Source: a virus. Taken from it: 33,788 nucleotides of DNA. Numbering within the stretch: position 1 is the stretch's first letter; each line of letters starts with the position of its first letter. The notes below the pieces were generated by a model that saw only the letters and a program-made list of their open reading frames with translations, ran no database searches and was not told where the DNA came from. Made by a program: the position numbers and the translations under genes. This document shows, in pieces, positions 1-33,788 of this stretch. The DNA lies in IMG/VR virus record IMGVR_UViG_3300013102_000051, positions 1 through 33,788 of that record; one strand, written 5' to 3'.

Positions 1-59
1 ACCTGCGAGGTGTGGACCTGAGGGGGCACTCCCCCTGGTATCGAACACGCATTCGAATG
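1..59. other. left-edge non-coding stretch with a small hairpin
   Basis: No gene is seen before the stop codon of the first HNH gene. The stretch holds a perfect 6-bp inverted repeat, AGGGGG and CCCCCT around a 4-base loop, without a U-rich tail. In many actinophages an HNH gene lies close to the cos end and terminase genes, so this could be near a packaging end, but nothing here proves that. Confidence 0.3.
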
Positions 60-728
60 TCAGTCTCGATTGCCTCGAGCAATGTTGCAGCGTAGGTGAG
101 CGGCGCGCGCGTTCTGCATCGAGTGTTCTCCACCCTTGGAGATGGGGACGACATGATCGATGGATGCGCTTGCCATGTCTGGGTATTGCACGTCCGGGAT
201 CGGCGAGAGACAGATGCCGCATGCTCTGCCATCTCGCGCAATCAGATCATGCACGGTGAAGTTAGCCCCGACTCGTGACGCGCCTCGGAGCGCAGCCTTG
301 CGGGCCTTGTACTTGGCTAGGTTCTTGGGGGTGTTCCACGCGTCTGAAGGCGATGGCTTCCATGTGCCTTCAGCCCTCTGCTTTCGCTTGAGGTGCTTGA
401 CGCACAGCCCGTGCGCCTTGCGAGTGGTGGTGCAGGCGGGCTCGGAGCATTGGAGGGCGGCGACGGGGTTGCTTCGCCTGCGAGCCATGTACTCGGCCTG
501 ACGACGGGTCATGAAAGCCTTGCATTCGGGGCATCTGCATCCGCTGTCGTATCGACCTCGAGTGCCATGAGGTGAGCTTTGACATGCCTTGTGCGTGACT
601 GTTTGCTTGCCTCGGGTGAGCCATGCTGGTTCGCCGCAGACTGAGCATGGACGCTTCTTACTCGAGTGCTCCCGAGCGGCGGATGATCGGGGCGTAGTCT
701 CGTGCTCGCTTCTTTGAGTTGCAGGCAT
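60..728 (-). CDS. HNH endonuclease with N-terminal zinc-binding segments
   Basis: About 222 residues. The C-terminal third is an HNH nuclease: CGIC, then a SIDHVVPISKGG core and a closing LRCN, the usual zinc-bound beta-beta-alpha-metal fold that nicks or cuts DNA. Before it come three Cys-rich pieces: CSVC with a later HKAC, a GCRCPEC motif followed by an Arg-rich helix, and a C-x4-C...GLCxKH motif, all seen in actinophage HNH proteins. The start is uncertain. The ATG at 728 lies after a GAAGG and overlaps the preceding HNH gene by 71 bases, unusually long for this operon, but no later start keeps the first CxxC. It may be a homing enzyme, or a packaging-linked HNH if the terminase lies nearby. 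Confidence 0.85.
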   Translation of the reverse strand: MPATQRSEHETTPRSSAAREHSSKKRPCSVCGEPAWLTRGKQTVTHKACQSSPHGTRGRYDSGCRCPECKAFMTRRQAEYMARRRSNPVAALQCSEPACTTTRKAHGLCVKHLKRKQRAEGTWKPSPSDAWNTPKNLAKYKARKAALRGASRVGANFTVHDLIARDGRACGICLSPIPDVQYPDMASASIDHVVPISKGGEHSMQNARAAHLRCNIARGNRD

Positions 729-927
729 TGTGAGCGGCCTTCTTGTTCTCGATCGCATCTGACCCGCCTTTTGCTATCGGCACGAGGTGGTCAACAACGA
801 AGCATCCTGGGTCTGGGTAGGGCAGCGTGTAATCGATGGGCTTCCCGCAGATGTGGCATGAGGGTTTTGCTTTGGCGATGATGGCTCGGTGTTTCTTGCG
901 GAGCGCATCACTTCGTCCTTCACGCAT
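658..927 (-). CDS. small HNH endonuclease
   Basis: An 89-residue compact HNH nuclease. CHICGKPI supplies the first Cys pair, VVDHLVPIAKGG is the catalytic core and HNACN the closing Cys/Asn element; the ends are basic. The ATG at 927 was chosen because GAGG precedes it by five bases; the longer upstream reading is only antisense-like shadow of the next gene and crosses a strong hairpin. It overlaps the larger HNH gene downstream. Function could be homing or DNA packaging; the sequence does not decide. Confidence 0.85.
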   Translation of the reverse strand: MREGRSDALRKKHRAIIAKAKPSCHICGKPIDYTLPYPDPGCFVVDHLVPIAKGGSDAIENKKAAHNACNSKKRARDYAPIIRRSGALE

Positions 928-943
928 GTTCACCTCGTTAACG

Positions 944-977
944 ACAGATGCCCTCGCACGTTGGCGAGGGCATCTGT
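944..977 (-). terminator. 14-bp perfect hairpin between 999-1151 and the HNH gene
   Basis: Perfect inverted repeat, arms 944-957 and 964-977 with a 6-base loop, in the gap before the small HNH gene. On the minus strand it is not followed by a U-run, so it may attenuate or protect mRNA ends rather than terminate strongly. Similar GC-rich hairpins occur at 2658-2689 and 9224-9254. Confidence 0.6.
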
Positions 978-998
978 GTGGGGTGTGGAGTTCAGGGT

Positions 999-1151
999 CT
1001 AGTCGTAACCCAAGTCGTATCTGACCCTGCTTTTGGAGGGTGAGAGTGTGGCTGTTGTGTCGCCGCAGTCGCATCGTTCCATTGCTGATTCGCTTGTCCA
1101 GATGGTGCCGCAGTCGAGGCATGGGTGTTCGTCGTGGCGCAGTTCTGTCAC
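999..1151 (-). CDS. small zinc-ribbon-like protein (50 aa)
   Basis: Reads V-T-E-L-R-H from a GTG at 1151 whose GTGA overlaps the stop of the upstream gene by 4 bases, implying translational coupling. It has two Cys pairs, CLDC and CDC, about 13 residues apart, which could hold one zinc ion. No family is recognised. It is the last gene of a chain of overlapping small genes running from 2437, and a strong hairpin follows it. Confidence 0.65.
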   Translation of the reverse strand: MTELRHDEHPCLDCGTIWTSESAMERCDCGDTTATLSPSKSRVRYDLGYD

Positions 1152-1300
1152 GATGACGCCTTTGTGTTTGGGTGGTGTCGTACGCCGCAGACACATTTGC
1201 TGATACCGGCTAGTGGGATGATGATGGTGCGGTTGCATCCGGCGCATTGGTATGTGGGTCTGGGGTGGAACGTGGCGGCGAGTTTGTCATTCGCTCCCAT
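1148..1300 (-). CDS. small zinc-ribbon-like protein (50 aa)
   Basis: Starts at ATG 1300 behind an AAAGGGG ribosome-binding site. CAGC in the middle and CVC near the end form a likely zinc knuckle around an IIIPLAGI strand. It overlaps both neighbours (14 and 4 bases). Role unknown; nucleic-acid or protein binding is a guess from the zinc motif. Confidence 0.7.
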   Translation of the reverse strand: MGANDKLAATFHPRPTYQCAGCNRTIIIPLAGISKCVCGVRHHPNTKASS

Positions 1301-1463
1301 GTTGTTCAACCCCTTTGATCCATGTGCGCATTTTGGGTTGCCAGCCTGCCGCGGTGGGTACTTCTTCGTTGTGGTGGAAGACGTATGCGAGCGCTGGTTG
1401 GCGTAGCGCGTAAACCAGGATGGCGAGTGTGATGCCTGTTGCTGTCCACTTGAGTACACGCAT
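1287..1463 (-). CDS. small membrane or exported protein (58 aa)
   Basis: Short basic start (MRVLKW) followed by one hydrophobic stretch of about 16 residues and a PALAYV segment that could be a signal peptidase site; the rest is polar. It is either a single-pass membrane protein or a secreted peptide. ATG 1463 shares one base with the stop of the upstream gene (TGATG). No family recognised. Confidence 0.65.
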   Translation of the reverse strand: MRVLKWTATGITLAILVYALRQPALAYVFHHNEEVPTAAGWQPKMRTWIKGVEQHGSE

Positions 1464-1612
1464 CAGAGTGCATCCAGAATGCGGCGAATGATACGCGGGA
1501 AACCTGTTGCTTCGATGAGTTCGCGCATCGCATCGTCAATGCTTTCACCGATCCCGTAGAGCGTTCCGGCATGCCATTCGTGGTATTCGCTCACTTCGCG
1601 CACGTCACTCAT
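1463..1612 (-). CDS. small hypothetical protein (49 aa)
   Basis: Begins MSDVREVSEY and ends in a likely helix rich in Ile/Arg (PRIIRRILDAL). ATG 1612 overlaps the upstream stop by eight bases (ATGAGTGA). The acidic middle (GESIDDAMREL) suggests an amphipathic helix. Not recognised. Confidence 0.6.
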   Translation of the reverse strand: MSDVREVSEYHEWHAGTLYGIGESIDDAMRELIEATGFPRIIRRILDAL

Positions 1613-1739
1613 TCTCGTCTTCCGCTTCGTTGCGTTCGAGAGATTTGAGCCAGGTGTGTAGCCAGAGGATCGCGGCCCCGTAGATTGCGAGTCCGACCGT
1701 GAATCCCCAGCCAGCAATGTTGAACGCGAGCTCAGTCAT
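1605..1739 (-). CDS. small single-pass membrane protein (44 aa)
   Basis: Reads MTELAFNIAGWGF, then a hydrophobic span to about residue 29, then a charged tail ending in Glu/Asp/Asn. This is the profile of a small inner-membrane phage protein with the tail in the cytoplasm. Overlaps both neighbours by eight bases through ATGACTGA and ATGAGTGA. Function unknown. Confidence 0.65.
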   Translation of the reverse strand: MTELAFNIAGWGFTVGLAIYGAAILWLHTWLKSLERNEAEDENE

Positions 1740-1962
1740 CACTCTCAACCTCAGCAGCGAGCACATCGACACCATTTTCGTCAAGCGGCGAAAATGGTTC
1801 TTTCGCCCACTTGGGTCGCCCTATCCAAGAAGGCCGACCATCCGAGCGCCCGGTGAGGGCGTGTGTCATGATCGGGCTACCCATCGCGCCGAGGCTCGAC
1901 AATCTGCCGCCATAGATGGCGTTACCTCGGGCGCGCGCCAGCCTGTCCGCCGTTTCAGTCAT
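1732..1962 (-). CDS. hypothetical protein (76 aa)
   Basis: Begins MTETADRLARAR and ends with an acidic tail (EVESDD). A Gly/Arg-rich middle followed by WIGRPKWAKE suggests a small basic folded protein. Start chosen from the eight-base ATGACTGA overlap with the upstream gene. No family recognised. Confidence 0.65.
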   Translation of the reverse strand: MTETADRLARARGNAIYGGRLSSLGAMGSPIMTHALTGRSDGRPSWIGRPKWAKEPFSPLDENGVDVLAAEVESDD

Positions 1963-2203
1963 CGTCGTCGCCGTCTTCGTCCCACGCGTCACTGATGATC
2001 TTCCGGCCAACGTTGATCAACCCATCATCGACATGGAATGGTTGACCATCTGGTGAGACGAGCCGGTAGTTGGTGGCGTCGGGTCTTTCAAGTGATGAGG
2101 ATGCGACGACTACGACCCAACCGGATGTGTAGTCGCCGGGGAATGCGTCTGCGATGTGTGCGCTGATTGAGTCTTCGAGGTTCGCGCGCGTGTCGTCACT
2201 CAT
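1955..2203 (-). CDS. hypothetical protein (82 aa)
   Basis: Begins MSDDTRANLED; a predicted helix at residues 5-20, then two beta stretches (SGWVVVVASS and NYRLVSPDGQ), a helix, and a strongly acidic end. A similar layout recurs in small actinophage proteins of unknown function. ATG 2203 overlaps the upstream stop by four bases (ATGA). Confidence 0.7.
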   Translation of the reverse strand: MSDDTRANLEDSISAHIADAFPGDYTSGWVVVVASSSLERPDATNYRLVSPDGQPFHVDDGLINVGRKIISDAWDEDGDDDD

Positions 2204-2337
2204 CGGGTGATCCGTTCTTTCTGCCACCACACGTCGCCGGCTTCAGCGCGGCATTTGTGTGGGCCTGCGTGTCCTGCGGGGAGGTGACAGTCAAGGCTGT
2301 CGTAGTCGATGGTGTGCGTGACCGGGCAATCAGTCAT
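2200..2337 (-). CDS. small Cys/His protein (45 aa)
   Basis: Contains C-P-V-T-H, then DCHLPAGHAGPHKC, a Cys/His spacing seen in many small actinophage proteins and consistent with one zinc site. Overlaps both neighbours (8 and 4 bases). Role unknown. Confidence 0.7.
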   Translation of the reverse strand: MTDCPVTHTIDYDSLDCHLPAGHAGPHKCRAEAGDVWWQKERITR

Positions 2338-2437
2338 CGTCTTCACCTACGTGGCATTCGGTGGGCAGGCACCATTCGCCTTCACCGTCGAAGTGGATCA
2401 CTGCGACGTCGTGCATGAGTTGTCGATCGCTCTCCAT
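2330..2437 (-). CDS. very small acidic protein (35 aa)
   Basis: Begins MESDRQLMHDVAV and ends HVGEDDD, with two Cys six residues apart. ATG 2437 has a GAAAGG about ten bases upstream. It ends in an eight-base overlap with the next gene, which supports translation despite its size. Confidence 0.55.
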   Translation of the reverse strand: MESDRQLMHDVAVIHFDGEGEWCLPTECHVGEDDD

Positions 2438-2451
2438 GAGCTTTCTGCCTT

Positions 2452-2634
2452 TCAGACAGTGACGAGTTCGACGACGAGTGCACCCATTGCTTCCGCGGCT
2501 GACCTATGACGGTTCAGATGATGAAAGCAGTAGGCGAGCACACGTCCGCTGGGTAGTGAGATGACACCGCGGGCACGAACGTTTGTGCCGCATGCGTCGC
2601 AGGTTGCGGTAGTGAAGTCTTCGTTTTCATCCAC
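2452..2634 (-). CDS. zinc-ribbon protein resembling DUF7455 (60 aa)
   Basis: Motif CDACG, then ISLPSGRVLAYCFHH followed by a basic helix. This CxxCG...LPSG...CxHH pattern matches a small actinobacterial and actinophage family (DUF7455 from memory) of unknown function. Start is GTG 2634 behind AGGGAG with six-base spacing; the longer reading crosses the hairpin at 2658-2689. First gene of the 999-2634 chain. Confidence 0.75.
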   Translation of the reverse strand: MDENEDFTTATCDACGTNVRARGVISLPSGRVLAYCFHHLNRHRSAAEAMGALVVELVTV

Positions 2635-2657
2635 GATCAGCTCCCTGCACGAAAGGG

Positions 2658-2689
2658 TGAGGGCCGGAACGTGTGTGTTCCGGCCCTCA
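2658..2689 (-). terminator. 13-bp GC-rich hairpin downstream of the phosphoesterase gene
   Basis: Perfect inverted repeat with arms 2658-2670 and 2677-2689 and a 6-base loop. On the minus strand it is followed by ACCCTTTC, a weak U tract. Placed between the stop of the metallophosphoesterase gene (2779) and the GTG at 2634, so it likely separates or tunes two parts of the early operon. Confidence 0.65.
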
Positions 2690-2778
2690 GGGTTCAAGTC
2701 CACACAACCTCAGCGCCAGGTGCCTACTGATACGGCTTCTGCCTATGGGCGGTTTGCGCGGGGGTGGACAAGTATTGG

Positions 2779-3933
2779 TTACAGCACCGTGAGGGACTGC
2801 AAATCGAATCCGTCTTCTGTGATGTCGAAGACGAGTAGGCCCGCGTCGGAGTCACCGGGGCCGATGTTGCGGAACCAGGACGAACCGTTGTCGGTCGTAC
2901 AGGCTTGCAACCACCACTTCTGTCGTCCCGTGTTTGGGTTGCGACCTGAGGGGATGACGGTCAGGTGGTGGTAGTGTCCGCTGAGCATGATGTCGGCGCG
3001 GGCCATGGGCATTCCGCCGTGCTGCTGCTTCTGCCACCATGTGACAGCTTGGCCGGGTGAGAACTGGTTACCGTGCACCATGCCCAAGACGGTTCCGAGG
3101 ATGTCGAGGGTGACGGATTCGTCGTACATGTCACTGAACGTCCACGTGGCGTCGATACCGGCCACATCAGTGACCTTGCGTACTTGGCGGTGGACGAACA
3201 TGCCGAGGTCGTCACCGGGACGCCCGAGGTTCTGTTTGCCGTTGCGCCAGGCAGTGTGATTGCTGGGCGCCGACATGACGTCTACATGTCCGTGACGGTG
3301 CATGACCTCAATGAACTTGTACAGCTCGGTCCCAGCTAGATCCATCTGCTGGGAGAGTGACAGGTCGTTGGTGAACATGGGGTTGCCGCCGGATTCGAAA
3401 CCTTCGAACAGGTCACCAACCTCAGCGAGCACTGTCGACTGTGGTTTCCGCTGCTTGAGGTGTGTGGCGAGTCGTTCACGCATACCCGCAAGCCGGTCGA
3501 TGAGTTCGGGTGTGCCGCCACGGTGATCAACCTTGCCCGCCTGAACATCAGACAGGGCAACAACGGTCACTCGTTTAGCCGGCGTCGTCTTGACCTGTGC
3601 ACGTGGCTTACGACGACCCTCCGCGTACAGTGCAGGAAGCTCGATCTCAGCGCCGGTAAGGCGTCTGAACTGTGCCCGATACGAGTACAGGTTGATGACG
3701 TCGCGGTCACCCGACTCGGTGCGCTTAGACGACTGCCATGTGGACATGCGCACGGTGTCATCGACGATGGAGAAGGATTTCGGGTCTAGGCCGAACTGGG
3801 CGAACACGTCAGACCAGTCAGTGATCGGGGTCTCAGACTTGATGTCCTTGAACTCTCCACCGTCAGGGCCAACATCCACAGTTCCCATCGGGATGTTGGG
3901 CTCGGTTGCGTCTGACCGGCTAGCGAGCGACAT
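2779..3933 (-). CDS. phage metallophosphoesterase-like protein
   Basis: 384 residues. The calcineurin-like phosphoesterase motif order is visible: SDVQ (128-131, in place of the usual D-x-H), GDLFEG (173-178), SNH (224-226, in place of GNH), VHGN (286-289) and SGHYHH (318-323). This is the SbcD/Mre11-like fold that binds two metals; in phages it is presumed to be a DNA nuclease or phosphatase. The first metal-ligand His is Gln here. The N-terminal 115 residues are extra and carry no recognised domain. ATG 3933 overlaps the upstream HTH-like gene by 14 bases, so the two are probably made together. Confidence 0.85.
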   Translation of the reverse strand: MSLASRSDATEPNIPMGTVDVGPDGGEFKDIKSETPITDWSDVFAQFGLDPKSFSIVDDTVRMSTWQSSKRTESGDRDVINLYSYRAQFRRLTGAEIELPALYAEGRRKPRAQVKTTPAKRVTVVALSDVQAGKVDHRGGTPELIDRLAGMRERLATHLKQRKPQSTVLAEVGDLFEGFESGGNPMFTNDLSLSQQMDLAGTELYKFIEVMHRHGHVDVMSAPSNHTAWRNGKQNLGRPGDDLGMFVHRQVRKVTDVAGIDATWTFSDMYDESVTLDILGTVLGMVHGNQFSPGQAVTWWQKQQHGGMPMARADIMLSGHYHHLTVIPSGRNPNTGRQKWWLQACTTDNGSSWFRNIGPGDSDAGLLVFDITEDGFDLQSLTVL

Positions 3934-4159
3934 GGTTGGCCTTCCGCCAGACTGCGATCGTGTCCTTGTTCGCCCGGTAACCAAAGAACCCGTCTTCAGG
4001 GTCGTCGTCGGTGATCATGGTGACGATGCGTGAGTTGGAGTACCAGGGATCGTTGAGCCATCCGAGGACGATCGACTTGTGCTCTTCGTTGAGTGAGTCG
4101 ATCCATTGTTCGAACTTGGTTCTGGGCGCTACCTTCGCGCCACGGGTTGCGAGAGGCAT
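3920..4159 (-). CDS. small helix-turn-helix-like protein (79 aa)
   Basis: Mostly helical: WIDSLNEEHKSIVLGWLND, then YSNSRIVTMI and YRANKDTIAVWRKAN, which reads as an HTH recognition segment ending in a basic helix. Such a protein commonly precedes a metallophosphoesterase in actinophages; a DNA-binding partner role is inference. Its ATG shares a base with the HNH stop (TAATG) and it overlaps the phosphoesterase gene. Confidence 0.7.
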   Translation of the reverse strand: MPLATRGAKVAPRTKFEQWIDSLNEEHKSIVLGWLNDPWYSNSRIVTMITDDDPEDGFFGYRANKDTIAVWRKANHVAR

Positions 4160-4659
4160 TACGCCGCACCCTTCCGATCGATGAGGTTGTGAGTGAACAG
4201 CTGGTTGCGACCTTCGCGGGCGGCGAGTCCCGCAAGTTCGGCAGTCTCGTGAAAACCAAAGTGATGCATGCGCCCGTCGTGAAGCGCAGTGGCCTGCCAC
4301 TTCCCCGACTTCTTGTGAAAGTAGGCTCCTTGAAACCCGGAGGTGTTCGTAGACCTGAGTCCAGAAACGTTCTCCGTGTTCTGCTTCGGAGTCGCAAGTC
4401 TCAGATGTCCGGGGTTGACGCATGACCGCTCATGGCAGGTGTGGTCGACCAACATCCCATCCGGGATAGCCCCCACATAGAGCAGGTAGGAAACGCGATG
4501 CGCATAGAGTCCATGCAGTTCGTGATGCGTCATATATCCGTACCGTCGCACCTTCGCTCCCAGCCAAAGCCAGCAACCTTCGGTGCGGTGGAACTTCGAT
4601 TCGAATCTGTCTCTCGCGGATTCAACCTGCGATGGGAGGATGTGCCGAGCTCGTGACAC
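4159..4659 (-). CDS. HNH homing endonuclease with AP2 domain
   Basis: 166 residues. Residues 28-95 form an HNH domain of the zinc-binding type: CWLWLGA, AHRVSYLLYVG, DHTCHERSCVNPGHL. Residues 105-155 form an AP2/ERF-type DNA-binding domain (SGFQGAYFHKKSGKWQA, then HFGFHETAELAG). This HNH plus AP2 arrangement is typical of phage homing endonucleases. Start is GTG 4659 behind AAAGGTGA. It sits between the HTH gene and a 410-base non-coding gap, as expected for a mobile insertion. Confidence 0.92.
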   Translation of the reverse strand: MSRARHILPSQVESARDRFESKFHRTEGCWLWLGAKVRRYGYMTHHELHGLYAHRVSYLLYVGAIPDGMLVDHTCHERSCVNPGHLRLATPKQNTENVSGLRSTNTSGFQGAYFHKKSGKWQATALHDGRMHHFGFHETAELAGLAAREGRNQLFTHNLIDRKGAA

Positions 4660-5068
4660 GGACGGTCACCTTTCAGATAGCCAGGGTGGGCATATGCCCC
4701 GAACATGCACTGTCGAGTTATAGGGTGCTCGCCTCACCGTTACGTGGCTCGAGCGTGTTGGAACGACGGGGTGCGCGCTTTGGTCGGATCACACCAGAGG
4801 GCAGGATGTACGTGTTGCCCGTGCCGTAGTGCGTGCCCGACCGGTGGGGGCTGTCGTTCGTTTGTTAGCAGCACGTTTTATGGGGCCTCGTCCTAGAGGT
4901 CACGTGCGCATTGTTGCCACCTCGTCACGGTGGCTCTCAACCCGCCTCGCCACGTGTAAACATGAGCTGTCGGGGAGTATGAAAAACCCCACCAGGCCCG
5001 GAGGACGGTGGGGAGCAAATGCCTTGGAGTTTAGACACTCCTTCTAGGCGCTATCAGGATAGCAGACT
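4660..5068. other. 410-base intergenic region without a supported gene
   Basis: No convincing coding sequence on either strand. It contains the terminator at 4982-5013, a 6-bp hairpin (GCCACC/GGTGGC, 4917-4935) and, on the minus strand about 50-60 bases before the HNH start, a TATAAC-like box without a good -35. AGCAAATGC at 5014-5022 matches part of the operator described near cro but is too short to call. The gap may be flank brought in with the HNH gene. Confidence 0.5.
4982..5013 (-). terminator. rho-independent terminator
   Basis: Stem CCCCACC (4987-4993) and GGTGGGG (5007-5013) with a 13-base loop, followed on the minus strand by five Ts (4982-4986). It lies 55 bases after the stop of the 5069-5719 gene and probably ends the replication/recombination part of the early transcript. 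Confidence 0.75.
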
Positions 5069-5719
5069 TTAACCTATTTCCGCTACTACTTCCATGAGCG
5101 TGTCGAAATCAATCTCAACCCCGATAGCTCGCCCGAGTTCGACGAGTCCTTCACGGCCAATCCAGACGGCTGCACATTCACGGTTGCGGCATTCGGCAGT
5201 GATCTGGTGTCCTACTCGTACGGTGATGAGTAGGTTGTCTGACTTTTCGCCTTCCTGGTTTGCGATCTTGGATTCACCGCACTTGGGGCATTCGGATGAT
5301 CTGAGCGGAACCTGTTTGGGTGGTTCGATGAGATCCCAGATTTTCGCTGCCCATGTGTCGGGGTATGAGGCGAGGTGTTCGTACGTGTCGTCGTCCATTG
5401 CGCCGGAGTCGTGGAGGCTGGTGAGTTTGTCCCAGTAACCGCGCAAGTCCAGTTTGAGTTCGCCGACTACTTTGACACCCCATTCCTGCAACCATGCACG
5501 GGTCACGTCCTGAATGTGAATCATCAGGTCGAGTGCGATTGCGTCGACAAGGTTTCGGGTGGCTGGTGATCCTCCTCCCCCGTGCGAGTTGTTCGACGGG
5601 GTGACCAGTGCGGCCAACCAATCGACGAGTGGTGGGAAGTGTTGGTTACGTTCACCGTCACCAACACTTACCGTCATCACCCACGGGTCAATGAGTTTCG
5701 CGAGACCATCAGACATCAT
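5069..5719 (-). CDS. hypothetical protein with C-terminal zinc ribbon (216 aa)
   Basis: The N-terminal two thirds are helical with a Gly-rich loop (SHGGGGSP). The C-terminal part has CPKCGES, then CRNRECAAVW, a four-Cys zinc ribbon. Similar proteins with LVDWLAALVTPSN and W-rich helices are common in actinophage early regions and remain unnamed. Start ATG 5719 follows AGGAAAG and overlaps the upstream stop by four bases; ATG 5716 is the alternative. A terminator follows. Confidence 0.75.
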   Translation of the reverse strand: MMSDGLAKLIDPWVMTVSVGDGERNQHFPPLVDWLAALVTPSNNSHGGGGSPATRNLVDAIALDLMIHIQDVTRAWLQEWGVKVVGELKLDLRGYWDKLTSLHDSGAMDDDTYEHLASYPDTWAAKIWDLIEPPKQVPLRSSECPKCGESKIANQEGEKSDNLLITVRVGHQITAECRNRECAAVWIGREGLVELGRAIGVEIDFDTLMEVVAEIG

Positions 5720-5925
5720 CGCCGCTTCTTTCCTGCGTAGTACGCACCCACAACGGATGCGATAAAGACCGTGAGGACAAACATCGCCAGGGCAACCCAC
5801 CATAGGGCCGGGTTTGGGTATGATCCGGAAGCGCCAACGCCACCCCCCGAGATGAAAACAGTGACGGCAATCAGCCCCCAGCCCCAGACGGCCCGACCTG
5901 GATTATCTTCTTCCGTGCTATTCAT
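5716..5925 (-). CDS. two-span membrane protein (69 aa)
   Basis: Acidic start, a hydrophobic stretch at about 17-32, a SYPNPA turn, a second hydrophobic stretch at about 41-62 and a basic end (KKRR), so both ends are likely cytoplasmic. Function unknown; position among early genes argues against a holin. Starts with a one-base TGATG overlap. Confidence 0.7.
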   Translation of the reverse strand: MNSTEEDNPGRAVWGWGLIAVTVFISGGGVGASGSYPNPALWWVALAMFVLTVFIASVVGAYYAGKKRR

Positions 5926-6029
5926 CACGTGGCCTTCCTGTGTGTTGCGTAGTGTTCGTCGGCGCCTGCGATTTGAGGCCCGACGAGGATGAGTGGGCAT
6001 GACGGACAACGCCACAACGTCACACTCAT
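5925..6029 (-). CDS. C2H2-like zinc microprotein (34 aa)
   Basis: WRCPSCPLI followed by DEHYATH: a C-x2-C...H-x3-H pattern, one classical zinc finger. Start and stop both overlap neighbours by one base. Could bind nucleic acid or a host protein; not testable from sequence. Confidence 0.65.
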   Translation of the reverse strand: MSVTLWRCPSCPLILVGPQIAGADEHYATHRKAT

Positions 6030-6127
6030 CACGTGTCCTTCCCGTGGCAGTTGCACGAACATGTTCGGTTCGGGCATCCGGTGTGTTCGGTGGTTGACGG
6101 AAACGCACAAAAACCCGAACGCGACAT
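6029..6127 (-). CDS. Cys-rich microprotein (32 aa)
   Basis: Contains five Cys in a short stretch (FCAF, TGCPN, TCSCNCHG). ATG 6127; the stop shares a base with the next ATG. No strong ribosome-binding site is seen. Probable metal-binding knuckle, role unknown. Confidence 0.55.
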   Translation of the reverse strand: MSRSGFCAFPSTTEHTGCPNRTCSCNCHGKDT

Positions 6128-6146
6128 GAGGGTGCGCGGCTTCGAA

Positions 6147-6395
6147 TCAGTCATCGCGCGCCCGGCTCTTGCGTGTCTCTAGGTTTTCGACCCGGCCAGC
6201 TACAACCAGAGTCAAGGTGAGTCCGAGGCTTGCGAAACCCATGAGAAGCAGGGTCGATACTGCAAGCCCTCCGTTAGCAACCGTCACGCCAGCCCAGAAC
6301 GCTTGAGCCATGAGGAATAGGGCAAGGAAACCCCACATGATCCGGTAGACGAGCGAGAAGCCGATCTGGCGGCGCGGTTCAGAATGGTGTGTCAT
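6147..6395 (-). CDS. two-span membrane protein (82 aa)
   Basis: Hydrophobic stretches at about 18-40 and 45-66, with charged ends (HHSEPRRQ and ETRKSRARDD). Start ATG 6395 has GGGAG upstream and overlaps the SSB gene by 17 bases. Unnamed small early membrane protein. Confidence 0.7.
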   Translation of the reverse strand: MTHHSEPRRQIGFSLVYRIMWGFLALFLMAQAFWAGVTVANGGLAVSTLLLMGFASLGLTLTLVVAGRVENLETRKSRARDD

Positions 6396-6765
6396 CGCCG
6401 AAGCTCCCTGGTGTCGTCCACGTGTCGGTGCTGGTGGGTGTCTGTGCGGGTGCGGACTGTGCAGGCGGCTGTGACCGGATCGCTGTCACACCGTCAACCC
6501 ACACGAGGATGTCGTAGTACTTCTTGCCCTCATGTTCGCGTTCGACGGTTTCTTCACGTCCGAAGAAGGCGATGCGGTCGCGTTCCTGGAACTGTGACCA
6601 GTCGATGTTCTTGCCGCGGAGCGTGCGGAACGTGCGACCGGTCGTGTCGAAGCCGCCGTTGTCGTTCTTGCGCGAGTGGGGTTCGGAGGTTTTGACTCCC
6701 CATGCGCCGTCGTTGCCCGTGAGCACCTTGTCGACGAACGCGGACTTAACCTGTACATCAGCCAT
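6379..6765 (-). CDS. ssb: single-stranded DNA-binding protein
   Basis: 128 residues with an SSB-type OB-fold pattern: VKSAFVDKVL, GRTFRTLRGKNI, DRIAFFGREE and YYDILVWVDGV strands. A Pro/Gln/Thr-rich linker leads to an acidic tip ending DDTPF, the type of C-terminal tail by which SSBs recruit replication and repair partners. It would coat single strands during phage replication and recombination. Start ATG 6765 follows AAGGAG and overlaps the redoxin gene by eight bases. Confidence 0.85.
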   Translation of the reverse strand: MADVQVKSAFVDKVLTGNDGAWGVKTSEPHSRKNDNGGFDTTGRTFRTLRGKNIDWSQFQERDRIAFFGREETVEREHEGKKYYDILVWVDGVTAIRSQPPAQSAPAQTPTSTDTWTTPGSFGDDTPF

Positions 6766-6997
6766 TGCTATTTCTCCTTGCTTCGATTGCTTCGTCAATA
6801 AGGTCAGGTCTGTAGCCATGCCAGTGGTTCACGCCCGTCATCACGACTGGCGCACTCGAATGCCCCATGGCTTTGAGTAGGTCAACGTAGTCGGCTGCAC
6901 TTTTCTCGATTACGACCACGCCTGCTTCCCGGAACCTGCGTAACGTGGCTTTGCAGGGTTGGCAGTTGGGTTGCGTGTACACCACCACCTCAGTCAT
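6758..6997 (-). CDS. glutaredoxin/NrdH-like redoxin
   Basis: 79 residues of thioredoxin fold: VVVYTQPNCQPCKATLRRF holds the CxxC redox site (C-Q-P-C), followed by a cis-Pro region (SSAPVVM) and a GYRPDLIDEA helix. NrdH-like redoxins reduce ribonucleotide reductase, so this would support dNTP supply during replication; no reductase gene is in the window, so the host enzyme is the presumed partner. Confidence 0.85.
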   Translation of the reverse strand: MTEVVVYTQPNCQPCKATLRRFREAGVVVIEKSAADYVDLLKAMGHSSAPVVMTGVNHWHGYRPDLIDEAIEARRNSNG

Positions 6998-7088
6998 GCG
7001 GCACCTCCCATGTGAACGGCCCGCATTTTGGGCCGCACCAGCAGATGCCCCCGTCGTTCTCGTGACTCATCGCTGTCATGTCGTTCAT
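6990..7088 (-). CDS. Cys/Trp microprotein (32 aa)
   Basis: Reads MNDMTAMSHENDGG, then ICWCGPKCGPFTW. Three Cys in seven residues suggest a metal knuckle. Overlaps neighbours by four and eight bases. Confidence 0.55.
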   Translation of the reverse strand: MNDMTAMSHENDGGICWCGPKCGPFTWEVPHD

Positions 7089-7462
7089 GCGGCCAACCTC
7101 CCCATCTGGCGAATCAACACCGCATAGTCCGCGCACTCCTGCTTCGTCCACGGTTTACGATCCGGGAACCACTGATAGATCGTGGTATCCGAAACACCCA
7201 CCGTGCGAGCGGCCTCCGCAAACGAACACCCCTCATTGAGCAGGTACTCGACCATTTCGTGATCGGACGCCGGATGCTTCTGCACGTACTGCCTGTACTT
7301 GATACCAAGCCGTTTCCGCCACCGCTGAACCGTCCGGGATGTCACATCGAACCGTTCCGCAAGCTGCCGTGCACTCATGCCCGCACGTTCACAGGCAAGG
7401 AAATCGACGTCACGCTGCTCGCGCCTATGCCGTTCGAGCTCACCAAACCTTGGGTCAGTCAT
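7085..7462 (-). CDS. two-domain helix-turn-helix DNA-binding protein
   Basis: 125 residues with two HTH units. The first is MSARQLAERFDVTSRTVQRWRKRLG and the second CSFAEAARTVGVSDTTIYQWFPD, each with the expected turn and recognition helix. Resembles transposase/terminase-small-like or regulatory HTH proteins of actinophages. Start is the second of two tandem ATGs (7462), five bases after GGAGG and sharing a base with the previous stop. Confidence 0.8.
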   Translation of the reverse strand: MTDPRFGELERHRREQRDVDFLACERAGMSARQLAERFDVTSRTVQRWRKRLGIKYRQYVQKHPASDHEMVEYLLNEGCSFAEAARTVGVSDTTIYQWFPDRKPWTKQECADYAVLIRQMGRLAA

Positions 7463-7575
7463 CATCTCCTCCAAGCTTTCTGTTCAACGGGTGTCAACAC
7501 GGCCCTGCATGACGAACACAGGGATGCGTTCGGTCGCGCTTCACGCTGGACACCACACCGCGCACACGGGGCCAT
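7462..7575 (-). CDS. four-Cys zinc-ribbon microprotein (37 aa)
   Basis: CARCG and CSSC separated by 12 residues, then a helix ending TPVEQKAWRR. A clean zinc ribbon. The stop codon overlaps the ATG of the HTH gene, so the two are probably coupled. Unknown role. Confidence 0.65.
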   Translation of the reverse strand: MAPCARCGVQREARPNASLCSSCRAVLTPVEQKAWRR

Positions 7576-7579
7576 GTGA

Positions 7580-7897
7580 TTACTCATCGGTCTCTCTCCT
7601 CGTCTCGCAATACAGGCATGTCGAATCGCCCATCCACCTGTGGTTGCCGCAATCCGTGACCTCAGGCGACATCGTCACCGCACGCTGAGGTGTGTGCTGG
7701 CGTACAAGGCGTGTGATGTGACCTGGCATCAGATACTCGGTCGACTCACGCCTGTGCGTCACAACAGCCGTGTACGCCTCCTGGTAGGCGAGATGCCCGA
7801 TCGTCTCCAACCAGTCATCAATCACCAGCTGATCAACCTGCCTGTTGTCACCCAGGCTGATCTTCGCCAGCAGACGCTTCATCTCGAAACTTTTCAT
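7580..7897 (-). CDS. small replication-region protein with C-terminal zinc motif (105 aa)
   Basis: Helical N-terminus (KRLLAKISLGDNRQVDQLVIDDWLETIG), an EAYTAVVTHRRES helix and a conserved-looking MPGHITRLVRQH, then CGNHRW and CLYC, a likely zinc site. Proteins of this form often follow the replisome organizer in actinophages and are suspected helicase-loader partners; that role is inference from position. ATGA overlap with the upstream gene. Confidence 0.7.
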   Translation of the reverse strand: MKSFEMKRLLAKISLGDNRQVDQLVIDDWLETIGHLAYQEAYTAVVTHRRESTEYLMPGHITRLVRQHTPQRAVTMSPEVTDCGNHRWMGDSTCLYCETRRETDE

Positions 7898-8649
7898 GCT
7901 TCGATTTCTCCTTGCTCACCGATCGCGAGGATGGCGGCGATACGATCCGTAGGCGACGGCTTACCAGTCGCAACCGGTCTGCCCTGCCGCTGCGTATTGA
8001 ACTCAGCCGCCTTCCGCAACCAGTTCGTGAAACCCGTGTTCCAGTTCTTCAAACGCCGCTGAGTGCGGATAGCGTTGTCACGGAACCGGGACTGTTCACG
8101 GTCGACGTCGAGATGGAGGGAAGCGGCCTTATCGATATGCGTCTGGTTTGGCCGCCAGCTAGGGGGAAGAAGATCACCATGGTCGGACGCGTCAGCGTCA
8201 GACAAAGGTTCTTGTTCTTCTTCTGTCCCTATCTCTTTCCCTATCCCTATCCCTGTTGGCTCCTGTTGGGTTGTGTTCAACACCTGTTGAACACGTGCTC
8301 GCTCACGGGACTCAGCCGAAGCCCTACCGGCCCGCGATTTCTTCTCCGTCAACGCGTCACGGTCAGCCTTCGTGAACTGGTGTTCCGCGTAGTCGCGCAA
8401 CACGTACTCATCCTCGACACGCAGCATCAGAGGCCGCGTCGGATGTGATCGGAGCAGTTCGGCAAGCACATCTGGCTGCCACATGAACTCGGCATCCTCG
8501 GCCTCAATGCGACCGTCAGACTCGATCATCCGCGAGTGACCATTCGACTCAACGAACGCCCGGAACGCTGCATCAGACAGGCGCGACACCTTCGGGTGCG
8601 TCCAGAAATCAATCGGGAACGTCATGTACAACCGCTTGTCTCTGGGCAT
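7894..8649 (-). CDS. replisome organizer / replication initiation protein
   Basis: 251 residues. The N-terminal winged-helix-like part (PRDKRLYMTFPIDFWTHPKV, SDAAFRAFVE, ADVLAELL-type helices, YVLRDYAEHQ) is typical of phage replisome organizer proteins. A Lys/Arg linker and a low-complexity stretch follow, then a C-terminal region with LPPSWRPNQTHIDKA and LKNWNTGFTNWLRKA, the usual DnaD/loader-type tail. It should bind the phage origin and recruit the helicase. The linker DNA carries repeats and a palindrome that could be the origin itself, as in lambda O. Start ATG 8649 after GAGG. Confidence 0.82.
   Translation of the reverse strand: MPRDKRLYMTFPIDFWTHPKVSRLSDAAFRAFVESNGHSRMIESDGRIEAEDAEFMWQPDVLAELLRSHPTRPLMLRVEDEYVLRDYAEHQFTKADRDALTEKKSRAGRASAESRERARVQQVLNTTQQEPTGIGIGKEIGTEEEQEPLSDADASDHGDLLPPSWRPNQTHIDKAASLHLDVDREQSRFRDNAIRTQRRLKNWNTGFTNWLRKAAEFNTQRQGRPVATGKPSPTDRIAAILAIGEQGEIEA
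8227..8294. other. candidate replication origin inside the initiator gene
   Basis: A pyrimidine-rich tract with repeated CCCTAT units (about 8227-8250), two CCTGTTGG repeats ten bases apart (8252-8269) and a perfect 10-bp palindrome with arms GTGTTCAACA (8273-8282) and its complement (8285-8294). All fall in the variable linker of the replisome organizer gene, the place where lambdoid phages keep ori. Functional assignment is inference. Confidence 0.45.
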
Positions 8650-8655
8650 GGGCGC

Positions 8656-8787
8656 TCACCTCTTCTGGGCATTGGGGCAGTTTGGGTTGCCGATCGTGTA
8701 CGGGTTGCGGCACTTGCCACACACGTGCGGTCTCTCGTCATGCGCGTACGTGGTTGGGATAGCCCCAGGTGCGGTAATGAAACTCAT
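8656..8787 (-). CDS. zinc-knuckle microprotein (43 aa)
   Basis: CGKCRNPYTIGNPNC gives three clustered Cys. GGAGGGA precedes ATG 8787 by a normal distance. It lies directly upstream of the replisome organizer and its end contains that gene's ribosome-binding site. Confidence 0.65.
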   Translation of the reverse strand: MSFITAPGAIPTTYAHDERPHVCGKCRNPYTIGNPNCPNAQKR

Positions 8788-8851
8788 GCTCGGTCCCTCC
8801 TCAAACGTTGCAAAGACTTGATCGTGTAGCCGGCAGCGACAAGACGTTCAT
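8784..8851 (-). pseudogene. tiny ORF apparently broken by one base
   Basis: After the RusA stop, an ATG (8851) overlaps it as ATGA. In its own frame it encodes only 16 codons of poor quality. One frame over, a coherent 20-codon peptide RLVAAGYTIKSLQRLRRDRA ends in a TGA that overlaps the next ATG by ATGA, as real genes here do, but it has no start codon. One extra base after ATGAA would join the two. A one-base deletion, a sequencing error or frameshifting are all possible. Confidence 0.45.
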
Positions 8852-9201
8852 GCCGTCACCTTGAGCTCAAGTCGTGCACTTCCACCCGGTTCGTAGCGGA
8901 TGAGTGGTGCGCGTTTGTCCATGTACTCGGGTGTGTCATCCGGGACAATGCCAGCGTCTACCAGCCCGTCGCACATGGCTTTGAACGTCGGGTAGATGTT
9001 GTCGCTGTCCCGACGCCGCTTGTCCGCGACTACCCATGTGAGCTGCACGATGATCCTTGAGTTGGCCTTGAGCTTTGTGGCGAGTGCGTACCAGCACGTT
9101 GCTGCTCGGACCCGCTTCGTGGCTTTGGCTTTCTGCGCCCAGTGGAGGCGTTGGTTGGCGTTGAGTGGCGGTCTGGGCCAGTCGAATGTGAGCACGGTCA
9201 T
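8848..9201 (-). CDS. rusA: RusA-like Holliday junction resolvase
   Basis: 117 residues. RPPLNANQRLHWAQK at the N-terminus, VQLTWV, then RRRDSDNIYPTFKAMCDGL with the D-x-D-N metal-binding residues, and AGIVPDDTPEY, all hallmarks of RusA endonucleases, which cut four-way DNA junctions. It should process recombination intermediates with the YqaJ exonuclease and SSB encoded nearby. ATG 9201 lies five bases after AGGAG. Confidence 0.88.
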   Translation of the reverse strand: MTVLTFDWPRPPLNANQRLHWAQKAKATKRVRAATCWYALATKLKANSRIIVQLTWVVADKRRRDSDNIYPTFKAMCDGLVDAGIVPDDTPEYMDKRAPLIRYEPGGSARLELKVTA

Positions 9202-9223
9202 CGTCACTCCTGTGGGTATGGCT

Positions 9224-9254
9224 AAGGGCGCGCATCCGTGGTGGTTGCGCGCCC
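9224..9254 (-). terminator. 10-bp GC-rich hairpin before rusA
   Basis: Arms 9224-9233 (AGGGCGCGCA) and 9245-9254 with an 11-base loop, in the gap between the 9277 gene and the rusA ribosome-binding site. No U-run follows, so attenuation or mRNA end protection is as likely as termination. Confidence 0.55.
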
Positions 9255-9276
9255 TCAAGTGGTTGTGTGCGTGTTT

Positions 9277-9492
9277 TCAGGCCGCTTCGATGCCAACAAA
9301 GGCGAGAAGTGCGGCGACAGCTTCACTCCTTCGTTTCGCTTTGGATGTCACAACTCGCCCGCCATCCCGGATGGCCATCCACATGCGCGAGGTTCGGGGC
9401 GCGCGTTGGACCCAACCGACGAGCGTGATCCTGCCCGTGTCGTACTCGGCCTGAACTTTGCCATCCCGAGACACGGTGACTTTCGCTTTCAT
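9277..9492 (-). CDS. small basic hypothetical protein (71 aa)
   Basis: Begins MKAKVTVSRDGKVQAEY with an alternating beta pattern and ends in a helix (SEAVAALLAFVGIEAA); many Lys/Arg. Possibly a small nucleic-acid-binding beta-beta-alpha protein. ATGA overlap with the upstream gene. Not recognised. Confidence 0.65.
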   Translation of the reverse strand: MKAKVTVSRDGKVQAEYDTGRITLVGWVQRAPRTSRMWMAIRDGGRVVTSKAKRRSEAVAALLAFVGIEAA

Positions 9493-10064
9493 GGCCTACT
9501 GCTTTCGTGTAGTTGTGCACGTTTCTGTTCGATGGCAGCCGCAACGTCCGCGTGGATGCCGAGTGTGTGTGCGTAGGTTTCGATGCCGTCGAGTTTGGTG
9601 GTGTCGGTTGCATCGTTGATCGCTGTCAGTGCGGCAGTGATCTTCGCAGGGTCCACAGCGGGTGCATCGACTGTGAGCGGCAGCACTTTCCATGGCTTGG
9701 GTGCTCGACCACGACCGGATGCGCGGATGGGCACTGACTGTTCGCCGTCGATGTTCGATAGGTGACTTACCCTCACGCCACCGACGCGATCTTTGCCGAA
9801 CATCACATCAGGGTCGTTGTAGAGGGTGACCTTGCGCCCGACCCACTGTTTGGCGTCTGCACCCCAACAACGGGCGAGGACGTCGAGCATGCCCTTGCTA
9901 GGTCGCCACACACGCGGGAAGCCTTCGAGTGCGATCTCGGCTACCGTCTTGCCATCACGAAGCGCTAGGCGGCCTCCTGCGGCGATGGTGAACGTGCGCG
10001 GCGTGACGAGTTCGATGGCATCGAGTTGGTCACTGTTCGGCGCGAGAGCGTCAGTGATATCCAT
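9489..10064 (-). CDS. conserved recombination-associated protein (191 aa)
   Basis: Begins MDITDALAPNSDQLDAIELV and carries FPRVWRPSKGMLDVLARCWG, WVGRKVTLYNDP and GGVRVSHLSNID, a combination that recurs in many actinophages beside a YqaJ/RecE-type exonuclease. No biochemical role is known to me. Position suggests an annealing or exonuclease-partner function; I do not see RecT or Erf motifs. Start ATG 10064 after CGGAG, sharing a base with the upstream stop. Confidence 0.78.
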   Translation of the reverse strand: MDITDALAPNSDQLDAIELVTPRTFTIAAGGRLALRDGKTVAEIALEGFPRVWRPSKGMLDVLARCWGADAKQWVGRKVTLYNDPDVMFGKDRVGGVRVSHLSNIDGEQSVPIRASGRGRAPKPWKVLPLTVDAPAVDPAKITAALTAINDATDTTKLDGIETYAHTLGIHADVAAAIEQKRAQLHESSRP

Positions 10065-10228
10065 TAGGTACTCCGGATCTCTGATCGGATGGGAAATTCG
10101 GGTGCGGTGTTGTGCGCCGACTCCGAGTGGATGATGTGGCGGTACTCAGCAATCGGCACTCCGCCTTCCCAGAACTGGGCTCCGGACTCAGAGCCGCATT
10201 TGCATGTGACTACTGCGCGACTCGCCAT
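10064..10228 (-). CDS. small protein with CxC motif (54 aa)
   Basis: Begins MASRAVVTCKCGSESG and has a His-containing middle (EYRHIIHSES). Overlaps both the exonuclease and the 9489 gene by one or two bases, so it is tightly coupled to the recombination pair. Unknown function. Confidence 0.65.
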   Translation of the reverse strand: MASRAVVTCKCGSESGAQFWEGGVPIAEYRHIIHSESAHNTAPEFPIRSEIRST

Positions 10229-10905
10229 CAGAACCGGATCTCCTCGTATTCGGGGCGCCGTTCGGTGGCGGGTAGACCTGCCGTGGCGGCGGTGAAGTTG
10301 TTGACGATGTTGGTGACGTTTCGCTCGAACTCGTTTGCGGCAAGTGAGATGGCATCGAACCATCGCTGGTCGGGGCGTACTCGGTATACCCAGAGCGGGA
10401 GCCCTGCCGAGTAGGAGATGTAGTCGCACCATTCGCGACCCGTGATGAACATGCCCGCCATCATCTGCGCCATGTTCTCGAGCGGCGGCAGACCTTTGAG
10501 TACGGTCTTGAGGTGTTCCTTGGGCTTCCGACTCTTGATCTCGATGAGACCTGCGGGGCCAACTAGTCCGTCGGGAGAGTAGCCGAGCTTGTATCCGCCC
10601 GTGTCAAAGGTGATGAACCCGACCTCATCGACAGGTGCGAAGGCTTGACGGTATGCCTCGCGTGCGTAGGGCTCGTCGTCTGTCCCGCGCTGCATGTCCG
10701 CGGTGGGGTGTACGTAGTCGACGTGTCCGGTGATTCGTTCGGCGGCGAGTGTCATGGTGAGCCCGCGTGACGTTTCATTGTCGGCGACTATGAGTGTTGA
10801 CGGGGTGATGAGTTTGCCGATGGTGGATGCGGTGAGTAGACCACATCTCGCATCCAGCCACTCGGGGCTTCCTTGCTCCAGTTCGGCGTACGTGGTGAGT
10901 GTCAT
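10228..10905 (-). CDS. YqaJ/lambda-exonuclease-family recombination nuclease
   Basis: 225 residues. QGSPEWLDARCGLLTAS near residue 11, RGTDDEPYAREAY near 73, then SPDG (D112) and IEIKSRKP (E122, K124), the PD-(D/E)XK core of the YqaJ viral recombinase family. It should digest one strand of duplex DNA 5' to 3' and hand the product to an annealing protein. The start ATG 10905 overlaps the small upstream gene by four bases; the longer reading is frame shadow. Confidence 0.88.
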   Translation of the reverse strand: MTLTTYAELEQGSPEWLDARCGLLTASTIGKLITPSTLIVADNETSRGLTMTLAAERITGHVDYVHPTADMQRGTDDEPYAREAYRQAFAPVDEVGFITFDTGGYKLGYSPDGLVGPAGLIEIKSRKPKEHLKTVLKGLPPLENMAQMMAGMFITGREWCDYISYSAGLPLWVYRVRPDQRWFDAISLAANEFERNVTNIVNNFTAATAGLPATERRPEYEEIRF

Positions 10906-11072
10906 ACGAATTCCAATCCGACGATGCCGAGGTTGTTGTATCTGGCTTCGACGTGTGCTTCTCTGAGTGCGTCTTTCCAGTAGTGGCGTGGGTAGATGGC
11001 GAGGACGTATTCGCCGCGTTTGACGAGCCAGCACCCGGATTCGGAGTGTTCGACTCTGATGCGTGAACTCAT
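10902..11072 (-). CDS. small hypothetical protein (56 aa)
   Basis: Reads MSSRIRVEHSESGCWLVKRG, then YVLAIYPRHYWKDALREAH, a beta-beta-alpha layout. Overlaps by four bases on each side, immediately upstream of the exonuclease. No family recognised. Confidence 0.65.
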   Translation of the reverse strand: MSSRIRVEHSESGCWLVKRGEYVLAIYPRHYWKDALREAHVEARYNNLGIVGLEFV

Positions 11073-11239
11073 TGCGTCCAACCTCCTTCTTCTTCGAGTC
11101 TCAAAGTGCGGACAATGGATTCCCAGTAGCGGACGTGGGATTGTGCGAGTGCGATGACTGAACTGATGCCGGTGTGTTCGGCTTTGATTAGGTATGCGCG
11201 TTCTTGTGAGAGTCGCGTCTCAGCCTCGTCAAGACTCAT
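11069..11239 (-). CDS. helical hypothetical protein (56 aa)
   Basis: MSLDEAETRLSQERAYLIKA followed by a second helix through WESIVRTLRLEEE; likely a short helical hairpin or coiled coil. ATG 11239 overlaps the upstream stop by 11 bases (ATGAGTCTTGA). Confidence 0.65.
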   Translation of the reverse strand: MSLDEAETRLSQERAYLIKAEHTGISSVIALAQSHVRYWESIVRTLRLEEEGGWTQ

Positions 11240-11549
11240 GAGCGACGCCAATGCGACTCAGATACCAGCGCGCACGTTCACCTTCGAGGGTGTCCGTGTC
11301 GACCAACTCGCGCGCCCACTCGTAATACTCATCACGGCTAACACCTTCGTCCGGGTACCCAGCCCATCGAAATACGGCGCCACCTAGTGTCGAGCACTCC
11401 ACACATTGCACCCAGTCGTAAATGCGACCGTCGTAGACATATGTGTCCCGCGTGTACATTTCTCCCGGCTGGATTGCGGTTGCGTTGCAGGTCTGGCATC
11501 CGTGTGCTTTTCGAGCGATCACATCTTTCGTCTTGAGAAGGTCAGGCAT
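11229..11549 (-). CDS. zinc-ribbon protein (106 aa)
   Basis: CQTC near residue 18 and CVEC near 49 bracket a beta region (GEMYTRDTYVYDGRIYDWVQ), forming a zinc ribbon; the rest is a Trp/Glu-rich helix. This layout is common among unnamed actinophage proteins. AGGAG precedes ATG 11549 by eight bases. Confidence 0.72.
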   Translation of the reverse strand: MPDLLKTKDVIARKAHGCQTCNATAIQPGEMYTRDTYVYDGRIYDWVQCVECSTLGGAVFRWAGYPDEGVSRDEYYEWARELVDTDTLEGERARWYLSRIGVAHES

Positions 11550-11718
11550 CGTTGCATCTCCTCGCATTGGTTCCGCGGCATGTCCAGCAGACGCCGACGA
11601 ATCCTGTGAAAACGAACCCCGCAAGCCAGACGCTTGCGGGGTTACCGTTTGGCGTGTTCGCTAGCATGAGTAGCGATGTGGCCGTGAATATGAACAGGGC
11701 ATACCGTGCGGCAATCAC
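11542..11718 (-). CDS. two-span membrane protein (58 aa)
   Basis: GTG 11718 lies five bases after AAGGAG and overlaps the upstream stop (GTGA). Hydrophobic stretches at about 2-20 and 30-46 are followed by CWTC and a basic tail. Overlaps the zinc-ribbon gene by eight bases. Confidence 0.65.
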   Translation of the reverse strand: MIAARYALFIFTATSLLMLANTPNGNPASVWLAGFVFTGFVGVCWTCRGTNARRCNDA

Positions 11719-11867
11719 GACGGCTCCTTGTCAAGGAATCTGACCGGGTGTCCGAGTGTTTTGGATATGTCGTCCCACATGTCGGCGAGGCTGAACATCC
11801 ATACTTTGTATTCGGGGTATCCGGCTGCGAGTGCACGGAAGATTGCGTCATCAGGCTTAGGCATCAT
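11715..11867 (-). CDS. small hypothetical protein (49-50 aa)
   Basis: MMPKPDDAIFRALAAGYPEY, then a helix with Trp/Asp (ADMWDDISKTL). AAAGGAG lies four bases before the first ATG (11867) and seven before the second (11864); the second has the better spacing. Ends in a four-base GTGA overlap. Confidence 0.6.
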   Translation of the reverse strand: MMPKPDDAIFRALAAGYPEYKVWMFSLADMWDDISKTLGHPVRFLDKEPS

Positions 11868-11879
11868 CCGACTCCTTTG

Positions 11880-11999
11880 TCAGTAACAAGCTCGGCAAGT
11901 GCAGTGGGTGACCACGTACGGTCTGTAGTGGCATTTGTTGAATGGTTCATGTGCAGGAGCGCCCGGAATCAGACACGTGGCACATGGCTCATTGGTCAT
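11880..11999 (-). CDS. Cys-rich microprotein (39 aa)
   Basis: CATC near the start and CHY...HCTCRACY at the end, six Cys in all, consistent with a compact zinc fold. AAAGGAG is seven bases from ATG 11999. The other-frame 28-codon ORF inside it is treated as a shadow. Confidence 0.65.
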   Translation of the reverse strand: MTNEPCATCLIPGAPAHEPFNKCHYRPYVVTHCTCRACY

Positions 12000-12106
12000 C
12001 GGTGGACTCCTTTGTTCATTGCGCGTTGGTATGCGAGCGTCCCAACAACCACACCCGCATCACGAAGACGACGATCACGGCGACGACGACACAAAAAAGC
12101 GAACAT
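11996..12106 (-). CDS. small basic protein (36 aa)
   Basis: MFAFLCRRRRDRRLRDAG, then a hydrophobic VVVGTLAYQ. Start shares a base with the upstream stop (TGATG) and its end overlaps the next ATG by four bases. A hydrophobic peptide in another frame (VIVVFVMRVWLLG) lies at the same place and cannot be wholly excluded as the real product. Confidence 0.45.
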   Translation of the reverse strand: MFAFLCRRRRDRRLRDAGVVVGTLAYQRAMNKGVHR

Positions 12107-12462
12107 CAGGCGTCCCAACCGAACTCGCGCCGCAATGAAGCGATGCCGGTTAGGCCATCGAACTCGTCACGGGTTATCTCGCGCCTACCTGTCACCTCGC
12201 GGTACAGGGTGGAGAGATGAGACATCAGATCGCAGTGATCGTGATGGTGTTCTCGGCGTAGCGAATCTGCGCCACACGTACAAGTGATAGCCCTCATTCC
12301 AAGCTCCACATAGAAGAATGACGGTCTCTCGTCTAGCCGCACGATCGCCCCGGTAGTCTCGCCGTAGCGGTCATGTATGACGTGTTTTACTACTCCACGT
12401 TCACCAGTAACGTGCGTGATCACACCCGGCGATGCGAACATTGCTTGCGCCTCGCGTTCCAT
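12106..12462 (-). CDS. hypothetical protein with Cys/His cluster (118 aa)
   Basis: A beta-rich first half (GVITHVTGERGVVKHVIHD, then VRLDERPSFFYVELG) is followed by CTCGADSLRREHHHDHC, a likely metal site, and a helical end. Start ATG 12462 has AAGGAG eight bases upstream; an in-frame GTG lies inside that site. The first beta half resembles small SH3-like or KOW-like folds, only loosely. Confidence 0.65.
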   Translation of the reverse strand: MEREAQAMFASPGVITHVTGERGVVKHVIHDRYGETTGAIVRLDERPSFFYVELGMRAITCTCGADSLRREHHHDHCDLMSHLSTLYREVTGRREITRDEFDGLTGIASLRREFGWDA

Positions 12463-12499
12463 GTCGTTCACTCCTTCGTGTCATCACCAAAAACGTTTG

Positions 12500-12615
12500 T
12501 GGGAGGCCGGTTCCCATGTCCGGCCTCCCAACGCGTGGCCCCAGACCACGCAACCCGCGAACCCCAGAACGCGGGTTTAGTGCCCGTGCGCCGATCTGTG
12601 AGCGCACGCACGGGC
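12500..12615 (-). other. array of three to four GC-rich hairpins in a non-coding gap
   Basis: Between the genes at 12462 and 12623. Hairpins are: 12500-12530 (11 bp), 12534-12550 (5 bp), 12552-12577 (8 bp) and 12582-12615 (9 bp). The middle two share the loop CCCCAGA. On the minus strand the series ends with a T5 tract at about 12489-12493. It could be stacked terminators/attenuators or a structured RNA leader for the downstream genes. Confidence 0.55.
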
Positions 12616-12622
12616 CGGAAGT

Positions 12623-12796
12623 TCACATCCGAGCGATGATCGCCCGCTCGTTCTCGCGCTCTGCTGCCCGGTAATCGTTCAGCGCTACCCACAGCGCCCA
12701 CTCATCGGTATTGAGGACAGGTCGATCACCCTGACTTCGCGCCCAGATCTTCGCGGCCTCGATAACGAGCTGCGCCTTCTCCTCTACGTTCGCCAT
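12623..12796 (-). CDS. helical hypothetical protein (57 aa)
   Basis: MANVEEKAQLVIEAAKIWAR, then DEWALWVALNDYRAAEREN, two amphipathic helices with Trp. AAGGAG is five bases before ATG 12796. Followed by the hairpin array. Not recognised. Confidence 0.65.
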   Translation of the reverse strand: MANVEEKAQLVIEAAKIWARSQGDRPVLNTDEWALWVALNDYRAAERENERAIIARM

Positions 12797-12969
12797 CTCT
12801 TCTCCTTCGAGTGCAGTACTTCTGCGTGGGTGTCAGTGACTCGAACACTGATGTATGCCATCCACCCGCCAGGCCCTCCATCCACCCGCATATGCACCAG
12901 CCGAAGCGCACGAGAAGTTCTGAACCGGTGACCGCCACCCAAGAGGGAAGCCTGGTCTCGTTTAATCAC
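12784..12969 (-). CDS. possible small protein (61 aa, weak)
   Basis: GTG 12969 to a stop overlapping the next gene by 13 bases. The second half, GGWMAYISVRVTDTHAEV, looks like a real beta sheet; the first half is basic. No good ribosome-binding site; an internal ATG at 12891 gives a 35-residue alternative. The DNA has a 12-bp direct repeat (CCATCCACCCGC on the plus strand at 12858 and 12878). Confidence 0.35.
   Translation of the reverse strand: MIKRDQASLLGGGHRFRTSRALRLVHMRVDGGPGGWMAYISVRVTDTHAEVLHSKEKRWRT
12858..12889. repeat. 12-bp direct repeat, 20-bp period
   Basis: CCATCCACCCGC occurs at 12858-12869 and again at 12878-12889. It lies within a weak ORF, upstream of the next early gene. 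Two copies only, so binding-site status is uncertain. Confidence 0.45.
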
Positions 12970-13018
12970 CGGCCCGTGAGAGCCTTAAAACTCCACACCC
13001 CTTGACCAGTCACCCTCA

Positions 13019-13189
13019 CTAAAGGCAGTCGATCCTGAGCATGTTGTGTAGCGTGTGCATCGTCGCGGTGGGGATTGGGCCGGGGACTGAGTAATCCATC
13101 GGTACTGAAAACGCCTCGTATGTCTCACGACAATCGGGTTCAGCATCCCGCTCGTTGGGCGGGAATCCCCCACCGTTTCGAACGCACAC
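13019..13189 (-). CDS. possible small protein (56 aa) with a GTG start
   Basis: GTG 13189 overlaps a TAG stop of an upstream open frame (TAGTG). The product, starting VCVRNGGGFPPNERDAEPDC and ending MHTLHNMLRIDCL, has protein-like composition with paired Cys, and the competing frames are poor. No ribosome-binding site is visible. Probably a real or recently degraded gene. Confidence 0.45.
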   Translation of the reverse strand: MCVRNGGGFPPNERDAEPDCRETYEAFSVPMDYSVPGPIPTATMHTLHNMLRIDCL

Positions 13190-13273
13190 TATGTAGTTGC
13201 GGCGACCTGTTTCCGGGTACGCCTCGTAGCGCTACCAACAGCGAGTCGGTAGAGCCGGATCAGATAACGGGGA
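13190..13273 (-). other. coding-like frame without a start codon
   Basis: Between the 13274 stop and the GTG at 13189 one frame reads PADPRYLIRLYRLAVGSATR and ends in the TAG coupled to the next GTG. It has no ATG, GTG or TTG, only CTG. It may be a truncated gene or use an unusual start; no other gene is seen here. Confidence 0.35.
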
Positions 13274-13477
13274 TCAGCCGGAGAGAGCGGAGAGGCGACG
13301 CAATACGGTCGCCGCGTGATGGATCATCGATCCGGGATAGGGGTAGGCGAACTGGTCGAATCCGGGAGCGAACGCATCCAGGACTTCACGACGCGTCACC
13401 TCACCGTTCCGAACAGCCAAGAGAATGGCGTTCGTCGGGTTGGTCTGCGGGTACAGGGTGGAAGCGAACTGAGTCAC
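13274..13477 (-). CDS. small helical protein, possible DNA-binding (67 aa)
   Basis: GTG 13477 follows GGAG by eight bases and overlaps the upstream stop (GTGA). TNAILLAVRNGEVTRREVLDAF is a helix-turn-helix-like segment; a second helix MIHHAATVLRRLSAL closes the chain. DNA binding is a guess. Confidence 0.65.
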   Translation of the reverse strand: MTQFASTLYPQTNPTNAILLAVRNGEVTRREVLDAFAPGFDQFAYPYPGSMIHHAATVLRRLSALSG

Positions 13478-13629
13478 GATGCACGCTCCATCGAGATCAC
13501 TACAGAATCTGGGCGCGGGCTATAGATCCAGCCAGCGTTCATCATTGCGCGCCCGAGTTCCGAATCAGGTGGCCAGCCGATAGCTCGACCAGACGGACCG
13601 CCAAACCATGGCTTCGGGTCGAGACTCAT
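13474..13629 (-). CDS. small hypothetical protein (51 aa)
   Basis: MSLDPKPWFGGPSGRAIGWP, then ELGRAMMNAGWIYSPRPDS. Trp/Gly/Pro-rich, likely compact. Overlaps neighbours by four bases on each side. No family recognised. Confidence 0.6.
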   Translation of the reverse strand: MSLDPKPWFGGPSGRAIGWPPDSELGRAMMNAGWIYSPRPDSVVISMERAS

Positions 13630-13796
13630 CGCACACCTCCGTGCGGGTACTTGCCCGTCAACTGCAGTACGTCCAACGCAGTCAGGTCATCCGGGTTCGG
13701 GTCGGGTGTTGCGTGAATGTACTCGAGCACCAACCAGGCGACACTGGCTGCGAACGCGAGGATCAACGCCGGCAGAACCGGAAGCGAATCGATCAT
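13626..13796 (-). CDS. single-pass membrane protein (56 aa)
   Basis: A hydrophobic stretch (PVLPALILAFAASVAWLVL) near the start is followed by a polar tail with DPNPDDLTALDVLQL. GAGGAG precedes ATG 13796. Second gene of the early operon after cro; possibly a membrane-acting early protein. Confidence 0.7.
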   Translation of the reverse strand: MIDSLPVLPALILAFAASVAWLVLEYIHATPDPNPDDLTALDVLQLTGKYPHGGVR

Positions 13797-14128
13797 GATG
13801 CTCTCCTCGACCGTGAGCGGGAGGGTTGAGCCCATGCATCCTGAGGTGGGGTAATCCGCGCTACCTCAGGGGTGGAGGTTGTAACACCGAATCTCTTGCC
13901 GAGTGCGGCAGATTCGATGAGGTCGTAGGCGGTGATGCCGAGGAGTTCGGCTGCTCTGTCGAGCTCGTCGGCAGTGAACGGTGTGTGACCGTTGAGGCGA
14001 CCGGCGACGGTGGGCCTGCTGAGGCCCAGTGCGCCGGCGAGATCCGCGGGCTTCAAACCCTGTCTTCCCAGCTCTGCTCTCACCGCTGAGGCGACTGAGG
14101 TAGAGAAGGTGTCTGTATTTGCTGGCAT
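13793..14128 (-). CDS. Cro/C1-type HTH regulator (Cro-like)
   Basis: 111 residues. The Xre-family HTH is clear: VRAELGRQGLKPADLAGALG, LSRPTVAGRLNGHTPFTADELDRAAELLGI. It is the first gene of the leftward early operon and divergent from the repressor, the usual place of Cro. Its start coincides with the predicted transcription start of a TTGACA promoter (minus strand, 14163-14158; -10 GAACAT, 14140-14135), suggesting a leaderless mRNA. Two operator-like sites lie over the promoter and start. Confidence 0.85.
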   Translation of the reverse strand: MPANTDTFSTSVASAVRAELGRQGLKPADLAGALGLSRPTVAGRLNGHTPFTADELDRAAELLGITAYDLIESAALGKRFGVTTSTPEVARITPPQDAWAQPSRSRSRRAS

Positions 14129-14207
14129 GTCTCCATGTTCGTCCGCATTTGCTTACATGTCAAGCACATCCTCGAAGTTGTCAGCAAATACAGCTACTGT
14201 TGGAGGA
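14113..14207. promoter_or_regulatory. divergent cro/repressor promoters with three operators
   Basis: Three related sites: 14113-14131 (CTGTATTTGCTGGCATGTC), 14143-14161 (30 bp on), and 14179-14193 in the opposite orientation (CTGTATTTGCTGACA when reversed). The leftward promoter has TTGACA and GAACAT boxes at 17-bp spacing; its start would fall on the cro ATG. Rightward, TACTGT (14195-14200) would place a start near the repressor ATG at 14207; its -35 is weak. Binding by the repressor and Cro is inferred. Confidence 0.65.
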
Positions 14208-14617
14208 TGGACACAACACCCGTGCGGCGTCGGAAGCCGTCTGTGCAAGTGAACGAGCACTCAGGGTTCGCCCTGGAACTGGCCACGTATCTGCGTGCCG
14301 AGTTGAAGGATCGGGCGCTCAGTGGACGCCAGTTCGCGGATCTTGCTGCTGCTGGTACGCATGATCATTGGGCGAAGATCATCGCGAGGACGAAGGTGAT
14401 GACGACGAACGATGTGAAGGTTGCGGCGGACGTGCTGGGCATGGACCCTTACACCTTCGTAGCGAACTCGAAAACCCTCGCCGCCCCCCAGAATATCGGT
14501 GGTAAGTTCCAGGAAGAAGATGTGCTAGACCCGAAGCGCGAAGAGCTGCTGCGAAGTGATGTCGACTTGGCGGCACTGCGTGGACGCAACGATGCGGAGG
14601 TCGACCACGTCGACTAG
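14207..14617 (+). CDS. immunity repressor (HTH)
   Basis: 136 residues. The N-terminal half is an Xre-like HTH: ALELATYLRAEL, LSGRQFADLAAAGTHDHWAK, then VMTTNDVKVAADVLGMDPY. The C-terminal tail is acidic and has no LexA-type peptidase motif, so RecA-assisted self-cleavage is not expected. GGAGG sits directly against ATG 14207, too close to act normally; a leaderless start fits better. It is followed 11 bases later by an ImmA-type metalloprotease, a pairing known from ICEBs1 and phi105-type systems where the protease destroys the repressor. Confidence 0.8.
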   Translation: MDTTPVRRRKPSVQVNEHSGFALELATYLRAELKDRALSGRQFADLAAAGTHDHWAKIIARTKVMTTNDVKVAADVLGMDPYTFVANSKTLAAPQNIGGKFQEEDVLDPKREELLRSDVDLAALRGRNDAEVDHVD

Positions 14618-14628
14618 GGGAGAGTTTC

Positions 14629-15072
14629 ATGATCGATCTGATCGGACATATTGCGGCGCTCGGGGTTCGGGTTCACTTCGCCCATCTGGACGATGACCCC
14701 CACTTATTGGGGTACTACTCCCCCACGCACCGCGCCATCGTGATCAGGATCGGCATGACACGAGCTCAGACGCGGTGGGTGTTGGCGCACGAAGCTGGGC
14801 ACGCCCACTACGACCATCATTGTCGGGGGTTCAACTCCCGCCATGAACGTCAGGCGAACGCGTATGCGGCTCGGTTGCTGATCGACCCTGAGGAGTATGC
14901 ACGTCTCGAGCGGATCAACCCCGACCAGTTTTGGTTGGCGGAAGAGTTCGGTGTGTCGGTCGACTGCATCCGCGCGTATGAGGAGCATTGCCTGACGCAG
15001 ATGCGGGGCGTGACCTACACCCGGTCGCGTATGGGTGTCGGTCAGTGGATGCACAGAGCCTCAACGCTGTAG
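14629..15072 (+). CDS. ImmA/IrrE-family metalloprotease
   Basis: 147 residues. HEAGH (54-58) plus E73 in RHERQANAYAARLL form the zinc site of the ImmA/IrrE family (M78-like). Members cleave HTH repressors encoded next to them to start excision or induction. It follows the repressor gene by 11 bases with its own GGGGAGAG site, so the likely substrate is the adjacent repressor. C-terminal residues resemble a short helical recognition tail. Confidence 0.85.
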   Translation: MIDLIGHIAALGVRVHFAHLDDDPHLLGYYSPTHRAIVIRIGMTRAQTRWVLAHEAGHAHYDHHCRGFNSRHERQANAYAARLLIDPEEYARLERINPDQFWLAEEFGVSVDCIRAYEEHCLTQMRGVTYTRSRMGVGQWMHRASTL

Positions 15073-15116
15073 GCGCGCCTACATCCGTGGGTCAAATTCC
15101 TTGATTCTGCGGTAAA

Positions 15117-15131
15117 CTGTATTTGCAGACA
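15117..15131 (+). promoter_or_regulatory. operator-like site 4
   Basis: CTGTATTTGCAGACA matches site 3 in the cro/repressor region at 14 of 15 positions. It lies 45 bases after the metalloprotease gene and beside the tRNA-like element, away from a clear promoter, as expected for a stoperator-type site. Confidence 0.6.
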
Positions 15132-15140
15132 CACCACACG

Positions 15141-15229
15141 GTGAGTAGGTAAAACCCGCGTGATTCCGCGGCAAAACAGGCATTCAAGGGGTTCCGGCGT
15201 AACCGGTTCGAGTCCCGTTACTCACCCCA
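15141..15229 (+). other. tRNA-like element (possible attP core, degenerate)
   Basis: GTGAGTA (15141-15147) and TACTCAC (15219-15225) pair perfectly as a 7-bp acceptor stem, followed by C and a CCA. A T-arm reads ACCGG, loop TTCGAGT, CCCGT, with one mismatch. No normal D-arm or 7-base anticodon loop can be drawn; the middle has only a CCGCG/CGCGG hairpin with a 6-base loop. The 86-base length is class II-like. Probably a tRNA relic or attP core rather than a working tRNA. Confidence 0.45.
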
Positions 15230-15244
15230 GTAAGGAGTAGGGCT

Positions 15245-15266
15245 GGCGGGGGATAAAACCCCCGCC
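15245..15266. terminator. 8-bp hairpin after the tRNA-like element
   Basis: GGCGGGGG (15245-15252), loop ATAAAA, CCCCCGCC (15259-15266). A strong GC stem right after a tRNA-like 3' end would be expected if host tRNA and terminator sequence were copied into attP. It has no U-tail on either strand. Confidence 0.5.
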
Positions 15267-15320
15267 GCCTACATCCCCGCCTACATCGCCACGGATCACG
15301 CCCAATCTGGGAGTGACCAC

Positions 15321-15581
15321 ATGCATGCCGACCTTTCTGCCGCAATCGATTCGGCGGCCATCCGTAGGGCTGAGGCTCAGCGGTCGCGAGAAGAGCTGAG
15401 CGTCGACCGCACCGCAAAGGCGCTTGCGCACCGCTATGGGGTTGAGTGGGTTTCCCTCTCGCCGGATGCCCGCGACCGCTGGCGCGATCAAGTCTCACAG
15501 CTTCTGTCGTACATCGACTCGACCGGATTCCGCGCGACGGTCGCCGCAGTGTCCGACCCCCAGCGTAAGGTCGGGGAATGA
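15321..15581 (+). CDS. hypothetical protein upstream of int (86 aa)
   Basis: Helical: DLSAAIDSAAIRRAEAQRSR, ALAHRYGVEW, then SPDARDRWRDQVSQLLSYI. GGGAG precedes ATG 15321 by seven bases. First gene of a three-gene overlapping set ending in the integrase; an excisionase or directionality factor is possible from position, but no wHTH is clear. Confidence 0.7.
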   Translation: MHADLSAAIDSAAIRRAEAQRSREELSVDRTAKALAHRYGVEWVSLSPDARDRWRDQVSQLLSYIDSTGFRATVAAVSDPQRKVGE

Positions 15582-15748
15582 GCGACATCGTGATGACCAA
15601 GGTGAAGATGCACGACGGCACTTTCGCGTACCTACTTCCGAACGGAACACTCGTGACGGTTGAAGCCTGGGATAGCATCGACGCGGCATCGCGACGAATG
15701 ATAGTTGAAGCGGACGTCAACAAGAACGCCGATCCAAACGATGGCTAG
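15578..15748 (+). CDS. small hypothetical protein upstream of int (56 aa)
   Basis: MSDIVMTKVKMHDGTFAYLL, then GTLVTVEAWDSIDAASRR: a beta hairpin followed by a helix. Starts by ATGA overlap with the preceding gene and ends with an eight-base overlap into the integrase. Could act with Int, by position only. Confidence 0.65.
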   Translation: MSDIVMTKVKMHDGTFAYLLPNGTLVTVEAWDSIDAASRRMIVEADVNKNADPNDG

Positions 15749-16967
15749 TGTCACTCCCCGCGCTCTCGCTTCCGGTGAGGTTCGTTGGCGCGTCCAGGGG
15801 CGACACCAAGGCAAGATGCAGCAAGAAACGTTCCTGCACGAGAAGGGTGCCCGAGACTTCGGGGCACTCGTTGATCGTGTGGGATGGGAGGCTGCTCGAG
15901 CTGTCCGGGATTCGCGCAGCACAAACGCAACCGCGGCACCGACGCTCCGTGACTACACCGCCCGCTACCTATCCCCCGAGAGCGGCCTACTGACGGGTAT
16001 CGAGAAGGGCACGCGGGAGGGTTACGCAGCTGAGGCTGAACGATCCTGGTTGAAGTTGCTTGGCGATATCCCCGTTGACCTGATCACGAAACCTGATATT
16101 GGTGCGTGGCTTGCATGGCAGGAACAGCAACCTGTGTGGCGCGACAGGAACAAATCGAAGTCGGAACAGAAAGCCGTATCCGCCAAGACGGTGAAGAACT
16201 ATCACGCCCTGTTGTCCGCTGTGCTGGGCTCGGCGGTCGATGAGGGCTTCCGGCGAGACAACCCAGCGTTCAAAATGCGTATCACTCGTGGGGTGAAACG
16301 CGAGAACGTGTTCCTGACGCCGGCAGAGTTCGACACCCTCATGCACTTCATCCCCGAACGCTACCGACGCATGATCCTGTTCCTCGTTGGTACGGGCCTC
16401 AGGTGGGGTGAGATGAGCGCGTTGACGTGGGCTGACGTGAACATGCACGGCGCACCACCCACAGTGCGCGTGACGCGTGCATGGAAGAAAGCTAAGGGTG
16501 CGCCGATCCTCAGCTACCCGAAGTCTTCCAAGTCGCGGCGTTCAGTGTCCCTCTTCCCCGACCTCATCGCGATCATGGGCGAACCGGGGCTGTCCGACGA
16601 GTGGGTGTTCCCTGCGCCTCAGGGCGGGCACATGTGGCATGGGGCGTTCTACACGCGCATCTGGCGCACTGCCGTCGTCAAAGCGTCTGACAGTGCCGCG
16701 TGCCGAGCTGTAGGACTTGAGCCGCTGCGTCGTCAGCCGACTGTGCACGACCTGAGGCACACTCATGCGTCTTGGTTGATCGCTCGAGGCATCCCGCTTC
16801 CCTACATTCAGGCGCGTATGGGGCACGAGTCGATCACCACCACGGTCGGCGTGTACGGGCACCTTGTTGCTGATGCTCACGACCAGATGGCGTCTGCTAT
16901 CGCCCTCACCCTCTCGGGCGGCCAATCCCCCATCTCGACCACTCGACACGCCGAATTGGAAAATTGA
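15741..16967 (+). CDS. int: tyrosine-family phage integrase
   Basis: 408 residues. An arm-binding-like N-terminus (ASGEVRWRVQGRHQGK), a SAM-like core-binding domain (about 65-180) and a catalytic domain with R221 (TGLRWGE), K261 or K264 (SYPKSSKSRR), H336-x2-R339 (HDLRHTH), H362 (GHESI) and Y372 (VYGHL). The set is complete, so it should integrate and excise the phage at a tRNA-type att site. Start ATG 15741 overlaps the upstream gene; the earlier in-frame start is less likely. Confidence 0.95.
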   Translation: MASVTPRALASGEVRWRVQGRHQGKMQQETFLHEKGARDFGALVDRVGWEAARAVRDSRSTNATAAPTLRDYTARYLSPESGLLTGIEKGTREGYAAEAERSWLKLLGDIPVDLITKPDIGAWLAWQEQQPVWRDRNKSKSEQKAVSAKTVKNYHALLSAVLGSAVDEGFRRDNPAFKMRITRGVKRENVFLTPAEFDTLMHFIPERYRRMILFLVGTGLRWGEMSALTWADVNMHGAPPTVRVTRAWKKAKGAPILSYPKSSKSRRSVSLFPDLIAIMGEPGLSDEWVFPAPQGGHMWHGAFYTRIWRTAVVKASDSAACRAVGLEPLRRQPTVHDLRHTHASWLIARGIPLPYIQARMGHESITTTVGVYGHLVADAHDQMASAIALTLSGGQSPISTTRHAELEN

Positions 16968-16968
16968 C

Positions 16969-16998
16969 TTGACATGTCAGTAAATACTGACGCATAAT
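16969..16998 (+). promoter_or_regulatory. strong promoter with operator between its boxes
   Basis: TTGACA (16969-16974), 18-bp spacer, CATAAT (16993-16998), starting two bases after the int stop. The spacer holds TGTCAGTAAATACTG (16975-16989), matching the cro/repressor operator at 13 of 15 positions and containing a perfect TCAGTAAATACTGA palindrome. A bound repressor would block RNA polymerase. The start point would fall at about 17005, on an ATG. Confidence 0.7.
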
Positions 16999-17004
16999 CG
17001 GTAC

Positions 17005-17133
17005 ATGATGAACAACCACCACTCGGGCCGGCGGGTCGTGATGCCAGCCAGAAGATGCTTAGGGGTCAATGGTGACCCCGCCAACGGCAAGATGCAGCAA
17101 GACCACGAACGCAGAAGAACCCCCGCCCGGTGA
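17005..17133 (+). CDS. possible leaderless 42-aa protein
   Basis: ATGATG at 17005 lies where transcription from the upstream promoter should start, with no ribosome-binding site. The product is basic: MMNNHHSGRRVVMPARRCLG, then VNGDPANGKMQQDHERRRTP. Its last codons form the 5' arm of the terminator. It might instead be only the body of a small RNA. Unknown function. Confidence 0.4.
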   Translation: MMNNHHSGRRVVMPARRCLGVNGDPANGKMQQDHERRRTPAR

Positions 17134-17145
17134 AGGGCGGGGGTT
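17118..17145 (+). terminator. strong 11-bp hairpin terminator
   Basis: AACCCCCGCCC (17118-17128), loop GGTGAA, GGGCGGGGGTT (17135-17145). The following bases (CTGTGGTTTC) are only partly U-rich, but the stem is very stable. Ends the short transcript from 16969. Confidence 0.65.
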
Positions 17146-17158
17146 CTGTGGTTTCTGG

Positions 17159-17219
17159 TGTGGCTCAACTCACAACTGAAAATCGTGAGGTCACGGGATC
17201 GACGCCCGTCGGAGCCACT
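17159..17219 (+). other. tRNA(Phe)-like 3' portion, main attP core candidate
   Basis: Anticodon loop CTGAAAA (GAA at 17178-17180), 3' anticodon strand TCGTG, a perfect T-stem ACGGG/CCCGT with loop ATCGACG, and a 3' acceptor strand CGGAGCC plus A. GTGGCTCAACT upstream looks like positions 8-20, but the D-arm is shortened and the 5' acceptor strand is missing, so it is not a whole tRNA gene. A tRNA 3' end next to int is the classic attP core, which rebuilds the host gene on integration. Confidence 0.6.
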
Positions 17220-17257
17220 GCCCTCTTCCTAGGCTTCTACTGGGAAGGGGGCTTTTT
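17220..17257 (+). terminator. rho-independent terminator after the tRNA-like core
   Basis: GCCCTCTTCC (17220-17229) pairs with GGAAGGGGGC (17243-17252) with one G-U, followed by TTTTT (17253-17257). Its position one base after a tRNA 3' end suggests it was copied from the host tRNA locus with the att core. Confidence 0.75.
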
Positions 17258-17280
17258 CGTTAACGGGCTGGTTCTGCCGA

Positions 17281-17300
17281 GTGTATCCGAGGGTGTATCC
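17281..17300. repeat. GTGTATCC direct repeats, 12-bp period
   Basis: Two copies, 17281-17288 and 17293-17300, 62 bases beyond the tRNA(Phe)-like core. Spacing and place suit integrase arm-type sites, though two 8-base copies are weak evidence. Confidence 0.4.
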
Positions 17301-17336
17301 CATCGTGAGAATCGCCACCACACGACCAGAAGAGCT

Positions 17337-17361
17337 AGCTGTCTAGGGGGACTAGACAGCT
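17337..17361. repeat. 10-bp perfect inverted repeat
   Basis: AGCTGTCTAG (17337-17346) and CTAGACAGCT (17352-17361) around GGGGA. It sits in the gap between the att region and the 17393 gene. Could be an operator or hairpin; no U-run follows. Confidence 0.6.
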
Positions 17362-17392
17362 GCATGTCGGCGACCGGTCGTACGATCGCCGC

Positions 17393-17710
17393 ATGTCGCG
17401 CCTCTCTCCTGACACGCTTCTGTCGATTCATCTGGGTGCGATCATGTCTCGGAACCGGTACACGTCTGACCCTGCACCTGTGATCGCAGAGTTGGTCGAG
17501 ACTGCGGGTGATCGGGTGGAGGTGTTGCAGGAAGCAGCGGGGACGTGGGCCGGGTTCTACGAGGACGATTACGTGCGCATCCTTTGTGATGCGTTGCGTG
17601 AGATCCCTGGGGTTGAGCCGTGGATCAGAGTGGGTGCGGATCGTAGGGCGATACCGGATCACCGCACGCCGACCGCGCATGAGGGCGCATCCTGGCCTTT
17701 GCGTGAATGA
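17393..17710 (+). CDS. hypothetical protein (105 aa)
   Basis: First gene after the att region. APVIAELVETAGDRVEVLQE, an acidic helical middle and EIPGVEPWIRVG near the end read as an ordinary small protein, but no family is recognised. No clear ribosome-binding site before ATG 17393; ATG 17444 is an alternative giving 88 residues. Confidence 0.55.
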   Translation: MSRLSPDTLLSIHLGAIMSRNRYTSDPAPVIAELVETAGDRVEVLQEAAGTWAGFYEDDYVRILCDALREIPGVEPWIRVGADRRAIPDHRTPTAHEGASWPLRE

Positions 17711-17713
17711 CCC

Positions 17714-17754
17714 TTGTGGTCTGTATGTACACCCGCTAGAATGTATGTACACCC
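17714..17754 (+). promoter_or_regulatory. promoter overlapped by 13-bp direct repeats
   Basis: TTGTGG (17714-17719), 17-bp spacer, TAGAAT (17737-17742). TGTATGTACACCC occurs in the spacer (17722-17734) and again from the end of the -10 box (17742-17754), 20 bases apart. A regulator bound to both copies would cover the promoter. It drives the 17782-18900 cluster. Confidence 0.6.
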
Positions 17755-17781
17755 ATCACCTCGACGGACTAGGAAGACATC

Positions 17782-17874
17782 ATGACTGTAGAAGTAGCAA
17801 CCCTCGGCCTGGTTATGGCGGTCGGCTTACTCGCCATCGTCGTCACCCTCATCGTCGACTCATTCAAATCATGA
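17782..17874 (+). CDS. membrane microprotein (30 aa)
   Basis: MTVEVATLGLVMAVGLLAIV is one hydrophobic span with a short polar tail. AGGAAG is five bases before ATG. Ends in an ATGA overlap with the next membrane gene; the pair may act together. Confidence 0.65.
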   Translation: MTVEVATLGLVMAVGLLAIVVTLIVDSFKS

Positions 17875-17984
17875 GCGCCGCGGGGATGATCCTGATCGCT
17901 CTGGCAAGCCTGTGGCTCTTCCTGGCCTACTGCTTCTTGATCCGCCTCGTCAGAGACTTGGTGCTTATGGGGCGAGGTGCGTGA
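17871..17984 (+). CDS. membrane microprotein (37 aa)
   Basis: MSAAGMILIALASLWLFLAY starts a single span, followed by a basic segment RLVRDLVLMGRGA. Coupled by ATGA to the gene before and by TGATG to the gene after. Confidence 0.65.
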   Translation: MSAAGMILIALASLWLFLAYCFLIRLVRDLVLMGRGA

Positions 17985-18271
17985 TGGTGACCGAGTATGT
18001 GGGTAAGCCATATGACCTGACGTTCTACGAGAACGGTGGCATGTCCGGCAGTGGACGCGCTCTGGAATGGTTCGCCAAACACTATCGCCACGCTGAAACT
18101 GACGCAGATAACGCGCGGACCACGGCTGCGGAAGACCTGATCTACATCAGGCGGCTTGAGTCTGAAGTGAAAAGCGCCCGAGCACTTCTTGAATTGATGG
18201 GAGTTGAGCGCGACGACCTCGACGCTGCTGTTCGCTTGGTGAACCTCCTGGGCGGAAGGGTGGAGCGATGA
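17984..18271 (+). CDS. coiled-coil hypothetical protein (95 aa)
   Basis: A Gly-rich N-terminus (FYENGGMSGSGRALEWF) and a long helix with heptad character (ARTTAAEDLIYIRRLESEVK, then ARALLELMGVERDDLDAAV). Likely a small dimer. Unknown function. Confidence 0.65.
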   Translation: MVTEYVGKPYDLTFYENGGMSGSGRALEWFAKHYRHAETDADNARTTAAEDLIYIRRLESEVKSARALLELMGVERDDLDAAVRLVNLLGGRVER

Positions 18272-18411
18272 TCTCTCCCGAAGAACTGATCGAAGCGTGG
18301 GACAAAGCCGCAGAACCGAAAGCTCTCGGCCTTCACGATGGCGCCGGCTTCGCGATGAACAACTGGGAACTGATCCGAGAGATACTCAAGCGCCTGGAGT
18401 ACAGCCGATGA
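18268..18411 (+). CDS. small helical protein (47 aa)
   Basis: MISPEELIEAWDKAAEPKAL, then NNWELIREILKRLEYSR. Two acidic helices. Starts by ATGA overlap and ends overlapping the next ATG. Not recognised. Confidence 0.6.
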   Translation: MISPEELIEAWDKAAEPKALGLHDGAGFAMNNWELIREILKRLEYSR

Positions 18412-18554
18412 TGTTCCGATACGAGTGCGACAAGCCCGGTTGCCCCTACATCGCTGAGGGAGTACCCAAACGGCAGGCCCTCGACCGGATGGGGCGAAAC
18501 TGGACTGCCAACGACCACGAAGCGCACGTTCGCTCAATCCTGGACGGTGCATGA
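18408..18554 (+). CDS. zinc-finger-like protein (48 aa)
   Basis: YECDKPGCPYIAEG, then NDHEAHV: C-x4-C...H-x2-H, a zinc finger layout. Tandem ATGs at 18408 and 18411; the first gives the usual four-base overlap. Confidence 0.65.
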   Translation: MMFRYECDKPGCPYIAEGVPKRQALDRMGRNWTANDHEAHVRSILDGA

Positions 18555-18709
18555 TGGTGACTGTGGCGAATCAACCTAAGACCCCGCACCGTACTGTCCG
18601 TGTCCCGGATGAGGTGTGGTTGCCCGCGAAGGTGAAGGCAGTGTCGGAGGGTTCGAACCTGTCCGAGAAAATCCGAGAATGGCTTATAGACTACGCGAAG
18701 GACGAGTGA
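18551..18709 (+). CDS. ribbon-helix-helix DNA-binding protein (52 aa)
   Basis: HRTVRVPDEVWLPAKVKAVS and NLSEKIREWLIDYAKDE give the strand-helix-helix of Arc/CopG/MetJ-type regulators, which bind DNA as dimers through the beta strand. A good candidate for binding the 13-bp repeats at 17722 and 17742 that lie over its own operon promoter; that link is inference. No toxin-like partner is evident. Confidence 0.75.
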   Translation: MMVTVANQPKTPHRTVRVPDEVWLPAKVKAVSEGSNLSEKIREWLIDYAKDE

Positions 18710-18900
18710 TGGCTGCCGAACTAATCTCGGAGAACATGTCCGCTGGAATCGTCGCCTACGACACGAATGCCCGACGCCTCACCATCGATGGACAGATTTT
18801 CCCCATAGACCTCAAGGATCTGAAAGTACGAACCGGGCGCCTCGAAGAAGAGAACGAAGTGACCATCACGATCGCAACCCGGATCTTCACACTCGACTAG
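18709..18900 (+). CDS. small beta-rich protein (63 aa)
   Basis: MAAELISENMSAGIVAYDTN, then DGQIFPIDLKDLKVRTG and EVTITIATRIFTLD; mostly beta strands. Last gene of the cluster, sharing a base with the ribbon-helix-helix stop and followed by the convergent terminator. Confidence 0.6.
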   Translation: MAAELISENMSAGIVAYDTNARRLTIDGQIFPIDLKDLKVRTGRLEEENEVTITIATRIFTLD

Positions 18901-18934
18901 CGCGTCTCCCCACGCACTCCTATAAAACACGAAT

Positions 18935-18967
18935 AGCCCCCACCCCGAGAGAGTCAGGGTGGGGGCT
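18935..18967. terminator. bidirectional terminator between plus cluster and late operon
   Basis: AGCCCCCACCC (18935-18945) and GGGTGGGGGCT (18957-18967) with an 11-base loop. It sits between converging genes (18900 on plus, 18972 on minus); the plus side runs TCGTTC and the minus side ATTCGTGTTTT, so it can stop both transcripts. Confidence 0.75.
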
Positions 18968-18971
18968 TCGT

Positions 18972-19268
18972 TCAGTGTTCGTCGAGGTCTTCTACTACTC
19001 GGATGATGTAGAACCCGTCTGTGGGTGCTGTGCGGATCTCTCCGGCTTGTGTGATTTCGAGTTCGATGTAGTGTCTGCCGAGTGCCCATGTGCCGTCGAG
19101 GTTGTGGGTGATGGTTCCTGTGTCGGCGTCCGTGACATCGTGGTCGAGTTCTTCGAGTACACCAGTTCGTGTGAGGTGTCGGACGAGCAGACGCGTGGAT
19201 GCAGACGTGAGGTCGTGGTTGACGGTGAACTCGACCGGGAACTTGTCGCCCTGTTTGATGTTCACCAT
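18972..19268 (-). CDS. small distal tail-region protein (98 aa)
   Basis: Begins MVNIKQGDKFPVEFTVNHDL and is beta-rich to the end (ITHNLDGTWALGRHYIELEI, DGFYIIRVVED). The immunoglobulin-like beta pattern resembles the N-terminal domain of baseplate upper proteins (BppU). Last gene of the late operon, overlapping the repeat fiber, with GGAGG before ATG. A fiber accessory role is likely. Confidence 0.65.
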   Translation of the reverse strand: MVNIKQGDKFPVEFTVNHDLTSASTRLLVRHLTRTGVLEELDHDVTDADTGTITHNLDGTWALGRHYIELEITQAGEIRTAPTDGFYIIRVVEDLDEH

Positions 19269-20764
19269 GTGGCCTCCAATGTGTGTGTTGGCACTGTGGC
19301 CTCGAGCGTGAACGTTGGGACATTGCCTGCGAGTGTGAGCGTGTCAGCAGTTGCGGTGAGCGTGAGGGGGTTTGCGAATGGCTCTCCCCCACCTGATCCA
19401 CCTGTGACGGTGGGCGGTGTCATCATCACAAGTACTGCTGCTGCGACCGCATACATGACCGCTGCGGACGTTCCCGAAACTGTGGGAGGTTCCGCGTTGA
19501 TGGTCATGGTTGCGGGGGTTGCTTCGACTGTTGCGCCGAACCCTGCCGCCACCTCAACAACATGTGCGAGCATCTGCAACTGTGCAGTGACGGCCTGTAC
19601 CTGTGCACCGGTAGACACCACTGGGGTCTGTGCGTTCGCGACAACCTGAGCTCGAACCGCGTTGACGGTAGATGAGGCGCCGGCTGATACGACGGGTACA
19701 CGGGCGAGCATGGTCACTGTGGCGACCGTTGCGTTCACGATGCCTGATGCGCCGACAGTGATGGTTGGAGCGAGACCAGTGGCCGACGCTGTAGCCACCA
19801 CACCCTGAACGGATGCGGAACCTGTGACCACTGGCACACGGCCCTGAGCAGTACCCGTAGCAGTCACAGCTGTCACGCTTGCCGACGATGCAGCAGACAC
19901 CACGGGGGCGAATGCTGTGACCGTTACCGGGGCTACGATTCCATTAACCGACTGTGACGTTGACGGTGACGCGACGATCATCCCAATGGTGATCAAGGCG
20001 GTGACGGCCTGAACGCTCGCCCCAGCCTGAACAACAGGAACCGAAGCGCCAGTGCTACCCGTCGCCGTGATCGCGTTGACCGTTGCAGGGGTAGAAGTCG
20101 ACTCACGCAGACGCACGATCGCACCCGTGCCGCCAACGTTCGCACCCGTGAAGGTTCCGTTGATCGTCGGGACACCCGTGCCGCTACCGGTCACGGAAGC
20201 GTATGCCGAGCCGTAACCGATCGTGTTCGATCCTGTGCGGCCACCGAATGCTGCCGTCGATGAGACTGTGGCAGTCGTGTGGCTGATGGAGACGGCAGAG
20301 GGGGATGCGGAGAATGATGCTGTTGCCGCGAGTCCCGAGTATGGGGCGACGAGAAGATCCCCGGACACCACTGCCCATGAACCGCCGACAGCCTGAAGCG
20401 TGGTTGTTGTGGCGGTGGAGTCTGACCCGTACTGCACGTCGGAGAGGATTGTTGCGCTGGCCACGTTGGAGCGCGCCCGGATGATGTCAGCCCAACCCTT
20501 AGTGCCACCCGTGATGCCAGACAGTGTGACCGTGCCTGTTTCGCCACCGGTAGCGATCTTCAGGAACGCCATCGACGTGACCCCGCCAGCACGCGTGGGT
20601 GAACCGAGAGCAGTCCACCCAGACAGTGTTGACGGCATGGTGGCCGAGTCCGATGCGACGTAGAAGATCAGTGCATCGTTCGCGAGTACCGTGGCCGGGT
20701 ACGCGGGAACAGCCGACGTAGTGACTGCTACAGCCCCGCCATGGTCAACGTATGAGAGTGTCAT
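19262..20764 (-). CDS. repeat-containing tail fiber protein (500 aa)
   Basis: The first 215 residues are a Gly/Ser/Thr-rich beta domain (YVDHGGAVAVTTSAVPAYPA, later NVGGTGAIVRLRES). Residues about 222-450 form roughly ten degenerate repeats of 22-26 residues with the pattern VxAVxAxxxxxAxxPxVxxGA. The C-terminus has three TLTLxA-type strands. No Cys and almost no charged residues. This is the build of an extended trimeric fiber. Upstream lies the antisense cassette; whether late readthrough or another promoter serves it is unclear. Confidence 0.75.
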   Translation of the reverse strand: MTLSYVDHGGAVAVTTSAVPAYPATVLANDALIFYVASDSATMPSTLSGWTALGSPTRAGGVTSMAFLKIATGGETGTVTLSGITGGTKGWADIIRARSNVASATILSDVQYGSDSTATTTTLQAVGGSWAVVSGDLLVAPYSGLAATASFSASPSAVSISHTTATVSSTAAFGGRTGSNTIGYGSAYASVTGSGTGVPTINGTFTGANVGGTGAIVRLRESTSTPATVNAITATGSTGASVPVVQAGASVQAVTALITIGMIVASPSTSQSVNGIVAPVTVTAFAPVVSAASSASVTAVTATGTAQGRVPVVTGSASVQGVVATASATGLAPTITVGASGIVNATVATVTMLARVPVVSAGASSTVNAVRAQVVANAQTPVVSTGAQVQAVTAQLQMLAHVVEVAAGFGATVEATPATMTINAEPPTVSGTSAAVMYAVAAAVLVMMTPPTVTGGSGGGEPFANPLTLTATADTLTLAGNVPTFTLEATVPTHTLEATW

Positions 20765-20781
20765 CCGATCCCCTCACTGTC

Positions 20782-20810
20782 TATACATTCGTCTTTACGG
20801 GTGGTAGACT
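20782..20810 (+). promoter_or_regulatory. promoter of the antisense cassette
   Basis: TATACA (20782-20787), 17-bp spacer, TAGACT (20805-20810), on the strand opposite the late genes and 47 bases before the first cassette start. Supports independent expression, for example in a lysogen. Confidence 0.55.
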
Positions 20811-20856
20811 GAAGGCACACCAACCGACCGTCGGCGGGTGCTGGGAAGGTGGCAAC

Positions 20857-21072
20857 ATGGAAGACCACGAACCGTCCGACCGCATCCCGTACGAGACAGA
20901 GGATGGTGTCGTAACCGCCGTAGACCTCGACGGGACAGTCCACCGGGCGCACCGCCCGGACGAGGACTTGCCGACTTTTGGGTCCGTCCCCCTGCCTCGC
21001 CCACGCAACGCCAACTACCTCGAACGACCTCGCGATCCGGGCGGTGCCCGAAGCGAGGTGCATGATGGGTAG
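20857..21072 (+). CDS. antisense cassette gene 1, hypothetical (71 aa)
   Basis: Acidic: MEDHEPSDRIPYETEDGVVT, then AHRPDEDLPTFGS and a Pro/Arg-rich end. GGAAGG precedes ATG. Encoded against the late operon between the tail spike and repeat fiber. Possibly largely disordered; no family recognised. Confidence 0.6.
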   Translation: MEDHEPSDRIPYETEDGVVTAVDLDGTVHRAHRPDEDLPTFGSVPLPRPRNANYLERPRDPGGARSEVHDG

Positions 21073-21211
21073 TGTGCAGACGCCGTTGACGAACTTTCGT
21101 ATCCCCGCTGACATCAAACGGGCGGCGCAGGAGAAAGCCAAAGCTGAGGGCAAGACCCTCACTCGCGTCGTCATCGACCTACTCCGCGAATACGCCCGCG
21201 ACCATGACTGA
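21062..21211 (+). CDS. antisense cassette gene 2, ribbon-helix-helix protein (49 aa)
   Basis: LTNFRIPADIKRAAQEKAKA and KTLTRVVIDLLREYARDHD match the ribbon-helix-helix fold of CopG-like regulators. ATG 21062 or 21065; overlaps its neighbours by 8-11 bases. May repress its own cassette promoter; no toxin is recognised beside it. Confidence 0.75.
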   Translation: MMGSVQTPLTNFRIPADIKRAAQEKAKAEGKTLTRVVIDLLREYARDHD

Positions 21212-21362
21212 CCGGTATCCGTGCGTTGGGCGTCGCTTCACCACGCAGCTCGAGGCCAACATTGCGAAGACTCAAGAAGCCATGCGCCTCGCGGAAGAGC
21301 ACTACACGTTGGCCCGTTTCGAGACTTGGCACTGCACCGATGGCCACTACCACTACGGCTAA
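21204..21362 (+). CDS. antisense cassette gene 3, small helical protein (52 aa)
   Basis: MTDRYPCVGRRFTTQLEANI, then a helix through ARFETW and a His/Tyr-rich end (HCTDGHYHYG). Starts with an eight-base ATGACTGA overlap. Its stop meets the tail spike stop on the other strand with four bases overlapping. Function unknown. Confidence 0.65.
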   Translation: MTDRYPCVGRRFTTQLEANIAKTQEAMRLAEEHYTLARFETWHCTDGHYHYG

Positions 21363-22597
21363 ACCACCGTTAGTGACTGATCCGGGTTCGCGAACGTGTA
21401 CGCGCCCGTGCCAGCAGTAGCGGACGTGGCGATCTTCGGACGACCAGACCACACGCCCGTTTCTGCTGTGCGACGTGTGACTGCCGCGTACAGTCGACCA
21501 CCCGTGTGCCTGATTGCGTTCACCGTGCCAAGGTTCTGCCCGTACAACTGCACCCCGTGAAGACCCACCTCTGTGGATGCTTGCCCGGACGTGTTGCCAG
21601 AGATGTCGATCAGCCCACCCTCAGACGCATCCGGGTTATCCATGCCCTGCCCGATCTTCGTACCGAACAGGTTCACTGACCCGCCCGTGATCTTGACGAG
21701 CGAACCCGGACCAGGACCAGCAAGCAGACCGTTCGTGCGCGTGCCCTTGAACCCCTCGATGATGCCGCCATACCAGTCGACGGAAGAGTTGCCTGAGATG
21801 AGCACACCCCGCCACCCGTTCATCGCGGAAATGTAGATTTTCCCACCCAACGTGACCTCGGCGGTGTCGAGCTTCATGAAGTACCGGTTCAGGTCACCGG
21901 TCTGCGCGGACGACTGCGACACCCCAATGTTCATCATCGCCGGGGAAATGTTGAAGTCCGACCCGCCAACCGTGATCGCCGTGTCCCAACAGTTGTTGAT
22001 CGTCCAGTCACCCGTCATCGTGACCTGTGTCATCAGTGCTTTCCGGTCAGTGCGACCGAACACGCCACGCATGAAGTTGAACGACAGGCTGTGGAACGAC
22101 GCCGGGTACATTGACCCGCCACCCGCATAGTCCAAGAACTGGTGTGTGGATGAGCCTTGTGAGCCCTGCACCTGGAAGTTCGCGAACAGGATGTTGTTCA
22201 CATCCGAACCCGGCGACCGCCACCAAGACGACGTGCCCGAGCTGATCGACCCGGACATGGTGCACTCAGGGCCAGACCTCGAGCCACCCGAAATGTCCGG
22301 GTTCTTCTGCCCGCTGTACTCAGGCGCGCCGATGATCTTCAGACCCGAGTACAACACGCGTGGGGTTGTGAACGTCATTGGCCTCGACGGGAGGATGATG
22401 ACGGGCATGTTGCGATCCGTAGCCGCCTGCTGAGCCGCAATCGCCGCCGTCAACTTCTCATCATCAGTGCCCGTGAACTCATCCAGACGGAAACCCTCAG
22501 CGGCCATCGCACGCAGAGTCGCATCCATCGCAGAGTAATGCCCGTACCAGTTCGTTGACGCCGACGCCGGTAGCGCCACATCGCGAATGCTCGCCAT
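21359..22597 (-). CDS. beta-helix tail spike (pectate-lyase-like)
   Basis: 412 residues. After a short N-terminal helix (SASTNWYGHYSAMDATLRAM) come repeated short strands with Gly/Asn/Ser turns (INNCWDTAITVGGSDFNI, LVKITGGSVNLFGTKIG, NAIRHTGGRLYAAV) typical of right-handed parallel beta-helix spikes. Such proteins bind or cut host surface polysaccharide. Catalytic residues cannot be picked out. GAGG precedes ATG 22597. Confidence 0.8.
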   Translation of the reverse strand: MASIRDVALPASASTNWYGHYSAMDATLRAMAAEGFRLDEFTGTDDEKLTAAIAAQQAATDRNMPVIILPSRPMTFTTPRVLYSGLKIIGAPEYSGQKNPDISGGSRSGPECTMSGSISSGTSSWWRSPGSDVNNILFANFQVQGSQGSSTHQFLDYAGGGSMYPASFHSLSFNFMRGVFGRTDRKALMTQVTMTGDWTINNCWDTAITVGGSDFNISPAMMNIGVSQSSAQTGDLNRYFMKLDTAEVTLGGKIYISAMNGWRGVLISGNSSVDWYGGIIEGFKGTRTNGLLAGPGPGSLVKITGGSVNLFGTKIGQGMDNPDASEGGLIDISGNTSGQASTEVGLHGVQLYGQNLGTVNAIRHTGGRLYAAVTRRTAETGVWSGRPKIATSATAGTGAYTFANPDQSLTVV

Positions 22598-22604
22598 CAG
22601 ATCC

Positions 22605-22703
22605 TCAATCCCCTAGTGGGGTTGAGCCGAGTGGCCCGAACCCGAGCAGACCGTTACCGCCAGCCTCAGAAGAACCAAGACTGACGGTAGCGTCGATACC
22701 CAT
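22605..22703 (-). CDS. Gly-rich microprotein before the tail spike (32 aa)
   Basis: MGIDATVSLGSSEAGGNGLL, then GFGPLGSTPLGD. AGGGGG precedes ATG 22703 and the stop is eight bases before the spike start. Possibly a short structural or linker peptide; it carries the next gene's translation signals. Confidence 0.5.
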   Translation of the reverse strand: MGIDATVSLGSSEAGGNGLLGFGPLGSTPLGD

Positions 22704-22712
22704 CAGTTCCCC

Positions 22713-23246
22713 CTACTGCGCGTGACCGCAGGTGCAGGATGGACAGTGGCGGGCTTCACTGGAACGCTGCCCGGGTGGCTGCGCGCGGACGGACCATAGC
22801 TCGAGGTTCTCGGGTCGGTTGTCATCTGTCACTCCATTGATGTGGTGGACGGTCTCGTGAGGCTCGAGGTTCCGGCCTAGTTTCTGCTCCATGACGATTC
22901 GGTGTTCCAGGATGTATTTCCGCTGCGTGCCCCGCCCCGCAATGGAGTGATGGTCGGGTGCATAGACGAGGATGTAGCCCTTGCGTTTGACCCGGCCACC
23001 CTTCCAGCGGTGACTATCTTCGGCCCGCTTGCGGGGGAACTCAGCGATATGGCGCCCTGTCTTGCGGCAAGCCCAGTAGCACTGCCTAGTGCAGTGTTGC
23101 TTTGGTGCACCGGTGGGGAATGGAACGAACTCGGCGCCGCAGTGGTGGCAGACCTGGACCTTTGTGCGCGTACGAGAGCCGTTGGAGTTGTTGTACCACC
23201 ACTGGCCCGTCTCGTCCTGAGTGATCTTTTTGGATGCTATCTTCAT
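22713..23246 (-). CDS. HNH endonuclease inserted in the late operon
   Basis: 177 residues. An N-terminal zinc knuckle (CHHCGAEF, later CTRQCYWAC) precedes [13 protein letters not shown] and an HNH core ([38 protein letters not shown]). The form with EHRIVME and HHINGxxxDNRPENL is widespread in phages and usually homing. It lies between structural genes with no partner, consistent with a mobile insertion. Confidence 0.9.
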
Positions 23247-23271
23247 ACATCCATTCTACATTCCCGATTGT

Positions 23272-23709
23272 TTAAGATACCGTTACCGTGAAAATACCTT
23301 GCGAATCCCACACGATCGAGAAGGTGCCAGCAGTGGTCGACACGTCAGCACCGAAGTCCACGTAGGCGATCAGCGGGTCAGTGGAAGACGCGCCAGCAGT
23401 CTCCACGTAGATGACCGCATACCGCGCGGTGATCGTCGACGTAGGCCACGACACGTCCGCCGCATCAAACTTCCACGTGTTCGTGCCAGCCGTGTACGCC
23501 CACGTCACAGACGAAAGCGTTGCACCGCCAGCCGTATACCCCGTACCCGTCACCTCATTCGTGACATCGTTGAAATAGTCCATCGTGTCCTGTGCGGGGG
23601 TGAACGCCGACGTCGTCAGCGCAACCTTGATCGTGTCCGTGTCAAGGTCGATGCGCTTCTGTGCGAGGTGGTCAAGGAACTGTCCAAAGACGAAAGCCGA
23701 AACAGCCAT
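23272..23709 (-). CDS. small structural (tail-associated) protein (145 aa)
   Basis: Begins MAVSAFVFGQFLDHLAQKRI, then KVALTTSAFTPAQDTMDYF, TGTGYTAGGATLSSV, and ARYAVIYVETAG. This sequence type is a common actinophage structural protein of beta-sandwich form, often near tail or lysis genes. Start ATG 23709 with GGAGG seven bases upstream. Role: minor tail or decoration protein, not certain. Confidence 0.75.
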   Translation of the reverse strand: MAVSAFVFGQFLDHLAQKRIDLDTDTIKVALTTSAFTPAQDTMDYFNDVTNEVTGTGYTAGGATLSSVTWAYTAGTNTWKFDAADVSWPTSTITARYAVIYVETAGASSTDPLIAYVDFGADVSTTAGTFSIVWDSQGIFTVTVS

Positions 23710-23711
23710 GA

Positions 23712-23969
23712 TCAGACCTCCGCGTTCTTCGAGGGGACGTTGGGTGCAGTGACCGCGAGGCCGAAGATTCCGGCAAGGAAGCTGGTCACTGCGGTTGCGG
23801 GAATGAGCCACTGCGAGAAGTCGAGATCGACGCTCGCGCCATCGAGGACGGCGGCAGTGGGGAACACGACCAGCGCGATACCGATGATCACGTTGGCGAC
23901 CCGACGCACACGCGGGTCAGCAACCACGACGTTCGGCGTCTGACTGGGGGTAGGAATAGGGGTGCTCAT
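23712..23969 (-). CDS. probable holin (two spans, 85 aa)
   Basis: Pro/Thr-rich start, then hydrophobic spans at about 22-42 (VANVIIGIALVVFPTAAVL) and 52-72 (WLIPATAVTSFLAGIFGLAV), and a polar tail. Small two-span proteins just after an endolysin gene are usually holins or holin partners. ATGA overlap with the gene before. Confidence 0.7.
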   Translation of the reverse strand: MSTPIPTPSQTPNVVVADPRVRRVANVIIGIALVVFPTAAVLDGASVDLDFSQWLIPATAVTSFLAGIFGLAVTAPNVPSKNAEV

Positions 23970-24400
23970 AGTGTTTCTCCTTGAGTTTTTGGTGGCCTTC
24001 CAGCCAGGTGACTGATACCCAGACGCGACAAAATCGGCATAGGCAGTTCGGGGATCTCGCCAGCACGGCCATGAATGTTCCACAGCCACAGTTCGGTTTC
24101 GCGGGATCGCACCGCATCGTTCATCTCGTGCGACTCGAGCTGCACCGCCGTCAACCGCACTTCCATGTCAGTGAGACGGATTTGGAAGTCGGCGACAGCG
24201 GCTGAAACTTCACGGCTCACCACGTCATCGACGTACTTCTGGAAAGCGACCTGACCCTTGAGGAACGCATCCTCAGCGGTCGCACCCACCTCAGCGTCTT
24301 TGATCTGCTTGTCGACCTTCTTGTTGCGGAACAGAAAGTAGGCACCGATGAACGTGGCGACGATCGAACCCGCCGTCGTCCAAATCGTGCCCCAATCCAT
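23966..24400 (-). CDS. membrane-anchored coiled-coil lysis protein (144 aa)
   Basis: One N-terminal span (TIWTTAGSIVATFIGAYFLF), then a long charged helix (KKVDKQIKDAEVGATAEDAF, and VADFQIRLTDMEVRLTAVQL). A single span with a coiled-coil tail suggests a spanin- or antiholin-like helper in the lysis set. No exact family named. Confidence 0.65.
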   Translation of the reverse strand: MDWGTIWTTAGSIVATFIGAYFLFRNKKVDKQIKDAEVGATAEDAFLKGQVAFQKYVDDVVSREVSAAVADFQIRLTDMEVRLTAVQLESHEMNDAVRSRETELWLWNIHGRAGEIPELPMPILSRLGISHLAGRPPKTQGETL

Positions 24401-24906
24401 CAGCTCTCGCCTTCCGTAAACCGACCGTCCAACTGCTTCAGCCGGCGACGTTTCTCACGTCCACGCGTCCGCGCCAACCGTTCGCGACCAAGGCGTGCAA
24501 GATTCCACATGGGCAGGGCAAGCAAGGCGGTGAGACCTGCCGCCACGAATCCGCGGCCCCCGTCGCCCTGCACGTAAGCAACCCACACGGCCACCGCATA
24601 CCCGCCCAGCACCAGAACCATCGCGAGCTTCCCCGCCGCTTCCAGATACCAGAGCCGTGGGATAGCAAGTCCGATGAAAGCGGTGACACCCGACAGGCAC
24701 AGCACCCACGACGCCATGTGCACAATGTTCGGGTCGTACACGAGATCGAACGACGGCATCCCGTTGCGGATCGCATTGAACCCCATCAGGACAACTAGCG
24801 CATCAAAGATGGGCAGGACGATCCGTTTCATCTCACGTGACGTCGAACCCTCCGTGACAGGTATCGCATCCGGGTGCCAGATCGACGCCCGCCACAACCA
24901 CCGCAT
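24400..24906 (-). CDS. four-span membrane protein of the lysis cassette (168 aa)
   Basis: Four hydrophobic spans (VLPIFDALVVLMGF; SWVLCLSGVTAFIGLAI; AMVLVLGGYAVAVWVAYV; VAAGLTALLALPMWNL) and a very basic tail (REKRRRLKQLDGRF). It starts with a one-base overlap of the endolysin stop. Likely a holin-type or holin-regulating protein. Confidence 0.7.
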   Translation of the reverse strand: MRWLWRASIWHPDAIPVTEGSTSREMKRIVLPIFDALVVLMGFNAIRNGMPSFDLVYDPNIVHMASWVLCLSGVTAFIGLAIPRLWYLEAAGKLAMVLVLGGYAVAVWVAYVQGDGGRGFVAAGLTALLALPMWNLARLGRERLARTRGREKRRRLKQLDGRFTEGES

Positions 24907-25760
24907 CAGCTCGAAAGCCGTTTGGCTGCGTCGTCGTTCACAGCTTTCGCGATAGCCGCATAGTCAAGCTTCACCGCACTGCCGACCTGCTTCGCCACAG
25001 CATCCGCGATCACCTTGAGCTGAGCTTCCGTCAGAGCCGGGGCAGCACCAACCTCAGCAGCAAGACCCGCCAGGAACTTGAGCGAGTCGAACATGTTGCG
25101 GTTGCCTGGACCCGCGCCGTACCCGGTCAGAACCTCGACAACCGCGTCTGCCGCGTCCTTCTTTGTGGCGCGCTGGGCCGTGATGTCTGCAAGGTACTTC
25201 AAAGTGTCGAACATGTTCCGGTTCCCCGGCCCGGCACCGTACGTCGTCAGCGCCATAACAACTGCGTCCGCGACTTCCTGTTTGGTGGCCATTTCGTCCC
25301 ACTCTCCTGGGTTAGAGGCGCCACCAGATGCGGGCGCCGAGATGCGATTAGCGATGAACGCGACAGGGTCAACCTGCCCCGTGTTCGAGTAGTGGACGTT
25401 GCCAGGGGTGAGCTCAAAATGCAGATGAGTATCAGTTGCCGTGCCAGTGCGCCCCATGATGCACAGCGGGTCACCCTCGCGAACCCACTGCCCCACCTTC
25501 ACGAGCACCGACGAAGAATGCAGCGACTTCGTGAAGAAACCCTCGTGCTGCACCCACACCTGAATGCCGCCACCAGACCAACCGGGCGGTGTGCCAGCGA
25601 TTTTCACCTGACCTGACGCCACCGCCCGGATGATGCTGAACGTGTGCGAGAAGTCAGTCCCCCGGTGATACGTCGACGCACCCGCGATGGGTGCGCGACG
25701 TGGACCGAACGCACTCGAGACGTACGGCTTCGATGTTGAACCGTTCGGCCATACAGTCAT
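24906..25760 (-). CDS. M23-family endolysin with duplicated C-terminal module
   Basis: 284 residues. The N-terminal half is a LytM/M23 zinc endopeptidase: YHRGTDFS (H32, D36) and THLHFEL (H112, H114), which cuts peptidoglycan cross-links. After a linker come two near-identical modules, 158-196 and 198-236, each with (Q/D)xxADAVVxxLTxYGAG, PGNRNMFDxLKxLA; a third, looser helix follows. The modules probably bind the cell wall or form a coiled coil. Confidence 0.88.
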   Translation of the reverse strand: MTVWPNGSTSKPYVSSAFGPRRAPIAGASTYHRGTDFSHTFSIIRAVASGQVKIAGTPPGWSGGGIQVWVQHEGFFTKSLHSSSVLVKVGQWVREGDPLCIMGRTGTATDTHLHFELTPGNVHYSNTGQVDPVAFIANRISAPASGGASNPGEWDEMATKQEVADAVVMALTTYGAGPGNRNMFDTLKYLADITAQRATKKDAADAVVEVLTGYGAGPGNRNMFDSLKFLAGLAAEVGAAPALTEAQLKVIADAVAKQVGSAVKLDYAAIAKAVNDDAAKRLSS

Positions 25761-25775
25761 CGGGTCTCCTTAGTC

Positions 25776-26921
25776 TCAGGTGACGTCGAGGAGATGCAGG
25801 ATCGCCGAAGCAACCCACGCCTGACCCCGACGGTTTTCATGCACGGTGTCAGCCATGAGGCCCCGTGCGGTGGCCTCGTCGGAGTTTCCGAGCACTGTTG
25901 CGTTGTCGACGAGCGGCAGGTTGTGCAGATCAGCCTGATCCCACACCGCCAGATACATCGGCCCGAACTGGGTATCCGGTGTCGTCCCGATACCACCGGG
26001 AGCAATCACCACAGCCAGGTCAGTGACACCGACGATCTGTGCGAACAGTTCAGGGATGCCACCACCCGATGCACCGTTCGTGCCGTGCTGACACAGGATC
26101 ACGTCAGGATCAGAGATGACGGTACGAAACCCGCTCCACAGGCCAATCGCACCACCAGAACCCGTCGCCCAACTAGTCGCCGCGGAGCTAGGACGCCCCA
26201 GGTTGGTGATCTTCAACCGGGCGACCGAGAAAGTAGGCCGGAACCCATACACCCGGATGGCGCCCGAAGTTGTCAGTGCGTAGGTGTGTGAGGTGTTCCC
26301 TGAGACAGTCGGAGTGATCTGCCGGTATGAGCCACCAGCAGGCACGGAGATCGACTGACCCGAGCCACCATCGACAGTGATCGTAACCGTCGCACCCGCA
26401 GCGGAGTAGATCCAGAAAGACCCACCGGTGTGTGCTTCGCTGTACGTAAACGAGAACACTGAAGGTGACGCTCCGTTGATAGTCCCAAGACCATCAAGGT
26501 TGACGTCAGTCCCGCGTTCCATGTTCGTCGGGTTCCAGCGGTCATCTTCATTCGCAGGCGCCGCGACGATGAAACCCTCAACCGCACCCAACGCGCGCCT
26601 GACAACACCTGGCCATGAACGTTCAGGCTGTTTGCCGCCACCAGTGGACGAACCCTTCGTCTTCGAATCGCCTATGCAGACAATCTCAACGTCCTGCTCA
26701 GCGAAAAGCCCAGCGGCGATCTCGCCACGAATGCGGAACGTTGCAGGAGCATCAGGACGGTACACGGGAGGAGTCCAAATTCCAGACCGAAGACCAGCGC
26801 GAGCCGGCGTCTGACTACCAATGGACTCACCCCAAGGGATGAAGGACTTCGCGACTACACGCTTGCCCTCTTCGGTCAGTTCGCGGGCATCAGTGACCCC
26901 AAGAAAGTTGAGATCCACCAT
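25776..26921 (-). CDS. SGNH-type esterase/hydrolase in the tail operon
   Basis: 381 residues. VCIGDSKTKG (S86) is block I, LCQHGTNG is a block III-like Gly-x-Asn, and ADTVHENRRG near residue 358 supplies the D-x-x-H. An inserted beta domain (SFTYSEAHTGGSFWIYSAAG) lies between blocks I and III. SGNH enzymes remove ester groups from glycans or lipids, so a tail-borne enzyme acting on the host envelope is likely. Its ATG shares a base with the preceding minor tail gene stop. Confidence 0.82.
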   Translation of the reverse strand: MVDLNFLGVTDARELTEEGKRVVAKSFIPWGESIGSQTPARAGLRSGIWTPPVYRPDAPATFRIRGEIAAGLFAEQDVEIVCIGDSKTKGSSTGGGKQPERSWPGVVRRALGAVEGFIVAAPANEDDRWNPTNMERGTDVNLDGLGTINGASPSVFSFTYSEAHTGGSFWIYSAAGATVTITVDGGSGQSISVPAGGSYRQITPTVSGNTSHTYALTTSGAIRVYGFRPTFSVARLKITNLGRPSSAATSWATGSGGAIGLWSGFRTVISDPDVILCQHGTNGASGGGIPELFAQIVGVTDLAVVIAPGGIGTTPDTQFGPMYLAVWDQADLHNLPLVDNATVLGNSDEATARGLMADTVHENRRGQAWVASAILHLLDVT

Positions 26922-27421
26922 CAGACACCCACCGGCTGACCGCGCACGACACCAGGAAGGCTTGTCGGCCACGGGCGCGACGTGATGAACGACAACGAAC
27001 CGGTCCAAGCCTGACCCGACTCGGCATAGTGGAAGGCGACGTTGCCAGAAGGGGGCACCACTGCTCGGGCGTGGTACTCCGTCGAACTCTGAATGAGGCT
27101 TGTCGTCATCGCGCCGTACTCGGGCGTGAACGCCGCGAAAGTTCCCGGAGTGCCGTCGAGGATCTGCCAGCCGCTGCTGATCACCTCGGCTGGGAACAGT
27201 ACGGCGTTGAAGATCCACGTGACGACGTTGCCGACACGCTGGACAACAACCTGGCCGGACGTGACCCGCCCCGCGATGAACAGACCTGAGATGTCACGCT
27301 GCCCGGTGTCGCCGAGCTCAATCGTGGAACCATCCAGGACAAGAGCCTTGCGACCGGTAGCGGGAGTCAGAACGCTTGTGACCTGCGCGCGGGTGATGAG
27401 AGTGTTGCTTGCTTCAGCCAT
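26921..27421 (-). CDS. minor tail protein (166 aa)
   Basis: Beta-rich: LDGSTIELGDTGQRDISGLF, VVVQRVGNVVTWIFNAV, AMTTSLIQSSTEYHARAVV. The last part resembles small receptor-end tail proteins of actinophages. Encoded between other minor tail genes and the SGNH gene, to which it is coupled. No catalytic motif. Confidence 0.7.
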   Translation of the reverse strand: MAEASNTLITRAQVTSVLTPATGRKALVLDGSTIELGDTGQRDISGLFIAGRVTSGQVVVQRVGNVVTWIFNAVLFPAEVISSGWQILDGTPGTFAAFTPEYGAMTTSLIQSSTEYHARAVVPPSGNVAFHYAESGQAWTGSLSFITSRPWPTSLPGVVRGQPVGV

Positions 27422-27433
27422 GATCGGTGTCTC

Positions 27434-27844
27434 CTACCATTCAAGTGCGGGCGCGCTCACAGAGGGGCGCGGGAACAGGGTTGGGCGGGCGACGAGAGTG
27501 CCCGTGTCGTCAGGTAGCAGATAGTGCGTGGCAAGTGGTCCGCTTGGCCCGTCCCATACCCACACCCCAGACTCGAGATGCACGCACTTCGAAGCGCCCA
27601 TCACCGTCGTCAGGGCGTTCGCAACCGCAGCAACAGCAGCGGCAGCAATCGCAGGGTTCTCACCCATCACCTGATAGACGATCGGTGGAACGATGTCCTC
27701 GGCGTAGTCTTCGACCAGCGGCGGAACAAGCGCGTTCAACACGGCGTCCAACGCCGCGCGAGTCAGCGAGACCGGCGAAGAAATCAGCCCCGCGGTCGTC
27801 ACATCCGACGCGACAGAAATATGCCCCTTAAGAATCCAAGTCAT
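27434..27844 (-). CDS. minor tail protein (136 aa)
   Basis: Begins MTWILKGHISVASDVTTAGL, has a helical Ala-rich middle (NPAIAAAAVAAVANALTTV) and a Trp/Gly/Pro end. Neighbour of other minor tail genes. Recognition rests on position and composition. Confidence 0.65.
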   Translation of the reverse strand: MTWILKGHISVASDVTTAGLISSPVSLTRAALDAVLNALVPPLVEDYAEDIVPPIVYQVMGENPAIAAAAVAAVANALTTVMGASKCVHLESGVWVWDGPSGPLATHYLLPDDTGTLVARPTLFPRPSVSAPALEW

Positions 27845-27847
27845 CGA

Positions 27848-28297
27848 TCACTCCCACTCGTAATAGGGCATGCCCGAGTCGGGCACGGGTGCAGAGTTGT
27901 CAATCCACCCGGTGTACCTGCCAGGGTTCGGTGGGGCGTCCGGGCCAATCCAGATCTGCCCGCTAGGGCGACCGGTAACCGTGACAAGGTCAGACAGGGT
28001 GCCGCCGCCATTGGGAACCTCAACCCGCCACCCGGGGAAATCGCGGCCCACAAAATTGCCCGCCGAATCTAGCCAGCGAGACGAAATCTCGTACCAGACA
28101 TGCGGCGCCAAACCGATCGTCGGTTGCACATCGAACGTGAAGTTTCCGTTCACGTTCGGCTTGGCCTCAACGGGCGGACCCCAGAAGCTACCCGCACCAT
28201 TGAAACCAGGACCAGACGGCTTCAGAATCAACGTGAAATCCAGAGGTAGAGGCGCAACACCCCCAAAGAACTTGGCGTTACCTGTCACAGCGGCCAT
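27848..28297 (-). CDS. minor tail protein (149 aa)
   Basis: A beta sandwich: FFGGVAPLPLDFTLILKPSG, FTFDVQPTIGLAPHVWYEI, LVTVTGRPSGQIWIGPDAPP, and a C-terminal WIDNSAPVPDSGMPYYEWE. The (I/V)GPDAPP...NPGR region is common in actinophage tail proteins. Start ATG 28297 with GGAGGG upstream; a terminator-like hairpin lies just before. Confidence 0.7.
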   Translation of the reverse strand: MAAVTGNAKFFGGVAPLPLDFTLILKPSGPGFNGAGSFWGPPVEAKPNVNGNFTFDVQPTIGLAPHVWYEISSRWLDSAGNFVGRDFPGWRVEVPNGGGTLSDLVTVTGRPSGQIWIGPDAPPNPGRYTGWIDNSAPVPDSGMPYYEWE

Positions 28298-28319
28298 GTG
28301 ATGCCCTCCAAACACAAAA

Positions 28320-28338
28320 CGCCCCTAGTCGGGGCGTG
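28320..28338 (-). terminator. hairpin with T-rich tail inside the late operon
   Basis: ACGCCCC and GGGGCGT around TAGTC (28320-28338). On the minus strand it is followed by TTTG and TTTGG, terminator-like, yet the tail and lysis genes lie downstream. Either late transcription reads through, or those genes have another promoter that I cannot see. Confidence 0.55.
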
Positions 28339-28424
28339 AAAACAGATGTACGATCAGGGCACGAAGAAACCCCGCAACAGGGTTCAGCTGTCCGGGGCCA
28401 TGACCAACTCGGTAAGGAGTTGAT

Positions 28425-28847
28425 GTGAAGAAGGTAACAGCCGCACTTGCGGTCCTGCTAGCCCTAACACTTACTGGGTGTGCGAGCGGTCCAGATGGCA
28501 CGGAAGGCGAACGCACAGCGCCGGTCGCGACCGAAACCGCGGAGCCTGAAGGAACGTCGGCCCCCTTGGTTGCGGAAAAGCCAGCTTCGGAAGCCGACAG
28601 CCCGGACGCCAAGTTCCTCGAGTACGTGCGCGACACGATTCTCCCCGAGACTCAAATCGGCAACGCCACCGACCAGCAACTCATCGACGCCGGACACGAA
28701 GCCTGCCGACAGCTTGAAGCAGGGACCGCGCTCGAAGACGTGCGCGTAGTAGATGGAGAAACGGCCCACCCGTCGACCGGCGCCTACTACGACACCAGTG
28801 CGATCCTGAGTGGGGCGATCATCAACTACTGCCCCGAGTTCGCCTAG
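28425..28847 (+). CDS. lipoprotein with DUF732-like domain (antisense moron)
   Basis: 140 residues from GTG 28425, with AAGGAG upstream. VKKVTAALAVLLALTLTGC is a lipoprotein signal with a LTGC lipobox. After a Thr/Glu-rich linker, FLEYVRDTILPETQIGNATD, DAGHEACRQLEAG and a closing NYCPEF with paired Cys match the DUF732 family of exported actinobacterial proteins. It is encoded against the late operon, so it is probably expressed from the prophage. Surface lipoproteins of this kind can block superinfection; that role is inference. Confidence 0.85.
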   Translation: MKKVTAALAVLLALTLTGCASGPDGTEGERTAPVATETAEPEGTSAPLVAEKPASEADSPDAKFLEYVRDTILPETQIGNATDQQLIDAGHEACRQLEAGTALEDVRVVDGETAHPSTGAYYDTSAILSGAIINYCPEFA

Positions 28848-29551
28848 ATCAGACGCTTCATCTCACCAGCGTCGTAGACCATAGCGCTGACAAATCCGCC
28901 CGCGACCGTACCAACGGCCTTGGTCGCAACTCCGGTTGTATAGACGTGACCCGAAGTGACTCGGACGCCCGTGCCGCCAACCTGCAACTTCGCTTCGGTG
29001 TCGCTGATCTGCACAACCCCGTTACCCTTGTAGACCTGAATAGTCGAACCATCAGTGAACACCTGAGCACCATTCGCGAACGCGATCGCACCACCCGAAA
29101 TGTTCGGATCAATGGTCATCGAGCCGACCGTGATCTTGCCGCCACCCGTGACAGTGAAGTTACCGGTCATCGTTGTGTTGCCAGTCTGAGTAACGTTCCC
29201 GGCGATCGTCCCCGCGCCATTCATGTTCCACGGGCCGTTCTGCGTCAACGTGCCCGTCGACGTCACATTGCCAGTGATCGTCACGTTGCCAGAGATCGTC
29301 CCCGCGCCCGTCAGATTCCACGGCCCAGAGACAGTGAAAGTTCCAGTGACGGTCGTTGTACCGTCGATCGCGAGCGTGCCCACAATCACGACGCTCCCAC
29401 CCGAATCGACACGCAACTGACCGCCGATGAACCGGACCCTGCCCGATGTCACCGATGCGGCCTCGAGCGGGTTAGTTCGTTGCAGTCGACGAATCTCCTG
29501 CTTCATCTCGTCCAGCTGAGCTTGAAACTTCCTGTTCAGATCATCAGCCAT
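28844..29551 (-). CDS. tail fiber / minor tail protein with beta-helix repeats (235 aa)
   Basis: An N-terminal coiled coil (FQAQLDEMKQEIRRLQRTN) and short Gly/Thr repeats: SGPWNLTGAGTISGNVTITG, then NGPWNMNGAGTIAGNVTQTG, a duplicated unit, followed by a polar C-terminal domain. This is a trimeric fiber layout. Its stop overlaps the convergent lipoprotein stop by four bases. Confidence 0.8.
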   Translation of the reverse strand: MADDLNRKFQAQLDEMKQEIRRLQRTNPLEAASVTSGRVRFIGGQLRVDSGGSVVIVGTLAIDGTTTVTGTFTVSGPWNLTGAGTISGNVTITGNVTSTGTLTQNGPWNMNGAGTIAGNVTQTGNTTMTGNFTVTGGGKITVGSMTIDPNISGGAIAFANGAQVFTDGSTIQVYKGNGVVQISDTEAKLQVGGTGVRVTSGHVYTTGVATKAVGTVAGGFVSAMVYDAGEMKRLI

Positions 29552-30644
29552 AGAACTGCACCCCCGGCTTCACAACATTGCTCAGATCACCAGACAACGA
29601 GATGACTCGTTGCGGATGAGAACCGTCACTAATGAACTCGCTACCGAAAACATGTAGGTCATGGATCGCACCCGGCGCTGCCATGGCAGCACCCACCTCG
29701 CCGATATACAAGCTGTAATCCCACTGCTCGGTGGGCTTGTTCTTCGCAGCGAACAGAACGTTCGTCGCGGTCTGCAGTCGAGTCAGGTCCGAAATGTCCG
29801 GGAAGGCCTCGTCAGAATCCATCACAGGAAGATCCCCGATGCCATCACCCGTCGTCGGCGCAAACTTGAACGGCGTGTCCTGTCCTCGCCCCTTGCCGAA
29901 ACCGAGCAGGCCTGTCCGTTGGCCCACGTAGTCTTCCTCTACCGTCAGCCCAAGGACGATGGATCGAGGCGCCTGAGTTGGTAGTAGAAAAGGCGTGCCC
30001 GAACTGATCCGAACCTGACATATCGCCTGATAGCGCAAGTAGCCCGCCGAATCGATATACGGGCGGAAGTCAGTCTCGACGCCATCCGCTTCGATCTGAG
30101 TCAACAGGTCCTCAGTGGTCAGCTTCTCCTCATGCCGCCACGACGCATTGAACGGCCCCGCCGCATCGGCAGGGATATCGATCGGAAGTTCCCACCCCGA
30201 CACGGAACCGCTCTTCGTCGCTGCCAGCAGCACAGCACGCAATGCAGCAGTCCGCGAGCGCGCCACAATGTTCAGCACCCCGGTGGACGGGTTGTACTCG
30301 TTGACACCGTAGGGGTATCGAGTTCCGAGGACCGCCTCCCTCAACTCGTTCGAGCTCAAGACCAGCGCTGAACCAGAGGCCAAGAACTTCCGGTTCCGGA
30401 TTACACCCGCATACGCAACATGGTTGTCCTCGCTCCACCGCTGCACGATCGTGTACTTGTTGCCGCGAGTGATCTCCCCAACCATCGACTTCGGAATCCC
30501 CGCATCACGCAACAGAACAGTATGCGAACCAGACCCCTTCGACCCAAGCACCCTCGTCCACCGCGCCGAAGCCAAAGGCCGACCCGACTTCAGCATGAAC
30601 TCCGGGGAACCTGAACGAGTGTTATGAATCCACGTCTCCCACAT
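29544..30644 (-). CDS. tail hub / minor tail protein (366 aa)
   Basis: Begins MWETWIHNTRSGSPEFMLKS and contains YTIVQRWSEDNHVAYAGVIR and LREAVLGTRYPYGVN, seen in siphophage hub proteins that follow the Dit-like gene. The middle third (LLTQIEADGVETDFRPYID, GLTVEEDYVGQRTGLLGFG) fits the gp27/Tal-type hub. Role: baseplate hub at the tail tip. No lysis domain is visible. Confidence 0.78.
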   Translation of the reverse strand: MWETWIHNTRSGSPEFMLKSGRPLASARWTRVLGSKGSGSHTVLLRDAGIPKSMVGEITRGNKYTIVQRWSEDNHVAYAGVIRNRKFLASGSALVLSSNELREAVLGTRYPYGVNEYNPSTGVLNIVARSRTAALRAVLLAATKSGSVSGWELPIDIPADAAGPFNASWRHEEKLTTEDLLTQIEADGVETDFRPYIDSAGYLRYQAICQVRISSGTPFLLPTQAPRSIVLGLTVEEDYVGQRTGLLGFGKGRGQDTPFKFAPTTGDGIGDLPVMDSDEAFPDISDLTRLQTATNVLFAAKNKPTEQWDYSLYIGEVGAAMAAPGAIHDLHVFGSEFISDGSHPQRVISLSGDLSNVVKPGVQFYG

Positions 30645-30653
30645 GGGAACCCC

Positions 30654-31397
30654 CTAGGAGAATGTGTCAGTCAACTTCGCCGTCAAGACCCCTGAACCAG
30701 AGACCGGCGTCAACGACATCGCGGAAGCGACACCGGGAGGAATCACGAACGTCTCCGCACGCGACACCGCGCCCTGCTGAAGAACGCCGTTCCGGTACAG
30801 CCACCCCGTGTTGAAATCGATCCTGTGGGTCACAGCGGAGGTCAGAGCCTGAGAAACGATGTACTGCGCACCACCCGGACCATTCACCCGATACCCGGAA
30901 GGCATCGTGCCAGTGACCGTCACATCAGGTGCCGCATTCGTGTTCCCGTGGTGGTGTACCGTCACTGAAACATCGGGACCGAAACTCACCGTCTCCCCGT
31001 AAAGGAAAGGATCGGGCGCCTCAACCGAGACCGAGTAGGACCCGACTGTTCCCGGAGTGACAATCTGAGACTCCACCGAAACCCGTTGCACGTCGGTCCA
31101 GACCGATGAAGTTCCCTGGGCGGTGAGACGACCAGTCCCACCACCCAGGATGCCCGCGAGCGAACGAACCGCATGGTCCTGCTCCCCCTCGTTCTCGGTC
31201 AGGATTAGCCCCGACCATGAGATGCGGCGAGACTCGAAGTAACCGGGTGCAGGGAAGGAACCGTGCGCATTAGGCCGCTCAGTGTTCTCCCTGCGAATCC
31301 CGACACTCTCAAGACCAGAGATAGCGGCAACCGTGTACCGCGGACTGCCCGCACCACCAACAAACTCAAGGCCCCCGAGACGCAAACGAAAATCCAT
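30654..31397 (-). CDS. distal tail (Dit-like) protein (247 aa)
   Basis: DFRLRLGGLEFVGGAGSPRY, the SGLESVGIRREN and HGSFPAPGYFESRRISWSG segments, and a C-terminal beta domain (NTGWLYRNGVLQQGA). This pattern and its place straight after the tape measure gene are typical of Dit, which joins tail tube and tip. The true start is ATG 31397, sharing a base with the tape measure stop. Confidence 0.82.
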   Translation of the reverse strand: MDFRLRLGGLEFVGGAGSPRYTVAAISGLESVGIRRENTERPNAHGSFPAPGYFESRRISWSGLILTENEGEQDHAVRSLAGILGGGTGRLTAQGTSSVWTDVQRVSVESQIVTPGTVGSYSVSVEAPDPFLYGETVSFGPDVSVTVHHHGNTNAAPDVTVTGTMPSGYRVNGPGGAQYIVSQALTSAVTHRIDFNTGWLYRNGVLQQGAVSRAETFVIPPGVASAMSLTPVSGSGVLTAKLTDTFS

Positions 31398-33788
31398 CAA
31401 CGCCCCCTCAAACCAGAACCCAAGCTGTCATTTGACTGCTCGATACGAACATCCACGTACTGCAACAGATCAATACCGCCCTTGGTGCCCAAGATCACGT
31501 TGATCGGTGGGAGTGCGGCGGGAGTCTGAGCAGCCTGGCCCTGACCGAACATTCCCAACTCCTGACCGGTACGCACCCAGACGGCCTCAGACCGTCCTTT
31601 GCGTGCAGGATCAAGGCTGATATATGCCTCGTCGTACTCCTCAGCGAACTTGTGAATGCCGCCCTGCGCATATGGGTAGATGCCCGGCTCAAACCCGCCG
31701 CCAGCGAACGTCTTCACGCCACCGGAGTAGAAGCCGCCGTTCGCGTTTCCGTCTGGCTTGAGAACAGTTCCCTCGCCAACCACAGTGGTCGACACAGGGA
31801 TATTCCAGGTGCGCCCAGCGAGATTATTGAGGCTATCCCACAGGCCGTTCACCTTGGACTGTGCCGCCGACGTCTCAGCAAGAACCTGAATCGTCTTACT
31901 ATCGGGCATACTCAAAAGCGTGTCGCGAAGCGTTGCCGCCTCTTCCTCGCTCGCACCCATCTGAATGGCAGCGTCATACAGCTTCTGCCGTTGAGCCTCG
32001 AGAGTCGCAGTAAACGCCGCGGTATCACCATCCAACTCAAGCTGAGCCGATGCCGCATTCCACGCATCCTCAGACAGGCCAACCAGCATCTCCTTGTTGG
32101 CCGCGCCAGCCTCAGTCGAGATATCCAGACCTCGGGCGAACCCCTCCACGCCATCGTTGATGTTTCGGATCTGCTCGTCGACATCTCGAAGTGTGTCTTG
32201 ATAGTCGATGTTGGCTGTCACGGCGTCACGGTTCATGCCGTTTGCCTTGTCGATCGCCTCGATGAGATCCATGAACTGCGACTCAAGTTCAGCAACCGCG
32301 TCAGCCTGCTCCATGTACGAATCTGCGGCGGTAGTAGCAACCGTCTCGCCCTCGCCCATCGCGAGAGTAAGAAGTGTCTGCTCATCAGCAGTCTCACCCG
32401 CAGCAGTCGCTTGTTCCGTCAGCGCCTTCTTGAAAGGCTCCATCTTGTCGAGCAACGTCAACATCTGCTCATCAGTCAGGCCAGCATCCTCAGCCAGCAA
32501 CCGGAACGCATCCTGAGCAGCCGGCAGATCCGAACCAGCCAATTCACCCAGCTCACCGCCCAGCTTCATCACAGCCTCGCCCGCCGCGACAACCCCAGAC
32601 ATGTCCTTCGCCGTAGCCTGGGCGCCACTCTTCGCAAGATCCAGCATCTTCGCCAGGCCACCAACCGCGTTCTCGGCGATCTTGATGTCCTGCGACGAAC
32701 CAAACCCCTTACCAAGCGCGGCGTTCAGAACCTCAGCCGAAGTCGAAGCAGAGGCCAGCTTGTTGTCAGTGACCTCAGCCGAGTCGCCCATGTTCTCCAT
32801 GGCCTGACGCAGAAGGTCCAGGCCAGCAGCCGCAGCCGCGAAACCTACTACAAACCCGCCACCCAGCTTTGCAAACTTGCCCAGCTTGCCCAGAACCTTG
32901 TCACCGTCGAAGCCGAGATCAATCAATGCCTCCCGCAGATCGTTGACCTTCGGAATGGCGAGCAAGATACCACCACCAACCAGACCAGCACCGGCAGCAG
33001 CGGCGGCAAGACCGAGCCCCAAATTCTGCGCCCAATCCGGCAGACCATTGAACCCGTCGACCAAAGCCGTGAGCTGCTGCACGAAGAACCGAAGCGGCCC
33101 GTCAGCACCCTCACCCATCGAAATGAACGCGGTATCGAGAGCGCCCGTGAACGCTTCCCAGTCACCAATCAGGTTGTCGAGACGCGTCGCCGCAGTCTCA
33201 GCCGCATACCCAGAGTCGTTTACCTTGTCCGTCCACTCCGCGATGCCAGTAGCACCCTCAGAGTAGAGAACCGTCGCAGCGCGAACAGCATCGGAACCGA
33301 ACATGATCTCGAGTGACGCGTTGCGCTGCTCATCGGTAAGCCCGGACATCTGAGTCTTGAGCTGACCGGCAAACGCTTCAAGGCCGATGAAATTGCCGCC
33401 CGCATCGTACGCCGAGATACCCAGACGCTTCATCTCATCCGCAGCCTTCGCAGAGTTCGGCGTGAGTGCACCGAGCATCGTCTTGAACGACGTACCCGCA
33501 TCAGAACCAAGCAGCCCCTGAGACGCGAACGCAGACAGTGCCGCCGTCGTCTCCTCGATCGAAAGTCCCGTCGAGTTCGCGACCAGAGCGGTCTGATTCA
33601 GTGCGGCAGACAGATCAGTGACATCGCCCATCGCCTTACCCGCACCAGCCGCCAACAGGTCAGCCACATGCGACATGTCCGAACCCTCAAGGTTGAACGT
33701 CTGGATAGCCGTCGCCGCAATACCAGCAGCATCCGCAACCTCAAGACCGCCAGCCGCCGCGAGGTCAAGCGCGCCCGACAGGCCACCA
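31397..33788 (-). CDS. tail tape measure protein (3' part; 5' end off the right edge)
   Basis: About 796 codons are visible and the frame stays open to the edge, so the true start is outside. The N-terminal part seen is a TP901-type tape measure core: ADLLAAGAGKAMGDVTDLSA, ASQGLLGSDAGTSFKTMLGA, EAFAGQLKTQMSGLTDEQR. A hydrophobic helix (NLGLGLAAAAAGAGLVGGGI) follows, then long coiled-coil helices and a C-terminal Gly-rich tail. It sets tail length and crosses the host membrane on DNA entry. Confidence 0.93.
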   Translation of the reverse strand, partial: GGLSGALDLAAAGGLEVADAAGIAATAIQTFNLEGSDMSHVADLLAAGAGKAMGDVTDLSAALNQTALVANSTGLSIEETTAALSAFASQGLLGSDAGTSFKTMLGALTPNSAKAADEMKRLGISAYDAGGNFIGLEAFAGQLKTQMSGLTDEQRNASLEIMFGSDAVRAATVLYSEGATGIAEWTDKVNDSGYAAETAATRLDNLIGDWEAFTGALDTAFISMGEGADGPLRFFVQQLTALVDGFNGLPDWAQNLGLGLAAAAAGAGLVGGGILLAIPKVNDLREALIDLGFDGDKVLGKLGKFAKLGGGFVVGFAAAAAGLDLLRQAMENMGDSAEVTDNKLASASTSAEVLNAALGKGFGSSQDIKIAENAVGGLAKMLDLAKSGAQATAKDMSGVVAAGEAVMKLGGELGELAGSDLPAAQDAFRLLAEDAGLTDEQMLTLLDKMEPFKKALTEQATAAGETADEQTLLTLAMGEGETVATTAADSYMEQADAVAELESQFMDLIEAIDKANGMNRDAVTANIDYQDTLRDVDEQIRNINDGVEGFARGLDISTEAGAANKEMLVGLSEDAWNAASAQLELDGDTAAFTATLEAQRQKLYDAAIQMGASEEEAATLRDTLLSMPDSKTIQVLAETSAAQSKVNGLWDSLNNLAGRTWNIPVSTTVVGEGTVLKPDGNANGGFYSGGVKTFAGGGFEPGIYPYAQGGIHKFAEEYDEAYISLDPARKGRSEAVWVRTGQELGMFGQGQAAQTPAALPPINVILGTKGGIDLLQYVDVRIEQSNDSLGSGLRGR

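What the first reader, a model, noticed from the sequence alone, without database searches (positions are those of the whole stretch)
16969..17145. Repressor-controlled, apparently leaderless short transcript beside int
A near-consensus promoter (TTGACA, 18 bp, CATAAT) begins two bases after the int stop. Its spacer is filled by an operator, its start falls on an ATGATG, and transcription would end about 140 bases later at an 11-bp hairpin, with another perfect hairpin midway. It encodes a 42-residue basic peptide or acts as a small RNA. I know of no described counterpart; it could regulate int, attP or the lysis/lysogeny choice.
Basis: partly seen in the sequence, partly recalled or inferred. 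Interest (0 to 1): 0.68.

Follow-up and report, generated by a model that had tools for sequence, protein, structure and literature searches.

The report
Integrase-linked micro-ORF and RNA hairpin
Next to the integrase gene of this Microbacterium phage lies a repressor-controlled short transcript whose tiny reading frame ends in two rare arginine codons placed exactly six bases before an RNA hairpin; the same unannotated device sits beside integrases or attachment sites in about 35 other phages and prophages, so it is real, conserved and apparently undescribed, although its job is unproven.

Summary
The promoter TTGACA-18-CATAAT (16969-16998), an operator in its spacer, an ATG where transcription should start (17005), hairpin 17062-17079 and terminator 17116-17147 are all present. 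The operator is not chance. The same palindrome recurs at the phage's own repressor/cro region and before its int operon. In relatives with a different operator sequence, the element and the immunity region changed together.

The element is a conserved family: 36 aligned copies, none annotated, none in Rfam. All share one design. A micro-ORF ends in tandem rare codons AGA AGA, six bases follow, then a 6-bp hairpin and (almost always) GCCAACGGC. The AGA codons are in frame with an upstream start in every copy that could be tested. The stem pairs 6/6 in 36/36 copies despite completely different stem sequences. Copies lie just after int, just before int, or at an att edge beside a DUF3263 gene. 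Some are 5' leaders of varied genes, some are fused in frame to different proteins, and some, like this one, run straight into a terminator.

Best reading: a translation-coupled leader RNA of phage integration modules, here released as a stand-alone ~145-nt RNA. The effect on integration or lysogeny is inferred, not shown. attP itself is about 1.7 kb away (tRNA-His).

The parts
16969..16998 (+). sigma-70-type promoter TTGACA-N18-CATAAT, starting 2 nt after the int stop
   Evidence: position and both boxes conserved in 8 relatives
16976..16991 (+). operator GTCAGTAAATACTGAC in the promoter spacer
   Evidence: same motif at the immunity region and int operon; co-divergence with immunity region in other phages
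17005..17133 (+). leaderless micro-ORF, 42 codons here; conserved part MNNHHSGRRVVMPARR
   Evidence: ATG at the predicted start site; ATG-to-AGAAGA distance a multiple of 3 in the leaderless copies
17050..17055 (+). tandem rare codons AGA AGA
   Evidence: invariant and in frame; AGA 2.5 per 1000 codons in the phage genes sampled
17062..17079 (+). hairpin P2 (GGGGTC-AATGGT-GACCCC), 6 nt after AGA AGA
   Evidence: 6/6 paired in 36/36 copies; compensatory changes at 4 of 6 pairs
17080..17089 (+). conserved GCCAACGGCA, predicted to pair with the ORF segment GGCCGG (P1)
   Evidence: GCCAACGG partly imposed by the search patterns
17116..17147 (+). intrinsic-terminator-like hairpin, 13 bp
   Evidence: conserved in group-1 relatives
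14111..14195 (.). immunity operators (14111-, 14141-, 14180+) between cro-like and repressor genes
15115..15130 (-). operator upstream of the attP/int operon
15205..15240 (+). putative attP core: tRNA-His 3' end
   Evidence: 97% to M. oxydans tRNA-His end beside the L008 prophage; present in relatives
15741..16967 (+). tyrosine integrase (PF00589)
14207..14617 (+). putative repressor (weak HTH match)
   Evidence: position and synteny
13793..14128 (-). cro-like HTH_3 regulator (phrog_4583)

Best explanation
The element is a phage-repressor-controlled, leaderless, translation-coupled leader RNA belonging to phage integration modules. Shown by sequence: promoter with an immunity operator; a micro-ORF whose frame is kept; tandem rare AGA codons in frame at a fixed 6 nt before a covarying hairpin; linkage to integrase, att or DUF3263; downstream content that varies (nothing, int, morons, in-frame fusions). 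Inferred: the repressor keeps it off in the lysogen. After infection or induction, 70S ribosomes load on the 5' AUG and slow or stop at AGA AGA (often followed at once by a stop codon). A ribosome there melts the pairing between the ORF and GCCAACGGC and covers the 5' arm of the hairpin, so ribosome speed or charged tRNA-Arg(UCU) sets the RNA fold. In copies with genes downstream this would gate their expression. In this window no gene precedes the terminator, so the same leader is released as a ~145-nt RNA, either acting in trans or left over at an empty cargo slot.
For: Operators shared with the immunity region. Frame kept between ATG and AGA AGA (42, 45, 48, 51 or 54 nt) and stop codons right after AGA AGA in most group-2 leaderless copies. 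AGA rare, 2.5-2.6 per 1000 codons. Stem covariation with most stem bases left free in the search. Leader use: short ORFs continuing through the hairpin to a stop near the start of the next gene or int, in L078, L079, L100, L102. Same leader on different C-terminal domains in L095/L096 versus L097. P1 competes or coexists with P2, and holding the ORF open gives P2 with probability 0.94-1.0.
Against: No transcript or ribosome data. In the window and other group-1 phages nothing lies between hairpin and terminator, yet the element is kept, which a pure cis leader does not predict. P1 pairing is not above shuffled 5' sequence in some copies (L002, L060, L073, L099). Group-1 ORFs read on past AGA AGA, so the stop codon is not essential. 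No physiological signal for AGA starvation is known here.
Confidence: 0.45

Rival explanations
1. Stand-alone trans-acting small RNA: the hairpin and its conserved flanks act on a phage or host target, and the ORF is incidental or only protects the RNA.
For: Group-1 copies end in a terminator with no gene, yet the element is more conserved than int (mean 85% vs 77% nucleotide identity). Stem covariation. A second hairpin with a compensatory change in relatives (GAGAC/GTCTC to GACAC/GTGTC in L002).
Against: Frame-keeping length changes, stop codons after AGA AGA, and in-frame fusions show that the element is built around translation. No complementary target was systematically searched for.
Confidence: 0.2
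2. A functional micropeptide (basic, ..SGRRVV..ARR or ..TTRPVAV..RR) is the product; the hairpin belongs to its coding or termination context.
For: Conserved frame and residues; loop codons RAY GGN vary at third positions in many copies, as coding for N/D-G would.
Against: Stem codons change amino acids freely (G, E, A, P on one side; P, L, R, W, C on the other) while pairing is kept. N-terminal parts differ strongly between groups. Many third positions of the ORF are also conserved.
Confidence: 0.12
3. Minigene-like sink for tRNA-Arg(UCU), comparable to lambda bar minigenes: translation to AGA AGA stop ties up the rare tRNA and slows AGA-containing messages.
For: Tandem rare AGA followed by TGA or TAA in about 16 leaderless copies.
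Against: Group 1, L077 and the Shine-Dalgarno-led copies read on. The window int has no AGA codon. Does not explain the covarying hairpin.
Confidence: 0.06
4. Retroregulator of int (lambda sib/tI analogue): the element is the 3' end of int mRNA and controls its decay.
For: Directly 3' of int in group 1, L067, L074, L076, L077, L098; terminator present.
Against: Own promoter and operator between int and the element; in L078, L079, L095, L097, L100, L102, L104 it lies upstream of int.
Confidence: 0.07
5. DNA-level site (palindrome for a recombination or binding protein, or a cargo-exchange site) rather than RNA.
For: A palindrome would also covary; cargo changes just 3' of the motif; always near int or att.
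Against: Fixed reading frame and rare codons 5' of it, promoter and start codon at fixed positions; stem sequence wholly different between phages, unlike a sequence-specific binding site.
Confidence: 0.06

Closest known systems
Leader-peptide attenuators (trp-type), including leaderless cysteine-rich uORFs proposed in mycobacteria (PMC4633059)
   Same: Short translated leader with a run of special codons before an RNA hairpin; leaderless start in an actinobacterium
   Different: Codons are rare arginine AGA AGA with fixed 6-nt spacing; linked to integrases; several copies have no regulated gene; no amino-acid biosynthetic target; response not shown
Phage lambda int translation control by rare arginine tRNA (Zahn and Landy 1996, cited in PMC6456624)
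   Same: Rare arginine codons and integrase in one context
   Different: There the rare codons are near the 5' end of int; here they are in a separate micro-ORF, and the window int has no AGA
Lambda sib/tI retroregulator (from general knowledge)
   Same: Hairpin and terminator immediately 3' of int in this group
   Different: Own repressor-controlled promoter; in other phages the element is 5' of int
Phage small RNAs at immunity or att regions (P4 CI RNA, lambda OOP; from general knowledge)
   Same: Short terminated phage transcript under phage control
   Different: Translated micro-ORF with rare codons; no Rfam match found

Membership tests
Any Rfam 15 family | Covariance-model match at or near gathering score | tested here: not met
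   No match over the element above threshold; only chance low scores. The one real hit is tRNA at 17142-17217
trp-type leader-peptide attenuator | Translated short leader ORF | tested here: inconclusive
   Frame conserved in the copies tested; no ribosome data
trp-type leader-peptide attenuator | Run of codons for a regulatory amino acid at the hairpin | tested here: met
   AGA AGA invariant, 6 nt before the stem
trp-type leader-peptide attenuator | Mutually exclusive terminator/antiterminator upstream of a regulated operon | tested here: not met
   In the window the terminator is separate and no gene lies before it; the competing pair is P1/P2, not the terminator
Lambda bar-type minigene | Very short ORF with a stop directly after the critical codon | tested here: not met
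   ORF runs on past AGA AGA in the window and group 1
Lambda sib-type retroregulator | RNase III-processed hairpin 3' of int acting on int mRNA | not testable with these tools
   Position fits only part of the family
Phage immunity regulon member | Shares operator with the repressor/cro region of the same phage | tested here: met
   Window, L002, L006, L007, L003 contig, L074 and L077 contigs

The most novel reading that the evidence does not exclude
An undescribed class of integrase-linked RNA switch in actinobacterial phages: a leaderless micro-ORF with tandem AGA codons uses ribosome pausing, set by charged tRNA-Arg(UCU) or general translation state, to fold a hairpin that gates expression of int or att-proximal cargo, and that works as a free small RNA when no cargo is present.
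Probability: 0.3. Interest if true: 0.85.

Novelty: new variant of a known kind. Interest (0 to 1): 0.7.

Why it matters
It defines a conserved, unannotated regulatory module tied to phage integration that annotation pipelines miss because the ORF is tiny and leaderless. If it senses translation, it would couple the lysogeny decision or cargo expression to the host's tRNA supply. It is easily testable: Microbacterium phage Footloose carries a copy and its host is a laboratory strain.

Tried and rejected
- Rfam search, both thresholds: no family.
- Selenocysteine reading of TGA with a SECIS-like hairpin: rejected because the position is also TAA, CAT, GCA, TCC.
- Second ORF starting at AGAAG-ATG-A: rejected, because it stops after about six codons in the window and L060 and its frame is not kept in other groups.
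- attP next to the element: rejected, because the conserved att core is the tRNA-His end at 15205-15240; the tRNA-Phe piece is found only here among the group-1 loci.
- Host-wide or repeated element: R1 finds no second copy in the window or in the relatives scanned, and true hits only in Microbacterium within the genomes searched; 25-31 bit hits are chance, e.g. inside what looks like a methionyl-tRNA synthetase gene. Large genome searches used stricter filters, so weak members could be missed.
- Similar DNA or peptide in cultured phages and plasmids: only Footloose.
- Terminator/antiterminator switch: a 7-bp alternative pairing exists but is weaker than the 13-bp terminator and does not fit the group-2 terminators.
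- L070 and L103 were pattern hits by chance. Genome contigs pattern scan not available.

Full report
What is there. The window is a 33,788-bp virus record whose closest relatives are Microbacterium phages and prophages. int (15741-16967) is a tyrosine integrase. One base after its stop begins TTGACA-N18-CATAAT (16969-16998), the only promoter-like site in 5 kb. Seven bases after the -10 box is an ATG (17005). A 42-codon frame follows. It contains AGA AGA at 17050-17055, a perfect hairpin at 17062-17079 and GCCAACGGCA at 17080-17089, and stops at 17133 inside a 13-bp terminator (17116-17147).

Operator. GTCAGTAAATACTGAC fills the spacer. Related sites lie at 14111, 14141 and 14180 between a cro-like gene and the putative repressor, and at 15115 before attP and the int operon. 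The 14141 site is weaker, with two mismatches. Footloose (L002), L006 and L007 show the same layout: two or three sites at the immunity region, two before int, one at the element. In the contig of L003 the sites sit between repressor and cro. In L074 and L077 the element's operator is GCGGTAATTACCGC instead, and the exact same sequence occurs in their own repressor/cro gap. So the operator changes together with the immunity region, strong evidence that the phage repressor (or Cro) controls the element. Which of the two binds, and in which state the promoter is on, is inferred.

Conservation. The block from promoter to terminator follows int directly in Footloose, five viral contigs and prophages in M. 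oxydans and a second genome. Over ATG to GGCA, mean pairwise identity is 85% against 77% for int DNA. More distant copies came from three routes: BLAST in 366 Microbacterium genomes, pattern scans and a covariance model. In all, 36 core sequences from separate contigs or genomes were compared (some near-identical). Scans requiring GGGG..CCCC or GCCAACGG impose those letters, so their invariance is partly ascertainment. AGAAGA was not required, yet it sits exactly 6 nt before the stem in every true hit with upstream sequence.

Hairpin. To test it fairly, one search left the outer stem bases free. Of the seven new hits, six had perfectly paired but different stems: GAGGAC/GTCCTC, GCGGTC/GACCGC (twice), CCTGTC/GACAGG (twice) and CCAGTC/GACTGG. 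The seventh, L103, is AT-rich and mostly unpaired, a chance hit. The prophage copy L094 has GCAGAC/GTCTGC. All 36 pair 6 of 6. Four of six pairs show changes on both sides, 25 cells against 7.7 in shuffles, none of 500 shuffles reaching it. Sequences are related, so these are not independent events, but several distinct stems exist. Covariation alone cannot separate an RNA hairpin from a DNA palindrome; the position inside a transcribed, translated unit favours RNA.

Reading frame. In nearly every leaderless copy with the ATG at the predicted start, the distance from ATG to AGA AGA is 42, 45, 48, 51 or 54 nt, always in frame. L068 is the exception: its start-site ATG is out of frame and it would have to start upstream. 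A TGA or TAA follows AGA AGA directly, or one codon later, in most group-2 copies, in L057 (TGATGA) and in L099 and L101. In the rest of group 1 the codon is TGC or TCC and the frame runs on. AGA makes up 2.5 per 1000 codons in the phage genes sampled and 2.6 in the host. Stem codons vary freely in amino acid while pairing is kept.

Context. Copies lie directly 3' of int (group 1, L067, L074, L076, L077, L094, L098), up to 446 nt from an int-like ORF in L073, 5' of int (L078, L079, L095, L097, L100, L102, L104), or at an att-like edge with repeated TGTGGGCA next to a convergent DUF3263 gene (PF11662). Downstream content varies. It is nothing but a terminator in group 1, an ORF of unknown function in L067 and L071, a cPPR-like gene and int in L079, and int in L078 and L100. 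It is an in-frame extension in L094, and in L095/L096 versus L097 the same N-terminal leader is joined to different C-terminal parts. This makes the element a portable leader; the window has the empty version.

Folding. In the window transcript the minimum-energy fold (z -2.9) pairs the ORF segment GGCCGGCGGGU with the hairpin 3' arm and GCCAACGGC. In group 2 the ORF segment GGCCGGUGGCGG pairs with CGCCAACGGC around an intact hairpin. With the ORF held open, as by a ribosome, the hairpin forms with probability 0.94-1.0 in all copies. The pairing exceeds shuffled 5' sequence in many but not all copies.

Interpretation. The fixed geometry of start, AGA AGA, six bases and hairpin implies that ribosomes and hairpin interact. 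I favour a translation-coupled leader RNA (0.45), with a trans-acting small RNA as main rival (0.2). No step after transcription start has been demonstrated.

att sites. The att core is the tRNA-His 3' end (15205-15240): the M. oxydans prophage lies beside an intact tRNA-His, and the L003 contig ends at this core. A tRNA-Phe 3' piece (17175-17218, 89% to host tRNA-Phe) follows the terminator in the window, where DUF3263 is missing.

Noticed in passing
17142-17218: tRNA-Phe-like 3' half (89% to host tRNA-Phe) directly after the terminator, scored 34 bits as tRNA by cmscan but not called by ARAGORN; it takes the place of DUF3263 found in relatives and may be a relic of another phage's att site.
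   Followed up: partly
15810-15826 and 17086-17102: A 17-nt exact repeat GGCAAGATGCAGCAAGA occurs in the int N-terminal coding region and in the micro-ORF; relatives lack it at the element. Unexplained.
   Followed up: no
17328-17361: AGAAGA followed by a perfect 10-bp inverted repeat AGCTGTCTAG-GGGGA-CTAGACAGCT without an obvious ORF.
   Followed up: no
L095, L096, L097: The same N-terminal leader (MQDTNLGHRRAAAEDPIGGVTRRGAGDNGVPAST) is joined in frame to different C-terminal domains in int-linked phage genes, suggesting leader-cargo exchange.
   Followed up: partly
L069 6161 (-), L098 310 (+), also L062: A second small ORF with AGA AGA, 6 nt and a different hairpin (GCCGC...GCGGC) lies about 90 nt downstream of the first element.
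   Followed up: partly
L002 6450-6710 (-) and relatives: A DUF3263 gene, weakly similar to the mycobacterial nucleoid protein NapA model, is convergent with the element in most phages; its role there is unknown.
   Followed up: no
L060-L062, L068-L073, L081, L090, L099, L101: Direct repeats TGTGGGCA just upstream of the element promoter look like integrase arm-type sites of an attP.
   Followed up: no
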